Assembly (NCBI GenBank): GCA_016933955.1
Contig: JAFGTT010000032.1
Span: 124,001 to 188,000, forward strand
Origin: Candidatus Zixiibacteriota bacterium
Lineage (GTDB): Bacteria > Zixibacteria > MSB-5A5 > GN15 > PGXB01
Length of the DNA: 64,000 bases
Direction of reading: 5' to 3'
Part shown: positions 1-64,000 of the stretch, in pieces
How the letters are laid out: each line of letters starts with the position of its first letter
Position numbering within the stretch: the first letter of the stretch is position 1
Translations under genes and position numbers: made by a program
Notes under the pieces: model-generated
Database searches by the model: none
The model's input: only the letters and a program-made list of their open reading frames with translations
Told to the model about the DNA's origin: nothing

Positions 1-1574
1 TTGAGCGTGTTGCCGTCCCCGGCGGCGCATTTCTTCAAATCCTCGAGCGTCCGGTTCACTTTATCGTTATCCCGCTCGGCCCGGATTTTTTTGATGAAGG
101 TGGTCTGCTCCTGCTCCACCGAAGCATCGATTTTCAAAATCGGGATCTCGATTTTCTCCTTATCCATCACATACTCGTTGATCCCGACAATGATCCGCTC
201 TTTTTTCTCGATTTCTTTCTGGTAACGGTACGACGCTTTGGCGATCTCGCGCTGGAGATACCCCTCCTCGATACATTTAACCACTCCGCCGCGCCGTTCG
301 ATCTCATCCAGATATTTCTCCGCCTCGGCTTCGATTTTGTCGGTCATGGCCTCGATAAAATATGATCCCGCCAGCGGGTCGATGGTATTGGCCACCCCGG
401 TCTCATGAGCGATAACCTGCTGGGTCCGAAGGGCGATCAGGACCGCCTTCTCGGACGGCAACGCCAGGGTTTCATCCATCGAATTGGTATGAAGTGACTG
501 GGTTCCGCCGAGTACCCCCGAAAGAGCCTCGAGCGCGGTGCGGACGATATTATTCTCCGGCTGCTGGGCGGTCAGCGAACATCCGGCCGTCTGGGTGTGA
601 AACCGCAACAGCCATGAACGTTCCTGTTTGGCTTTGTACTTATCCTTCATCCGGCGGGCGAAAATCCTCCGCGCCGCCCGGTACTTGGCGATTTCCTCGA
701 AGAAGTCCTGGTGGGCATTGAAGAAAAACGACAGCCGCGGCGCAAAAGCATCGACATCCTGCCCATCTTTAATGGCCGCCTCGATATAAGTGAATCCATC
801 GGCCAGGGTAAACGCCAGCTCCTGGGCGGCGGTCGATCCCGCTTCGCGAATATGATAGCCGGAAATCGAGATCGTGTTCCACTGCGGGACATGGTCGGTG
901 CAGAAGGCCATCAAGTCGGTGATCAGACGGATCGACGGTTCCGGCGGGTAAATCCATTCCTTCTGAGCGATATATTCTTTCAATATGTCGTTCTGCAGGG
1001 TTCCGCGGAGTTTCTCGAACGGGACACCCTGTTTCTCGGCGACGGCCAGATACATCGCCAGCAAAACCGAGGCCGGAGCGTTGATGGTCATCGAGGTCGA
1101 TACCTCACCCAGGTTGATCCCGTCGAAAATGATTTCCATATCGGCCAGCGAATCGACCGCCACCCCGCATTTACCCACCTCCCCCAGCGAGCGGGCATGA
1201 TCGCTGTCATAACCCATCAGGGTCGGTAAGTCGAAAGCCACTGAAAGCCCGGTCTGACCGTTTTTCAGCAGGTAATGGTACCGTTCGTTGGTCTGTTTCG
1301 GTGTCCCCATCCCGGAAAACTGCCGCATGGTCCACAGGCGGCTTCGATACATGGTGTGATGGACCCCGCGGGTGTAAGGAAACCGGCCGGGAAAACCGAC
1401 TTTTTCATAAAACTTCGAGCTATCCACATCAGTTGGGGTGTAAAGGTCTTTGACCTCGTCGCCGGAAATAGTAATGAATTTGGGGCGGGATTTTTTGGCG
1501 CGAAATTTATCCGCTTCCTTGTCCCAGTCCTTTTTCTTATTCTCCAAATCCTTCAGGAATTCTTTATCAAACAC
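1..1574 (-). CDS. Methylmalonyl-CoA mutase, large (catalytic) subunit, 3' end cut by window
   Basis: This enzyme interconverts methylmalonyl-CoA and succinyl-CoA with adenosylcobalamin, in propionyl-CoA metabolism in the cytoplasm. The 524 visible codons read as the N-terminal TIM-barrel substrate domain: [20 protein letters not shown] lies at about residues 67-86, [18 protein letters not shown] at about 109-126, and later segments include [20 protein letters not shown] and [20 protein letters not shown]. The start is GTG at 1574, preceded by GGAG six bases upstream; no ATG start competes. The end lies outside the window, so it is unknown whether a B12-binding domain follows or sits in a separate small subunit. 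The chaperone gene meaB lies 0.8 kb upstream on the same strand, which supports the assignment to methylmalonyl-CoA rather than another acyl-CoA mutase. Confidence 0.93.
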
Positions 1575-1749
1575 GATCTTCTCCGATTTTAAATAGTTTT
1601 ACAAGTTAATAACTTTGGGACCAAAAATCAAGCCCCTTGGACCGTCCTCTTATTCTTTACGACATATACGGTTTCGGGATAGGAAATCGTCGGATTGGAA
1701 ATATTTTCCGGATAATGAGGACACCGCTCTGGCCCGGAGGAGTTAATAA

Positions 1750-1784
1750 TAAAAAGACGGCCCGATAAAATTCCCTTCAGGCCG
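1750..1784 (-). terminator. Rho-independent terminator after the STAS-like gene
   Basis: On the minus strand CGGCCTGA and TCGGGCCG form an 8-bp stem with one G-U pair around an 11-base loop, followed by TCTTTTTATT. It lies about 45 bases past the stop of the STAS-like gene and before the mutase gene, so the mutase probably has its own promoter between 1575 and 1750. No clear promoter is seen there. Confidence 0.6.
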
Positions 1785-1828
1785 GAATTTCGATCATTTC
1801 TCAGAAGGAATAAACGCTGTAATAAATA

Positions 1829-2230
1829 TCAGTCTTTGGCCTGTTGAGTATCGCCGATTCCGGACAAAATCCATTCTTCGGCCTCGGCCACATTTGAAAA
1901 AACCTTGATATTTACGCCGCGATTGACTGCCACCGTTTCGGCGAATTTCATCTCCCTGATATCATGATCGGGATTGGCGTTGATAAACGCGATTTTCCTG
2001 ACAGTCATGCGCGCCTGCAACCCGATATCAGTGATAATATCATAGATAGGCATTGTTCCCAACCCGGGCCCCTCGAAGTTTTCTTCTATCAAGACTCGCG
2101 AACAGCCATCCCTGATACATATTTTATGAATCTCGCCAAGGTAACTACTGACATTTTCAATGGTGTTTTCACCGGTCACAACGAAATGATAATAGTGGCC
2201 TTTGTCCTGCACTGCCAGTTTATACGTCAT
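1829..2230 (-). CDS. Small STAS/SpoIIAA-like protein of unknown function
   Basis: A 133-residue soluble protein with alternating predicted strands and helices (LAVQDKGHYYHFVVTGENT near the start, RKIAFINANPD in the middle, a closing helix NVAEAEEWIL). This recalls the STAS/SpoIIAA-like family used in regulation or lipid binding, but no diagnostic motif settles it. The ATG at 2230 (MTYKLAV) has AGGTG six bases upstream; an upstream in-frame ATG at 2275 would add 15 residues but has no ribosome site. It sits alone between meaB and the mutase gene, with a terminator after it and an AT-rich leader of about 150 bases before it. The function is unknown, and a link to B12 metabolism is only positional. 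Confidence 0.7.
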   Translation of the reverse strand: MTYKLAVQDKGHYYHFVVTGENTIENVSSYLGEIHKICIRDGCSRVLIEENFEGPGLGTMPIYDIITDIGLQARMTVRKIAFINANPDHDIREMKFAETVAVNRGVNIKVFSNVAEAEEWILSGIGDTQQAKD

Positions 2231-2379
2231 CACCATCACCTGCCATGTAAATATCCTGTTGTCGGCAACGCGCATTTATCACAGACAGGAATCATGAAGA
2301 TATTCCCATCACTTCAAAATAAAATTAATTCGTTAACGCCCCCCAGATCTATAGATTTAATATATGTAAAATTAGTATA

Positions 2380-3339
2380 TCAAGGCAACGAGTTTGTCAG
2401 GTTTTCAGCCGAAAGTTTGAGTAATCGACGACTTTCGGTGTATGGATCGCTTTGGCGTTCATAGATTCTGGTCACCGCCTCGCCGATATTGGCCACCTCG
2501 GAAAGTTTCTCCCTTATCATACGATTGACATGAAACTGCAGAATATTGAATATTTTCTTTTCGATCTGGCGCTTGCGATGCCGCTCGATCCATCCCGACC
2601 GGCCGGCCCATTCCAGATGCCGGTTGATCTGTTCAATAAGCCCATCGGTATTTTTGTTATTGATTGCTTCGGTCGCCACCACCGGATGTTCCCAATCTGC
2701 CGTATGGCGCTTGATATCGAGCGTGGAATTGAGTTCCATTACCAGGTTTTCCGCTCCGGGACGATCGGCCTTGTTGACCGCAAAAATATCGGCAATCTCC
2801 ATCAATCCGGCTTTAAGGGTTTGAATGGCATCGCCCGATTCGGGCACCAGCACCACCACGACCGTATCGCAGGCATCAACAATATCCAGTTCGATTTGCC
2901 CCACCCCGACCGTCTCGATCAGGATATAATCAAATCCGAAAGCATCGAGGACGGTGGCAACATTGCCGGTCGCCGCCGCCAGCCCCCCCTGGGAGCCGCG
3001 CGTGGCCATAGAGCGGATAAAAATCGAGCCATCGGTCGGCATATCGGTCAGGCGAATCCTATCCCCCAGCAGGGCTCCGCCGGTAAAGGGCGAACTGGGA
3101 TCGACCGCAATAACGGCTATTCTGCTTCCGTTCCGCGCCAATGACTTGGAGATATTATTGACCAGCGATGATTTCCCGGCCCCGGGCGGCCCGGTAAAGC
3201 CTATTTTAATAGCCTTCCCCGATCCGGGATACAGGCGCGCCAGAACATTCTGGTAACCGGGTTCGGCATCCTCGATAAACGAAATAATCCGGGCCAGCGC
3301 GGCCTGGTCACCCTGGAGAAATTTCTCGATAACCGTCAT
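2380..3339 (-). CDS. meaB: MeaB/ArgK-type GTPase, methylmalonyl-CoA mutase chaperone
   Basis: A G3E-family GTPase that loads and protects the adenosylcobalamin cofactor of methylmalonyl-CoA mutase. The 319 residues are full length for the family. Visible motifs are the P-loop GFTGPPGAGKSSLVNNI near residue 48, the base-II segment VDPSSPFTGGALLGDRIR, IETVGVGQIELDIVDACD, and the guanine motif NKAD near residue 190. The gene begins 5 bases after the recJ stop, so the two are probably translated from one transcript. The mutase itself lies downstream beyond one small gene. The function is well supported by family and context. Confidence 0.95.
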   Translation of the reverse strand: MTVIEKFLQGDQAALARIISFIEDAEPGYQNVLARLYPGSGKAIKIGFTGPPGAGKSSLVNNISKSLARNGSRIAVIAVDPSSPFTGGALLGDRIRLTDMPTDGSIFIRSMATRGSQGGLAAATGNVATVLDAFGFDYILIETVGVGQIELDIVDACDTVVVVLVPESGDAIQTLKAGLMEIADIFAVNKADRPGAENLVMELNSTLDIKRHTADWEHPVVATEAINNKNTDGLIEQINRHLEWAGRSGWIERHRKRQIEKKIFNILQFHVNRMIREKLSEVANIGEAVTRIYERQSDPYTESRRLLKLSAENLTNSLP

Positions 3340-3344
3340 GGTTA

Positions 3345-5093
3345 CTAACCGTAATAATCGGCATCCCCGGCGGCCAGCCGAATATCTTTCAGGCGCAGTT
3401 GTATTCTGGTATGACCGTCCCAGGAATTATACTCGACAACATATACCAGATCGACCAATGACCCGCGTCCGGAGAGCTTGTTGGCCCATTCGCCGAACCC
3501 GAAACCGATCACATCAAAAACCGCCTCACCCTTACGCACCTTCATTTTCAGGTGGTTGCGGCCGACACAATACGGCTGTCCGACAATCTCGCAGTTCCGG
3601 GTAAGAAAAACCGGCCGCATATTCTGCGGTCCGAAAGGAGCGAAGGTCTCGATAACATTAAGCAACCGGTCGTTAATCTGGGTTAATTCGATCTCGGCAT
3701 CGATATACAGCTTGGCAATCAAATCCTCATCTGTCAGCATCGTTTTCGAGACTTCCTTGAGACGTTCCCGGAAAGCATCGATATTTTCCGGCTTGATTGT
3801 CAATCCGGCGGCGTATTTATGCCCGCCGTAACGCAACAGCAGATCCTCGCATTTCCGAAGAGCATCGCACAGATGAAATCCGGGAATAGACCTGGCTGAA
3901 CCTTTTCCCTCGCCGTTATCAATGGCGATCATGACAGTGGGAAGATGGTATTTTTCCACCAGCCGGCTGGCAACAATCCCGATCACCCCCTGGTGCCAGC
4001 CCTCCGAAGCCAGGATAATGGCCCGATCGTTTTCGAGATCGACCACCTCGCGAATCTGTTCCAGGGCTTCGTTAAGGGTTTTTTCGTCGATATTTTTACG
4101 GCGCTGGTTTTCCTTATCGAGCATCCGGGCGATTTCTGAGGCTGATCTTTCATCCTTGGTGGTTAAAAGCTTGATGGCCATCTGGGCATCGCCCAGCCGG
4201 CCGACGGCGTTGATTCGCGGCGCCAGGATGAAGACCACCTGGCCAGTTCCGATCTCTTTGCCCATCAATCCGGAAACAAAAGCCAGCGATTTCAAGCCGG
4301 GTTTGGTGGTGCGGGCAATCTGCCGAATTCCGAATTTGGTCAGGACCCGGTTTTCCCCGACCAGCGGGACAATATCGGCCGAGGTCCCCAAAGCCACTAA
4401 ATCAAGATGTTCTTCCAGTTCGGTTTCGTCCTGTTGCAAACGGCGATAAAGCGCCTGGGCCAGTTTGAAAGCAACTCCGACCCCGGAAAGATCCCCGCCG
4501 GAATAACTGCAATCCTTTTGTTTGGGATTGACCAGGGCCACCGCTTTGGGCAGAATTTCTCCCTGTTCGTGGTGATCGGTCAGGATGCACTCGATTCCCA
4601 GCGACCGGGCATACTCAACCTCATCGACCGCCGTCACCCCGGTATCGACCGAGACTATCAGTGACACTCCCTGCGACGAGGCCTCCTTGATACCATCCAC
4701 CGAGAGACCGTAACCCTCGATCAGGCGATTGGGCAGGTAATAGGACACCTGTGCTCCCAGCTTGTTTAAGACCAGGTAAAGAAGCGATGCGGCGGTAATG
4801 CCATCGACATCATAGTCCCCGTAAACCATGATTTTTTCATTTTCCCGAAGGGCGCTTAAAATTCTCTCGACCGCTTTATCCATATTGAGCATCAGGAACG
4901 GGTCCTGAAGATCATCCATGGTCGGCTTGAGAAATCTCTCGATAGCCTCGATGGAGTCGATCTGGCGGTTGAAGAGAATTTTTACGACGACTTTTTCCAA
5001 GCCCAGCTGGGAGGCAATCTCCTGCAGTAATTCAGGATCGGGATCAGGAGCCACAACCCACTTCAAGGGGACTGATCTGGTTGCCCAATTCAT
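3345..5093 (-). CDS. recJ: Single-stranded-DNA-specific exonuclease RecJ
   Basis: A 5'-3' single-strand exonuclease of recombination and mismatch repair, in the DHH phosphoesterase family. The 582 residues match the usual length. Metal-binding motifs are visible: VYGDYDVDGITAASLL (about residue 75), VSVDTG, the DHH signature LTDHHEQGE (about 140), and the DHHA1 motif RYGGHKYAAGLTI (about 400), followed by an OB-type C-terminal domain. The ATG at 5093 (MNWATRS) has AGGA seven bases upstream. A longer reading from 5168 is open but runs into the RNase P RNA and is rejected. Five bases separate its stop from meaB. Its promoter is probably shared with or just after rnpB, whose 3' end is only 24 bases upstream. 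Confidence 0.95.
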   Translation of the reverse strand: MNWATRSVPLKWVVAPDPDPELLQEIASQLGLEKVVVKILFNRQIDSIEAIERFLKPTMDDLQDPFLMLNMDKAVERILSALRENEKIMVYGDYDVDGITAASLLYLVLNKLGAQVSYYLPNRLIEGYGLSVDGIKEASSQGVSLIVSVDTGVTAVDEVEYARSLGIECILTDHHEQGEILPKAVALVNPKQKDCSYSGGDLSGVGVAFKLAQALYRRLQQDETELEEHLDLVALGTSADIVPLVGENRVLTKFGIRQIARTTKPGLKSLAFVSGLMGKEIGTGQVVFILAPRINAVGRLGDAQMAIKLLTTKDERSASEIARMLDKENQRRKNIDEKTLNEALEQIREVVDLENDRAIILASEGWHQGVIGIVASRLVEKYHLPTVMIAIDNGEGKGSARSIPGFHLCDALRKCEDLLLRYGGHKYAAGLTIKPENIDAFRERLKEVSKTMLTDEDLIAKLYIDAEIELTQINDRLLNVIETFAPFGPQNMRPVFLTRNCEIVGQPYCVGRNHLKMKVRKGEAVFDVIGFGFGEWANKLSGRGSLVDLVYVVEYNSWDGHTRIQLRLKDIRLAAGDADYYG

Positions 5094-5117
5094 GTCGGCT
5101 TCCTTTAACAAGAAGCC

Positions 5118-5491
5118 GGAAAGAGAAAAATAAGCCGAGTTCTGTTCCGCCGGTGGCGGTCCGGCCATTTATCTGGACCGGGCAGTTACCTGCCGGTTCA
5201 TGCGGCCTACCCGAAAATCAAACGGGGCGAGCCAGCCCCTCTTTTCCTATTTGGCCTTGCTCCGGGTGGGGTTTACCCCTGCCACGATTACCCGTGACAG
5301 GCGGGGTCTCTTACACCTCGTTTTCACCATTGCCTCCGGCCGCCTGACGGCGGCCGGTTGGGCTGTATGTTTTCTGTGGCACTTTCCGTCGGATCACTCC
5401 GCCCCGGTGTTACCGGGCACCCCGGCTCTATGGAGCTCGGACTTTCCTCACTCTACGTAATCATAAAGCGCGACCGTTTTTCCCTCTTTCC
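5118..5491 (-). ncRNA. rnpB: RNase P RNA, bacterial class A
   Basis: The catalytic RNA of RNase P, which trims tRNA 5' leaders. On the minus strand the hallmark blocks appear in order: GAGGAAAGTCCGAGCTCC near the 5' end, then ACAGAAA, GGTGAAAACGAGGTGTAAGAG in the centre (bases around 5320) and ACAGAACTCGGCTTA at the 3' end. The terminal helix P1 can be drawn between GGAAAGAGGG at 5482-5491 and CTCTTTCC at 5118-5125, which sets the ends to within a few bases and gives about 374 nt. The region has no credible protein gene. It sits between guaB and recJ in the same direction. Confidence 0.95.
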
Positions 5492-5499
5492 GAACTTCG

Positions 5500-5528
5500 T
5501 TTATATCACATACGTTAACATTTTTCAG
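5500..5528 (-). promoter_or_regulatory. Likely rnpB promoter
   Basis: On the minus strand CTGAAA (5523-5528) and TATAAA (5500-5505) are 17 bases apart, and the -10 box ends about 8 bases before the proposed RNA 5' end. The -35 box is weak (4 of 6 matches). It directly follows the guaB stop codon. Confidence 0.5.
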
Positions 5529-5530
5529 TT

Positions 5531-7715
<2,185 letters not shown>

Positions 7716-7751
7716 CCTTCGCTCCTTAGATTGATCAACAGCCATAATAAC

Positions 7752-7789
7752 AAAAAAACGCAGTCTCTGGCTTAAACCTAAGACTGCGT
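7752..7789 (-). terminator. Terminator of the tRNA operon
   Basis: Perfect 9-bp stem ACGCAGTCT/AGACTGCGT (7758-7766 with 7781-7789) with a 14-base loop, followed on the minus strand by seven T residues. It is placed about 100 bases beyond the tRNA-Val 3' end and 37 bases before the next gene. Confidence 0.8.
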
Positions 7790-7891
7790 CTTAATTTTTC
7801 TTTTATTACAGGGCCTGTTTTGATTACCCAGTTTATTTTACCCGGCAATCGCATAATAATTTTATCGGCCATCCCCAACTATACTTTTATA

Positions 7892-7965
7892 TGGGCAATA
7901 CTGGATTCGAACCAGTGACCTCTCGGATGTGAACCGAACGCTCTAACCAGCTGAGCTAATTGCCC
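7892..7965 (-). tRNA. tRNA-Val (anticodon CAC)
   Basis: A complete 74-nt cloverleaf: acceptor GGGCAAT with ATTGCCC, D stem GCTC/GAGC, anticodon stem TTCGG/CCGAG with loop TTCACAT, and T arm ACTGG TTCGAAT CCAGT. The anticodon CAC reads GUG. The 3' CCA is not encoded. It follows the CAU tRNA by 32 bases in the same transcript. Confidence 0.93.
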
Positions 7966-7997
7966 GCTAAAATTCTCCATTTTTTCAAACATCAGTA

Positions 7998-8071
7998 TGG
8001 GCCCACCAGGACTCGAACCTGGGACCCGCTGATTATGAGTCAGCTGCTCTAACCGACTGAGCTATGGGCCC
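7998..8071 (-). tRNA. tRNA with anticodon CAT (Ile2 or elongator Met)
   Basis: A complete 74-nt cloverleaf: acceptor GGGCCCA/TGGGCCC, D stem GCTC/GAGC, anticodon stem GCTGA/TCAGC with loop CTCATAA, and T arm CCAGG TTCGAGT CCTGG. CAT can mean elongator methionine or, after lysidine modification, isoleucine for AUA codons. The all-G/C acceptor recalls the Ile2 type, which is favoured weakly. The paired acceptor end argues against the initiator tRNA. No encoded CCA. Confidence 0.93.
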
Positions 8072-8089
8072 ATCTAGCTAAAGTCTTAT

Positions 8090-8118
8090 ATTATAACAAA
8101 TCCGCAATAAGGCGTCAA
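8090..8118 (-). promoter_or_regulatory. Strong sigma-70-type promoter of the tRNA operon
   Basis: On the minus strand TTGACG (8113-8118) and a perfect TATAAT (8090-8095) are separated by 17 bases. Transcription would begin near 8083, some 12 bases before the first tRNA. Confidence 0.85.
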
Positions 8119-8188
8119 GTTCTTATTCCCAAACAAATCAAATTAATTTCTGTTCCCGCAAGTCCCCTGAAAACAGCCAATTAGCCTT

Positions 8189-9187
8189 TCAAATATGAAA
8201 TTCAATAATGTCGCCGTCACTTAAAATGAAATTATTCTTGACTCTCTGTCCTTCATGCTTGCCCGCCCCCCAGACCTTGGCATACTGTAATTTTCGGGCA
8301 AAATCCTTATGAAGCGAAATCGCGGCATCATCAACCGTTCCGCCATTCGGTAAAATAATCGGGTCGCGGAAATCCGGCTCCCGGCCAACCTTCTTGGTGA
8401 ACACCCGTATTATGCCCAGCGATTCGAAAATCGCCCGTTGGAAACTCAGCATGGCCGTATCGTCGAGAACCGAGGTCGGGACTATCCGGAAATCGGGATA
8501 CAGCCGGCGCAGGCGTTCCAGTCCGGCATCTCCGTTCTCATCGAGAAATTTATGAGCCGCAATAATGGTTTTTTTATAGGCATATCGGGGATCATCGGCC
8601 GGACCATCTACCTGCGCCTTTAATATAATCCTTTTCTCATCAAGCCGGGCCAGAAGTGCCTCGATCCCTTTTTCGAAATCGGGCATGGAAACATCAACCA
8701 CCAGCACCACCAGATCGGCATTTCGAATCAGGCCGGACATGAAATTCTCATAGTAATCGGCAGCGATCGGCGGAGTATCGATCAACTGGTACTGCACCGC
8801 CTCGAAAATCATCATTCCGGCCAGCGGCTCCCTGGTGGTATAAGGATAATCGCCGATCGGCGGTTTGGCGCCGGTCAGGGAATCGACAATGGTCGATTTA
8901 CCGGAATTGGGCGGGCCGATCAGGATGACCTGGGCGGCTCCTTCTCTTTCAATATGGTCGGGGGATTCGGCCTGTCGGGTCCCGTGTTTTTTCTGCCCGC
9001 CCCCTTCAATCGTTTTCTTCAACTGGGAGATTTTGGCCTTCATCTCCGCCTGGAGCTTGTCGGTCCCCTTATGCTTGGGCATCATCGCCAGAAGCTCCTG
9101 GGCCAGACGAAGTTTTTCCCGGGGTTCTTTCTCGGATTTGAATTCCCGTTCCAGTTCGTAATACTGGGGTGGCAAATTAGCAGGCAT
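8189..9187 (-). CDS. Obg/DRG-like GTPase with C-terminal TGS domain
   Basis: A 332-residue GTPase. After a helical N-terminal stretch of about 85 residues comes the G1 P-loop IGPPNSGKSTIVDSLTG (about 88-104), the switch region GDYPYTTREPLAGM, G3 IDTPP, and a C-terminal TGS domain beginning near LPNGGTVDDAAISLHKDF and ending GDIIEFHI. This order matches the DRG branch of the Obg superfamily, which binds ribosomes or RNA in other organisms. The exact target is unknown. It stands between the tRNA operon and the polysaccharide cluster with about 65 and 117 bases of spacer, so it is probably expressed alone. Confidence 0.85.
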   Translation of the reverse strand: MPANLPPQYYELEREFKSEKEPREKLRLAQELLAMMPKHKGTDKLQAEMKAKISQLKKTIEGGGQKKHGTRQAESPDHIEREGAAQVILIGPPNSGKSTIVDSLTGAKPPIGDYPYTTREPLAGMMIFEAVQYQLIDTPPIAADYYENFMSGLIRNADLVVLVVDVSMPDFEKGIEALLARLDEKRIILKAQVDGPADDPRYAYKKTIIAAHKFLDENGDAGLERLRRLYPDFRIVPTSVLDDTAMLSFQRAIFESLGIIRVFTKKVGREPDFRDPIILPNGGTVDDAAISLHKDFARKLQYAKVWGAGKHEGQRVKNNFILSDGDIIEFHI

Positions 9188-9253
9188 AACCTACCTCCGT
9201 CTCAATTTAAAAAAAACATGACGGGAATACAAGAGGAAAACGGGCAATGATTG

Positions 9254-10405
9254 TCAGCGTGCGAATTTGGCCGCCAGATCGGTCAGTACTTCGCAGACAT
9301 AATCGACTTCCTTTAACGATAAATCGGGGTAGAGCGGCAATGAAATAACCCGCTTGAAAACCTTATCACATTCCGGAAAATCTTTGGCCCGGAAAGGCAG
9401 TGCTTTTTTGAAATATGAAAACCGATAAACCGGAATAAAATGAACTCCGCATCCCACTCCTCGTTTTTCCAGTTCCATAATTAATTTGTCGCGGTTTATT
9501 TTCCACCGTTTCAGATTCAGCTTGATTATAAACAGGTGCCAGGCCTGCCGGATATTATGCCCCTCAGGAGGCAACTCAATAAATTCGGCCGAATTTTTAA
9601 GATTGGCCCGGTATCTTTCCGCCAGACGGGTCCGTCTGGCCTGATTTTTTTCGAAATTAACCAGCTGGCCCAGACCGAGAGCGGCGGCCAGGTCCGGCAG
9701 GTTGTACTTATATCCCAGAGTGATTATATCATATTTCCAGGAACCGCCCCGGTAGCGTTTGTACCCCGATGATGTCATCCCGTGCAACGACAGATGCCGA
9801 ACTTTCTCAATCAATCGGTTCGAATTTGACACCACCATCCCGCCCTCGCCGGTGGTTATATTTTTGGTGGAATAAAACGAAAAAACGGTAGCATCGGCTA
9901 ACGACCCGATCGGGCGGCCATGAAACTCAGCCCAGAGCGCATGAGCGGCATCATCCAGCAGGAATAACTTATGAGTTTTGGCCAATGATCCGAGGAAATC
10001 ATAACGACAGGGATAACCGGCAATATCGACCGCCGCAATCGCCCTGGTTTTCTTATTTATTTTTTTCTCGACTGCGGCCGGATCGATATTGAGAGTGACT
10101 GGATCGATATCGACAAGAATCGGATTAGCCCCGGAATACAATATTGCTTCGATGGTGGCGGCCATGGTAAACGGCGTGGTGATAACCTGTTCACCAGCCT
10201 TCGGCCGCAGGCTTTCCATAACCAGATGCAATCCGGCGGTGGCCGAGGAAACCGCGGCGGCATAACGGGCACCGGTTAATCTTATGATTTCCTTTTCAAA
10301 TCGCGCCGTTTTCGGCCCGGTGGTGACCCACCCGGTTTTAAGGGCATCGAGAACCTCTTTTCTCTCCGAAGATGAGAATTTTAACCGGAAGTACGGGACT
10401 TTCAT
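9254..10405 (-). CDS. DegT/DnrJ/EryC1/StrS-family sugar aminotransferase
   Basis: A PLP-dependent enzyme that adds an amino group to a nucleotide-linked keto-sugar. The 383 residues match the family. The PLP-lysine context FYSTKNITTGEGGM (about residues 180-193) and the aspartate context LLDDAAHALWAEFHG are clear, and the start KVPYFRLKFSSSERKEV is typical. Its ATG overlaps the stop of the preceding glycosyltransferase gene by 4 bases, so it is the last gene of the polysaccharide cluster. It differs in sequence from the other aminotransferase at 15569-16669, so the glycan probably carries two different amino sugars. The exact substrate cannot be read from sequence. Confidence 0.9.
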   Translation of the reverse strand: MKVPYFRLKFSSSERKEVLDALKTGWVTTGPKTARFEKEIIRLTGARYAAAVSSATAGLHLVMESLRPKAGEQVITTPFTMAATIEAILYSGANPILVDIDPVTLNIDPAAVEKKINKKTRAIAAVDIAGYPCRYDFLGSLAKTHKLFLLDDAAHALWAEFHGRPIGSLADATVFSFYSTKNITTGEGGMVVSNSNRLIEKVRHLSLHGMTSSGYKRYRGGSWKYDIITLGYKYNLPDLAAALGLGQLVNFEKNQARRTRLAERYRANLKNSAEFIELPPEGHNIRQAWHLFIIKLNLKRWKINRDKLIMELEKRGVGCGVHFIPVYRFSYFKKALPFRAKDFPECDKVFKRVISLPLYPDLSLKEVDYVCEVLTDLAAKFAR

Positions 10406-11478
10406 CGATCCATCCTCCCGGCGATCATTTTCTCATAAAGGTCCGTCATAAGATCAAGACTTCTTTCCCAGTCATAATTTTTCTCCACAAAGGCTCTTCC
10501 GGCCATTCCCATTTTATTCCGTAAATCGGCATCCGAGGCCAGTTTGATAATCGCCCGGCCCAATCGCTCAATATCATTGGTCGGAACCAGTATCCCGGTT
10601 TCCCCGTCGATTACAACCTCCGGAATACCGCCAATGGCGGTTGCCACGGTCGGTTTCCCGGCCGCTCCAGCCTCGAGAGCGGCCACGCCAAATGATTCGG
10701 ATAGAGACGGCATGACCATAATATCATGCTCGCTTAATAACCGATGCAATTCATTATTATCGACAAAGCCGACAAAGTCAACCCGATTGGCGAGGTTCAG
10801 ATCAGCGGTGAGTTTTTTCAATTTCGCTGTCAGATGCCCGCTCCCGGCAATTGTCAGGTTTATATCCATACCGGTTTGCAAGACGGCCGGCAAGGATTTA
10901 AGCAGGAGGTCGGGGCCGTATATTTTCTCGTGGGATTTAATATAAATCAGTTTGATTTTTTTATCGGTGCGATCATGGTTGATAATCGGTTTCAGTTCCA
11001 CCCCGAAAGGAATTATGGCCATCTTGCTTTTCACGTCAGGGCAAAATTCCAATGTTTTGTCATGTAAAAAAACACCGGTAGCGGTGATATAATCGGCGGA
11101 TTTTAAAACATAACCAGTCAGCCGCCGGGTGAAAAAATTGGAGGGAAACGATGTTATATCGCTCCCCCAGACCGAAAGCAAAAACGGCCTTTTCCCGCTG
11201 GCGGCTCCCCAGAAACCGAATCCGGCGGCATAATGGGCATGAATCAAATCCGGCCGGATTTGCCGGATTATTTGGCGTACCCTTCCAAGATATAAAAAAT
11301 AACTCAGATTACGACTCCACCTGGGGCGAAAAATAATCGTTCTTATCCCCTTTATTTCATGACCGCCAAGGGAAATAACAGTAATATCAAAGCCCCGCTG
11401 TTTCAGGCCGTTTGCCCAGCGTTTCAGATGAACCGAATCGGCATATCCAAGTATGACTATCTTTGGGGATGTCCTCAT
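10402..11478 (-). CDS. Glycosyltransferase family 4 (GT4)
   Basis: A 358-residue GT-B fold transferase. The N-terminal acceptor domain contains KIVILGYADSVHLKRWANGL and DLIHAHYAAGFG, and the C-terminal donor domain contains SLSESFGVAALEAGAAGKPT with the retaining-enzyme EX7E pattern and GGIPEVVIDGETGILVP. It would add a sugar to the lipid-linked repeat unit at the inner membrane. It is coupled by a 4-base overlap to the downstream aminotransferase gene and lies 8 bases after the polymerase/ligase gene. Donor and acceptor are unknown. Confidence 0.9.
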   Translation of the reverse strand: MRTSPKIVILGYADSVHLKRWANGLKQRGFDITVISLGGHEIKGIRTIIFRPRWSRNLSYFLYLGRVRQIIRQIRPDLIHAHYAAGFGFWGAASGKRPFLLSVWGSDITSFPSNFFTRRLTGYVLKSADYITATGVFLHDKTLEFCPDVKSKMAIIPFGVELKPIINHDRTDKKIKLIYIKSHEKIYGPDLLLKSLPAVLQTGMDINLTIAGSGHLTAKLKKLTADLNLANRVDFVGFVDNNELHRLLSEHDIMVMPSLSESFGVAALEAGAAGKPTVATAIGGIPEVVIDGETGILVPTNDIERLGRAIIKLASDADLRNKMGMAGRAFVEKNYDWERSLDLMTDLYEKMIAGRMDR

Positions 11479-11486
11479 CTCATCAA

Positions 11487-12866
11487 TTATTCCTGATTGG
11501 AATTTATCTCACGGGCCGTTCCGGCGGTAACGGCAATAAAGAATGCGGCAACGTACGAATTCTGGCCCCACATCCAGCCATCAAGATAAAATATGGTGAA
11601 AAATATTATCAGCCCCACCCCGAACAGGGCCATGACAATCGGCTGGGTTTTCCGATCATTGAATTTCGAAAGCAAGCCGAGCGCGGTCCGGAAATGCTTA
11701 TAAAACAGGGTTGTCAGGCATAAAGCCCCGAAAATACCGGTTTCGGCCAGGTAGTGCAGGAATAGATTATGGGCCGAAAGACCGCCCACATAAAGCCGGG
11801 CCGGATCGAATTTCAAGAAGGGGTACAGCTCCTCGGCTATACGGTAATTTCCGGGACCGATTCCGGTCAGAGGATTGTTGATAAAAGTGATCAGGCTGGT
11901 TCGCCACAGTGACAACCGCAGCCAGATAGTCCCGCGTGAGGGATCGCCAAGTTCGGCATACCGTCCTCCAACCTGCGAGAAAATATCAGAAAAGACCGGC
12001 AATATCAACAGCATCATCAGTCCGGCCGTCAAAAGGCTTTTCAATCGCCGGGATACAAAGGCGGCCCTTATCCGCCGGGCACGGAAAATCGACCATACCA
12101 CGATCACCGCCCCCACCCATCCAATGGTCAGCATCGGCCCCCGGGACTGGGTGGCCAGAAGTCCGAAAATAAGACCAACCGTTCCGAAACCGTACACCAG
12201 CGATTTCCTTCCCGATTCCTGCCAGATAAACCAGGCCAGACCGATCGGCACCGCCAGCATGGCCAGATCATCGAAATAAACTCCGGCTGATCCGAAAACC
12301 CGCATGGTTCCCGCAGACAGGAAAAAAAACAGGCTGTTGTATATCGCATGCACCACCGCCACCCAGAAGTAAAATTCCAGTATCCTTTTAATCTTTATCG
12401 CGGGTATTATATTATAAATAACAATAATCATAATTAGCTGGATCGAAACACGTAATATGGGATTAATCGAGCGCGTGAAATCATAGGCAAAAACCGCCGA
12501 CATAATCATTATCAGCAGTAGTCCCAGATAGTACTTATAAATGGCTGGAAGTCCGATTACCGTCCGGCAATTAACCAGATGATCCAGCACCAAAGCCCCG
12601 ATCAGGAGAATGGCAACCAGGTCTATAAACAGGATGGGCGGCGAGGCATTCAGCGGTCGGGTAATAAAAACGCAAAAAACATAAAAATACGGAGCCAGAC
12701 GGGGATGGGAAACCGTCAGGACGATGGCCGGAATAACCATACAGACCAGCCCGGCGATCATCTTATCGGTCACAATCAGGACGGTGCCCAACACCAGAAA
12801 AATAATAATGATTGAGACCAGGAATAATCCGAGTCGACCATGGCCGGTGTTCACTGATATCTCCAT
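11487..12866 (-). CDS. O-antigen ligase/polymerase family membrane protein (Wzy_C)
   Basis: A 459-residue inner-membrane protein with about 11-12 hydrophobic segments. The large periplasmic loop near residues 300-370 holds the family motifs SLITFINNPLTGIGPGNY and SAHNLFLHYLAETGIFG, as in O-antigen polymerases and ligases. In a cluster with a flippase, a Wzz-like protein and an exporter, a Wzy polymerase role is more likely than lipid A ligation, but the family cannot be split by eye. Eight bases separate it from each neighbour, so it belongs to the same operon. Confidence 0.85.
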   Translation of the reverse strand: MEISVNTGHGRLGLFLVSIIIIFLVLGTVLIVTDKMIAGLVCMVIPAIVLTVSHPRLAPYFYVFCVFITRPLNASPPILFIDLVAILLIGALVLDHLVNCRTVIGLPAIYKYYLGLLLIMIMSAVFAYDFTRSINPILRVSIQLIMIIVIYNIIPAIKIKRILEFYFWVAVVHAIYNSLFFFLSAGTMRVFGSAGVYFDDLAMLAVPIGLAWFIWQESGRKSLVYGFGTVGLIFGLLATQSRGPMLTIGWVGAVIVVWSIFRARRIRAAFVSRRLKSLLTAGLMMLLILPVFSDIFSQVGGRYAELGDPSRGTIWLRLSLWRTSLITFINNPLTGIGPGNYRIAEELYPFLKFDPARLYVGGLSAHNLFLHYLAETGIFGALCLTTLFYKHFRTALGLLSKFNDRKTQPIVMALFGVGLIIFFTIFYLDGWMWGQNSYVAAFFIAVTAGTAREINSNQE

Positions 12867-12873
12867 CCGAAAA

Positions 12874-14457
12874 TTATCTCCGTCTCTTCAAACTTGTCAG
12901 GGCCGAGCGGATTTCATCGATTTTGACCAAATATCCGATTCCGATATAAAATAAAAACGACAGCGCTCCGGCCCCGATCACCCGAAATTTGGATACCAGG
13001 CTCATACCGCCGTAAAAACCGGGCAGGCTATTATAAAACAGAGCGATCAGAACCATCGGTAGCGAAGCCAGCAAAATTCGCGCTATCAAAGAAGACATAC
13101 TCGCCAATCCGGTCAAATTCCCGCCGCGAACCAGAACCAGAAGAAGTAAACAAATCGTTGTCCCGGAGACAACCGAGGTGGCGGCCCCGATCCCGGGATA
13201 ATCGAACCAGGTCTTGAATAGGCCCGTCAGAACGAATTTGAGAACAAAGGCCAGGATGGAAATAAGCAGAACTTTCTTCTGTTGATTAACCGCGTAGCAG
13301 GCCTGAATCAGGATGGTGTATAAGAACATGAACACCAGGTAGGGAGACATGGTGGCCAGAATACGGGAGGTTATTTCCAGCGAATAAGCATTGAAGGCCC
13401 CTCGGAAAAAGACCGCGGCCGTAAGTTCGGCGGCAAAAAGAACATAAAAAATACCGCACGGCAGTCCGATCGTAAGGGCCAAACCGAGTGACGTTCTCAA
13501 CAGCGAAGCAAAATCGTTTTTACTTTTATAGTCCGCTCGTTCGCTTAAATACGGAAATATGACCGAGGCGATGGCGAAACCGGCAATATTGATCGGCAAC
13601 ATCACCAGCAGACTGCTGTAATTGAGAGCCGAGACTACTCCTTCGATCATCCCCGAGGCATAGTAACGATCGATCAGAAAAAAGGTGCTCGCTACCAGTT
13701 CTACCAGAATCAATATCCCGCCCACGCCCAGGACCTTTTTTATCTCGCCTCCGAAGATATTCAAATTGAAATATTTCAACTGCCCGAAATTGAAGGCTTT
13801 CAATATCAGGAAAATAATTTGCAGAACCATTCCGATCAGCAGGCCATAAAGTATGGCCGCTACCGACCATCGCCCCGAAAAAATATAGATAATCGTTATA
13901 ACCGTAATATTCAGAACGATTGTCCCGACCACCGGATAAACGAAATTCTTCTTAACATTGAGGGCGGAACGAAGAAAAGATTCCAGAAAACCCAGCAGAA
14001 GCATTACCGATATTATTCGGCAGAAAAACACTGCCCGGGCAAGTTCTTCGCCATCCAGTCCCGGTCCCACGGCCGATACCAGATACGGCGCCAGAATCGC
14101 CACCAGAAGAATAATCAGAAAGACCACCAATATCATGGAATTGAAGGCTGACCAGATGGCCCGCCGACCGGATATATCAGAGGTATTGGATGATGCTTGC
14201 CGGGTTAAAAACGGAACCGTCAGGAAATTGGTGGCCCGGCTGATCACCATATTCAAAAACACCGGCGCGGCAATGGCGATAAGGTATATGTCGTATTCGC
14301 GGGAGGTTCCGAAACGCTCGGCAATAACCATCTCTCTTAAAAAACCAAGCAGTTTGGAGATAATGACGATTCCCGAAACACCCAGAATCGCCTGTTTTAT
14401 TCCGATGGTTTTAACCAATTCAGTTATCCCGGAAATATGCTTTAATTGAAGCCGCAA
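12874..14457 (-). CDS. MurJ/MviN-type flippase (MOP superfamily), probable Wzx role
   Basis: A 527-residue membrane protein with about 14 predicted helices. The start contains SKLLGFLREMVIAERFGTS, very like the N-terminal motif of MurJ, and TRATNFLTVPFL-type segments follow (SRATNFLTVPFLTRQASS). MurJ flips lipid II; homologues inside polysaccharide clusters flip the lipid-linked repeat unit. Here the location between the epimerase and polymerase genes favours the latter, with a second, housekeeping murJ expected elsewhere. The start overlaps the end of the epimerase gene by 38 bases, indicating coupled translation. Confidence 0.82.
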   Translation of the reverse strand: MRLQLKHISGITELVKTIGIKQAILGVSGIVIISKLLGFLREMVIAERFGTSREYDIYLIAIAAPVFLNMVISRATNFLTVPFLTRQASSNTSDISGRRAIWSAFNSMILVVFLIILLVAILAPYLVSAVGPGLDGEELARAVFFCRIISVMLLLGFLESFLRSALNVKKNFVYPVVGTIVLNITVITIIYIFSGRWSVAAILYGLLIGMVLQIIFLILKAFNFGQLKYFNLNIFGGEIKKVLGVGGILILVELVASTFFLIDRYYASGMIEGVVSALNYSSLLVMLPINIAGFAIASVIFPYLSERADYKSKNDFASLLRTSLGLALTIGLPCGIFYVLFAAELTAAVFFRGAFNAYSLEITSRILATMSPYLVFMFLYTILIQACYAVNQQKKVLLISILAFVLKFVLTGLFKTWFDYPGIGAATSVVSGTTICLLLLVLVRGGNLTGLASMSSLIARILLASLPMVLIALFYNSLPGFYGGMSLVSKFRVIGAGALSFLFYIGIGYLVKIDEIRSALTSLKRRR

Positions 14458-15517
14458 TGATTTCGGACGGTTTTTTATTTTTTATGCGGCACGACTTTTT
14501 TGCCCCCGGTCGTAATGGGTTTTTCAAATTCCGACGGATTTTTTTCAATGAAAGGCCGACCAGGCTGTTGCCCTGACCAAGGGTTTCCACCCATTCGGTC
14601 TCGTCCCTGAGAGTCAGGCAGGGCGTCCCCAGAAAAACCGCCTCCTTTTGTACCCCGCCCGAATCGGTCAGGACCGCCCGGGCATTTTTTATCAGAGTTA
14701 AATTATCAAGGTATGAGAGCGGTTCGATCAGTACCAGATGTGGAACCTTTAACAAGCGATCGAGTAATTTGTACTTCTTCAGGTTTTTCATCGAATGCGG
14801 GTGGACCGGGAAAACCACTCGTTCTTTGAGACCGAGAAGAATTTCGACTATCCGGTTCAGGTTTTCCTGGCTGTCGACATTACCGGCACGGTGAATCGTG
14901 ATCAGTAGAAATTCACCGGCCGCAAGCGAATATTTTTCCATCGGCGCCCGGTTTCTATCAATCCCGGTTTTCATCAAGTCGATCAGTTCATACATCAGGT
15001 CGCCCGAATGGACAATTCCCCTTTTGATACCTTCTTTTTTTAGATTGTTAATGGCCTCGGGCGTGGGGCAAAACAGCAATTCCGCCAGTCGGTCGGTCAG
15101 ACAGCGATTGATTTCTTCGGGCATGTCCATCCGATGAGAACGAAGCCCGGCCTCGATATGCCCGACCGGGATATTCAGCTTGGCGGCCGTTAGCGCCCCG
15201 GCCAGGGTGCTGTTGGTATCCCCGTAAACCAAAACAATATCCGGCTGAATTCTGACAAGCAGGTTTTCTAATCGGGTGATTATTTCGGCGGTCATCCGGC
15301 CATGTAACCCGGAACCGACCCTGAGATTATAATCGGCCCGCGGTATTTTCAGCTGTTTGAAGAATATATCCGACATCATCCGGTCGTAATGCTGGCCGGT
15401 ATGAACCACCAGATGCCGGAAACGACGATTCAGAAGCCCGGCCAGCGGAGCCAGTTTGATAAACTGCGGGCGGGCGCCGACTACCGAAACAAGGACTGGT
15501 TTCTTTTTACGTTTCAT
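14420..15517 (-). CDS. Non-hydrolysing UDP-sugar 2-epimerase (WecB/WbpI-like)
   Basis: A 365-residue GT-B-like epimerase that inverts C2 of a UDP-GlcNAc-type sugar. Motifs: GARPQFIKLAPL (about 14-25), VHTGQHYDRMMSDIFF, VYGDTNSTLAGAL, GHIEAGLRSHRMDMPEEINR with the catalytic acidic residues, and LTDSGGVQKEAVFLG near 290. WecB makes UDP-ManNAc, while its homologue WbpI works on UDP-2,3-diacetamido-glucuronate. The two genes upstream resemble WbpD and WbpE, so the WbpI reaction is the better guess here. It follows an inverted repeat that may attenuate transcription. Confidence 0.9.
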   Translation of the reverse strand: MKRKKKPVLVSVVGARPQFIKLAPLAGLLNRRFRHLVVHTGQHYDRMMSDIFFKQLKIPRADYNLRVGSGLHGRMTAEIITRLENLLVRIQPDIVLVYGDTNSTLAGALTAAKLNIPVGHIEAGLRSHRMDMPEEINRCLTDRLAELLFCPTPEAINNLKKEGIKRGIVHSGDLMYELIDLMKTGIDRNRAPMEKYSLAAGEFLLITIHRAGNVDSQENLNRIVEILLGLKERVVFPVHPHSMKNLKKYKLLDRLLKVPHLVLIEPLSYLDNLTLIKNARAVLTDSGGVQKEAVFLGTPCLTLRDETEWVETLGQGNSLVGLSLKKIRRNLKNPLRPGAKKSCRIKNKKPSEIIAASIKAYFRDN

Positions 15518-15522
15518 AATTT

Positions 15523-15549
15523 AAAAGCGGCCGGGAATATTCCCGACCG
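15523..15549 (-). terminator. Intra-operon hairpin, possible attenuator
   Basis: A near-perfect palindrome CGGCCGGGAAT/ATTCCCGACCG (15528-15549), followed on the minus strand by CTTTT. It fills the gap between the WbpE-like and WbpI-like genes. The short T run suggests partial termination or an mRNA-stability element rather than a full stop. Confidence 0.5.
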
Positions 15550-15568
15550 TCAGGCCCGCATGATTACC

Positions 15569-16669
15569 TCAGGCCGAAACCGATTTGACCACCTCGATAA
15601 CTTCCTCCTGCTCGGCCTCGGTCATTTCGGGAAAAACAGGAATGGAAATGACCGATCCGGCGGCTTTCTCGCTTACCGGAAAATCGCCTTCTTTATAATG
15701 CAGATCGCGATAACAATCCAAAAGATGAAACGGAACCGGATAATAGACATCATGTCCGATTTTCTTTTCCTGGAGGACTTTCAGAAGTTCATCGCGGTTA
15801 CCCACGGTTATGGTGTACTGATTAAAGATATGATGGGAATAATCCTTTATTACCGGGGTTTTAATGGCTGTTCCGGCGAAGGCGGCGTTGTACTTTCTGG
15901 CATGGGCAATCCGGCTTTCATTATAAAACTGCAGATAATCGATTTTGACCAGCAGGACCGCCGCCTGAAGAGTATCGAGACGGGAATTATATCCGATTAC
16001 TTCCGGGCGATATTTCTTTTTCCAGCCGTGCAACCGGAGCATCCGGCATTTATCATCATTTTCATCCGACCCGGTCACAATCATCCCTCCGTCCCCGGCT
16101 CCGCCGAGATTTTTGGAGGGATAAAAAGAAAAACAGCCGTAATCGCCGATCGAACCGGCTCTCCGTCCTTTATACTCGGAACTGATGGCCTGGGCGGCAT
16201 CCTCGATAACATCAATCTTATGCCCCCGCGCGATTTCCATAATCGGATCCATATCGGCTATTTGACCGAACAGGTGAACGGGTATAATAGCCCTGGTTTT
16301 CGGGGTGATGGCTTTCTCCAGCAGATTCGGATCCATATTGAAAGTATCCTCTTCGATATCGACAAATACCGGAATGGCTCCCAGACGGGAGATAACCCCG
16401 GCCGAGGCGAAAAACGAGTAATCCGAGGTGATCACCTCGTCCCCGGCTTTAACTCCGACCGCCCGCAGGGCGATCAGGAGAGCATCAGTTCCCGAAGCCA
16501 CCCCGATACCGTGCCTGACACTGCACAACACCGCCACTTTACGTTCCAGTTCACTTACCTCGGGACCGAGAATAAACAGCCCGTGGTCGAATACCCTCAA
16601 AACCGCTTCATCGAGTCTATCCTTGATGGTTTCGTACTGCCGTTTCATATCCAGTAATGGGACTGCCAT
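15569..16669 (-). CDS. DegT-family aminotransferase, WbpE-like
   Basis: A 366-residue PLP aminotransferase for UDP-keto-sugars. The lysine context FYPSKNLGGAGDGGM (about 185-199) and EDAAQAISSEYKGR are visible. The true ATG is at 16669 (MAVPLLDMKRQYETI), with AAGGAG seven bases upstream; the longer reading to 16849 lies inside the upstream gene. The stretch LLDMKRQYETIKDRLDEAV and the position beside a hexapeptide acetyltransferase and an epimerase recall WbpE, which aminates UDP-3-keto-GlcNAcA. The dehydrogenase and oxidase (WbpA and WbpB types) that would supply this substrate are not in the window. Confidence 0.9.
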   Translation of the reverse strand: MAVPLLDMKRQYETIKDRLDEAVLRVFDHGLFILGPEVSELERKVAVLCSVRHGIGVASGTDALLIALRAVGVKAGDEVITSDYSFFASAGVISRLGAIPVFVDIEEDTFNMDPNLLEKAITPKTRAIIPVHLFGQIADMDPIMEIARGHKIDVIEDAAQAISSEYKGRRAGSIGDYGCFSFYPSKNLGGAGDGGMIVTGSDENDDKCRMLRLHGWKKKYRPEVIGYNSRLDTLQAAVLLVKIDYLQFYNESRIAHARKYNAAFAGTAIKTPVIKDYSHHIFNQYTITVGNRDELLKVLQEKKIGHDVYYPVPFHLLDCYRDLHYKEGDFPVSEKAAGSVISIPVFPEMTEAEQEEVIEVVKSVSA

Positions 16670-16679
16670 ATTTTCTCCT

Positions 16680-17438
16680 TCAATCTTTCCAGCCCTGGTT
16701 TTCCAATCGCTGTTCTTCCGGAACATCACGAAATACTTTGGCCGGCGTTCCGGCCATAATTTTTCCATCCGGGCAATCACGGGTGAGAATGGCCCCGGCC
16801 GCCACCAGGCCGTCGGCGCCGACTGTCTTTCCCGGCAATATGGTGGCATTGACGCCGATCCGTCCGCCCTTTTTGACCGTTACACCCTTGAAATGCTTGA
16901 AACGTTCTTCGGTTCGTCCGACATAGTTGTCGTTCGAGGTGGCGGCACAGGGCGCCACAAAAACGCGGTCTTCAAGTTCCGAATAGGCCGTAATATAGAC
17001 ATTCGTTTCGAGTTTACAGTAACGTCCGATTTTACAGAAATTTTCGATGGCCACCCCGCGGCCGACAATAGTATAATCGCCCACCGAAACATTTTCCCGA
17101 ACGGTCGAAAGGTCGGCAATCAAAACCTTGCGCCCAACCGTCGCCCCGCGATAAACTACCACCCCGGTTCCGATTATACCATCCGAACCAATTTCGGTCG
17201 GAGGTAATTCCTGATCCTTGGTAACGGCCGAATTGGCCGCTCTCATGGGAAATTTGCCGATCACGGTCTGATCGTCGATTCGAACATTGTCGCCGATACA
17301 GCTGCCGTCATGAATGACGACATGATGGCCAAGGCGGCATTCCCGACCGACTTCGACATTCCTGCCGATGATACAGAAATTACCAAGGGTCGTCCCCGGT
17401 CCCAGTTTTGCCGTTTTATCAATAATGGAATTTGACAT
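16680..17438 (-). CDS. Left-handed beta-helix N-acetyltransferase, WbpD-like
   Basis: A 252-residue hexapeptide-repeat acyltransferase. Repeats such as IGRNVEVG, LGHHVVIHDG and IGDNVRIDD run through most of the chain, and the end IGVNATILPGKTVGADGLVA with AGTPAKVFRD matches sugar N-acetyltransferases of the WbpD/WlbB type. It would acetylate the 3-amino group made by the aminotransferase encoded just downstream. The ATG at 17438 follows AGAGGA; an upstream start at 17456 is less likely. It is longer than typical WbpD (about 190 residues), mainly through extra N-terminal coils. A possible extended -10 promoter lies upstream. Confidence 0.88.
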   Translation of the reverse strand: MSNSIIDKTAKLGPGTTLGNFCIIGRNVEVGRECRLGHHVVIHDGSCIGDNVRIDDQTVIGKFPMRAANSAVTKDQELPPTEIGSDGIIGTGVVVYRGATVGRKVLIADLSTVRENVSVGDYTIVGRGVAIENFCKIGRYCKLETNVYITAYSELEDRVFVAPCAATSNDNYVGRTEERFKHFKGVTVKKGGRIGVNATILPGKTVGADGLVAAGAILTRDCPDGKIMAGTPAKVFRDVPEEQRLENQGWKD

Positions 17439-17480
17439 ATTATCCTCTGATCTCATTAACAGATTTTTCTATATCTCAAC

Positions 17481-17489
17481 ATTATACCA
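17481..17489 (-). promoter_or_regulatory. Possible extended -10 promoter inside the polysaccharide cluster
   Basis: On the minus strand TGGTATAAT (17481-17489) is a perfect -10 box with the extended TG motif, 43 bases before the acetyltransferase start. No matching -35 box is seen. The 122-base gap after the Wzz-like gene gives it room. Confidence 0.5.
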
Positions 17490-17560
17490 AAAATTCAAGG
17501 CTATTGATCGGGTTGTCCACCTGATTTTCCATCTATTGACCGACCGAATACGAGAATCAA

Positions 17561-18763
17561 TCATTTCAGGGATTTTCGAATTCCGGGTATCCAACCCAAC
17601 AGGGTCCTGAAAAAGAAAGCGGCCCGTTCATAATCCTCGGGTGATTTTTTCTTCAGATTTTCAAGGTAGTCGAGTATCAGGGCGATAAAAACCGCCGCCA
17701 GAAGCGACAGGATCAGGGCAAAAATGACAATAATCCGCTTTTTCGGTTTGACCGCCAGTTGTGGCGGATAGGCCCGATCGAGAATGGAAATCGTCGGTGT
17801 ATCCATTTTTTCCTGAATTTTGGCTTGTTCATACTGCTCGGACAGAATCTCATAAAGTCGCTCGGATATCTGAACCCGGCCGGTCAATTCGGCATATCTT
17901 ATTTTGAGGGTCGGAACCCGGGAAATAGGCAGATTTAAATATGAACTGTCTGTTCCCCCGAATTCCAGATTGGCGATTTGATTTTTTATCTCTTCGATTC
18001 GGCGTCTGAGACTGATCGCCTCCGGATGGTTGGGTGATAAGGAATGCTCTTTCACCTTCAGGTCGATTTCATACTGGGCCAGATCAACTTTCAATCCCAC
18101 GGCGGACTCAATGGCCAGTTGGGTCTGTTTATCCAGATCAATGGCTTTGTAGTTATCCTGAAACTCCCGCAACTGCAGTCGGGATGAATCAAGATCGCTC
18201 TTTACCACCCTCAGTCGGTTTTCAATAAATTCTTTGGCAATTCGCGCCCGCGATGAGGCAATCTCGCGGTTCATCAAATCCAGTTCATCGGCAAATGAAT
18301 TAGCCACCCGGGCCGCCATTTCAGGATTTTTATCCATATAAGAAATTTCCAGCAATCCCTCCGGTGTAACCCGGAAATCGGAATATTTCGCCACCCGGAT
18401 ATAAAGGTCTTCGCTGTTTTTCGGATGATAATACTCCGTAAGGTTGTTACTTTGGATGACTCTATCGGCCAGATTACGACTCTCCAGAATGCGGGCATAA
18501 ACGTCGGTCGGAGTCGCCATAACCGGCAGTTTCACACCCGATGTCAGCGAAAGCATATCATCCAGACTGGCACCCGACCAGCCCAATTTGAAACCTTCTT
18601 CCTTGGGTGGGAGAATCAGGGCCGTGGCTTTATACCAGCGCGGCAATATGAGGGATATTATGGCCGCCAGCACCGAGACAACCAGAACAAAAAGCACGAT
18701 AAATTTCATCCGGCGGGCAATAGCTTCCAGCAGTTTCCAGAGATTCACATTGATTTCTTCCAT
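17561..18763 (-). CDS. Wzz-type polysaccharide chain-length determinant / co-polymerase
   Basis: A 400-residue inner-membrane protein with the Wzz topology: one membrane helix near residues 17-40 (FIVLFVLVVSVLAAIISLIL), a large periplasmic domain rich in coiled coil, and a second helix near 345-367 (RIIVIFALILSLLAAVFIALI) preceded by the proline-rich AYPPQLAVKPKKR. It lacks the cytoplasmic tyrosine-kinase domain of Wzc, so it is a kinase-less co-polymerase. The ATG at 18763 is preferred; a GTG at 18778 overlapping the upstream stop would add five residues. Neither has a strong ribosome site, consistent with coupling to the exporter gene. Confidence 0.9.
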   Translation of the reverse strand: MEEINVNLWKLLEAIARRMKFIVLFVLVVSVLAAIISLILPRWYKATALILPPKEEGFKLGWSGASLDDMLSLTSGVKLPVMATPTDVYARILESRNLADRVIQSNNLTEYYHPKNSEDLYIRVAKYSDFRVTPEGLLEISYMDKNPEMAARVANSFADELDLMNREIASSRARIAKEFIENRLRVVKSDLDSSRLQLREFQDNYKAIDLDKQTQLAIESAVGLKVDLAQYEIDLKVKEHSLSPNHPEAISLRRRIEEIKNQIANLEFGGTDSSYLNLPISRVPTLKIRYAELTGRVQISERLYEILSEQYEQAKIQEKMDTPTISILDRAYPPQLAVKPKKRIIVIFALILSLLAAVFIALILDYLENLKKKSPEDYERAAFFFRTLLGWIPGIRKSLK

Positions 18764-18770
18764 AAAAATT

Positions 18771-20273
18771 TCAATCACTTAAATTATCGATTGCCAGGTA
18801 AATAATTCCGGCACTGCCAAGCATCATAACCACATCCTTAATCTTGTTCCAGGTACTTTTATCTGATTTTTCCTCAGGTATCAAAACGGCATCGCCATCA
18901 TAAATTTCGATCCTCGGGTCGGAGACCAAACGAATACCCGATGTCTTCCGAATCACTTCGACCGTTCCCTTCCGAGCCTTACTGGTATACCCCCCAGCTT
19001 TTTTAATCAAATCGGAAGCCGAACTGGGACCCGAAAGAGCTATCATGCCGGGATATCTAACCATTCCAAACACCCCGGCCGAGCCGGTCAGGGTCGGAAT
19101 GACAATGGAATCTCCGGGGAACACGGTCACGGACTTCAGTTTGTCGAAATTGGAACCGTCTATCCGGAGTGAAACCGGCGCCAATTCGGAATCAAATGAC
19201 AGGTTGTTGGTATTGGAGGCCGTCAGCATCCGGGCTGTTTCTTCATTATAACGAAACCGCTTATTGCGGAAAACGGTAATGGAGTTATAATCCGCTTTCA
19301 GGGTCAGTGATCCGGCGATTTCAATCGCCCCGGCCAGCGAAAGCGAATCATAATGCGGATAACGCCCCGGCACCCTTATTTCACCGGTGATCGAGAAAAA
19401 GTCGGCCTGTTGTTTTTCCATGGCGGGGCTGACGATTATTTTATCGCCCGGCATAATAGGTTGCCCCGAATCACTCAGGGGGACGGCCAACCGAGAGACA
19501 TGATCATCCTGATGGCGGAATATATAGGCTGAATCGCCTTCCAAACCGGTCAGACCCCGGGCCAGGGCGATTATGGAACCGAGAACATCACCCTCGCGAT
19601 ATTCAACACCGCCGGATTGATGCACCTCGCCCGAAATCTGGACAAAGCTCAGCGAATCCGTCACCAGAGGAATTTGAATTTTATGCCCGGCATACAAATA
19701 GGGATTGCAATCCAGATCACCGGCCCTTTCGAACCGAAGCATATCAATCAATTGCCCGTCGCCCGAGCCATTGCCATTGAAGATAATTTTGCGATGTGAC
19801 GCCCCGGGAAGTAAACCGCCCGCCATATTTATTATTTCCGAAACCCGCTGGGAAACGAACGCATCATAAAGGCCGGGGTTTTTTACGGCCCCGGCAATCA
19901 GGACTTTGATCGGTCGGATACCGATCAGGCTGATGGAAAAATCCCGGTCGGCATAAAAATGATCTATCAGACTCCTCAGTCTTTTCTTGGCTTCGGTCAA
20001 CGTTACCCCACCGACATCGACCCGCCCCATGGATGTCAGCAAAACGGTTCCCTCGGGCGTGACATCAAGATTCATCGGATTGGTCGATCCATCCCAGAAA
20101 TCAATCCGGAATTGATCGCCCGGTCCGATTATATATTGATTGGGGTCAATGACGGTACCGAAATTGATATCCTCGGCCACGGCGCAATTTTGTCTGACGG
20201 GAAATATGAATACCAAGACTAAAACAAGACAGGCATAAAAAAAGACCCTGAAGGTACAGTTCAATATCGCCAC
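18771..20273 (-). CDS. Polysaccharide export protein (Wza-like, SLBB domains)
   Basis: A 500-residue exported protein of the outer-membrane polysaccharide channel family. A signal peptide with hydrophobic core FYACLVLVLVFIFPV is followed by the export domain (YIIGPGDQFRIDFWDG, near residue 47) and then several SLBB-like repeats (VLIAGAVKNPGLYD, FSITGEIRVPGRYPHY, VFGMVRYPGMIALSG). The C-terminus ends in a hydrophobic helix, VVMMLGSAGIIYLAID, as in Wza-type channels. No convincing lipobox is seen, although a cysteine lies at residue 29. The start is GTG at 20273 with GGAG five bases upstream. It is the first gene of the cluster and has a clear promoter. Confidence 0.92.
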   Translation of the reverse strand: MAILNCTFRVFFYACLVLVLVFIFPVRQNCAVAEDINFGTVIDPNQYIIGPGDQFRIDFWDGSTNPMNLDVTPEGTVLLTSMGRVDVGGVTLTEAKKRLRSLIDHFYADRDFSISLIGIRPIKVLIAGAVKNPGLYDAFVSQRVSEIINMAGGLLPGASHRKIIFNGNGSGDGQLIDMLRFERAGDLDCNPYLYAGHKIQIPLVTDSLSFVQISGEVHQSGGVEYREGDVLGSIIALARGLTGLEGDSAYIFRHQDDHVSRLAVPLSDSGQPIMPGDKIIVSPAMEKQQADFFSITGEIRVPGRYPHYDSLSLAGAIEIAGSLTLKADYNSITVFRNKRFRYNEETARMLTASNTNNLSFDSELAPVSLRIDGSNFDKLKSVTVFPGDSIVIPTLTGSAGVFGMVRYPGMIALSGPSSASDLIKKAGGYTSKARKGTVEVIRKTSGIRLVSDPRIEIYDGDAVLIPEEKSDKSTWNKIKDVVMMLGSAGIIYLAIDNLSD

Positions 20274-20320
20274 AATAGCTCCTTCAATATGGACTGTTTC
20301 ACCGGTTCCGGATAATCGCT

Positions 20321-20349
20321 ATACTATTAAAATTGAGAGTAAAAGTCAA
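20321..20349 (-). promoter_or_regulatory. Promoter of the polysaccharide cluster
   Basis: On the minus strand TTGACT (20344-20349) and TAGTAT (20321-20326) are 17 bases apart, about 48 bases before the exporter start. An inverted repeat GTCTT-N5-AAGAC lies about 10 bases upstream of the -35 box and could be an operator shared with the divergent gene. Confidence 0.6.
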
Positions 20350-20384
20350 GGAGCGATTGTCTTTACGTAAGACATTATCAATTA

Positions 20385-20412
20385 TTGACTTTACCCGGCG
20401 GTGAAGTATATT
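20385..20412 (+). promoter_or_regulatory. Promoter of the GT2 gene, predicting a leaderless mRNA
   Basis: TTGACT (20385-20390) and TATATT (20407-20412) are 16 bases apart. The ATG at 20420 lies only 8 bases after the -10 box, so the transcript would start at or next to the start codon. No ribosome binding site precedes the ATG. Confidence 0.55.
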
Positions 20413-20419
20413 TCAACAA

Positions 20420-21133
20420 ATGCAGTTAACTGTCCTAATGCCGCTTTATAACGAGGAATCCACGGCCGGGGAAATTATCACCGGCGTGCTTAATCTCGAT
20501 ATAGACCTGCAGTTGATTATTATCAATAATGCCTCGACCGACCGGAGCCCGGAGATCATTTCCAAATTCGCTGACCGAAGAAACGTTGAAATCATTACCA
20601 TGAATCGAAATATCGGCAAGGGCGATGCCATTATTGCCGGGCTGAAAAAAGCCGCCGGGAAATATACCGTAATTCAGGATGGCGATCTGGAATACGATCC
20701 CAAAGACATTGTCACTATGCTTGACCTGGCTGAACGAAAACAGGTTCTGGCTGTTTTTGGCTCCAGAATCCTTAATCCCGAATCAGGGATATCCTACAAC
20801 CGTTACCTCTGGGGCGGAAAACTACTGACTCATATTGCCAATATACTCTATGGTGCGGGGATTACCGATGAATCAACCTGTTATAAAATGGTCCGGACCG
20901 ATATTCTCAGACAACTCCATCTGGAAAGCAGGCGGTTCGAATTTTGTCCCGAACTGGTGGCCAAACTGAGCCGCAATAAAATAAAAATCCACGAGATACC
21001 GATTTCATATCACCCGCGGAAATTCGAAGAAGGGAAAAAGATTCGGGCCCGCGACGGTCTCGAGGCTATCTGGACCTTAATTAAATATCGCTTCAAGCCG
21101 CTTGCGGATTTTGCCGTGAAAAATAAAAACTGA
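20420..21133 (+). CDS. Glycosyltransferase family 2, dolichyl/polyprenyl-phosphate sugar synthase-like
   Basis: A 237-residue GT-A enzyme that moves a sugar from a nucleotide donor, often to a polyprenyl phosphate carrier. The nucleotide-binding start LTVLMPLYNEESTAGEI, the segment INNASTDRSPEII, and the DXD-like VIQDGDLEYDP (about residues 92-102) are clear, as is the acceptor-side SRRFEFCPELVAKL. No membrane tail is present, so it resembles the soluble DPM1-type enzymes. The start has no ribosome site and sits right after a -10 box. Its 3' end overlaps the convergent YfhO-like gene by 57 bases. It may feed a GT-C transferase with lipid-linked sugar. Confidence 0.9.
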   Translation: MQLTVLMPLYNEESTAGEIITGVLNLDIDLQLIIINNASTDRSPEIISKFADRRNVEIITMNRNIGKGDAIIAGLKKAAGKYTVIQDGDLEYDPKDIVTMLDLAERKQVLAVFGSRILNPESGISYNRYLWGGKLLTHIANILYGAGITDESTCYKMVRTDILRQLHLESRRFEFCPELVAKLSRNKIKIHEIPISYHPRKFEEGKKIRARDGLEAIWTLIKYRFKPLADFAVKNKN

Positions 21134-22807
21134 CAGACCGGCCAGCACCAGCAGACTGACAACCAGACCAAAAATAAAACCGCGGGGACGATACAACAAG
21201 GTAATCTGCCGGTCGTTATGTGTAAAACCTGTCGCCACCAGGCCGTTATTTTCGAAAAGCGGTCTTCCGTCCGCCGTTCTCCAACCGTCATCATAGCCGA
21301 TCCCGAAAATAATTGTCCCGGCCAATGCCGGGGCCAATCGGTAATCGACACGATTTGGAGTATACTGCCGGGTCAATACTCCGGCCTGCCCGGAGGAGAC
21401 ATATTCCATAAGGACCTCATTAGTCGGGGTCACCAATCCTCGGCTCTCTTTATAGGCCGACAGCCAGGGGGCCACCAGAGAACCCCGGTTTTTCAAAAAC
21501 AGGTTGTAGATATCATCGCGGCGGCCGATGACCTGCCGGAAATCCTCGTCAAAAGCAACATGGGCGGGTTTCTTATACTTAATTGTCTTCATGGCCGGTA
21601 GATTGACCAGAAAACCGGTCAATAATATCAAACAAATAATTGAAAGCGAAAGGGCATTTTTAACCGATGTTGCACTTTTTAATCGGGCGGTTAATACATC
21701 CAGACCAATACCAGATAATATTGCTGTCGCCAGAACCACAAATTGAAAGGTCCGGGCCGGCGAACGGATCGAGGAGAATCCCGGTATATGCAAAATAAGA
21801 TTCCAGGGTGAGAAATCCGAAAAATGACCCAGACCGAAAAGAAAAAAGAACAGCCCAACCACCAGCCAGGCCCGGCTTTTACGGAAAGCCAGAATAAGTG
21901 CCGCCACCGCCAGAATAACCGCCAGCGGCGATATGTAGGCGCTGTATTCATGCCAGCCCCAGTACTGACCCGAACCCGCCTGACGAAAAACAGCCTGATC
22001 AAACGAGAAAAAAGCTTTCCATAGTATATTAATCGGAGTGAAATCACCGGGCATGCCCTCCCATTCATTTTGCGACAGGTAATGAAACATCGGGAAAAAC
22101 TTCACCGCGCCCAGAAGCACACCGAGAATCACCGCTACAATAAAACGTTTAATCAGCCTCAAACTTTTTTCCTCGATAGCATACAGAATCAAGAGCACCC
22201 CGGAGAAAAAGCAGGTGTATAAAAAAGGTACCGCGGCCCCGTTACCGAGAATTATCAGCGCGACAGCCGCAATCGCCCCGGCCAGGAAACGCGAATCATC
22301 ATCGGTTTTTAAAAGGAAATATAAAAACCACGGTAAGAAACAAAAATGCGTGAAGGGGACATGGCCGATTGCAAAATGCAGGGCAAAATAGGAACTGCCA
22401 AAATAAACAAAGGCCGCCAGATACGATGCCAGAGGCGATCGACCCAGCCGTTTCGCCAACAACCAGGTCCCCCAAAAACCGAGAAAATATGCCAGCATCA
22501 TCTGTATTTTAAGCCCACCGATTGCTCCGAAAATTAAGATTAAAGGAAAAAAAGGCGATAGAATCCCGACTTCGGGATGAGCGAACAATATATTACCGCC
22601 TCCGAGATATGGATTCCAGAACGGGAATTGGTGGTAATGCAGAACGGTTCTTTGCGGGACGGCCGCCATGGTCGCAAACAACTCCCAGTCGCCGACACCG
22701 ATATAATCCCAGTTAATTAAAAATGGCAGGACAAATACCAGCGACACCATAAAAAATATAAGCGGCGGAATAAAATTCCGGGGGGATCTTTCCGTTTTGC
22801 TCGGCAT
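21077..22807 (-). CDS. YfhO-like multi-pass membrane protein, putative GT-C glycosyltransferase
   Basis: A 576-residue inner-membrane protein with about 12-13 hydrophobic segments. The first loop WDYIGVGDWELFAT and the next, FPFWNPYLGGGNILFAHPE, match the YfhO family, where an aspartate in the first outer loop is thought to act like the catalytic residue of GT-C glycosyltransferases. A soluble stretch at about 420-530 precedes a last membrane helix. In Gram-positives YfhO decorates surface polymers. Here the role is inferred only from family and from overlap, tail to tail, with a polyprenyl-phosphate sugar synthase-like gene. No ribosome site is evident in front of the ATG. Confidence 0.75.
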   Translation of the reverse strand: MPSKTERSPRNFIPPLIFFMVSLVFVLPFLINWDYIGVGDWELFATMAAVPQRTVLHYHQFPFWNPYLGGGNILFAHPEVGILSPFFPLILIFGAIGGLKIQMMLAYFLGFWGTWLLAKRLGRSPLASYLAAFVYFGSSYFALHFAIGHVPFTHFCFLPWFLYFLLKTDDDSRFLAGAIAAVALIILGNGAAVPFLYTCFFSGVLLILYAIEEKSLRLIKRFIVAVILGVLLGAVKFFPMFHYLSQNEWEGMPGDFTPINILWKAFFSFDQAVFRQAGSGQYWGWHEYSAYISPLAVILAVAALILAFRKSRAWLVVGLFFFLFGLGHFSDFSPWNLILHIPGFSSIRSPARTFQFVVLATAILSGIGLDVLTARLKSATSVKNALSLSIICLILLTGFLVNLPAMKTIKYKKPAHVAFDEDFRQVIGRRDDIYNLFLKNRGSLVAPWLSAYKESRGLVTPTNEVLMEYVSSGQAGVLTRQYTPNRVDYRLAPALAGTIIFGIGYDDGWRTADGRPLFENNGLVATGFTHNDRQITLLYRPRGFIFGLVVSLLVLAGLSVFIFHGKIRKRLEAIFN

Positions 22808-22952
22808 GAGAAGAATATAAGCGATTGGGCGATTATGGGAAACTATTTTAAAAGGGCGGGTCGAACAGGATCAATCACCTCCCACCAGGCGCTCGGGATA
22901 GAAAATCCATTCCCCTCCCGACTTGCGATCCGCCGACCCGCTGTTGAATACA

Positions 22953-23399
22953 TCAATCGCCGATTTCGGTGACATTAATCCCGATCGTCTTTTGGTTGGC
23001 CGCATTTTCCTGACCCATGAATAACGAACCATTGTCGAACCTGAAATAATAAGTACCCTCCAGAATGAGCACTTCATTTATATGAAAGGAATTGATCGGA
23101 CCAATCGGATCGAATGTAATGGAATCACCTTTTTCGTTTAAAACATAATCGGAGGCAAAATCATATCGGGTGGTATCACTCCCGGTGACAACCACATAGC
23201 CGATGATCCGGGTATCGGTAAAATAGAAACTAATCGGCATATGGCTGAAAAGCGATTCCGAATTCGGTTTATAGCCGATTTCCACTACTCCGGCATAATC
23301 GGCCACATACGATGGGGGCGTAAAAAGAACGGTGTCATGACACCCGATCAAAATAATGCAGATTATCGTAAACATCATAATATCTGATAAGACTCTCAT
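22953..23399 (-). CDS. Small lipoprotein of unknown function
   Basis: A 148-residue protein with a lipoprotein signal: hydrophobic core FTIICIILIGC ending in a lipobox cysteine near residue 20, then a beta-rich mature part of about 128 residues. No family is recognised. The ATG at 23399 is preceded by GGAGGAGGG, a strong ribosome site; a longer reading from 23444 is not needed. It lies alone between the YfhO-like gene and the prolyl oligopeptidase gene, all on the same strand, with about 140 bases on either side. Confidence 0.75.
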   Translation of the reverse strand: MRVLSDIMMFTIICIILIGCHDTVLFTPPSYVADYAGVVEIGYKPNSESLFSHMPISFYFTDTRIIGYVVVTGSDTTRYDFASDYVLNEKGDSITFDPIGPINSFHINEVLILEGTYYFRFDNGSLFMGQENAANQKTIGINVTEIGD

Positions 23400-23536
23400 C
23401 CCTCCTCCTTTGAATACGGCAAAACACCGATTTCGCATCTTCAACTATCATGACGTTTCAGAAATAAAATCATTTAATAGAAAACGACGGTCCGATCATG
23501 GCCCGTCGTCGGATCAGCAACATTATATCGAAATAA

Positions 23537-25687
23537 CTACATTCCTAACTGCCAGTATATAAAACACCACTCGTCGATCAGTTCTTCCAGTATAATTCGC
23601 TGAGGCGCTCCCTGTCCATGACCGGTTTGTCTTTGCACGCGGAGAAGGATAGGATTATCAGATGAAGTGGCGGCCTGGAGAGCGGCTGTCATTTTTCGGG
23701 CGTGAAGCGGATCGACCCGGGTATCATGATCGGCGCTTTCGAACAGTACCGCCGGATAGGCGGTTCCCTTTTTGATATGATGATATGGCGAATAATCATA
23801 GAGATACTTGTACTGCTCGGGATTATCCGCCGAACCATATTCCGGTATCCACAGCCGGGCGATCAGGAAATTCTGATACCGAAGCATATCCAGAAGCGGC
23901 CGACTGCAAACGACCGCCTTCATCAGGTCCGGGCGCTGGACCAGTGCCGCCCCGACCAGCAGGCCGCCATTACTTCCACCCTCTATCACCAGCTTCCGGG
24001 GGCTGGTATATTCATTCCTGATAAGCCATTCACAGGCGGCAATCATGTCATCGAAAGAATTCTGTTTATTCTCCAGCATCCCGGCCCGGTGCCACTCTTC
24101 GCCGTATTCTCCCCCGCCGCGGAGCTGGACATGAGCATAAATCCCGCCTCTCTGCAGAAAGAGTGTCATGGTTCGCGAGAAATAGGGTGTTTCGTTTGAC
24201 ATAAAACCGCCATAGCCATAGACCAGGGTCGGATTCTCACCGTTCGGCACGATATCCTTCCGATGGGTCAAAAACATGGAAACCAGGGTGCTGTCTTTTG
24301 ACTTAAACCAAACCTGCTCGACTTCGAATTGAGAGAGATCGAGATCAGTCTCAATTCGGTCGAAGACGCTTAATGTCCGGATCTTGAAATCATAGCGATA
24401 AATGGTCGGAGGAATAAAATAAGAGTGGTATCCGAACAGAAGTTCATGGCCGTCTTCTTCGGCCGCCAGGACATGATCGCCATAACCCATAATGGAACCG
24501 ATAGCGGGAAGCTGAATTTCATTCACCGGTTTGCCATCCCGCGAATAAATAACAGCCCGGCTTGAGGCATTATGCAGACCCACCACGACCAGGTGGTCGC
24601 CGCATAAGGCCAGGTTTTCGATACTTGTTTCGGTTTCCGGAATTATCTCTTTCCAGTCTTTCTGCCGGGGTTTATCATATTCGGCCCTCATAACTCTGAA
24701 CCTGGGAGCTTTGTAATTGGTCAGGATATAGATATTATCTCGGGTCAAATACGGCGAATACATGGCCTCGGCATTATCGACCAGCAGGGTGAAACCGGCT
24801 GTCCCGGCCAGGTCTTTCAGGTATATCTCGGATTTTGCCCAGCCGGCATAGACCGCCACCAGCAAATAACGATTATCCGGAGATAATTTGACATCGGTCC
24901 ACTCATCGGTGACTTTATCCTTCCCGAATATCAGCGGATCATTCTCTATGCTCTCTCCGATTTTATGGAAATATACCCACCGGAAGTAGACTTCCTCACC
25001 CTCTGGCACGGTTCCCGGTTTCGGATAACGAGTATAGTAAAAACCACTGTTGTCATTCAGCCATGCGATAGAAGCCGCCCCGGTATAGGGGATGGTATCT
25101 CTGAGAATTTCGGCATGATCGACATCGAGAATAAACAGGGTGCTGTTTTCGGTGCCGCTGGATGACTTGCCGAATGCGATAAACTTGCCGTCGCGGGAAG
25201 GATACCACCAATCCAGCGCCACCGTTCCATCGGTACTGAAAGTGTCGGGATCAAGAACAATTTTCGCCTTGCCATCAGGCGAGGACTTCATCAGGATGCG
25301 TTCATGTTGTTCCTCGCCGACCCGTTTGGAATAAAAGTAGCGTCCTCCGTGCAGGGCCGGATCGCCCACCGCCCCTATTCGCATCAGTTCCTCGATAGAT
25401 GTTTTCAGGGCCTGGCGGCCGGGATATTCACTTAGCATACTTCGGCAATAGGCATCCTGCTGATCGGCCCATTTTATCACAGCCGTATCATCGCCGTTTT
25501 CCAGCCAGCGGTAATTATCGACAATCTCGACTCCATGGAGCGTATCGACCACCGGAATCATGGGCGTTTCCGGCAGACTGGCCGGTTCCTGAACCTTGAC
25601 ACATGACCATATCAGCAGGACTGACACTATCAGGGATACCGGCAATCCCGCCTGTAATCCGAATGCTTTGTTAATTCTCATAATCAT
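23537..25687 (-). CDS. Prolyl oligopeptidase (S9A), exported as a lipoprotein
   Basis: A serine peptidase that cuts short peptides after proline. Residues from about 45 to 430 form the beta-propeller lid starting with the family signature VDTLHGVEIVDNYRWLE. The alpha/beta-hydrolase domain carries the nucleophile in EGGSNGGLLVGAAL (serine near 572), aspartate in ESADHDTRVDPLHA (near 653) and histidine in QTGHGQGAP (near 690). The complete triad means it should be active. The ATG at 25687 has AAGGA five bases upstream and gives a lipoprotein signal with cysteine in SVLLIWSC, so the enzyme is probably anchored in the periplasm. The longer reading from 25798 would bury that signal. Confidence 0.93.
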   Translation of the reverse strand: MIMRINKAFGLQAGLPVSLIVSVLLIWSCVKVQEPASLPETPMIPVVDTLHGVEIVDNYRWLENGDDTAVIKWADQQDAYCRSMLSEYPGRQALKTSIEELMRIGAVGDPALHGGRYFYSKRVGEEQHERILMKSSPDGKAKIVLDPDTFSTDGTVALDWWYPSRDGKFIAFGKSSSGTENSTLFILDVDHAEILRDTIPYTGAASIAWLNDNSGFYYTRYPKPGTVPEGEEVYFRWVYFHKIGESIENDPLIFGKDKVTDEWTDVKLSPDNRYLLVAVYAGWAKSEIYLKDLAGTAGFTLLVDNAEAMYSPYLTRDNIYILTNYKAPRFRVMRAEYDKPRQKDWKEIIPETETSIENLALCGDHLVVVGLHNASSRAVIYSRDGKPVNEIQLPAIGSIMGYGDHVLAAEEDGHELLFGYHSYFIPPTIYRYDFKIRTLSVFDRIETDLDLSQFEVEQVWFKSKDSTLVSMFLTHRKDIVPNGENPTLVYGYGGFMSNETPYFSRTMTLFLQRGGIYAHVQLRGGGEYGEEWHRAGMLENKQNSFDDMIAACEWLIRNEYTSPRKLVIEGGSNGGLLVGAALVQRPDLMKAVVCSRPLLDMLRYQNFLIARLWIPEYGSADNPEQYKYLYDYSPYHHIKKGTAYPAVLFESADHDTRVDPLHARKMTAALQAATSSDNPILLRVQRQTGHGQGAPQRIILEELIDEWCFIYWQLGM

Positions 25688-25819
25688 TCCGATCCTTATG
25701 ACTATTCTGTTTTCCCGAAACCAAACCGGAGTTATTTTATTACCTGACCGGCAGGTTGATTTATTTGACAAGGTAGCATATTGAAAGCGGTCCGGCAAGT
25801 GAGGACAAAAACGCCGGTA

Positions 25820-25851
25820 ATAATAAAAATGCCGGGCCCGGGACCCGGCAT
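25820..25851 (-). terminator. Terminator of the SWIB gene
   Basis: ATGCCGGG and CCCGGCAT (25829-25836 with 25844-25851) form an 8-bp stem, followed on the minus strand by TTTTTATTATT. It lies 26 bases past the SWIB gene stop. Confidence 0.8.
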
Positions 25852-25876
25852 ATCGGTCTAACTATTACCAAGAAGA

Positions 25877-26353
25877 TTACTTCATATGCTTGCTGACCAG
25901 CTTGGTCATTTCAAACATATTGACTTTTTTCTTGCCGTCGAAGATCGATTTCAGATTGTCATCGGCCATGATCTCCCGTTTATTCTCCGGATTCTGAAGA
26001 TTGTTCTTCTTGATATAAGCCCAGAGTTTCTTGGTGATCTCGGTTCTCGGTAGCGGTTTGTTACCGACAATCGCCGACAGAGCCATATCGGGCTGCAACG
26101 GTTTCATGAAAGCGGGGTTTGGTTTTCGGGCCGTTTTCTTTTTGGCCGGTTTTTTCGCCGCGACTTTTTTCTTTGGTGCAGCCTTCTTGGTGGCCGTCTT
26201 CTTTGCGGTTTTTTTCACAGCTTTTTTCGCCGTGGTCTTTTTGGTTGTCTTCTTTGCGGCCGGTTTCTTGGTGACTTTCTTCTTGGCAGTCGTGCTCTTC
26301 TTGGCCGGTTTCTTAGCTGCGGGTTTCTTCTTTGCCGTCTTCTTTACTGGCAT
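25877..26353 (-). CDS. SWIB/MDM2-domain protein with histone H1-like lysine tail
   Basis: A 158-residue, very basic protein. Residues 1 to about 78 are low-complexity Lys/Ala/Thr/Pro repeats (KKPAAKK, KKTTAKK, KKTAKK) like the tail of eukaryotic H1 and chlamydial or Bordetella H1-like proteins. Residues about 80-158 form a SWIB domain (FMKPLQPDMALSAIVG, PRTEITKKLWAYIKKNNLQ, MFEMTKLVSKHM). SWIB is a eukaryotic chromatin-remodelling fold also found fused to topoisomerase in Chlamydia. A DNA-binding, nucleoid-organising role is likely but inferred. The ATG has a perfect AAGGAGG site. A 17-base palindrome lies 29 bases upstream. It is monocistronic with its own terminator. Confidence 0.92.
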   Translation of the reverse strand: MPVKKTAKKKPAAKKPAKKSTTAKKKVTKKPAAKKTTKKTTAKKAVKKTAKKTATKKAAPKKKVAAKKPAKKKTARKPNPAFMKPLQPDMALSAIVGNKPLPRTEITKKLWAYIKKNNLQNPENKREIMADDNLKSIFDGKKKVNMFEMTKLVSKHMK

Positions 26354-26381
26354 CGTTACCTCCTTAACGTTAGGAAGAATT

Positions 26382-26398
26382 AATGTTTATTAAACATT
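26382..26398. repeat. 17-base perfect palindrome in the SWIB gene leader
   Basis: AATGTTTA-T-TAAACATT is a perfect 8+1+8 inverted repeat starting 29 bases upstream of the SWIB start codon. It could be an operator or a weak leader hairpin; its AT-richness makes chance possible. Confidence 0.5.
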
Positions 26399-26670
26399 TA
26401 GTTTTAGTTTCAAATGCAAGACAAACGCCGTTTCTGCCTGAGGTTCGTTCACTCCCGCTTATCTCGTACGACGCCGTAGGAGTAAATTAACATTTTTGTT
26501 GAAAACATATGCAACATAAAACTTAAATATTTCACTATTTTTTAATTTTTTTTTCGGGTTTTCTCACTGAGAATATTGAGAACAATGCTTCCTTCGATCG
26601 GAATTGTCAATCGAAATTGTCTGCTCCGGTTGAATTCTTCGCCTCCGATTATTCCATGCACCCGGCAACA
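26399..26670. other. Long AT-rich intergenic region before the SWIB gene
   Basis: Together with the leader to 26354 this is about 317 bases without a supported gene. It is AT-rich with A/T runs near 26530-26550. It should hold the SWIB promoter, but no pair of boxes stands out. A short plus-strand reading at 26576-26773 has no family resemblance and runs into the next gene. Confidence 0.5.
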
Positions 26671-27372
26671 CTATAGCCGCTCCAGCATCATCATTTTGGC
26701 TTTCATAGCCAGTTCCACCAGGGAAATAGCATCCTCAATGCCGATAAAGGTGGTGTTAATTACCAGATCGTAAGCCCGGGGATCATTGATGTCGACTCCG
26801 AAATTGTTTTTAACGAACTCCGCCCGGGATCGATCCAGCTTTTTGACCTCGATTTCCGCCAGTTCCCGGGGCAGGTTCTGATAGTTTACCAGGTTATCGA
26901 TCCGCTTGGGAACCGAGGCAACTACCCGGACATGCAAACCCTGATCCTGAGTGAGTATGAAATTGGCACCCCGTCCGACCACAACCACCCCACCCAATTC
27001 CGAGATGGACATGATTACCTTGTAAAGTTGCCGGAAATAATCCGAGGCATCGATATAAATCCCCTTGAAGACTCCCTCGAACCAGAGTTCGATATGGGAA
27101 CGTACTTTGTCATCCAGCGACTCAATGATTTTCCGGCGATATCCGGAGGAACTGGAGATTTCATCGATTATCTCCCTGTGGAGTAATTGGTAACCCAGCT
27201 TTTCGGCAAGTTTTTCCGCCAGGTAAGAACCCTGACTGCCGCGCTGACGGCTGATAGTGACGATCGGTTTGGTCTCATGTTTTTTGCCGTTCTCTTCGGC
27301 CTCGCGCCTTATCCGTTTCTCCATTTCCCATTTGCGCAACTGCCGGTCGATTAATGCTTCTATGGAACTCAT
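26671..27372 (-). CDS. Cytidylate kinase-like family protein
   Basis: A 233-residue protein of the cytidylate-kinase-like family (Cytidylate_kin2 type). After a charged N-terminal helix come VTISRQRGSQGSYLAEKLAE (a P-loop-like segment, about residues 37-56) and LGYQLLHREIIDEIS, VVVGRGANFIL, and the lid-like KLDRSRAEFVKNNFGVDIND with YDLVINTTFIGIEDA. The glycine-rich loop departs from the classic GxxGxGKS, so true nucleotide kinase activity is uncertain. The start has a good AAAGGAGGG site. It is divergent from gatE with 179 bases between. Confidence 0.85.
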   Translation of the reverse strand: MSSIEALIDRQLRKWEMEKRIRREAEENGKKHETKPIVTISRQRGSQGSYLAEKLAEKLGYQLLHREIIDEISSSSGYRRKIIESLDDKVRSHIELWFEGVFKGIYIDASDYFRQLYKVIMSISELGGVVVVGRGANFILTQDQGLHVRVVASVPKRIDNLVNYQNLPRELAEIEVKKLDRSRAEFVKNNFGVDINDPRAYDLVINTTFIGIEDAISLVELAMKAKMMMLERL

Positions 27373-27514
27373 AATACCCTCCTTTCAAAGGAGACCTGTT
27401 TTTTATTGCCGTCAAAAATAAATGAAAGAAAAAGGCAATTTCACCCCGGCGAAATACCGGTCAGGTTTTCGATCCGCCATTGATTTTATTACCTGACTCC
27501 GATCAAAAAGTACT

Positions 27515-27541
27515 TTGATTTTGCCTGATTAAATATATATT
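27515..27541 (+). promoter_or_regulatory. Possible gatE promoter
   Basis: TTGATT (27515-27520) and TATATT (27536-27541) are 15 bases apart, shorter than ideal. The ATG follows 10 bases after the -10 box and has no ribosome binding site, so the mRNA leader would be at most a few bases. Confidence 0.35.
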
Positions 27542-27551
27542 TCGCATCGTT

Positions 27552-29465
27552 ATGAACAAGCAGGAAATTAATTTAAATGATTATGCCCGGCTGGAATCCC
27601 TGGGCTTCAAATGCGGGCTGGAAATCCATCAGCAGCTTAATACCCGGACCAAGCTGTTCTGTCATTGCCCGGTCGGGCTGACCAACGAACGACATGACGC
27701 CGAAATTCTCCGGCATATGCGGCCGACTCTTTCGGAATTGGGCGAATATGACGGCACCGCTCTGATGGAATTCAAGACCAAAAAAGAGGTTATTTACCGG
27801 CTCTACCGTGACCGGACCTGCACTTATGAAATGGATGATACACCGCCTTTCCTGGTCAACCAGGAGGCGGTCGATTATGCCATCCGGATCGCTCTCCTGT
27901 TTAACTGCAAAATCGTCGATGAACTTCATGTCATCAGGAAACAGTATCTCGACGGTTCGATTCCGACTGGTTTTCAGAGAACCATGATTATCGGTATCGA
28001 TGGCTGGATTCCCTTTAAAGGCCGGAAAGTTAAAATCACCCAGGTCAATCTTGAGGAAGAAGCCTGCCGTGAAGTTTCCGATATCGGACACCGAATTGTC
28101 TTTGCCACCGATCGGCTGTCGATTCCTCTGGTGGAAATAATTACCGAAGCGGCTATGAAAACACCCGTGGAGGCAATGGAAGTCTGCCGTCTGCTGGGTA
28201 ATTCCATGAAAATCACCGGTCTGGTCCGTAGGGGAATTGGAACGGTCCGTCAGGATGTCAATGTTTCCATTACCGGCGGTGATCGGGTCGAAATCAAGGG
28301 AGTCCATAAGGTCGGTAATATTCGCAAACTGACCGCATCGGAAGCTTACCGGCAAAGGGGATTGCTCGAGATCAAAAAAATCTTTACTGAAAGATTTCCC
28401 TCCGATATTGATATTCCCTTCAGGGAATCCAATTTAACCGCGGTTTTCAGTGGAACCGGCAATGAACTCGGCCGTCGACTCGAAAGCGACCTTCCCCAGA
28501 AGGTGGTCGGCCTCCTGCTTCCCCGGCTGGTTGATATTATATCCTATGAATTACAACCCGGGCGCGATTTCGGTTTCGAGCTTTCGGGGCGGGTCCGGGT
28601 AATTGCCTGTATCGACTCTAAGCCCAATTTATTTTTCTACTCCCAGCGGGAAAAGTATAATATCTCTGATAATTTATGGGATAAAGCCGTCGAGTCGCTT
28701 CAGCCCGGACGGGGTGATGATCTGGTGCTTATTTGCGGTACCTCAGGAGATGTCGCCACTGCCGTAAATGAAATAAAAATCCGCATTGTTGAATTGAAAC
28801 AAGGCGTGATTAACGAAACCCGGCAGGATATCAAGGACGGGACAACCGATTTCGAACGAATTCTCCCCGGTCCCGACCGCATGTACCCCGATACCGACCA
28901 TCCCCCGGTAAAAATCGTCCCGGAGAGAGTTGAAAATAACCGAGCCCAATTATCGGAACCATTATGGGAAAAACAGAAACGGTGGCGGGAAACGGGCCTG
29001 CATGAGGCGCAGGTAGCGGCCTTATCGCTTTCGCCCCGGGCTGACCTGTTTGACCGCCTGGCGGAAAATCACTCCATCAATCCCAAAAAGGCGGCCCATA
29101 TCTGTACCGACCTCATGGTCGGCCTTCGACGTCAGGGTCATCACCCCGAAAAAGGGGGGAACGATCAGCTATTTAATATTATCCGGGAATCCCTGGAAAA
29201 GGATTGGCCATATCAGCGGCTTAAAACTGCTCTTATAAAAGCGGGCGCCGGCACTGAAATCGACAGGACGGATCGGGAATTATGCGATTCTGATTTCGAG
29301 CTTTGCTGGAGCGAGGCCAGGAAAGATTTCAACGGTAATAAGGAACCCGATGCGACGGGGAAATTTAGGGACTATGTAGCCGGGAAGCTCTTAAACGGGA
29401 ACAGCCGAACCGGTGATATAATGTCAAGGATCAATACCCGCCTGGCCTCCGAGAAATTCGCCTGA
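27552..29465 (+). CDS. gatE: Glu-tRNA(Gln) amidotransferase subunit E, archaeal type
   Basis: GatE binds misacylated Glu-tRNA(Gln) and activates its glutamate for amidation; ammonia comes from its partner GatD. The 637 residues match archaeal GatE. The family signature GLEIHQQLNTRTKLFCHCP lies at about residues 21-39, and CTYEMDDTPPFLVNQEA, ITGLVRRGIGTVRQDVNVSI and the C-terminal helical YqeY-like tail (from about 480) are present. The AspRS-like insert lies roughly at 275-410. GatE is known mainly from archaea, where bacteria use GatCAB, so its presence here is unusual. No gatD is adjacent. The start has no ribosome site. It ends 20 bases from a convergent gene. Confidence 0.92.
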   Translation: MNKQEINLNDYARLESLGFKCGLEIHQQLNTRTKLFCHCPVGLTNERHDAEILRHMRPTLSELGEYDGTALMEFKTKKEVIYRLYRDRTCTYEMDDTPPFLVNQEAVDYAIRIALLFNCKIVDELHVIRKQYLDGSIPTGFQRTMIIGIDGWIPFKGRKVKITQVNLEEEACREVSDIGHRIVFATDRLSIPLVEIITEAAMKTPVEAMEVCRLLGNSMKITGLVRRGIGTVRQDVNVSITGGDRVEIKGVHKVGNIRKLTASEAYRQRGLLEIKKIFTERFPSDIDIPFRESNLTAVFSGTGNELGRRLESDLPQKVVGLLLPRLVDIISYELQPGRDFGFELSGRVRVIACIDSKPNLFFYSQREKYNISDNLWDKAVESLQPGRGDDLVLICGTSGDVATAVNEIKIRIVELKQGVINETRQDIKDGTTDFERILPGPDRMYPDTDHPPVKIVPERVENNRAQLSEPLWEKQKRWRETGLHEAQVAALSLSPRADLFDRLAENHSINPKKAAHICTDLMVGLRRQGHHPEKGGNDQLFNIIRESLEKDWPYQRLKTALIKAGAGTEIDRTDRELCDSDFELCWSEARKDFNGNKEPDATGKFRDYVAGKLLNGNSRTGDIMSRINTRLASEKFA

Positions 29466-29496
29466 GAAGAAATCAATTCAATTAATCAGGTTTTTT
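29461..29496 (+). terminator. Weak possible terminator at the gatE end
   Basis: CCTGA (overlapping the gatE stop) and TCAGG (29486-29490) could pair across a 20-base loop, followed by TTTTTT. The stem is only 5 bp, and the T run lies in the end of the convergent glycosyltransferase gene. Confidence 0.3.
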
Positions 29497-30712
29497 CACC
29501 CTTGAACCACCGGGCATATCGTGCAACTGATGATTTGCAGGAATAATGCTCCATGGCCTTTTGGTACCCGGCTTCGGCCAATCTTAAGCGCAACGATGAA
29601 TCTTCCAGCAGCTGGACGATTTTCTCGGACAAAATTTCGGCATTGTCAACCGGTACCAGCAGGCCGGTCTTATTATCTTCGATAATATCGGTGATGCCTC
29701 CCGATTTGGTTCCGATCACGGCTGTCCGGCATAACATTGCCTCTGTCAGACTCAGGCCAAATCCTTCGTCAATCGAATTCAAAACCACCACAGCCGCCCG
29801 ATTATATACTTTGCTTAATTCCTCATGGGGAATCGGATCACATATTTTGACCCTATTCATTATCTCCAATTCTCTGATAAGCCTTTCGATTTCAACCCGC
29901 TCATCTCCCTTACCGTAAATCTCAAGTTTGATCTCCGGTCTTTTTTCTGATGCAAGTCTGATGGCTTCCAAAAGATAGTTGATTCTCTTCTGCTGGGTTA
30001 GCCGTGAGACAGCCACCACCAGGTTGGGATCCTCGGCAATCTTATCATCGGGATAGAAAATAGTCTCATCATTGGGCAAGGGGATTATTTCGATTTTATC
30101 GGCCGCGCCTGAATCCTTTTGGGCCACCAATTTCTTAAGAAATGACGATACTACGGTCCAGCCTTCGGCGCGATGGATGGTCGACCGAAGCAGACGAAAT
30201 ATAACCGGTTTTTTCGTCAGAACCCTGATATCAGTCCCGTGCGAACTTAAAAATAACCTTATTTTATCCCCGTATTTTTCCTTCAGCCATTTACCGACCA
30301 GGGCATTGGGAGCCACCCAGTGAATCGAGACCACCGCAATCCCTTCGCTTTCAATCACCCTGGCTGAGAGCTTCCTTGCCGCCATCAGGAATCGCCAGAG
30401 ACGATACCACTTATAGGGATTGAATAAAATACCCTTGTGCATACCGCCGCTATAGGCAAAGGTTTCCAGACTTCTTAAGGCGTACCGAAAGCGATAAATC
30501 TTTATCCCTTCAATTTCCTCCTTGAGCTCGCATCCCTTATCATGAGGCGCCACCACGTAAACCTGAATATCATAATCCCGGAGTTTGCGAGCCAGCAAAT
30601 GAAGAAAAACGCCCGAATAATCACCTTTCTGGCGGGGATAATTATGGGTGATAAAGAGAACTTTCAGCGGAAATTTATCTTTATCGGTCAACTTAAAACT
30701 TTCTTTCCCCAT
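29486..30712 (-). CDS. Glycosyltransferase family 4 (GT4)
   Basis: A 408-residue GT-B transferase. The acceptor domain starts KVLFITHNYPRQKGDYSGVF and the donor domain carries VVAVSRLTQQKRINYLLEAI (about 230-249), NSIDEGFGLSLTEAMLCRTAV with the EX7E pattern and GGITDIIEDNKTGLLVP. These are typical of retaining GT4 enzymes of cell-surface glycan synthesis. It stands outside the main polysaccharide cluster, between convergent gatE and a divergent alcohol dehydrogenase, so its acceptor cannot be inferred. No distinct ribosome site is seen before the ATG. Confidence 0.88.
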   Translation of the reverse strand: MGKESFKLTDKDKFPLKVLFITHNYPRQKGDYSGVFLHLLARKLRDYDIQVYVVAPHDKGCELKEEIEGIKIYRFRYALRSLETFAYSGGMHKGILFNPYKWYRLWRFLMAARKLSARVIESEGIAVVSIHWVAPNALVGKWLKEKYGDKIRLFLSSHGTDIRVLTKKPVIFRLLRSTIHRAEGWTVVSSFLKKLVAQKDSGAADKIEIIPLPNDETIFYPDDKIAEDPNLVVAVSRLTQQKRINYLLEAIRLASEKRPEIKLEIYGKGDERVEIERLIRELEIMNRVKICDPIPHEELSKVYNRAAVVVLNSIDEGFGLSLTEAMLCRTAVIGTKSGGITDIIEDNKTGLLVPVDNAEILSEKIVQLLEDSSLRLRLAEAGYQKAMEHYSCKSSVARYARWFKGEKT

Positions 30713-30904
30713 TAACAGAATAATATAATCGTATTTTCCGGAAAATGAAACAAAAAGCCTGATCGAAATTCGGATGGCCTTCGTACCGGGAGGCCGAAAT
30801 ATACGCCTTGATTTATCATATCCTTAAGAACTTAATCATTCCCCGATTGTTACAATTTTTATTAAATTAGGTCATTATATTCAGAAAACACAGGGAGAAT
30901 AAAT

Positions 30905-32119
30905 ATGCAAAACTTCACTTTTTATCTGCCGACCAAATTAATTTTCGGTCCCGGGGAAATCGAGAAACTCGGAACCGAGGCTAAAAATATCGGCGAAAAA
31001 GCCCTGATCGTGACCGGCAAACGCTCGGCCGCGGCTCATGGTATTGTCAATCGAGTGATTGATCTGCTTGAGAAAGAGGGTCTGGCGGCGGTGGTTTTTG
31101 ATAAAATCGAGCCCAATCCCCGCGCGGCCACTATCGATGAAGCGGCCGATCTGGCCAGAAAGAATAAGTGCGATTTCATCATCGGTCTGGGAGGCGGTTC
31201 TCCGATGGACGCCGCCAAAGGCATCGCTGCCGCTATCGGCGAAAACCAGCCGGTCTGGAATCTTGTTTATCATGGCCAACCCGTTTTCCCAAAAGTCAAA
31301 AGGGCTTTGCCGATTATCGAAATCCCGACCCTGGCAGCAACCGGCTCGGAAGCCGACTCCGGGGCGGTCATCACCAACTGGAAAACTCATGAAAAAGCCG
31401 TCCTGGGAAGTCCGGTACTATTTCCGCGGGTCTCGATTATCGATCCCGAACTGACCGTCACTGTTCCCAAAGATTATACTATTGATGGCGCTATTGATAT
31501 TATCTGCCATGTCATCGAAGGATTCTTCACCGGGGCCGATGATACCCCGATACAGGATCGATTTTCTCTTTCAGTGGTTCGAACGGTCATGGATTACCTG
31601 CCGAAGGTTATTAAAAACCCGAAAGATATCGATGCCCGCTCGCAGTTGTCCTGGGCTTCGGCTATTGCTCTGTCGGGAATGGTCAATTCCGGGCGCGGCG
31701 GGGCTTTTCCGCTTCATGCCATGGAGCATGCCCTTTCCGGGCATTATGATATTTCCCATGGCCGCGGCCTGGCCATGCTTCTGCCCCGCCTGATGAATTA
31801 TACTTTTGAAGCGCGGCCGGAGAAATATGCCTTCATGGCCCGCGAACTTTACGGGGCAAGCCGTAACAAATCAACCGAGGATCTGGCCAAAAACGCCGTT
31901 GACGGTACCGTCGAGTTTCTCAAATCGGTTGATCGTTATTTGACCATGCCTGATATCGGAATTAAGGATGATTCGAAATTCGATCGGATGGCTGAGGATA
32001 CTCTGAGGATTTACTCAGTTTCAGGTGAATATCTCGATAATCCCCGCCGCCTTTATAAAGAAGATATAATCACAATCTTCGAGATGTCGATGTCGGCCCT
32101 GCCGGAGCAAATCTGGTAA
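30905..32119 (+). CDS. Iron-containing alcohol dehydrogenase (BDH/YqhD-like)
   Basis: A 404-residue group III alcohol dehydrogenase, reducing aldehydes or oxidising alcohols with NAD(P)H. The start FTFYLPTKLIFGPGEIEKLG is typical of the butanol dehydrogenase/YqhD branch. The cofactor loop IIGLGGGSPMDAAKG lies near residue 95, followed by TLAATGSEAD. Metal ligands are visible in GAIDIICHVIEGFF (about 197-210) and HAMEHALSGHYDISHGRG (about 268-285). An AGGGAG ribosome site precedes the ATG. It converges with the short FAD-binding gene, 7 bases apart. The natural substrate is unknown. Confidence 0.93.
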   Translation: MQNFTFYLPTKLIFGPGEIEKLGTEAKNIGEKALIVTGKRSAAAHGIVNRVIDLLEKEGLAAVVFDKIEPNPRAATIDEAADLARKNKCDFIIGLGGGSPMDAAKGIAAAIGENQPVWNLVYHGQPVFPKVKRALPIIEIPTLAATGSEADSGAVITNWKTHEKAVLGSPVLFPRVSIIDPELTVTVPKDYTIDGAIDIICHVIEGFFTGADDTPIQDRFSLSVVRTVMDYLPKVIKNPKDIDARSQLSWASAIALSGMVNSGRGGAFPLHAMEHALSGHYDISHGRGLAMLLPRLMNYTFEARPEKYAFMARELYGASRNKSTEDLAKNAVDGTVEFLKSVDRYLTMPDIGIKDDSKFDRMAEDTLRIYSVSGEYLDNPRRLYKEDIITIFEMSMSALPEQIW

Positions 32120-32126
32120 TTTATGA

Positions 32127-32885
32127 TTAATCCGGATCGATCAATGGCATTATATGATTGGGATCGAACTTATCCTTAATCTTTAAAGAGTATATCGCGG
32201 ATTGATTATCGCCGGGTTTTTTATAAAGCCCGGCGAATTTCTTATATTCAATGGGCCTCATGGTTATCTCCCGGAAATCATCATAAACGGTCAGCGGCTG
32301 AATTCTGAAAACCGCCGATATTATCATCCCCAGGAGTCCCCATGACGGCGAAAAGATTTTCACAATATCCAACCCTGAGACCGATTTAAAACAGGGGGAT
32401 CCCGGTCTGATAACCCGGCCATCAGGCATGGCCAGTTGCGTCATCAGGAAATATCTCCCAATTGGAAGAACCTGCCCGCCATGATCGGCCGACAACCCCG
32501 CCGCCAGGGCACCGCCCACCGAACCGACATAAGGCAGTTCGGCATGAGGCAGAAAAAAACCCTCGCTTTTCAAATGATGATTCAATTCTCCTAAGGGATA
32601 CCCGGACCCCACCTCGGCATAATAATCCTGCGGGACAATTCTGATCAATTGATTCAGCCGATCCGAATGCACCGCCAGTAAATTATTGAATTTCCGTCCG
32701 ACAGGAGTAATATTATTACCGAAACCGGTAATATACAGTTTTTGTCCATGACGGCCGGCCAAACCAAACAGCCGGGACGCCTCCTCGGCCGTTTCGGGAT
32801 GAAAGGTGGGTATACCCTTCTGATAAGTCAACCGATCTTCCGGGAACTCTCCGGACAGAATCTCAATGAATTGTTCCAGATTCAT
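32127..32885 (-). CDS. Short FAD-binding (PCMH-type) oxidase-like protein
   Basis: A 252-residue protein with a PCMH-type FAD-binding domain like that of GlcD/GlcE and other FAD-linked oxidases. Signature segments are YITGFGNNITPVG (about 51-63), PYVGSVGGALAAGLSADHGG and FKSVSGLDIVKIFSPSWGLLGMI. The chain then goes almost directly to KIKDKFDPNHIMPLIDPD, which in GlcD-type enzymes is the very end of the cap domain. The substrate-binding cap domain of 200 or so residues is therefore missing. It could be a stand-alone FAD subunit, a GlcE-like partner, or a shortened relic. Reading frame and composition look intact. It is divergent from the first membrane-TPR gene. Confidence 0.8.
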   Translation of the reverse strand: MNLEQFIEILSGEFPEDRLTYQKGIPTFHPETAEEASRLFGLAGRHGQKLYITGFGNNITPVGRKFNNLLAVHSDRLNQLIRIVPQDYYAEVGSGYPLGELNHHLKSEGFFLPHAELPYVGSVGGALAAGLSADHGGQVLPIGRYFLMTQLAMPDGRVIRPGSPCFKSVSGLDIVKIFSPSWGLLGMIISAVFRIQPLTVYDDFREITMRPIEYKKFAGLYKKPGDNQSAIYSLKIKDKFDPNHIMPLIDPD

Positions 32886-32977
32886 AATGCGATTATGTTA
32901 TTGAAAAATAGTATCCAAGTCAATAGATTACCGTTCATAACGGAAAATTGATTTTATTAGCGGAGTCGTCTGATCCG

Positions 32978-35029
32978 ATGCGTATAAAAGACTTGTCCCG
33001 GCCCGGCGGTATAATCCTGATTATTCTTTTTGCCTTGAGATTTGTACCTTTCTTCTTCAGAGATGCACGCCTGTGGGGATTTAATCATCTGACTTTTCTG
33101 CCTACCGGTTATATAATTTTCTTCGCCGTAGTATCTGTTGCGGCGATTTTAATCATGTCTCTGCCGTTTGCGAGATCATGGAGTAATCGGCTGATCGACT
33201 GCTTCTCAAAAATCTTTTATGACTCCCGGAGAAAATACCTTAATCGATTTATCTTTATCGCCGTGATAGGTGCCATTTTTATCATCTTCGCGGCCCGGAC
33301 TTATTTCCTGGGTGACGGTTATACCATTCTGTCCCACCTGTCATCGCCGGTACCGACTATCTACAAATGGAGCGAACAGGGCGTCACAGTTATTATTAAG
33401 TCTATTATGAGCCTTCTCGGGGGCCGGGATGTTACCACCGTGCAATGGACTTTTCGGATTATCGCCTCGATTTCGGGTATGCTCGCTGTCTGGTTTTTCT
33501 TCCTGATCGCGGGCCTCCCGGAGACAGACAACAAAAAGCGTTTTCTAATTTTCATAACTTCCCTTCTGGGGGGGCATATCCTGCTGTTTTTCGGGAGCGT
33601 CGAAAATTATTCTCTGCTCTGGATCGGTCTGGCAGGTTTTGTCTATTACGGCTGGAAATACAGCGCCACGGGGCAGGCGCTGTTCCCGGCTCTTTTATTC
33701 ATGCTTTTCGGGATATTTATTCACCTGCAGTCGGCCATCATGATTCCGGCTTTCGTTTACCTGGTTCTATGCCGCGGAAAGGGCCATGAGATTTATCAAA
33801 GGTATAAAATGATATTTGCAATTGCGGCCGGATTACTTATGGCGTTGGGCGTGATTATTTTTATCCAACTATATACCAACAACCTATATTTCGAGCATAT
33901 CTTCCTTCCGCCTTTTTCCGGTAAACCATCGGTCCCCGATTATGCTATCTTCAGCCTCTCGCATCTGGGCGACTGCCTCAACCAGCTTATCCTTCTCTCG
34001 CCCCTTTTACCGCTGTTGATTATTCTCTTGGGGAAAAATATCAAATCCGTTTTTAAAGATCGGGCCGCGGTTTTTCTGGCTTTGCTGGGTGCCGCATCTC
34101 TTCTTTTTCTTCTGGTTATCGATCCCAAACTGGCTATGGCCCGTGATTACGACCTGCTTTCGCTTTCGGCCTTTGGATTCACTCTGTTTTTGATAGCCTT
34201 ATCGGGGCAAAAAGAATCGGACTCGCTTCGCGGGCTTTATCTGCCAGTGGCAATATATTTGATAGTCGCCGTCGTTCCCTACCTGATGACCAATCTGGAT
34301 CGAACCCGTTCGGAAGAATACATGAAATATATCATTCGCATGGATCCGGATAAATCAGCCCACACCGTCATCACCATGCGGGATTATTATCGCCGGGAGG
34401 GGGATATCCGTCAGGCTGATTCGCTTAATAATCTCTATGGACAGAATTATCCCAATCTCAACCGGATGTTCCAGGCCGGATGGGCCCTTGAAAATAACGA
34501 TTTCAGGAAAGCCGCCAGAATAGCCGAGACCATCACTCCCGATCGTTTTTCTCCCGTTTATCACAACCTGCTCAGTATGCTGGCCCTGCATCGGGGAGAC
34601 TATAACAAAGCTCTTGAGGAATCGGATAAAACCATACAACTGGGGTGGTACAACGTTTACTTCTTCCAGAGTCGGGCGATGATTTTCGCCTTCTTGAAGG
34701 ATTATGACCGGGCCATTGAAGCCCTGAACATCGGCGCCACTTTAGACAGTCTTAATCCCGGCCTGCTGGAGGGATTTGCCAGTATATATCTTTTATCGGG
34801 AAAACTCGATCTATCGGCGATCTATGCCTCCAAAATGATCACGGCTGATTCCGGTAATGCGGTCGGGTATTACCTGTTGAGTAAAATCAACGCCATGACA
34901 GACAATCTGCCGGAGGCACGCAAGTATCTTGATCTGTATCTCAAACACGGCTTATCTGATCCGAACTATGTTGCTCATTCTTCGGAGCTGACCGAACGGA
35001 TTAGGCAAATGCCGGAAACGGGAAATTAA
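32978..35029 (+). CDS. Multi-membrane protein with C-terminal TPR, paralog 1 (putative GT-C)
   Basis: About 683 residues. Residues about 15-455 hold some 11-12 membrane segments, and the last 230 residues are soluble with TPR-like repeats (PVYHNLLSMLALHRGDYNKA, YDRAIEALNIGATLDSLNPG). The first outer loop contains YFLGDGYTILS, where a conserved aspartate would sit in a GT-C glycosyltransferase. Other blocks shared with the next gene are RLWGFNHLTFLP, KWSEQGVT, NLYFEHIFLPPFSGKP and IDPKLAMARDYDLLSLSAFG. The family is not recognised. ATG at 32978 is preferred over a TTG at 32948; the ribosome site is weak. It is followed 9 bases later by its paralog. Confidence 0.8.
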   Translation: MRIKDLSRPGGIILIILFALRFVPFFFRDARLWGFNHLTFLPTGYIIFFAVVSVAAILIMSLPFARSWSNRLIDCFSKIFYDSRRKYLNRFIFIAVIGAIFIIFAARTYFLGDGYTILSHLSSPVPTIYKWSEQGVTVIIKSIMSLLGGRDVTTVQWTFRIIASISGMLAVWFFFLIAGLPETDNKKRFLIFITSLLGGHILLFFGSVENYSLLWIGLAGFVYYGWKYSATGQALFPALLFMLFGIFIHLQSAIMIPAFVYLVLCRGKGHEIYQRYKMIFAIAAGLLMALGVIIFIQLYTNNLYFEHIFLPPFSGKPSVPDYAIFSLSHLGDCLNQLILLSPLLPLLIILLGKNIKSVFKDRAAVFLALLGAASLLFLLVIDPKLAMARDYDLLSLSAFGFTLFLIALSGQKESDSLRGLYLPVAIYLIVAVVPYLMTNLDRTRSEEYMKYIIRMDPDKSAHTVITMRDYYRREGDIRQADSLNNLYGQNYPNLNRMFQAGWALENNDFRKAARIAETITPDRFSPVYHNLLSMLALHRGDYNKALEESDKTIQLGWYNVYFFQSRAMIFAFLKDYDRAIEALNIGATLDSLNPGLLEGFASIYLLSGKLDLSAIYASKMITADSGNAVGYYLLSKINAMTDNLPEARKYLDLYLKHGLSDPNYVAHSSELTERIRQMPETGN

Positions 35030-35038
35030 AAGGCAGTT

Positions 35039-37096
35039 ATGAATATGGGAGGCAGGCGCATCTTTACGGCCGCTTTCTCGGTTCTGGTGTTACTTGGCCT
35101 TGCCAGGATATATCCATTGCTGGACGAAGGAGTCAGATTATGGGGATTCAATCATCTTGACTTTTTGCCGGTCGTATGCCGGTACGTTTATATCATTCTG
35201 TTTGCCGCGATGATTATTCTGCCTTTTACGCGACTAACCAAGTCTATAGGCGATTTAATTACTGACAAAATTCCCGGCATGTTTTTTGAATCAAACAGGA
35301 AATGGTTATATCGCCTGATTTTTATCCTGATTGCCTTTTGTCTATTTATTATTTTTCGGTCACCGACCCATTTTCTGGGTGACGGTTATTCATCAATCGG
35401 CAATCTGGCGTCAGATACAGGCACATTCTATAAATGGAGTGAGATGGGTGTGACCCATATGGTCACATTTATTCAATCATTTATTGGTCCCAAGAATGGA
35501 AATACCGCTCGGCTGGCTTTTCAAATATTATCTTTCATATCCGGTGCGGTAACGATCTGGTTCTTTTTCCTGATATCGCAAATCATCTCAAATCGGAACA
35601 TAGTCAGGTTATTGACGTTCACCGTTATTTGCGTTTCACCCATTCTACTTCTTTTTTTCGGATATGTGGAATATTACCCGCCTCTCTGGGTGATTTTTTC
35701 GGCTTTTATTTACTTCAGTCTTTATTATCTGGTTCATAAGAAGCGGCTGCTTTTTCCGCTGCTGCTGCTAATCGCCGGAATGTTTATACATATGCAGATG
35801 GGGATTTTTATTGGCGCGTATGTTTTCCTTTTATTCTCAGGTGAGCGCGGTGGAGATATTTATCGCCAATTTAAGAAATCTATATGGATAGCCATCGGTA
35901 TCGTTATTTTAATTCTGGCGATCCTGTTTGTCAGAAAATACACAAGCAACCTCTACTTCGAACATATCTTCCTTCCAATTTTCCAGGGCAAACCGATTGA
36001 TCCATATTACCGGATCTTCAGCAGCAATCATCTTCTGGACATAGTCAATGAGTTGCTCTTGCTCTCCCCCACCCTGCCGATATTGATAGTTTTCTCTCTG
36101 CGGAATTTGAAGTTTACGCTATTGAATAAAACGGCTGTCTTTATCGGTCTGGTTTCATTAACCAGTTTTCTATTCCTGCTTACCATCGACCCGAAACTGG
36201 GCATGATCAGGGATTGGGATCTTTTTTCCCTGTCTTCATTCGGCCTTAGCCTATTTTTTATCATTATGATAGCAACGGATGAGACGAAAGGCGTGTGCCG
36301 ATTATATCCTTCCATGCTTATTTTATTACTCTGTTCAACCACGGCGTACCTTATGGTCAATCTTAATCGTGACAGGTCGATAGACTATTTTAATTATTCC
36401 ATCGACCTCGATGTTAATCGTTCGTTCTCCAGTCTTGTGATCCTTCATGATTATTATAAGAATCTGGGGGACGGGGAAAACAGGGTTGCGGTCAACAACC
36501 GCATAAAAAACGAATTCCCTGAAAAGCCGATGACCCATGCGGCTCTCGATCTTCTGGAGCAGCACAAAATTCATGAAGCCGAACAGATAATCAGGATGAT
36601 TACCCCGGATAGATATTCTCCCCAGTATCACAACTTAATGAGTATGTATTATATGGCTTTGGGAAATTATCCGCAGGCTCTTGAGGAATCCGACAAGGTC
36701 ATGCAGTTATCTCTGTATAATTACGTCTATCATCGCAATCGGGCCTGGATTTACACCGTAATGAATCGCGATGACCTGGCGCTGGAAAGTCTCAGAGAAG
36801 CATATAAATTAAATAACAGCAATCCGAGAACAATTGAAGGTCTGGCGGCTAATTTCCTGAAATCAAATCAATTTGACTCGGCCCGATTTTACTGCGAAGC
36901 ATTAATTACCCGAGATTCCACCAATATCGGTGGTTATTTCATTTTGGCCAGAATGTCTGTCCAATTGAATCAGCCTGTTTCAGCCCGAAATTACCTGAAA
37001 TTGTACCTGCGCTACGGATCATCGGATACCCTGAATGTAATGCGGGCAAATGAATTGATGAAAATAATTGACATTATCGAGGAAGGGAATAAATAA
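35039..37096 (+). CDS. Multi-membrane protein with C-terminal TPR, paralog 2 (putative GT-C)
   Basis: A 685-residue paralog of the preceding gene with the same order: about 12 membrane segments, then a TPR-rich tail of about 230 residues (QYHNLMSMYYMALGNYPQA, DDLALESLREAYKLNNSNPR). Shared motifs are RLWGFNHLDFLP, HFLGDGYSSIG, KWSEMGVT, GYVEYYPPLW, NLYFEHIFLPIFQGKP and IDPKLGMIRDWDLFSLSSFG. The invariant charged residues in the loops look catalytic or ligand binding. Architecture recalls TMTC O-mannosyltransferases of animals, which is an analogy only. AAAGG precedes the ATG, and a strong terminator follows, so the pair is a two-gene operon. Confidence 0.82.
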   Translation: MNMGGRRIFTAAFSVLVLLGLARIYPLLDEGVRLWGFNHLDFLPVVCRYVYIILFAAMIILPFTRLTKSIGDLITDKIPGMFFESNRKWLYRLIFILIAFCLFIIFRSPTHFLGDGYSSIGNLASDTGTFYKWSEMGVTHMVTFIQSFIGPKNGNTARLAFQILSFISGAVTIWFFFLISQIISNRNIVRLLTFTVICVSPILLLFFGYVEYYPPLWVIFSAFIYFSLYYLVHKKRLLFPLLLLIAGMFIHMQMGIFIGAYVFLLFSGERGGDIYRQFKKSIWIAIGIVILILAILFVRKYTSNLYFEHIFLPIFQGKPIDPYYRIFSSNHLLDIVNELLLLSPTLPILIVFSLRNLKFTLLNKTAVFIGLVSLTSFLFLLTIDPKLGMIRDWDLFSLSSFGLSLFFIIMIATDETKGVCRLYPSMLILLLCSTTAYLMVNLNRDRSIDYFNYSIDLDVNRSFSSLVILHDYYKNLGDGENRVAVNNRIKNEFPEKPMTHAALDLLEQHKIHEAEQIIRMITPDRYSPQYHNLMSMYYMALGNYPQALEESDKVMQLSLYNYVYHRNRAWIYTVMNRDDLALESLREAYKLNNSNPRTIEGLAANFLKSNQFDSARFYCEALITRDSTNIGGYFILARMSVQLNQPVSARNYLKLYLRYGSSDTLNVMRANELMKIIDIIEEGNK

Positions 37097-37123
37097 AAAC
37101 CCCTGCTTCAGGCAGGGGTTTTT
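37095..37123. terminator. Bidirectional terminator between paralog 2 and groEL
   Basis: AAAAACCCCTGC and GCAGGGGTTTTT (37095-37106 with 37112-37123) form a perfect 12-bp stem with a 5-base loop. The A and T flanks serve both converging transcripts. Confidence 0.93.
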
Positions 37124-37143
37124 GTCTTTGTTTCGAAACGCGA

Positions 37144-39082
<1,939 letters not shown>

Positions 39083-39148
39083 TATCTAATCCTCCTTTAT
39101 AGATGTTTATTAACTCACATAAAGACTAAATAAGGTTTTAGTTACCTC

Positions 39149-39175
39149 TTAGCACTCATCTATTTTGAGTGCTAA
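39149..39175. promoter_or_regulatory. CIRCE operator (HrcA binding site)
   Basis: TTAGCACTC-N9-GAGTGCTAA, an exact match to the CIRCE consensus. It sits at the expected transcription start of groESL, so HrcA binding would block initiation. Confidence 0.98.
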
Positions 39176-39185
39176 CAGGGCGTCA

Positions 39186-39213
39186 AATATATCCTTTTAC
39201 GCAGAAAAGTCAA
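39186..39213 (-). promoter_or_regulatory. groESL promoter
   Basis: On the minus strand TTGACT (39208-39213) and TATATT (39186-39191) are 16 bases apart, each 5 of 6 to consensus. The start point would fall near 39179, directly before the CIRCE element. Confidence 0.8.
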
Positions 39214-39282
39214 GAAAAATCGAAGAAATTTTAAAAAATTTTATGGGCGCATAACTGTATAGATTACAATGAAATAGGTCTC

Positions 39283-40047
39283 CTATGTCGGCGAATCGGC
39301 GATAATTTTAAGACCTTCCAGGGTCAATTCCGGGTGGGTCGATTCGATATATTTCGAATATCCGGAGAATTCCGCCGCCAGTCCACCCGTGGCAATAACC
39401 CGAGCTTTTCCGCCCAGCTCTTTGATAATCAGTTCCACCAGTCGATCTACCTGCCCGATGGTTCCATAAAAAAGACCCGATTTGATCGAATCGGCGGTAT
39501 TCCTGCCAATAACAGTTCGCGGAGGTTCAATCGTCACCTCAAACAGCCGGGCGGCCCGCCGGGCCAGTTCCTCGGCCGAAGTTTCCGGTCCGGGAGCGAT
39601 TGCCCCACCCAGATAAACCCCGTCGGCGGTTACCACATCGAAATTCGTGGTGGTTCCATAATCGACAATTATAATAGGCCCTCCAAATTTGGCAAAACCA
39701 GCCACGGCATTGGCAATCCGGTCGGCCCCGACCGCGGCCGGATTATCATAACCGATTTTTATGGGTAGTTTCAAATCTGCCGAAACCATAATGGCTTCAC
39801 AGTTCAGGTATTTTCCGGCCATTTTTCGATAAACCGGGGTCAGACGGGGCACCACCGAGGCAATAATCACCCGATCGATTTGATCCGGAACGATTTTCAA
39901 CTTATCCAGAAGTCCCAGGACGAAAAAACCGCATTCATCAACGGTCATTTTCAAATTCGAGGTCAACCGAAAATGATCGAGTAATCGATTTCCATCGAAG
40001 ACACCTGCGACGGTGTTGGAATTACCGATATCAAGAGCCAGTAACAT
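39283..40047 (-). CDS. coaX: Type III pantothenate kinase
   Basis: The first step of coenzyme A synthesis, phosphorylating pantothenate with ATP; the type III enzyme is in the ASKHA fold. The 254 residues are full length. Motifs: MLLALDIGNSNTVAGVFDG (phosphate-1), IIIVDYGTTTNFDVV (about 127-141), GGAIAPGPETSAEELARRAA and IGRNTADSIKSGLFYG. The gene is alone, between groESL and the divergent TPR lipoprotein gene. No ribosome site is obvious before the ATG. Confidence 0.96.
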   Translation of the reverse strand: MLLALDIGNSNTVAGVFDGNRLLDHFRLTSNLKMTVDECGFFVLGLLDKLKIVPDQIDRVIIASVVPRLTPVYRKMAGKYLNCEAIMVSADLKLPIKIGYDNPAAVGADRIANAVAGFAKFGGPIIIVDYGTTTNFDVVTADGVYLGGAIAPGPETSAEELARRAARLFEVTIEPPRTVIGRNTADSIKSGLFYGTIGQVDRLVELIIKELGGKARVIATGGLAAEFSGYSKYIESTHPELTLEGLKIIADSPT

Positions 40048-40184
40048 ATGGCGAGAATATATCGATTCCCGTGCGGCCTGTCAATAAGGTGATTTTCCCT
40101 GTCCTATTTTCGCACAGCCGGTTGGATAATAGTCTCAAATGCCGATGAATAGAAAGATCAACGTATTTTGTTTCGGAGGATATC

Positions 40185-40736
40185 ATGAGAATTTTTACCC
40201 TTTTTATTGTTATGATCAGTATTCTGATGGCCATGGGTTGTTCCAAAAAAATGGTCGTAATAAAAACCCAGCCCTCGGGCGAGGAGCACGCCGCCTATTC
40301 TCATCCGAGCAAAAGTAGCCTGGAGGCTTCCGACGAAGCCTTGCGGGAGGCCAAGCAGCTTTATTATCGGGATAAATACAAACAGGCTCAGAAGCAATGC
40401 GAAAAAGCCATTGAATTCAATCATCGCAACTGGGAGGCCCACTATTACCTTGGCCTGGCCATGCAGAAAAGAAAATCTTATGAACTCTCTATCGAGGCTC
40501 TGGGCGTCGGTCTCAAATATTCACCCGATAATAAACTGGTGAAATCCGAAATACATCTGGCCATCGGCAACAGTTGGGAAAAACTGGGCGAGTTGGGCAA
40601 CGCCGACAAAGAATATGAACTGGCCCTGGAATTCAATCCCGACAACCAGTATGCCCGGGACGCCAAAAACCGGCTTAAAGTCCAAAAAACGATGAAAAAC
40701 TGGGGCAAAGATGTCGAAAGAGATTATGACGGTTAG
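40185..40736 (+). CDS. TPR-repeat lipoprotein
   Basis: A 183-residue exported protein. The lipoprotein signal MRIFTLFIVMISILMAMGC gives a cysteine at residue 19, followed by about 40 flexible residues and two to three TPR units (ALREAKQLYYRDKYKQAQK, WEAHYYLGLAMQKRKSYELS, NADKEYELALEFNPDNQYA). Such proteins usually serve as scaffolds at a membrane; the partner is unknown. GGAGG lies seven bases before the ATG, and a strong terminator follows, so it is monocistronic. Confidence 0.88.
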   Translation: MRIFTLFIVMISILMAMGCSKKMVVIKTQPSGEEHAAYSHPSKSSLEASDEALREAKQLYYRDKYKQAQKQCEKAIEFNHRNWEAHYYLGLAMQKRKSYELSIEALGVGLKYSPDNKLVKSEIHLAIGNSWEKLGELGNADKEYELALEFNPDNQYARDAKNRLKVQKTMKNWGKDVERDYDG

Positions 40737-40752
40737 TCATTCTCTATGCTAT

Positions 40753-40786
40753 AAAACCGGTTGACAATGGGTCGGCCGGTTTTTTT
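40753..40786 (+). terminator. Terminator of the TPR lipoprotein gene
   Basis: AAAACCGGTTGAC and GTCGGCCGGTTTT pair over 13 bp with two G-U pairs and a 5-base loop, ending in a run of T residues, 16 bases after the stop codon. Confidence 0.85.
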
Positions 40787-40834
40787 ATGCTATCCGCCGT
40801 GGAAATTCATCGCTGAACATTGTATATTGTCTTG

Positions 40835-41524
40835 ATGAATGAAAAACCGACCATAACCTTCCGGCTGGGTGATGATTTTTATGAAAAACTGGACTGTTTT
40901 ACCCGCAGGATTATTAACGATGGCTATGACCAGTTTTCAGATGAATTTCGAAATATCGATTCCTTTTATTGCTGGGCTGTCGATGATGATTCGGCAAGGA
41001 GCGACCGCTCTTTCCGTATCACCCCCAAACCATTCTATTTGATAGAAGCTCTTTATTTTCAGATTTTCGATCAGGCTAACCGTGAAGCTTTCAATCGGGC
41101 CAAAGATACCGTCCTGATTTTGCCTGATTGCATGTCTCTGCTTCTGGACCGATGCAAAAAGAAAAAGACCCGTTTCGGAAAAATATGCACCCGGTGTACC
41201 CCTAAGTGCATGATCAACCAGATAATGCAGATTGCCGACCGTTATCATATTGAGGGGTATTTCTCAAAGCGGGAGCTCGAAGAGCAACTCGGAAAGATTA
41301 AAAAAGTCAAACCCGATCTGGGTGTTATCGGCATATCCTGCCTTTTGACCATGGCTTCGGGCATGCGCTCGGCCAAAGAAGTCGGCATACCGGCCCGCGG
41401 TGTCTTCCTCAACTTCACCGGTTGTGAGCACTGGTCCGACAAACCTTTTTCCACCGAAACATCATTGAAAAGACTGCAATCCATCCTGGAGGAAAAATAT
41501 GGAGCACCTCATTCGCCATCTTGA
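40835..41524 (+). CDS. DUF116-family cysteine-rich protein
   Basis: A 229-residue protein that reads as DUF116, a family with conserved cysteines often next to metal or radical-SAM genes in anaerobes. Visible are LPDCMSLLLDRCKKKK (about 96-111), CTRCTPKCMINQI, GVIGISCLLTMASGMRSAKE and NFTGCEHW. The cysteine pattern could hold a metal or Fe-S centre; function is unknown. The ATG at 40835 is preferred over a TTG at 40820, but neither has a good ribosome site. Its last 26 bases overlap the start of the GNAT gene, so the two are co-translated. Confidence 0.82.
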   Translation: MNEKPTITFRLGDDFYEKLDCFTRRIINDGYDQFSDEFRNIDSFYCWAVDDDSARSDRSFRITPKPFYLIEALYFQIFDQANREAFNRAKDTVLILPDCMSLLLDRCKKKKTRFGKICTRCTPKCMINQIMQIADRYHIEGYFSKRELEEQLGKIKKVKPDLGVIGISCLLTMASGMRSAKEVGIPARGVFLNFTGCEHWSDKPFSTETSLKRLQSILEEKYGAPHSPS

Positions 41525-41933
41525 TGCCACCGACTATGATATCCTGATCCGTCTCTGGAGTGACAGCGGGCTGACCCATCACCCTCACGGGCGCGATTCA
41601 AAAACCGCCATGGAAAGGGAATTCAAACGCATGGAAACCTGCATCCTGGGGATGTTCGACGGTTCCCGGCTGATCGGTTCGATTATCGGCACTACCGACG
41701 GACGTAAAGGCTGGCTCAATCGTCTGGCTATCGATCCCGATTATCGCGGGCGGGGATTGGCCGGGCAATTGATTGCCGAGGTCGAAAATTACCTGCATGA
41801 ACAGGGAATTAAAGTCATCGCCTGCCTGATCGAGGAATATAATACTCCATCGATGGCGGCCTTTACCAAAGCCGGTTATATTCATGATCCCGCGATTCAC
41901 TATTTTTCCAAGAGGAGCACGGCTGATGATTGA
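41499..41933 (+). CDS. GNAT-family N-acetyltransferase
   Basis: A 144-residue acetyltransferase. The acetyl-CoA loop is clear in GWLNRLAIDPDYRGRGLAGQLIAEVENYL split across about residues 68-96 (core RGRGLAGQL), followed by the closing beta strand segment IACLIEEYNTPSMAAFTKAGY. GGAGG precedes the ATG, inside the end of the DUF116 gene. The substrate is unknown; the tight overlap suggests it acts in the same process as DUF116. Confidence 0.9.
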   Translation: MEHLIRHLDATDYDILIRLWSDSGLTHHPHGRDSKTAMEREFKRMETCILGMFDGSRLIGSIIGTTDGRKGWLNRLAIDPDYRGRGLAGQLIAEVENYLHEQGIKVIACLIEEYNTPSMAAFTKAGYIHDPAIHYFSKRSTADD

Positions 41934-42052
41934 CTTGACCGGGTTGCCACATTGGCCAATCCAATATCGGCTATTATTCAAATCGCCGAAGAAATAATTT
42001 TGTTACAGCAAATTCCGCAAGAAAACACATCGAATTCAGGGAGAATTTTATA

Positions 42053-42907
42053 ATGAAAGTCGGATTTATCGGATTGGGAACCCTGGGTAAAACCATTGCC
42101 CGAAGGATGCAATCGGAAGGTGTCGAGCTGGTAGTTTGGAACCGTACCAGGGAAAAATGCGAAGAAATGAGAGTTCCAATCGCCGAATCACCGGCCGACC
42201 TGATTTCAAAAACCGATCTGATTTTTCTAAATCTGACCGACAGTACTGCCGTCTGCAGCATCATAAATGGTGAAACCGGCCTGGCCGCCGGGGCTTCCCC
42301 GGGCAAAATCGTGGTCGATACGACCACCAACCATTTCGGCTGGGTAGGATCGTTTTATGATACTCTGGACGCCGTGGGGGCAAATTATCTTGAAGCGCCG
42401 GTTCTCGGGTCGGTTGTCCCGGCCTCGAAGGGCCTCCTGACGGTTCTGATCAGCGGTGATGAAACCTCTTATAATAAAGCCCGGTCGCTGATAGAGACAT
42501 TCGGGAAAAATCTTTTCTATTTAAAAGAGCGTGCCCTGGCTTCCAAGATGAAAATAATCAATAATCTCACCCTGGGGACTTTCATGGCGGTCCTGGCCGA
42601 AGCGGTTAGTCTGGGAGAATCGGCCGGAATGGAAAAAGACATGATCCTCGACATCCTTTCCAGAGGCGGCGGGGATTCGATGGTTCTCAATGCCAAACGC
42701 GATAAGTTATCCCGCGAGGATTTCAGCAACCATTTCTCCTCGGCCATGATTTACAAAGACCTGCACTATCTCCAGGATTTGGCCCGTGAACTCCACCGGC
42801 CGCTTTTGACCGCTACCGTGGTTAAAGAAATCTTCGGGATGACATTTTCGAAGGGCTGGGAGAATGATGACTTCTCCGGGGTTTACCGGATTTTCAGTGA
42901 ACTATGA
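42053..42907 (+). CDS. Beta-hydroxyacid dehydrogenase family (3-hydroxyisobutyrate dehydrogenase-like)
   Basis: A 284-residue NAD(P)-dependent reductase. The Rossmann start MKVGFIGLGTLGKTIARRM, VDTTTNHFG, EAPVLGSVVPASKGLLTVLISG and the catalytic-lysine helix KMKIINNLTLGTFMAVLAEAV (about 163-183) mark the family, whose members act on 3-hydroxyisobutyrate, tartronate semialdehyde or succinic semialdehyde. Sequence does not decide the substrate. GGGAG precedes the ATG. It stands 119 bases after the GNAT gene and converges on the thioredoxin pair. Confidence 0.9.
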   Translation: MKVGFIGLGTLGKTIARRMQSEGVELVVWNRTREKCEEMRVPIAESPADLISKTDLIFLNLTDSTAVCSIINGETGLAAGASPGKIVVDTTTNHFGWVGSFYDTLDAVGANYLEAPVLGSVVPASKGLLTVLISGDETSYNKARSLIETFGKNLFYLKERALASKMKIINNLTLGTFMAVLAEAVSLGESAGMEKDMILDILSRGGGDSMVLNAKRDKLSREDFSNHFSSAMIYKDLHYLQDLARELHRPLLTATVVKEIFGMTFSKGWENDDFSGVYRIFSEL

Positions 42908-42909
42908 AA

Positions 42910-42948
42910 TAAAAATAGAAAAGGCGGCTTTAAAAGAATGAAGCCGCC
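42910..42948 (-). terminator. Terminator of the thioredoxin-fold gene pair
   Basis: GGCGGCTT and AAGCCGCC (42923-42930 with 42941-42948) form an 8-bp stem, followed on the minus strand by TTTTCTATTTTTATTT. It lies between two converging genes. Confidence 0.75.
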
Positions 42949-42970
42949 CCGAAGAATCTTATAGAAAAAA

Positions 42971-43477
42971 TTAGATCATCTTTTCCACCATAATTTTAAA
43001 GTCTTCATAGCCCCGCGCCCCGGTATATCGTCCCTGTTCCTTCCCGTCTTTGTCATAGAATATGGTTACCGGTATTGCGGAACCGAGACCGAAAGCCAGC
43101 ATCGCCTCCTTCGTCGACATCAGCATCATCCAATCGGTACCATACTGCCCGGCAAAAGCCTTAACCTTCTCGGGAGTATCATTGACCGCCAGCCCGACAA
43201 TTTCCAGACCCCGGCCTTTGTATTCGTCATAAATTCTTTTAAGATCGGGCATCTCTCTTTTACAGGGCGGACACCAGGTTCCCCAGAAATTGATTATAAC
43301 CGGCTTGCGGCCTATAAATTCACTGATACTATGGCTGTTTCCCTCTATATCGGTCGTGGTGAAATCCGCGACGGTCGAATTCCCCGACCCGGTTTTGGTA
43401 TCGGATGACGAACAGGAAATCATAATGGCCGCCAGAAACATAAAGCCAAGAACCACAAGAAAATCTTTTTTCATCAA
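42971..43477 (-). CDS. TlpA-like thiol-disulfide oxidoreductase, lipoprotein
   Basis: A 168-residue thioredoxin-fold protein. A lipoprotein signal ends in AAIMISC (cysteine near residue 22), so it faces the periplasm. The redox site NFWGTWCPPCKREMPDL (about 68-84) is the TlpA/ResA type with CPPC, and the AhpC/TSA-like start VADFTTTDIEGNSHSISEF precedes it. It would reduce disulfides in periplasmic or cytochrome-maturation partners. It follows the second thioredoxin-fold gene by 9 bases. Confidence 0.93.
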   Translation of the reverse strand: MMKKDFLVVLGFMFLAAIMISCSSSDTKTGSGNSTVADFTTTDIEGNSHSISEFIGRKPVIINFWGTWCPPCKREMPDLKRIYDEYKGRGLEIVGLAVNDTPEKVKAFAGQYGTDWMMLMSTKEAMLAFGLGSAIPVTIFYDKDGKEQGRYTGARGYEDFKIMVEKMI

Positions 43478-43486
43478 TCCTCCGTA

Positions 43487-44044
43487 TCAACTTTTTCCAT
43501 GGGCTTTCCGCCCGCCGCTTTTCATATATTCTTCAAACGTCATTTTATCGTAGAGATTTTCGCTCATATAAAAGAGTACTTCCATAAACCGGTCGGCATC
43601 CTGATACCCCGGCAGAACCCCCAGTTTTTCACCGTTCGGCTTTAAAAACCAATAAGCCGGATACCCGGTTACCCGATACTCGGATCGGGCCAGATCCCGC
43701 TCGGCAATTTTATAGCCATCGACATCAAGAATTTCTTTGGAATCACCATCGACCTTAACAGCCACAAATTTTTTGCTGATGATATCGACCACTTCCGGCT
43801 CCATAAAAGTTGTTTTGTTCATCTTCTTGCACCAGCCGCACCAGGAGGTGGTAAAATTTATTAAAACATGATGGCTTTCGGCCCGGGCCTGCTTTAAACC
43901 TTCATCGTATCTGACCCATTTGATTTCCGTTGCTTTTTCGCTTTTTTCCCTTTCGCCTTTCTCTTCGACCTTGGCTTTCTCCTGGGCCGAAACCAGGGAA
44001 AAGGCCAGCACCAGAGTCATAGTCGCCATCATCAGTCTTTTCAT
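43487..44044 (-). CDS. Periplasmic thioredoxin-fold protein with CGWC site
   Basis: A 185-residue exported protein. A signal peptide MKRLMMATMTLVLAFSLVSA is followed by a Glu/Lys-rich spacer (about 22-45) and a thioredoxin_7/DUF255-like domain with NFTTSWCGWCKKMNKTTF (about 68-85) and the cis-proline region VTGYPAYWFLKPNG. CGWC is typical of DsbD-like or SoxW-like reductants. It lies 9 bases upstream of the TlpA-like gene in the same operon, which suggests a two-protein redox relay outside the inner membrane. Confidence 0.88.
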   Translation of the reverse strand: MKRLMMATMTLVLAFSLVSAQEKAKVEEKGEREKSEKATEIKWVRYDEGLKQARAESHHVLINFTTSWCGWCKKMNKTTFMEPEVVDIISKKFVAVKVDGDSKEILDVDGYKIAERDLARSEYRVTGYPAYWFLKPNGEKLGVLPGYQDADRFMEVLFYMSENLYDKMTFEEYMKSGGRKAHGKS

Positions 44045-44130
44045 GTAAACCGCCTTATCGACAAACAGCAGATATTATTATTTATAATACATTTCAATAT
44101 AAACAAAAAGTGAACAAAAAAAGTTTCTTT

Positions 44131-47100
44131 TTATTTTTTCGGGGGCTGGAGGAACACGGCCGATTCCCCCACCAGTTCTTTGAGTTTAAGCATCAACTTA
44201 TCGGTCGGGGAAACCGAAAATCTCCGGGATCGGATCAGATATTCATCACCGTTGCGGCGAGCCGCCAGAATGACCGGTGTTTTACCGTGCTCTTTATCAA
44301 GAGCATTCTGGATGGCAATCAACTTGCGCTCCGGCGTGTTTTCTTCCAACCTGATAACCAGTTGGCAGTCAAAACGCTCCGAGAGCGAATCCAGCGGGAA
44401 AAGATCATTGACAATGACTTTGGGGTCCTGTCCCTCGCGAGTCGAGACCCGTCCCGTGACCATCACAATCCCGTCCTCGATTATATATTCCTTACCCTTT
44501 TCATAGCAGTCGGAGAAGATAATCATCTCGATAGTGCCCTTGAAATCCTCGAGTGTGACAAAAGCCATCCGGTTGCCGCGTTTGTCATTCATCAGTTTGA
44601 CCGAGGAAATAATCCCGCCCATCAGAACCTCGCGGCCATCCTTAACCTCGCCGATTCTGGCCGTATCGGCCGACCCGAAAGCCGTCAGTTCCGAGCGAAA
44701 GCGGTCAAGCGGATGTCCCGACACATAGAATCCGAGGATTTCTTTCTCCCGCGACAGACGTTTGGACAAGGACCATTCCGGTTGCTCGGGCAGTTCCGGC
44801 TCTTTGCGTTCGATCCGGGTTCCGGATGAGGCGAAAAGATCGGCGGTGTGCGCCGAAGCATGAACTTTCTGGCCGAATTCCAGCATCTGTTCGACAATCT
44901 CCGTTTTCTGGGCGCGGTTGCCCGGGATGGAATCCAGCGCTCCGGCAGCGACCAGTGATTCCACCACCCGACGATTGAGATTTTTCAGGTTCACCCGGCT
45001 GATAAATTCGGCGAAACCGGTGAATCGGCCGCCCTTTTGCCGGGCCTCGATAATAGCTTCGACCGCTCCCTCCCCGACATTCTTGACGGCCAGCAGGCCG
45101 AAGCGAATCTTTTTATCCCTGACGCTGAAACCTTTATCCGACTCATTCACATCGGGCGGCAGAACGGTTATATTCATCCGTCGGCATTCTTCCATCAGGG
45201 TATAAATGCGATCACTCGAATCCATTTCCGAGGTCATATTGGCCGCCATAAATTCCAGCGGGTAATGCACCTTCAGATAACCACATTGATAAGCGATATA
45301 GGCGTAACCGGTCGAATGGGCCTTGTTGAACCCGTAACGGGCAAAGGTTTCAATCTGGTCAAAAACCGACTGGGCTATTTTAGAATCGACCTTCTGTCTC
45401 TCGCACCCGGCCAGAAATTCCTTTTTCTGCTCGGCCATAAGCTCGGCCACCTTCTTGCCCATTGCCTTGCGTAAAATATCGGCCTTGCCCAGAGAATATC
45501 CCGCCAGGGAATTGGCGATCTGAAGCACCTGCTCCTGGAAGACAATTACACCATAGGTGTCTTTCAGAATTTTCTCCAGTTTGGGATGCTCGTAGGCAAC
45601 CTGTTTTTCGCCATTCTTGCACTTGATATAAATGTCGATCATGCCCGAATCGAGTGGACCCGGCCGGTAAAGTGCATTCATGGCAATCAGGTCGGTCAGG
45701 TTGTCGGGATGCAATCGCCGTAGATAATCCCTCATACCGCTCGACTCAAATTGGAAAATACCAATCGTATCACCCCGCGAGAAAAGCTTGTAAACCTTCT
45801 TATCGGTCAGGTCGATGGCGTCGATATCGATTTTCCTTTCATGATTCTGCTCGATCATGGTCAAGCAGTCTTTAATCACGGTCAGGGTTCTCAGCCCCAG
45901 AAAATCCATCTTCAAAAGACCGATTTCCTCGGTCATCTTCATATCGAACTGAGTCGTTATTTCGTCCTTGGCCCCCTTGAACAAAGGGATATAATCGGTC
46001 AGGTTTGACGGGGCGATAACCACACCGGCGGCATGGGTCGAGGCATGGCGGGCCAAACCTTCCAGCGTCCGCGATAAATCCACCAGTTTTTTTACCCGGA
46101 CGTCACGCTCATAGAGCTCTTTCAAATCGGGATTGTCTTTCAGAGCCTGATCCAGAGTCATCTTGACTGCGAACGGAATCATCTTGGCGATACGATCGAC
46201 TTCGGAATACGGCATGCCCAGCACCCGACCGACATCCCGCACCACCCCGCGCGCCGCCATGGTGCCGAAAGTAATTATCTGGCAGACATTTTCCTTGTGA
46301 TATTTGCGAACGACATAATCGATTATTCTTTCCCGGCCGCGGTCGGCGAAATCAATATCGATATCCGGCATAGAAATTCGTTCCGGATTCAGGAATCGCT
46401 CGAACAACAGAGAATACTTGATCGGATCGATATTGGTGATTTTAAGGCAGTATGAAACCAGCGAACCGGCCGCCGATCCCCGTCCCGGGCCAACCGGGAC
46501 ATCGACCGAGCGGGCATAATCGATAAAATCCTTAACAATTAAAAAATACCCGGCATAACCCATCTGCCTGATTATATCCAGTTCATAATCAAGACGTTTG
46601 CGAAGTTCTTCGGTAATTTTCGGATAACGCTCCTGCAATCCATCCTCGGCCAGATGACGAAGATAATCATCGGGATTGGCAAACGCTTCCGGGATCGGGA
46701 AAGCCGGTAAATGCAGTTTACCCATTTCCATCTCGAGATTACAACGCTCAGCTATTTTGATGGTATTTTCTAAGGCCTCGGGATAATCGGCGAACACCTC
46801 ATACATTTCCTCCGCCGATTTGAAATATATCTGATCGGTATTGTAACGCATCCGGTCCTCATCGGATACCAGCTTGCCGGTCTGGATACAGATCAGGGCA
46901 TCATGAGCCTCCCAGTCCTCCCTGTAAAGATAATGGCAATCATTGGTCGCCACCAGAGGAATACCGGTTTCGCGGTGGATGGTATTTATCATGGGAAGCA
47001 GGAGTTCTTCTTTTTCCAGTCCGTGGTTTTGAATCTCAAGATAGAAATTCTCACTACCGAAAATATCCTGAAGTTCCCTCGCGGCGGCGATAGCTTTCTC

Positions 47101-47568
47101 GGCATCGCCGCGAAGCAGATGCCAGTTGACCTCGCCTTTCAAACAGGCCGACAGGGCAATCAATCCCTCGGCATGCTGTCGGAGAAGCTCTTTGTCAATC
47201 CGGGGCCGGTGATAAAACCCCTCAAGAAAACCGGCCGATGATAGCTTGATCAGATTCTTATACCCGGTCTGGTTGCGGGCCAGAAGCACCAGGTGGAATC
47301 CACCGTCGGGATACTTACTGGAAGGTTTTTTATCAAACCGCGAGCCACCCGCCACATAAGTTTCAATACCGATTATCGGTTTAATTCCGGACTTGGTAGC
47401 TTTTTTATAGAACTCCGCGGCCCCAAACAGGTTACCATGATCGGTCACAGCCAGGGCGGGCATTTTATATTCCCGGGCCAGTTCGATCAGAGGATCGAGC
47501 TTGCAGGCGCCGTCAAGCAAGGAATACTGGCTATGGGTATGTAAATGTACAAAACCGGCAAACTTCAT
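44131..47568 (-). CDS. dnaE: DNA polymerase III alpha subunit
   Basis: The replicative polymerase. The 1145 residues have the DnaE1 order: PHP domain (FVHLHTHSQYSLLDGACKL at the start), polymerase palm with GPGRGSAAGSLVSYCLKITN (about 372-391) and SMPDIDIDFADRGRERI carrying catalytic aspartates, fingers with GDTIGIFQFESSGMRDYLR, a helix-hairpin-helix region, and an OB domain (LMGGIISSVKLMNDKRGNR, about 1000). No proofreading domain is fused, so it is not PolC. No ribosome site is visible ahead of the ATG. It is transcribed alone; an unusual hairpin lies upstream. Confidence 0.97.
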   Translation of the reverse strand: MKFAGFVHLHTHSQYSLLDGACKLDPLIELAREYKMPALAVTDHGNLFGAAEFYKKATKSGIKPIIGIETYVAGGSRFDKKPSSKYPDGGFHLVLLARNQTGYKNLIKLSSAGFLEGFYHRPRIDKELLRQHAEGLIALSACLKGEVNWHLLRGDAEKAIAAARELQDIFGSENFYLEIQNHGLEKEELLLPMINTIHRETGIPLVATNDCHYLYREDWEAHDALICIQTGKLVSDEDRMRYNTDQIYFKSAEEMYEVFADYPEALENTIKIAERCNLEMEMGKLHLPAFPIPEAFANPDDYLRHLAEDGLQERYPKITEELRKRLDYELDIIRQMGYAGYFLIVKDFIDYARSVDVPVGPGRGSAAGSLVSYCLKITNIDPIKYSLLFERFLNPERISMPDIDIDFADRGRERIIDYVVRKYHKENVCQIITFGTMAARGVVRDVGRVLGMPYSEVDRIAKMIPFAVKMTLDQALKDNPDLKELYERDVRVKKLVDLSRTLEGLARHASTHAAGVVIAPSNLTDYIPLFKGAKDEITTQFDMKMTEEIGLLKMDFLGLRTLTVIKDCLTMIEQNHERKIDIDAIDLTDKKVYKLFSRGDTIGIFQFESSGMRDYLRRLHPDNLTDLIAMNALYRPGPLDSGMIDIYIKCKNGEKQVAYEHPKLEKILKDTYGVIVFQEQVLQIANSLAGYSLGKADILRKAMGKKVAELMAEQKKEFLAGCERQKVDSKIAQSVFDQIETFARYGFNKAHSTGYAYIAYQCGYLKVHYPLEFMAANMTSEMDSSDRIYTLMEECRRMNITVLPPDVNESDKGFSVRDKKIRFGLLAVKNVGEGAVEAIIEARQKGGRFTGFAEFISRVNLKNLNRRVVESLVAAGALDSIPGNRAQKTEIVEQMLEFGQKVHASAHTADLFASSGTRIERKEPELPEQPEWSLSKRLSREKEILGFYVSGHPLDRFRSELTAFGSADTARIGEVKDGREVLMGGIISSVKLMNDKRGNRMAFVTLEDFKGTIEMIIFSDCYEKGKEYIIEDGIVMVTGRVSTREGQDPKVIVNDLFPLDSLSERFDCQLVIRLEENTPERKLIAIQNALDKEHGKTPVILAARRNGDEYLIRSRRFSVSPTDKLMLKLKELVGESAVFLQPPKK

Positions 47569-47674
47569 ATCATCATCATTTCATCAAAATGTCACTCACC
47601 ACAGGGGCGTTGTCATTGTAACAAATTTATACGCCTTAAAAAAGAGCAAAAAAAAAGACCCTTAATTTTTTTTC

Positions 47675-47736
47675 GGCCGGAACAAAATAGATTGAACAGC
47701 TTGAAGTTAGCCCGTGTAAACTGTACTATTCCGGCC
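47675..47736. other. Large inverted repeat upstream of dnaE
   Basis: GGCCGGAA (47675-47682) and TTCCGGCC (47729-47736) are perfect 8-base arms 46 bases apart. Inside, on the minus strand, ACAG and CTGT can form a second helix. A and T runs flank it on the dnaE side. It does not have a classic terminator tail in either direction. Confidence 0.45.
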
Positions 47737-47750
47737 ACAATGGCAATCAC

Positions 47751-49976
47751 TTATTGTTCCAGAATTTCATGATCGGGGTTAAATTCCACTGACTTGATCC
47801 CGGCCTTGTCATCTGAAGTAAAGACAAAGCGGTTGACACCCGGTCTAATCCAATAAACTCGATTCACCCTGCCATTATCTTCCAACCTGATAGTCACCGG
47901 ATAGGGAGTCTCGAAATAATCGGCACTTTCGGACACATCAATCACCAATTCCACCGCCCCGTGGTCGGTTTTATTATAACTATGCCCGATTTTGGGAACT
48001 CGCCAGTCAAAAAGCCACTGCCGGAAGAACAAATCCGCCCGCTCACCTAGATAATTTCTGATGCTTTCGATAAAGTCGGCCGTCGAGGTCATCCTGCCGG
48101 AATATCGTTTGCAAAATTCCGACAGCATCTCAAAAAACGCCCGATTATCACCGGTGGCCAAATACAATTCGAATCGCAGCATATTGATAACATAGGCCGC
48201 CTTGTAATAAACCACCGCCTCATATGCACCCGGCGATTTTTCCGATCTCAACCGTCCACCCAGGGTGATGGCTCCGGCGCGGTAGCCATCAGATCTTTTG
48301 CCGTTCAATAAACCGCTTTTGACAATATCATTTTTCCATCTTTTCAGGATATCTTTAAACACGGCACTGTCATTCTGTTTATTTATCACGTACCATGCCG
48401 CGGAAAACTCGGCCAGTCCCTCCGACAACCAGATATCATGATAGGTAGCCGGGTTGACCATGTGCCCCCACCATTGGTGAGCCACTTCATGAGCCCGGAA
48501 TTTATCATCTAATCCCTTCCGATTTCTTTCAAAAGTCGCCTCCGATAAATGTACCAATCCGGGCGAACCCTGGCCGTATTCGACCGCCATGGCCGCCGCA
48601 TCCAGACGGTCAAAAGAATAAGGCGTATAAATTCGATTGAACAGGTCAAAGGCCCCGCCGACATCTTCGGCGACCCGCCTGACCGCAGGATGCCCGAACA
48701 ATCCGGGGTTATGCCGTCTTTCCAGAAAATACAGGGTTATCGGGGGCGCATCGGCTCGAATTTGAACCGTATCAAACAAACCGTAGTTAAAAGTTACATA
48801 GGCAATTGGACGTTCGCTTTGAAATTGTAATATCCGCCGGTCGGATATGATCGAATCGGCCGTCTTCCGACCCACCGAAATAAAATCATACCCCTTGTCG
48901 ATAGTGTAATTGACAATGTAATCGGATAGCTGACGAAAACCATGGTAGGGATACCACCGGACCAGGTTATCCTGAATCACCCCGTAATCCGGGTAATGAT
49001 AAAAGAGGTTGGTGCGGTAATAGACCATAATTTTGACGGTATCCCCGAAATATTTATAATCCACCAATTCCAGGAGCAACTCCGGTCGGTCTTTCTCTTT
49101 AATATATCCGATCACCTCGCCGCCAATCGAATCGATTTCATATTCAGGCGCAAGAGATAATGAGATATCCTTCAGGCTGTCTCGGAGAACTCTCAGATAC
49201 ATCGTACACCTGATATCCGAACGGGAGAAAGTGGAGATATCAAGATCAATTTCATAGCGGTACAAATCGAATTCTTCATAGCCGAAATCGTTTTCAGACA
49301 AACCGATAGCAACTGATGATACCATTTGGGGGGTCTTAAATTCGGGGCTTATTTCGTAAAGCGAAACCGGCTCCCGCGCGTATGGATCGCGAACGTATAC
49401 CGTATGGTGATATTTATCGCGGAGAAAATCGGCATACAGGTAATCGCTTTGCCCCTCGCTTTCGGCCTTGAGAAGATGAAACGGCAGGTTGTAGCGAAAA
49501 TCCTTATCGGGGATATTTTTTATTCTCTCGTAATCGGTTTTAACCTGATAAGAAGGATCAGCCGGTACGCCTTCTTCACAATATGAGGCGATGATATCTC
49601 CTCCAACCGGCATGGCAAAATAGGCCTGATCAAACGACCAGGTCAGCGTTTCACTACCATAGAATCTTTTTATCTGTTGAGTCTCGATTTCATCGGGCGG
49701 GATATATGATATCATCCCCGTGCCGGTAAAAAAGGCTATCGAAGCATTATTTGCGGCATTCTCAACCAGGTACAGATCGCCCTTATAAAACATCACCGAA
49801 GCATAAGGCAACTTAAAAGCAGTGTTCCGAATTTTAATCAGCCGGGCATTATCCAGAGATATATTATCTATCGACTCGATTTCCCGAACCAGATCTGAAT
49901 CGGTTACATATAATAGATATCCGGACCCTGTGACAAAAAAAACGAGTAACCAGAATATTATGGCACCGATCCTCAT
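47751..49976 (-). CDS. M1-family (gluzincin) aminopeptidase, membrane-anchored or secreted
   Basis: A 741-residue zinc peptidase. The N-terminus has one hydrophobic segment (AIIFWLLVFFVTGSGYLLY) acting as signal or anchor. The zinc site RAHEVAHQWWGHMVNPATYH (about 491-510) with the downstream glutamate in WLSEGLAEFSAAW is the M1 pattern HEXXHX18E. The preceding GXMEN-type exopeptidase motif is not clear, so strict aminopeptidase activity is uncertain. The first 250 residues are beta rich and unrecognised. It lies upstream of dnaE on the same strand with 182 bases between. No ribosome site is seen. Confidence 0.88.
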   Translation of the reverse strand: MRIGAIIFWLLVFFVTGSGYLLYVTDSDLVREIESIDNISLDNARLIKIRNTAFKLPYASVMFYKGDLYLVENAANNASIAFFTGTGMISYIPPDEIETQQIKRFYGSETLTWSFDQAYFAMPVGGDIIASYCEEGVPADPSYQVKTDYERIKNIPDKDFRYNLPFHLLKAESEGQSDYLYADFLRDKYHHTVYVRDPYAREPVSLYEISPEFKTPQMVSSVAIGLSENDFGYEEFDLYRYEIDLDISTFSRSDIRCTMYLRVLRDSLKDISLSLAPEYEIDSIGGEVIGYIKEKDRPELLLELVDYKYFGDTVKIMVYYRTNLFYHYPDYGVIQDNLVRWYPYHGFRQLSDYIVNYTIDKGYDFISVGRKTADSIISDRRILQFQSERPIAYVTFNYGLFDTVQIRADAPPITLYFLERRHNPGLFGHPAVRRVAEDVGGAFDLFNRIYTPYSFDRLDAAAMAVEYGQGSPGLVHLSEATFERNRKGLDDKFRAHEVAHQWWGHMVNPATYHDIWLSEGLAEFSAAWYVINKQNDSAVFKDILKRWKNDIVKSGLLNGKRSDGYRAGAITLGGRLRSEKSPGAYEAVVYYKAAYVINMLRFELYLATGDNRAFFEMLSEFCKRYSGRMTSTADFIESIRNYLGERADLFFRQWLFDWRVPKIGHSYNKTDHGAVELVIDVSESADYFETPYPVTIRLEDNGRVNRVYWIRPGVNRFVFTSDDKAGIKSVEFNPDHEILEQ

Positions 49977-50076
49977 AACCGAAAAATAGACGATCCCTTG
50001 GATTTGGACAACCCTTTATTCGGCGCCGATAATTTAATCCGAATTCGAAATCTGATCGGCCACTTGGCCAAACAGA

Positions 50077-50637
50077 CTACTCTTTTCTGGGGCCAAGATA
50101 GTCCGGATAATAGGTCGCCGATAAATTAACATTATAGAAATCGACATCGGATTTCTCTTCATCGCCGTCACGCAAACAGCCTCGCACGGCCAGGGTATAG
50201 TAATTCAAACCGGAATCGATCGGAAATATCTGGTGCCATGACATCGGGGTATTGGTCGAGAAAGCCGTAATTTCGGTCCAGGCGCTTTTATCCCTCATCG
50301 TTCCGACGGCATATTGAAGGCAGTAAACCTCACCGCCGATATAAAGCGAAAAATCCAGGCTGACAAAACCGTCATCGGGAGCGGTTATGGACACTCCGCA
50401 CAGAGTGCTGTAGCTGTAACCGACATCGATCGTAATATCATCGATATGGGTATAGGATACCCCCGGGGACAGAAAGGCACAGGGAGCCGGACCGCTTTTA
50501 TACAGGTAATTGATGGTATAGGTGACATCGAGGATATTGACTCCTCCGCTGCAGTTCACATCACCGTTCAACTGCTGAGAATAACCCGGGGCGGTCGCCA
50601 GCAATAAAAACGACAGTATTAAAATTGCGAGTCTCAT
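50077..50637 (-). CDS. Small secreted protein with N-terminal dockerin-like module
   Basis: A 186-residue exported protein. Signal peptide MRLAILILSFLLLATAPGYS is followed at once by half of a dockerin-like module, NGDVNCSGGVNILDVTYTIN (about 24-43), with the calcium-loop pattern DxNxSGxVNxxD and the tail YLYKSGPAP. The remaining 135 residues are beta rich and unrecognised (DDGFVSLDFSLYIGGEVYCL). In most family members the module is C-terminal and duplicated, so a single N-terminal copy is unusual. A perfect AAGGAGG site precedes the ATG. The gene is alone. Confidence 0.85.
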   Translation of the reverse strand: MRLAILILSFLLLATAPGYSQQLNGDVNCSGGVNILDVTYTINYLYKSGPAPCAFLSPGVSYTHIDDITIDVGYSYSTLCGVSITAPDDGFVSLDFSLYIGGEVYCLQYAVGTMRDKSAWTEITAFSTNTPMSWHQIFPIDSGLNYYTLAVRGCLRDGDEEKSDVDFYNVNLSATYYPDYLGPRKE

Positions 50638-50838
50638 GACTACCTCCTTGGTAAATAAATGTTACAAATGTACCCGGGGCGCAAATACTTCCGGATCGGG
50701 CTGTTTAATAATTGAACTGGACTGTCTTAAAATTCCGGACCGGTTTGATTGCCTTATTCGATTAATAATTAAATATACCGTTCTATCCTCGTTTGTCAAG
50801 GAAATCCGCCGATAAATACAACCTGTTTATACGATAGA

Positions 50839-50868
50839 CAAAAAAAGAGCGGATGACGAATCAACCGC
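50839..50868 (-). terminator. Terminator of the 3-hydroxyacyl-CoA dehydrogenase/crotonase operon
   Basis: GCGGTTGA and TCATCCGC pair with one mismatch around a TTCG tetraloop (50849-50868), followed on the minus strand by TCTTTTTTTG. It lies 45 bases past the crotonase stop. Confidence 0.8.
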
Positions 50869-50912
50869 CCCCAAATTAAACGGAGATAAATCTCCAGTAT
50901 TTTACGATACAA

Positions 50913-51692
50913 TCATTTTCCCTTGAATTCCGCCTTCCGTTTTTCAAGAAAGGCCGCCATCCCCTCTTTGGCATCCGAGGTTCCGAAAGTAGTCCCGAAA
51001 CTGGTTTTTTCGAAATCACATCCGGCCCCGAGGTTGATATCCAGTCCGCGGTTGATACATTCCTTGGCGGTCGTGATCGCCACCGGGGCTTTGGAAGCAA
51101 TCAGTTTAGCCATGACCCTGGCTTTATCCATCAATTCATCGGGAGGATAGATTTCATCAACCAGTCCGATCCGATAGGCTTCTTCGGCGCCGATCATCTC
51201 GCCGGTGAAAATCAACTGCTTGGCTTTGCCGCGTCCGACCAGTCGGGCCAGCCGCTGGGTCCCGCCATATCCCGGGATAAGACCGAGATTCACCTCGGGC
51301 TGGCCGAATTTTGCTTTTTCCGAGGCCAAGCGAATATCGCAGGCCATGGCCAGTTCACAACCGCCCCCGAGAGCAAAACCGTTGATCGCCGCGATAACCG
51401 GATGCGGGAAATTTTCGATACTCTGCATAAGATACAGACCCAGCATCGATTTTTTCACCCCGGCACTGACATCGCATCGGGCCAGTTCGGAAATATCCGC
51501 CCCGGCGATAAAGGCTTTGCCCGCCCCGGTGATAATAACTGCCGCCAGGGAATCATCTGTCCAGGAATGACGGAAGAAATCCTGCAATTCGGCAATGGTC
51601 TCGTCATTGAGGGCATTGAGAGCTTTTTCACGGTTGATGGTTATCACGGCAATATTGTCTTCTCTGGTAACAATAATATTCCTGTAATCCAT
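50913..51692 (-). CDS. Enoyl-CoA hydratase / crotonase
   Basis: Hydrates 2-enoyl-CoA to 3-hydroxyacyl-CoA in beta-oxidation or butyrate-type pathways. The 259 residues are the standard length. The oxyanion motif KAFIAGADISELARCD (about 57-72), FALGGGCELAMACDIRLASE (about 102-121) with one catalytic glutamate and the second in GQPEVNLGLIPGYGGTQRL are intact, so it should be active. GAGGT precedes the ATG. It follows the 3-hydroxyacyl-CoA dehydrogenase gene by 16 bases, and the two enzymes catalyse consecutive steps. Confidence 0.95.
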   Translation of the reverse strand: MDYRNIIVTREDNIAVITINREKALNALNDETIAELQDFFRHSWTDDSLAAVIITGAGKAFIAGADISELARCDVSAGVKKSMLGLYLMQSIENFPHPVIAAINGFALGGGCELAMACDIRLASEKAKFGQPEVNLGLIPGYGGTQRLARLVGRGKAKQLIFTGEMIGAEEAYRIGLVDEIYPPDELMDKARVMAKLIASKAPVAITTAKECINRGLDINLGAGCDFEKTSFGTTFGTSDAKEGMAAFLEKRKAEFKGK

Positions 51693-51708
51693 TTTTTACC
51701 TCGCAATC

Positions 51709-52560
51709 CTATTTGCTGTAATCGTAAAAGCCGCGACCGGTTTTCTTGCCCAGATAACCCGCCTGAACCATCCGTCTTAAAATCGGCGGTGCGGCATAAT
51801 GATCGTCTTTATATTCGGCGAACATGATATCGGCAATATTCAGCATCGTGTCCAGACCGATAAAATCACTCAGCGTCAAAGGCCCCATCGGGTGACCGCA
51901 TCCGAGCTTCATCCCGTTATCGATATCATCCCGGCTGGCCAGTCCCCGTTCATACTGGCGCATGGCATCCAGAAGGTACGGGACCAGAAGAACATTGACA
52001 ATAAAGCCCGGCGAATCTTTGGCCACGACCACCGTCTTGCCGACCGATTCGGCGAATTCTCTGGCAACTCTGAAGGTTTCCCCGGAAGTATCCAAAGTCC
52101 TGACGACTTCGACCAGTTTCATCACCGGAACCGGGTTAAAAAAGTGAAGGCCGACAAAACACTCGCGGCGTTTGGTGACCGAAGCCAGATCCCCGATCGG
52201 CAAAGACGACGTATTTGAGGCGAAAATGGCTTCCGGTTTACATATCTTATCCAGTTCTGCGAATATCTCTTTCTTGGTAACCATATCCTCGGTAGCCGCC
52301 TCGATTACCAGATCGCAGTCTTTCAAATCCGAAAATTCGGTCGTTCCCCGGATCATCCCCAGGACCTTATCCTTGGTTTCCTTGTTTATTTTTGATTTTT
52401 CTATGGCCCGATCAAGAAAACCGGTAATCCTCCGGATACCCTTCTGGATCAATTCCTCGCTCATTTCATTGCTGATGACTTCGTAACCGGCCTCAGCGGT
52501 AATTTGAGCGATCCCGGAACCCATCTGCCCGCAACCAACAATTCCGACTTTTTTAATCAT
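51709..52560 (-). CDS. 3-hydroxybutyryl-CoA dehydrogenase
   Basis: NAD(P)-dependent oxidation of 3-hydroxyacyl-CoA, or the reverse reduction of acetoacetyl-CoA. The 283 residues match short single-domain-pair enzymes. Motifs: KVGIVGCGQMGSGIAQITAE (Rossmann, about 4-23), IFASNTSSLPI, FVGLHFFNPVPVMKLVEVV with the catalytic histidine and the glutamate in LVEVV, and DSPGFIVNVLLVPYL. The ATG at 52560 (MIKKVG) has GGAG six bases upstream; the ATG at 52587 is rejected. It forms an operon with the crotonase gene. An inverted repeat lies in its upstream region. Confidence 0.95.
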   Translation of the reverse strand: MIKKVGIVGCGQMGSGIAQITAEAGYEVISNEMSEELIQKGIRRITGFLDRAIEKSKINKETKDKVLGMIRGTTEFSDLKDCDLVIEAATEDMVTKKEIFAELDKICKPEAIFASNTSSLPIGDLASVTKRRECFVGLHFFNPVPVMKLVEVVRTLDTSGETFRVAREFAESVGKTVVVAKDSPGFIVNVLLVPYLLDAMRQYERGLASRDDIDNGMKLGCGHPMGPLTLSDFIGLDTMLNIADIMFAEYKDDHYAAPPILRRMVQAGYLGKKTGRGFYDYSK

Positions 52561-52939
52561 AATAAACTCCATGTTTATAAATTTCAAATTATTCCCGGCC
52601 TGATTTGGATTTTCAATATATATAATCCCCGATCATTCCGCAACCGGAGTGGTCAAAATATTCCCGCCACTCCGGATGCGTCCCGACCTGCGGCAGGGGT
52701 AATAAAAGCATATCGGTCAAACAGATATAACTGCATATTTCGCTTGGAAAAACGGTATTTTGTTCATATATTTATTAATATAATGGCAATAATCAATGCC
52801 GTTTGCTTCACGGTTTCTCCGCCTGGAAACCTTCTTTGAAAAAGCGGTAGCGTTAATGGCACAGATTAATATTTTTGGCATCTTTATAAAACTTTATTAA
52901 CACGGGCTGTTTTTTACCTGCCAACCGTCGGGAGGAACC
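52561..52939. other. Divergent intergenic region of about 380 bases
   Basis: It separates the fatty-acid oxidation operon (minus) from the large secreted metalloprotease (plus) and must hold both promoters. AT-rich blocks lie near 52612-52625 and 52765-52785 but no pair of boxes is convincing. A strong inverted repeat sits at 52640-52679. No gene is supported; plus-strand readings here lack family resemblance. Confidence 0.6.
52640..52679. repeat. Strong inverted repeat in divergent intergenic region
   Basis: CCGGAGTGG (52644-52652) and CCACTCCGG (52667-52675) are perfect arms; three more base pairs (GCA with TGC) extend the stem past one mismatch. The loop is 14 bases. There is no T run on either strand, so it is not a terminator. 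It may be an operator or a degenerate repetitive palindrome. Confidence 0.6.
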
Positions 52940-55900
52940 ATGTATTACTCCATAATGCGCTTTCAGCGATCAAGATTTTTGATTCTTCTAATGGCCGTCC
53001 TTTTCCTGTCTTTGACAGGGCAGGCGGTCGGATCTTCGAACGGAATCATCCGCCTGTTCGATTACATATCGGCCGGACCGGAACAAATGGGGATAAAGAT
53101 TCCCTTTTCACGTGCCGCCTATCAGACACTGGAAACAGCCCCGAAGAACATTTTTATGGACTTCCCCTTGAGTTTCGAGAAAAGAGTCGTTCTGGAACTG
53201 GAAAGAACCGCTATTATCACCCCCCACGCCAAATTTTTTGTCGGTAACCAGCCCTCCCTTACCCGGCCGGAAGTGATAATATATCGCGGTGAGGTGATTG
53301 ATCAGCCGCATTCCCATGTTTATCTGGCTTTCACCGGTCAGGGTTCCGGTAATGGTTATATTGAAATGGGTAACGGTGAATTGTATTACATCTCTCAACC
53401 GGCCCGGGACGTGGGTAAAAGCGCTGATTCCCGGCTGACCGTGTTTCAATCAACCTCCACCGGCGGGACACCGGATTTCGAGGAATTCTGCAAAGTTATC
53501 GATCCCGGTCTGGAAATGCCGGATTTGCGGGGAGCTAAATTCTATACCGACACCATTGCCGGTCCCTATGTGGCCGAAGTTGCTTTTGAGGGTGATCAGA
53601 CTTATGTCAACCTCTTTCCCGATATCACCGCCGCCCAGTGTTACATTATCCAGATGCTCGGCGCCGTCAGCGACATCTATATTCGCGATGTCGATGTTAA
53701 GCTGATGGTATCGTTTCTCCGCCTTTGGCCTGATGGGGGCGAACCGTTCAGCGCCGATGACATAGCCGGATTCCGTCAGTACTGGATGAGTAATCTCGAT
53801 CCGGAAAATTACCATATTATTCAGATGGTCAGTGCCCGGACCGATCTTGATTACGGCGGCGTGGCCTATCGAGTTTATACCTGTAGCGATTATTCTTACT
53901 CGATCATTAGTTGCATTACCGGCAGTTTCCCGTATCCCGTTCCCTTATGCGATGTTTACAACTGGGATATTAAAGTCATGGCGCATGAGATGGGTCATAA
54001 TTTCGGGGCTCCACATACTCATGACGCGGAATGGTTTGACCCGACTATTGATGACTGCGGTAACGGTATCCCCAGCCGCGGGACAATCATGAGTTATTGC
54101 CAGACTCATCCCGGCGGGGTCGGAAATGTGGATTTGAGATTTCACCGGGACATTCAGGGAATTATGGAGGATATGGTTGTCTGGGGAGGCTGCCACTGGT
54201 TCGACTGCAACAATAACGGCTATGACGATGACTACGATATTGCCATCGGTGTAAGTCAGGATGTCAACAGCGATGGTATTCCCGATGAATGCGAGGATTG
54301 CAATAACAACGGCATTCTGGATGATGTCGATATCGCCGGGGGCATGGCCGATGTCAATTACAACGGCACTCCCGATATGTGTGAGGACGACTGTAACGGC
54401 AACAGCCAGCCGGATGAACTGGAAACGTATTATCACCCGAGCAGGGATGAGAATGGCAACTGCATTCCCGATGTTTGTGATCCCGACTGCGATAATAACG
54501 GCATAGCCGATTTCAAGGAAATTGCCGACAGCACCAAAACCGATTGGGATAACAACGGGGTCCCGGATATCTGCCAGGATTGTAACGGCAACGATATCAC
54601 CGACTGGCTTGAGATGGATCGAGAGTTTGACCTTTTTGTCGCCGACGGTGCCGGTTATGTTCATGAATACGTCCATAACAGCGGACTGCCTTATCAACTC
54701 CTGGGAAGCGGCCAGATCAATTTCGCATCCGATTGCGTTTTCGGCCCCGATGGTATGCTGTATGTCACCAGTACCGGCGCCAACCTGATCGCTCGAATCG
54801 ATGTCGGTAGCGGAATAGTCTCGACTTTTGTTACCGGCGGTAGCGGCGGATTGGATATGCCGATGTTTCTCCGGTTTGGCCCCAACAGTAACCTCTTTGT
54901 CACCAGCTGGTCCAATGATTGCGTTCTGCGGTATGATGGAACCACGGGAGCCTTTATCGACACCTTTGTCACCCCCGGTTCGGGCACCTTGAGTAAACCG
55001 TACGGACTTGCATTCGGCCCCGATGACGATTTATATGTAGCCAGCAACAACAGCAAAATCCTTCAATTTTCGGGTAGCGATGGTTCTTTTATCGGGGAAT
55101 TTGTCCCGGCCGGTAATGGCGATTTGAGTTTTCCCCGTGGTCTGTTGTTCACCGATGATGGCGTCCTGCTGGTTGCCAGCTACAGCAATCATAAGATTTT
55201 GAAATACGACGCTTCCACGGGCGATTTTCTGGGGGTTTTCAATTATGCCGCCAGTGCCGGCAATCCCTTTGGTTTAATTACGGCACCCAATGGTAATATC
55301 TATGTCTCCAGGACTGCCTCGCCAACCCGGATCTATGAGTATCGTTATCCTGACGGGGTCTTTTTACGCTCGATGGTTCGCGGCGACAATGACCTTCCAG
55401 CCCCGGGCGGATTGGCCTTCAAACCGGGATCGGCCCTTGATCTTGATGGTAACTATATTCTGGACGTCTGCGATGCCTGTACCGATAGTGATGGTGACGG
55501 TTTCGGCGATCCCGGTCATCCGGAAAACACCTGCAAACCGGATAATTGCCCGGGAATTGCCAATTCCGATCAGCTTGACAGCGACTATGACGGTCTCGGG
55601 GATGCCTGCGATGCCTGCCCCAATGATCCTTACAACGATTACGATGGCGATGGTATCTGCGGTGATGTCGATAACTGCCCCACCCTGGCCAACAGCCTCC
55701 AGACCGATACCGATGAAGACGGCCTCGGGGATACCTGCGATAATTGCCCCGATGTTCCAAACCCCCTTCAGGCTGATACGGATAATGACTTCCGGGGTGA
55801 TACCTGCGATAATTGCACCGAAGAATATAATCCTGATCAGACCAATAATGACGACGATGAATATGGGGATGCCTGCGATAACTGCCCCAACGTCTCAAAC

Positions 55901-56218
55901 CCGGATCAGGCCGATAATGATGCCGACACCTATGGTGATGTCTGCGACAACTGCCCGGTAGATTATAATCCCGATCAGGCCGACACCGATGGCGATAATG
56001 TCGGCGATATCTGCGATTATATCTGTGGCGATGTCAACCATAGCGGCGGAGTCAATATTCTTGATGTGACCTATCTGATTAATTACCTGTATAAGAGCGG
56101 GCCGCCTCCCGACCCGGAGATATCGGGCGATGCCAATGGCAGCGGCAGTATCAATATTCTTGATGCTACTTACCTGATCAATTACCTGTACAAGAGTGGT
56201 CCGGCCCCGGTTTGCTGA
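52940..56218 (+). CDS. Large secreted metalloprotease (reprolysin-like) with propeller, TSP3 and dockerin modules
   Basis: A 1092-residue exported protein. Order: signal peptide (ILLMAVLFLSLTGQAVGSS), an N-terminal beta-rich prodomain, a metzincin catalytic domain with AHEMGHNFGAPHTHD (about 348-362, HEXXHXXGXXH) and a Met-turn candidate in GTIMSYCQTH, then Asp/Asn-rich repeats of the NGIPDECE kind (about 420-550), an NHL-type beta-propeller (about 560-835), five to seven thrombospondin type 3 calcium repeats (about 848-1025), and two dockerin-like halves (about 1032-1090). It should digest extracellular protein and need calcium. GGGAGGAACC precedes the ATG, and a terminator follows. Confidence 0.92.
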   Translation: MYYSIMRFQRSRFLILLMAVLFLSLTGQAVGSSNGIIRLFDYISAGPEQMGIKIPFSRAAYQTLETAPKNIFMDFPLSFEKRVVLELERTAIITPHAKFFVGNQPSLTRPEVIIYRGEVIDQPHSHVYLAFTGQGSGNGYIEMGNGELYYISQPARDVGKSADSRLTVFQSTSTGGTPDFEEFCKVIDPGLEMPDLRGAKFYTDTIAGPYVAEVAFEGDQTYVNLFPDITAAQCYIIQMLGAVSDIYIRDVDVKLMVSFLRLWPDGGEPFSADDIAGFRQYWMSNLDPENYHIIQMVSARTDLDYGGVAYRVYTCSDYSYSIISCITGSFPYPVPLCDVYNWDIKVMAHEMGHNFGAPHTHDAEWFDPTIDDCGNGIPSRGTIMSYCQTHPGGVGNVDLRFHRDIQGIMEDMVVWGGCHWFDCNNNGYDDDYDIAIGVSQDVNSDGIPDECEDCNNNGILDDVDIAGGMADVNYNGTPDMCEDDCNGNSQPDELETYYHPSRDENGNCIPDVCDPDCDNNGIADFKEIADSTKTDWDNNGVPDICQDCNGNDITDWLEMDREFDLFVADGAGYVHEYVHNSGLPYQLLGSGQINFASDCVFGPDGMLYVTSTGANLIARIDVGSGIVSTFVTGGSGGLDMPMFLRFGPNSNLFVTSWSNDCVLRYDGTTGAFIDTFVTPGSGTLSKPYGLAFGPDDDLYVASNNSKILQFSGSDGSFIGEFVPAGNGDLSFPRGLLFTDDGVLLVASYSNHKILKYDASTGDFLGVFNYAASAGNPFGLITAPNGNIYVSRTASPTRIYEYRYPDGVFLRSMVRGDNDLPAPGGLAFKPGSALDLDGNYILDVCDACTDSDGDGFGDPGHPENTCKPDNCPGIANSDQLDSDYDGLGDACDACPNDPYNDYDGDGICGDVDNCPTLANSLQTDTDEDGLGDTCDNCPDVPNPLQADTDNDFRGDTCDNCTEEYNPDQTNNDDDEYGDACDNCPNVSNPDQADNDADTYGDVCDNCPVDYNPDQADTDGDNVGDICDYICGDVNHSGGVNILDVTYLINYLYKSGPPPDPEISGDANGSGSINILDATYLINYLYKSGPAPVC
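55483..56010 (+). repeat. Tandem thrombospondin type 3 coding repeats
   Basis: Six or so repeats of about 70-80 bases, each encoding a variant of DNCPxxxNPDQxDxDxDxxGD. The DNA is only partly conserved (blocks such as TGCGATAATTGCCCC recur), as expected for old protein repeats rather than recent duplication. Confidence 0.85.
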
Positions 56219-56243
56219 AATTGGATTAAGTCTTTGTCCATTC

Positions 56244-56275
56244 AGGGGACAGCCGCCGGCTGTCCCTTTCTTTTT
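56244..56275 (+). terminator. Terminator of the metalloprotease gene
   Basis: GGGACAGCC and GGCTGTCCC (56246-56254 with 56258-56266), extended by two more pairs, form an 11-bp stem with a 3-base loop, followed by TTTCTTTTT. Confidence 0.9.
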
Positions 56276-56504
56276 GCCCCGTCACAGCAGAAAAACCGTT
56301 CTCATAATAGCCTTGACAACAGAGACATTTTTAGCTATATTTATTTGGTATTATAAAGGCACCGGAAAGTCATAACCTGGCTTGAACTCACAAATCCGGT
56401 CATTCTCTTGTTGTCAGAAAAATTGTAAACGATTTGTTGCTGATGGTGACTTTTAATCGGCTGTCACATTTTATGCAACTATAATATCGGCCGCAGTCCC
56501 CGTA

Positions 56505-58412
56505 ATGGAAGTGGCTGTCAACCCTGGCAGGGCAATCATGTATTCGGTCTTCGGGGCAACATTCCTGGCGCTGGCCATTGCGATATCGCCGTCCCAACCG
56601 GCCGAAGTAGATATTACTCCGGCTGTGGTCCTGGATATGCCGGACAGCCTGTTTCCGATTCAACTAGGTGATGATTTCCCAAAACTCTCTCCCGGATTAA
56701 TCTCGACCATGCCCTTTCGATTCGACGGCGACACCTTGCGTCTGCTGGTTATTCTTCTGGAATGGTCCGACCGACTCGGTACATACAGCCGTGAGACTTT
56801 CGACAGCCTTTTTTTTTCCAGGAATTACTTTCCCGGCAGCTCGATAGCCGATTATTATCACGAGGTTTCTTACGGAAACCTGGAAATCACCGGCGATGTC
56901 ATCGACTGGTACGACTACGGTCCCTACCTGTTACCGTTCGGCCTGAATCATTTCGAGGCCGTCCTGTGGCAATTGAATCCGGTCATTGATTATTCACAAT
57001 ACGATGGCAACGGTGATGGTCAGGTTGACGCCGTTATGATTATCCGTGCCGGCAATGGTATGGAAGACAGCGGCGATGACAACGATATCTGGTCCTACGC
57101 CGTCATTTACGGCCCCGGTTACGGGGTTGGACCGATGGATGGAGTGGGGATTATGCACTGGGCGACTTCGCCGGAAACGTTCCCGCTTCGCAATCCCGAA
57201 AATCCGCTGGAATTCACCGGCCTGAGTATTTTCAATTCCATCTCGGTGACCGCCCATGAACTGGCTCATCAGATCGGATTACCCGACCTATATGATTACG
57301 ATAACCGCCTCGATACGGCCAATTTCTCGATTCCCGGCGATATCAACGACCATCCGGTCATGGATTGGTGCCTGATGGGTCATGGCGGTTACGGGATCCT
57401 GTCAATTAAAAAATTCCTGCCGCCGCATCTGATCGGGTGGTGCAAAAAAGTCATGGGATGGATCACCCCGATCGAACTGACCGGTTCCTGTTATCACGGT
57501 TTGCCGGTCAGAGGTATTGAAATGAATGACGACAGTTCTCTATATATGATTCCGATTGATGCCGCCGAGGGAGAATATTTCCTTCTGGAATATCGGAATC
57601 CCCGGTCAAGTGGTAAGTTTGACAAACTGGATTCCGATTTCAGTGTCTTCTTCCGGCCATACCTGGCCTTTGGAGCCGATTCCCTCGACCGCGGCCTCCT
57701 TATTACCCATGTCCATGATTCCCTACCGACCAACTGGTGGCGGCTCAATTATGGTACCCCGCTGTATTCGCATTACACCGTGGCGGTTATGGATGCCGGC
57801 TATAATCCTGAGTACCCGGTCGAATTTAATCCGGAAGGCCATGTCACCGACAGCGCCCGCTGGTGGTATCCTTACGAAACCCGTAAGTCGGCCCTTTTTA
57901 AGGATGATGTTCCCGGCCAGAAATCGTTCACACCGCATACTTTTCCCTCAAGCGATGGATATTACGGACCTACCGGGATATCGGTCACAGTCGATTCAAT
58001 AATCGGGGACCGTCTTTATGCAGATATAATGGTTGACCGGGATGACGACGGTATTCATGACCAGGCCGACAATTGCCCGGAAATAAGCAATCCTGATCAA
58101 CAAGACCGGGATGGCGATGAAATCGGGGATATCTGTGATAATTGTCCGTCTTATTCAAACCCGGACCAGATTGACAGTGATGGGGACGGAACCGGAGACG
58201 CCTGCGAGTATATATGCGGCGATGTTAATGGCAGTGATCAGGTCAATATTCTCGATGTTACTTTTTTAATAGCCTACCTCTATCGCGACGGCCCGCCTCC
58301 GGCGATGGTTGAGGCCGGCGATGCCGACGGCAATGGCGCGATTAATATTCTTGATATGACGTATTTGATTAATTATCTTTATAGAAACGGACCGGAACCG
58401 GTTTGTTCTTAA
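56505..58412 (+). CDS. Secreted M6-family metalloprotease with TSP3 and dockerin-like modules
   Basis: A 635-residue exported protease of the immune-inhibitor-A type. A signal ([19 protein letters not shown]) is followed by the M6 domain: [40 protein letters not shown] and the zinc site [20 protein letters not shown] (about 247-266). A beta-rich region leads to two TSP3 repeats (about 508-565) and two dockerin-like halves ([14 protein letters not shown] and [14 protein letters not shown], about 575-633). The ATG at 56505 is used; one at 56538 is possible, and neither has a strong ribosome site. The shared C-terminal modules suggest the same surface location as the protease upstream. Confidence 0.92.
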
Positions 58413-58505
58413 TAAACATGGCAGATAATTCGATTAAGAATCGCCTGGATAATCAATCGGGAGATTCAGATAACCATTGTGCCTGAAAACCTGTAGCCTT
58501 GAGCC

Positions 58506-59909
58506 ATGAATCAAAACATAATCCGAATTATTTATTTCATCTGGACAGCCATCATTTTCCAGACCGCCTATTCCGCCACTCCTGATATTGAATTTCCTGA
58601 GGCAAATGAGATAAAGGGTGAAATATATTCTATTATTACCTGCGGTGATTATCTGGTGATTGGTGGTGATTTTGATTCTATCGGGACAATGGCCGCCAAA
58701 AATATCGCCGTCCGGGACGGTTTTGAGTGGAATCCAATAGGGAATGGCCTGGACTATAGCGTGGAAGAACTTGGTTTTTATAATGGCGATCTTGTGGCCG
58801 GGGGATGGTTTTATTTTTCGGTATGGGACGGAACCGGTTGGAACAACGTTTATGTTGATGGTCTTGTCAAGGCCATATGCGAATATGAAGATATGCTGAT
58901 TATCGGGGGCAATGTTCACAGATTTATAGATGAAAAAACCATCAGAGGAGTCCTGGCCTGGGATGGTGCTGATTTCTTGTCACTCGGCTCAGGATTGAAT
59001 TATCTCGATGGCGTGTTTTATTCATATCCGCTGGTCTATGATCTGGCAATCTTCGGCGGCGATCTATATGCCTGCGGAATATTCGATGAGGCCGATGGAC
59101 AGTCGTGCCAGGGCATCGCCCGGTGGGATGGATCCAATTGGCTTCCCCTGCAGAACGGCCTGAGTTACCATGGTGAAAACGGCCCCTATACCATGCATGT
59201 TTACGGAAATAAACTCATTGTCGGCGGTTTTTTCGATGTCCTCGGGACCGATTCGATAAGCCTGGTGGCATCATGGGACGGCGATAACTGGGAACCGCTT
59301 GGTGAAGGCATTTACTCCGCATCTATCGGGGGGATTTATTCCATGGTGACTTATGATAATCATCTGGTCGCCTCCGGGAAATTCTCCCGGGCCGGTGAAT
59401 TCGAGGTAAATAATATCGCCTTGTGGGATGAATTACAATGGCGGCCATTCTGGGATAATCCTCAGCAGGATGACTTTCTATACAAATATCACCTCGCTGA
59501 AAACAAAGACTGCCTGGTCGCCTCAGGCTGGGATACGTCCGGAAGTCATCTGGGCCGGTGGGATGGTATCGTCTGGACCGAATTCGATATCCAGACACGG
59601 ATTGAGGACGAGGATGCATATTCGATTCCGGAATACCCCGGATTGTCACAGAACTACCCAAATCCATTTAATCCTCGAACCACTATGGAGTATTCGCTGC
59701 CACGATCATCAGCCGTGACCATAACGATCTACAATGTTCTCGGGCAGAAAATAGTAACATTATTCGATGGAATATCAACGGCCGGAAAATATGAACTCGT
59801 CTGGGATGGGACCGATAGGACAGGGAAACCGATGCCGGGCGGTATTTATTTCTGTCGAATTGATGCCGGGGCTTTTTTCAAAACCATAAAAATGGTCATG
59901 ATAAATTAA
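58506..59909 (+). CDS. Secreted beta-propeller protein with type IX secretion-like C-terminal domain
   Basis: A 467-residue exported protein. A signal peptide (IIRIIYFIWTAIIFQTAYSA) precedes about 350 residues of repeats built on WDGxxWxxLGxGLxxxV and YxNxLxVGGxF patterns, a propeller of the kind common in Bacteroidetes-like surface proteins. The last 90 residues (YPGLSQNYPNPFNPRTTMEY, IYNVLGQKIVTLFDG, GGIYFCRIDAG) match the FlgD-like/T9SS type A sorting domain, which directs secretion across the outer membrane. It has no ribosome site. It lies 93 bases after the M6 protease gene. Confidence 0.88.
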   Translation: MNQNIIRIIYFIWTAIIFQTAYSATPDIEFPEANEIKGEIYSIITCGDYLVIGGDFDSIGTMAAKNIAVRDGFEWNPIGNGLDYSVEELGFYNGDLVAGGWFYFSVWDGTGWNNVYVDGLVKAICEYEDMLIIGGNVHRFIDEKTIRGVLAWDGADFLSLGSGLNYLDGVFYSYPLVYDLAIFGGDLYACGIFDEADGQSCQGIARWDGSNWLPLQNGLSYHGENGPYTMHVYGNKLIVGGFFDVLGTDSISLVASWDGDNWEPLGEGIYSASIGGIYSMVTYDNHLVASGKFSRAGEFEVNNIALWDELQWRPFWDNPQQDDFLYKYHLAENKDCLVASGWDTSGSHLGRWDGIVWTEFDIQTRIEDEDAYSIPEYPGLSQNYPNPFNPRTTMEYSLPRSSAVTITIYNVLGQKIVTLFDGISTAGKYELVWDGTDRTGKPMPGGIYFCRIDAGAFFKTIKMVMIN

Positions 59910-60014
59910 CCGCAGGAGTCCCCCGCAACCAGGTCAGAAGAAATCGGGGTGATTTTCGATCGAAGTAAATTCAGATAAAGATCCTGATTGAACTGCTGAT
60001 TGGAGATTGAAGCT

Positions 60015-61489
<1,475 letters not shown>

Positions 61490-61512
<23 letters not shown>

Positions 61513-61891
61513 TGGCAACCCCCATTATTTTTTCAATCATTTCATTAATGCTTTCGGGTGTGAAGGGTTTCCTGATATATTCTTTGATTCCCTTCTTTTT
61601 CAATTCATCGATCCGGGTGGCGGAACCGTCGGTGGAAATCACCACCACCGGGATATCCGTCAAAAGGCCGTCTTTGGCCATTTCATCGACCAGTTCGATC
61701 CCGGTCATGACCGGCATATTCAGATCCGAGAGGACAATATCAATCCAGTTCTCTCGCAGACATTCCAGCGCCTCCTTGCCGTTACCGGCCTGGAAAATCT
61801 GGTTTATCTCGATTTTGGTCAATCTCAGGGTTTTTTCCACCATGGCCCGGATGGTTTTTGAATCATCCACTATCAGGATATTAAACGCCAT
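61490..61891 (-). CDS. CheY-like response regulator
   Basis: A 133-residue single receiver domain. LIVDDSKTIRAMVEKTL provides the acidic pocket, WIDIVLSDLNMPVMTG the phosphorylated aspartate (about 55), VVVISTDGS the switch threonine/serine region and IRKPFTPESI the conserved lysine (about 112). In this operon it is most likely the CheY that talks to the motor, though several receivers usually exist. AGGTG lies upstream of the ATG. It is between the HDOD gene (7 bases) and the CheX-like gene (overlapping). Confidence 0.95.
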
Positions 61892-61898
61892 AGATTTA

Positions 61899-62771
61899 TC
61901 ACCTCCCTATCGGACTGGCGGCGGTCCGGCCCGTAAATATATGTTCAACATTTTCGATCGACTCCAGAAGCAGACTGGTGGCCTGTTCAACCACCGTACT
62001 GGTCAGTTTCAGCCTGACCATGGCCTGCTCACTGGCCCGGTATTTTAAACCGTCGCGACCCAGTCCGAAACCTTCCAACAAGCAAATTACATCGGCGACA
62101 TGCACAATATCGATCCCGGGATTGCTGTGTTCAGTATGATCCGGCTGATGATGCCACCGAATGATTTCCATGATTCTCTCGGGGAAATGCCAGTGTTCGG
62201 CCAGCATGGCCCCGGCTTCAGTATGGTCGACGCCCATAACCTGCTCCTCGGCTTCCTCGAAAGATATATTATTTTTATCGACCAATTCTTCGATCTCATC
62301 GATAAATTCTTCAACCGATTCCTGCATTACCAGCTTGCCGATATCATGGACCAGACCGCCCGTATATATGGCTCCGTTGTCTCTGATATTCAAGAGCTTA
62401 CAGAGGTTGTCGGTCATCACCGCCACGGCAATGGAATGTTTCCAGAAATCCTCGGCCGTCATATCATAGCCCCGCGCCGGGGTTCGAAGATTGGAATATA
62501 CGAGCGAGGATAAGGCCAGCTGGTAAATCCACTTGGTCCCGATCCGGAAACTGGCTTCGGCAATAGAATCGATCGGCTCCTGGAAACCCAGAAAGGCCGA
62601 ATTGGCCGCTTTGAGAACATTGGCCGTCAGCGCCGGGTCCAGCTGGATAACATTGGTAAGTTCTGCCGCCTCGGCATCCGGGTTATTTATCAAAACCAGC
62701 AGTCTCTCAGCCATGGCAGGAAGGGTCTTAAACGACGATATTCCGGAGATTACGCGATCTCTGATTTTCAT
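61899..62771 (-). CDS. HDOD-domain signalling protein
   Basis: A 290-residue protein with the HDOD module: FKTLPAMAERLLVLINNPDA (about 14-33), IQLDPALTANVLKAANSAFLG, IAEASFRIGTKWIYQLALSS and the relic HD motif in GLVHDIGKLVMQ (about 143-154), with HTEAGAMLAEHWHFPERI. HDOD proteins act downstream of response regulators, without a known fixed enzyme activity. Its ATG overlaps the cheD stop (ATGA), and cheY follows by 7 bases, so it is part of the chemotaxis operon. Confidence 0.92.
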   Translation of the reverse strand: MKIRDRVISGISSFKTLPAMAERLLVLINNPDAEAAELTNVIQLDPALTANVLKAANSAFLGFQEPIDSIAEASFRIGTKWIYQLALSSLVYSNLRTPARGYDMTAEDFWKHSIAVAVMTDNLCKLLNIRDNGAIYTGGLVHDIGKLVMQESVEEFIDEIEELVDKNNISFEEAEEQVMGVDHTEAGAMLAEHWHFPERIMEIIRWHHQPDHTEHSNPGIDIVHVADVICLLEGFGLGRDGLKYRASEQAMVRLKLTSTVVEQATSLLLESIENVEHIFTGRTAASPIGR

Positions 62772-63247
62772 AATTCCATCACTCCTTTTGGCGATTTAAC
62801 CGTGACCCTTCCGGTTTTCATCTCCAGTTGAACGGTTCGTGACAGGTTGCCCCCAACATCCTCGGCGTCAATCAGGATATTGTTTTTCCAGAGAAGTTTT
62901 CTTAAAATCAGGTAATTTCTCTCGCCGATATTGAAAATCTTGTTCTGGTCCATCAGTTTCGAGCCGCCCGCGACTTTGACCACCAGGCGGTCTTTGGCCG
63001 CCCCCTCGGCAAAAGCTTTTTTAAGCAGGAAAGGGATCCCGGTGTCGGCGAACATGGCGGGCTTAACCCTGGCCTTCTCCGGCGATATTTTGGACAGCGG
63101 CAGCATATAATGAATCATCCCACCCACCCGGGTGACCGGATCATACACGGTTACACCGATACAGGAACCCAGAGAATACGTCACGATTACTTCATCGACA
63201 TTCCGGGAGACGTGGAAATCCGAAATCCCTACAACATGCAGCCCCAT
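62768..63247 (-). CDS. cheD: Chemoreceptor glutamine deamidase CheD
   Basis: Converts receptor glutamines to glutamates and often pairs with CheC/CheX. The 159 residues contain the catalytic cysteine in VTYSLGSCIGVTVYDPVTRV (about 24-43) and histidine in GGMIHYMLP, plus VKVAGGSKLMDQNKIFNIGERN. Catalytic residues are present. AAGGA precedes the ATG, and cheR ends 3 bases upstream. The operon order cheR-cheD with a CheX-like gene nearby matches CheD systems of Bacillus and Thermotoga more than those of enteric bacteria. Confidence 0.95.
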   Translation of the reverse strand: MGLHVVGISDFHVSRNVDEVIVTYSLGSCIGVTVYDPVTRVGGMIHYMLPLSKISPEKARVKPAMFADTGIPFLLKKAFAEGAAKDRLVVKVAGGSKLMDQNKIFNIGERNYLILRKLLWKNNILIDAEDVGGNLSRTVQLEMKTGRVTVKSPKGVMEL

Positions 63248-63250
63248 CTT

Positions 63251-64000
63251 TTATTCCTTTATGTATATGGACGGCTTCAGACATTTGAGTCGCTTGGCCA
63301 TCCCGGTCATGCTTTCTGCGTGCCCCGTAAAAAGGTGCCCGCCGGTTCTTAAAAGACGTTCGAATTCTACCGCAAGTTTTCGGCGCAGGCCGGTGTCGAA
63401 ATATATCATCACATTACGGCACATGATAATATCCACCTCCGGCCGGATGGGAAAAGGCGGTGTCGATAGATTAAGCTGACGATAAATAATCATTTTTTTC
63501 AGGTCGTCCCGAACCTGATAAACGATTTCATGATTGTGCTTAATCTTATTAAAATACTTGGTTTTCAGATGTTTCGGAATCGGCGCTATTCTATCTTCGG
63601 TATAAACTCCGCTCTGCGCCGCCCGGAGGACCTGGAGGTTGATATCGGTGGCCAGTATGCGAACCTCAACTGAATGCCGTCCGATATTCTCGGCCAGTTC
63701 GATAGCCAGAGTGTACGGCTCTTCCCCGGTTGAACTGGCAGTACACCAGATGCGTATAATCCGCTGACCCTTGTTTAGCCAATCCTTGATCACTGTTCTC
63801 AGGAAATCAAAATGGTCCGCTTCTCGATAGAAGCTGGTGGTGTTGGTGGAAATCGCATCGAGAAGCATCTGGATTTCCACCCCGGTCGGATCATTGAGGA
63901 TCAAATCCAGATAGTCGTCATAGCTCTCCATCCGTAGAGCCCGCATTCTCTTGGCAACCCGGGCCTTGACAAGAGATTCCTTGCTGTCATTCAACGAGAT
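63251..64000 (-). CDS. cheR: Chemotaxis protein methyltransferase CheR, 5' end beyond window
   Basis: Methylates receptor glutamates with S-adenosylmethionine. The visible 250 codons begin inside the N-terminal helical domain (LNDSKESLVKARVAKRMRAL) and include STNTTSFYREADHFDFLRTV, the cofactor motif RIWCTASSTGEEPYTLAIEL (about 80-100), TDINLQVLRAAQSGVYTE and DIIMCRNVMIYFD. The frame stays open to the last base of the window with residues I-S-L before the N, so roughly 15-30 residues are missing. It precedes cheD by 3 bases. Confidence 0.95.
   Translation of the reverse strand: MSLNDSKESLVKARVAKRMRALRMESYDDYLDLILNDPTGVEIQMLLDAISTNTTSFYREADHFDFLRTVIKDWLNKGQRIIRIWCTASSTGEEPYTLAIELAENIGRHSVEVRILATDINLQVLRAAQSGVYTEDRIAPIPKHLKTKYFNKIKHNHEIVYQVRDDLKKMIIYRQLNLSTPPFPIRPEVDIIMCRNVMIYFDTGLRRKLAVEFERLLRTGGHLFTGHAESMTGMAKRLKCLKPSIYIKE

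Follow-up and report, generated by a model that had tools for sequence, protein, structure and literature searches.

A tandem gene pair from Zixibacteria encoding probable GT-C_A glycosyltransferases with a periplasmic TPR tail

The window analyzed here (a stretch of 64,000 nucleotides of a Candidatus Zixiibacteriota genome) contains two adjacent paralogous genes, ORF1 and ORF2 (Table 1). Judging from a structure model and from profile comparisons, these genes likely encode members of an uncatalogued family of GT-C_A glycosyltransferases with a periplasmic TPR tail. Bacterial GT-C proteins with TPR tails are not new; what is new is an uncatalogued variant of the GT-C_A kind, and our literature search returned no paper on this TPR-tailed GT-C family in Zixibacteria. 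The family consists of likely sugar transferases that are spread over nearly the entire phylum and that are unnamed beyond their TPRs in the libraries searched. It offers a testable set of catalytic residues together with a natural dead-enzyme control clade, and it points to a heavy investment of Zixibacteria in the glycosylation of proteins or of the envelope.

Table 1. Features of the gene pair and a related gene, in window coordinates
Feature	Coordinates	Strand	Description
ORF1	32978..35029	+	GT-C_A-like membrane domain with predicted periplasmic TPR tail; 683 aa from ATG (693 aa from TTG 32948)
ORF2	35039..37096	+	Paralog of ORF1, 685 aa; protein used for modelling
ORF2 N-terminal extension, residues 1-84	35039..35290	+	Two membrane helices (3-27, 45-63) and WGxNHL loop, ahead of the GT-C_A core
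ORF2 GT-C_A core, residues 88-441	35300..36361	+	TM1 88-105, JM1 116-124, JM2 133-149, TM2 154-183
ORF2 TPR tail, residues 444-685	36368..37093	+	From TPR models and topology; predicted periplasmic
ORF1 FLGDGY motif	33305..33322	+	Asp codon 33314-33316, proposed catalytic base (role suggested by model, alignment, conservation and PMC12041299)
ORF2 FLGDGY motif, residues 112-117	35372..35389	+	D115 at the tip of helix JM1 (116-124)
ORF2 H251	35789..35791	+	Periplasmic turn, core TM5-TM6; lost together with D115
ORF2 RDWD, residues 391-394	36209..36220	+	Periplasmic loop, core TM9-TM10; R391 invariant (82/82)
Bidirectional intrinsic terminator, ORF2/groEL	37093..37125	.	Strong inverted repeat
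GT2 like polyprenyl/dolichyl-phosphate sugar synthases (AglJ, DPM synthase 5mlz, ArnC)	20420..21133	+	12 kb upstream of the pair

Organization of the gene pair and layout of the proteins

Both reading frames are open and complete. The longest form of ORF1 begins at TTG 32948, and its most likely start is the in-frame ATG at 32978, which was also the start chosen by the sequence-only reading and which follows a GGAG-like site by ~11 nt. ORF2 starts 9 nt past the stop codon of ORF1 and the two proteins share 40% identity over 678 aligned residues (E=1e-166). TPR models match both C-terminal parts, which confirms the initial description of two adjacent genes built on the same plan, and all the shared motifs listed in that description (RLWGFNHL, FLGDGY, KWSE.GVT, NLYFEHIFLP and IDPKL) were found. 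The pair was also described as a two-gene operon standing alone and ending in a strong terminator, and this holds: the flanking genes (32127-32885 upstream and groEL downstream) lie on the opposite strand. The terminator is real and is additionally bidirectional, closing the pair and the convergent groEL alike.

The strong Pfam and NCBIfam matches of ORF1 and ORF2 were confined to the TPR part, and neither library contains a model for the membrane part of the family. Combining conservation-averaged hydropathy, positive-inside charge and the structure model, we counted 13 membrane helices, close to the initial estimate of about 12, which is corrected accordingly. Hydropathy and charge place the N-terminus inside and the TPR tail outside, and the models agree. 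In the core of ORF2, the helices listed in Table 1 are followed by TM3, split into two segments (187-198 and 201-206), and by TM4-TM11 up to residue 441. Prediction and comparison put the conserved polar residues on the periplasmic face of the membrane.

Fold of the membrane part and relation to PMT_2 proteins

The full-length model of ORF2 (pLDDT 95.1) retrieved only TPR proteins among the Foldseek matches listed. Since the TPRs dominated these matches, the membrane part was modelled alone (pLDDT 94.5; pTM 0.93). Its top 17 matches in the PDB were all GT-C_A glycosyltransferases with a probability of 1.00 each, among them AglB (5gmy; E=1.1e-3), PglB, ArnT, STT3, AftB, ALG12 and Pmt4; additional entries for Pmt, STT3 and PIGU ranked below these. 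The E-values were modest (none reached 1e-3 or less) and the query TM-scores ranged from 0.32 to 0.47 among the top matches, indicating that the match is remote. At the sequence level, the family profile of the membrane part matched no PDB sequence even at E=10. The many hydrophobic helices would also suit a transporter or a secretion factor of non-GT-C type, and secretion systems often use TPR proteins, but transporters reached a Foldseek probability of at most 0.16, against 1.00 for the GT-C enzymes. This alternative is therefore refuted unless the model is wrong, and we consider it extremely improbable.

The GT-C_A module consists, in order, of TM1, JM1 with an aspartate at its tip, JM2, TM2 and a TM3 in two pieces (PMC12041299, PMC12041525), and the aspartate at the JM1 tip is essential in all GT-C_A enzymes (PMC12041299). 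The model of ORF2 presents the same helix order as the published module, compared by order along the chain rather than by residue-level superposition: TM1-TM7 are present, JM1 and JM2 lie between TM1 and TM2, TM3 is kinked, and D115 immediately precedes helix 116-124. The structure prediction and fold comparison, run on ORF2, thus returned a GT-C fold and not an unrelated one, as the sequence-only reading had guessed. Its proposal that the FLGDGY aspartate occupies the catalytic position also gains support from the location of D115 in the model, from its conservation and from an extended alignment with PMT_2 proteins.

We further searched this genome and related ones with PMT_2 (PF13231) and compared the family with the 37 proteins obtained. 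The family profile matched the profile of this set at 94.6% (E=7e-8, counting one comparison), whereas its reversed version, used as a control, scored 0.7%. The hhalign matches to single PMT_2 subgroups were weaker (74.6, 23.5, 4.8 and 0.4%). The ArnT of E. coli taken alone did not match the family (0.8%); its score against the TPR-tailed PMT_2 group (82.6%) was about equal to the family's own. D115 aligns with the first-loop aspartate of this group only when the alignment is extended past its confident part. At the Pfam cut-off for PMT_2, ORF2 gave no match and two of the 87 family members did (best E=7e-5, without correction for the 87 scans).

Conservation, distribution and candidate acceptors

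The loci had been collected with the pattern LFFGY.E.Y, and its conservation in our alignments (A2 and A3) was for this reason left out as evidence and an unbiased set was built, consisting of 82 sequences collected by whole-protein similarity rather than by motif. Conservation was high for R391 (82/82), P344 (82) and H331 (80). D115 was kept in 68 of 76 homologs of the motif-unbiased set, so that the FLGDGY aspartate, whose conservation the sequence-only reading had made a point of, is not generally lost across the family. Seven of the eight proteins lacking it form one clade of orthologs from seven genomes, which includes the third paralog of this genome (G000:C12:4494-6587); the eighth (L190) is separate. 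All eight have lost K132, H251 and D394 as well, whereas R391, D334 and Y324 are retained throughout and E211 and H331 in most cases. In three sister proteins of the clade, D115 is still present but K132 and D394 are gone already. This pattern is best read as a stepwise inactivation in one branch, amounting to about one event plus L190, and the sequences indicate that the clade is likely an inactivated subfamily. The third paralog has asparagine at position 115, and the corresponding Asp-to-Asn replacement inactivates PimE (PMC12041525). Since the losses fall mostly in one clade, Fisher p-values for the joint loss of these residues are not taken as a measure of significance, and the joint loss is suggestive and does not constitute statistical proof.

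These proteins could alternatively be non-catalytic GT-C scaffolds, as PIGU is in GPI transamidase. PIGU is indeed among the structural matches (7wld_U and 7w72_U; probability 0.69-0.80) and the family does include the clade without D115, but ORF1 and ORF2 both keep the equivalents of D115, H251 and D394. These three residues disappear jointly from the clade, whereas R391, E211, H331 and D334 are mostly retained there, as would be expected if the remaining members have an active site, and a scaffold role appears quite unlikely. If ORF1 and ORF2 are active glycosyltransferases, they would draw their sugar from a polyprenyl-phosphate-sugar located in the inner membrane, on its outer leaflet. D115 at the JM1 tip would serve as the base that acts on the hydroxyl of the acceptor, the phosphate or the sugar of the donor may be held by K132, H251, R391 and H331, and the TM7-TM8 loop of the core could form an entry arch. 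The periplasmic TPR tail would then bind or position the acceptor.

The family is present in 113 of the 133 genomes of the phylum, with 1-10 copies each. Its named relatives are mostly Zixibacteria, with others in Gemmatimonadota, Latescibacterota, Krumholzibacteriota and a Calditrichota bin. Tandem arrays were observed at 14 of 78 loci and contain up to four copies. ORF1 and ORF2 fall in separate groups of the tree and both groups are represented in tandem pairs of two other genomes (G010 and G014), which implies that the duplication is old. From its copy number and its tandem expansion, the family seems to comprise paralogs with different acceptors or sugars. As conserved neighbors, we observed a short FAD-binding protein at 12 loci, a GT4 at 11 loci and further GT-C-like proteins at some loci. 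A polyprenyl-phosphate sugar synthase had been proposed as a neighbor to look for; we found no such conserved adjacent gene, and a single related GT2 lies 8.7 kb away at one locus (L047). This genome does encode GT2 proteins resembling ArnC and DPM synthase, one of which, the GT2 listed in Table 1, is a possible donor maker on the basis of its sequence; it adjoins an AftD-like GT-C and not the ORF1-ORF2 pair. No member of the GtrA flippase family was found in this genome.

Two classes of acceptor can be considered. An envelope glycan or glycolipid (decoration of LPS, capsule or exopolysaccharide, as for ArnT, AftB and PimE) is a realistic candidate: ArnT and AftB are among the nearest solved folds, other GT-C genes adjoin family members in several loci, a GT4 occurs in the loci counted above, and the window encodes an SLBB/Poly_export gene (18774-20273), a MurJ-like flippase, the GT2 and the AftD-like GT-C 10-20 kb upstream of the pair. 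However, the pair lies outside this polysaccharide cluster, amid housekeeping genes (gatE, groEL and a coaX-like gene). A protein acceptor can be proposed slightly more tentatively, with periplasmic O-glycosylation as by TMTC or Pmt and a TPR tail recognizing exported substrates. The tail lies on the acceptor side, as in TMTC (PMC7801869), the 1-10 paralogs per genome would suit different clients, and the large secreted-looking dockerin proteins encoded in the window are possible clients. Against this, ordinary PMT_2 enzymes here carry TPR tails too and, among the family loci, neither secreted proteins nor secretion machinery showed a genomic association with the family. A broader version, which we regard as unlikely, would be a phylum-wide system of periplasmic protein glycosylation in which arrays of TPR-tailed GT-C proteins act on different exported proteins, with a conserved, catalytically dead paralog lacking D115 as a partner or substrate presenter.

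Comparison with known GT-C systems

The sequence-only reading had likened the pair to TMTC1-4, the animal protein O-mannosyltransferases, and had considered that a bacterial counterpart would be new. The family shares with TMTC1-4 an 11-helix GT-C core, a long TM7-TM8 loop, a conserved arginine between TM9 and TM10 and a TPR tail that is outside or lumenal (PMC7801869); in our proteins, the periplasmic location of the tail is predicted from the TPR models, charge bias and the structure model. TMTC proteins are further marked by DUF1736 in the TM7-TM8 loop and by DD and SHKSYRP motifs, with lumenal TPRs (PMC7801869). The family presents instead GDGY, with a single D, and K-W-S/T-E in the first external loop, and it counts 13 helices rather than 11, with the GT-C order running through the final 11. 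The DUF1736 model (PF08409) gave nothing below E=0.24 in the 87 family members, and none of the 133 genomes of the phylum exceeded its cut-off, a weaker result than the member scan since control genomes also gave nothing. With DUF1736 and DD absent and two helices added in front, the family should not be filed as TMTC. Despite the shared order of core, loop, arginine and tail, true orthology to TMTC (GT105-type) is largely refuted and we consider it very unlikely, and membership of the TMTC type is not supported. By analogy, the family plausibly works like a TMTC. The expected novelty does not stand either: full-length TMTC-like proteins joining GT-C and TPRs are known from prokaryotes (PMC7801869), and this genome encodes at least three PMT_2 proteins with TPRs (G000:C15, C26 and C38).

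The oligosaccharyltransferases PglB, AglB and STT3 are the best structural matches of the membrane part. No sequence similarity to them was found and the family carries its TPR tail in place of their soluble domain. The enzymes that use polyprenyl-phosphate-sugars (ArnT, AftB, ALG12, Pmt4 and PimE, all but PimE among the structural matches) have other C-terminal domains, and E. coli ArnT lacks a detectable direct sequence match; they resemble the family in their GT-C_A module with an aspartate at the JM1 tip.

The family differs from the TPR-tailed PMT_2 proteins by the two helices and the WGxNHL loop added at its N-terminus, by its RDWD loop and by FLGDGY, which takes the place of VDS or VDE, and the membrane part of ORF2, unlike theirs, lacks a Pfam match. 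Both nevertheless combine a GT-C membrane part, an aspartate in the first periplasmic loop and a TPR tail, with profile similarity extending across core TM2-TM6.

An Asp-less clade and a second tandem pair

Among the TPR-tailed GT-C_A-like membrane proteins, we identified a clade, retained in seven genomes, that comprises L003 of the source genome and its orthologs L156, L162, L178, L181, L183 and L186. The catalytic-type Asp is replaced by Asn in this clade (Ser in one member), and K132, H251 and D394 (ORF2 numbering) are absent. This clade likely represents a pseudo-glycosyltransferase. A recR-like gene precedes L003 in the source genome. The same genome apparently encodes a separate tandem GT-C family at L199, where both membrane proteins carry TPR-like tails.

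Features of the window (plain coordinates) and of other loci
Feature	Position	Remarks
MurJ-like flippase	12877-14457	near AftD-like/GT2 pair
Polysaccharide export protein	18774-20273	near AftD-like/GT2 pair
DPM-synthase-like GT2	20420-21133	adjoins AftD-like protein
AftD-like GT-C protein	21077-22807	PF11847, E=1e-7
GatE, Glu-tRNA(Gln) amidotransferase subunit	27552-29465	exceeds both NCBIfam cut-offs
FAD_binding_4 protein	32127-32885	252 residues; strand opposite to TPR-tailed family
Two large secreted-looking proteins	52940-58412	peptidase-like parts, thrombospondin type 3 repeats
L003, Asp-less family member	G000:C12:4494-6587, also L195:4494-6587	
Two tandem membrane proteins	L199:3860-8101	697-698 aa; weak PMT_2 matches

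Other genes in the window

Both secreted-looking proteins present a type I dockerin domain at the C-terminus and are possible clients of envelope modification. Separately, the GatE encoded by this bacterial genome is of archaeal type, and it was also found in syntenic loci L036, L042 and L047. The FAD_binding_4 protein is conserved near the TPR-tailed family in 12 loci and is shorter than GlcD/GlcE.
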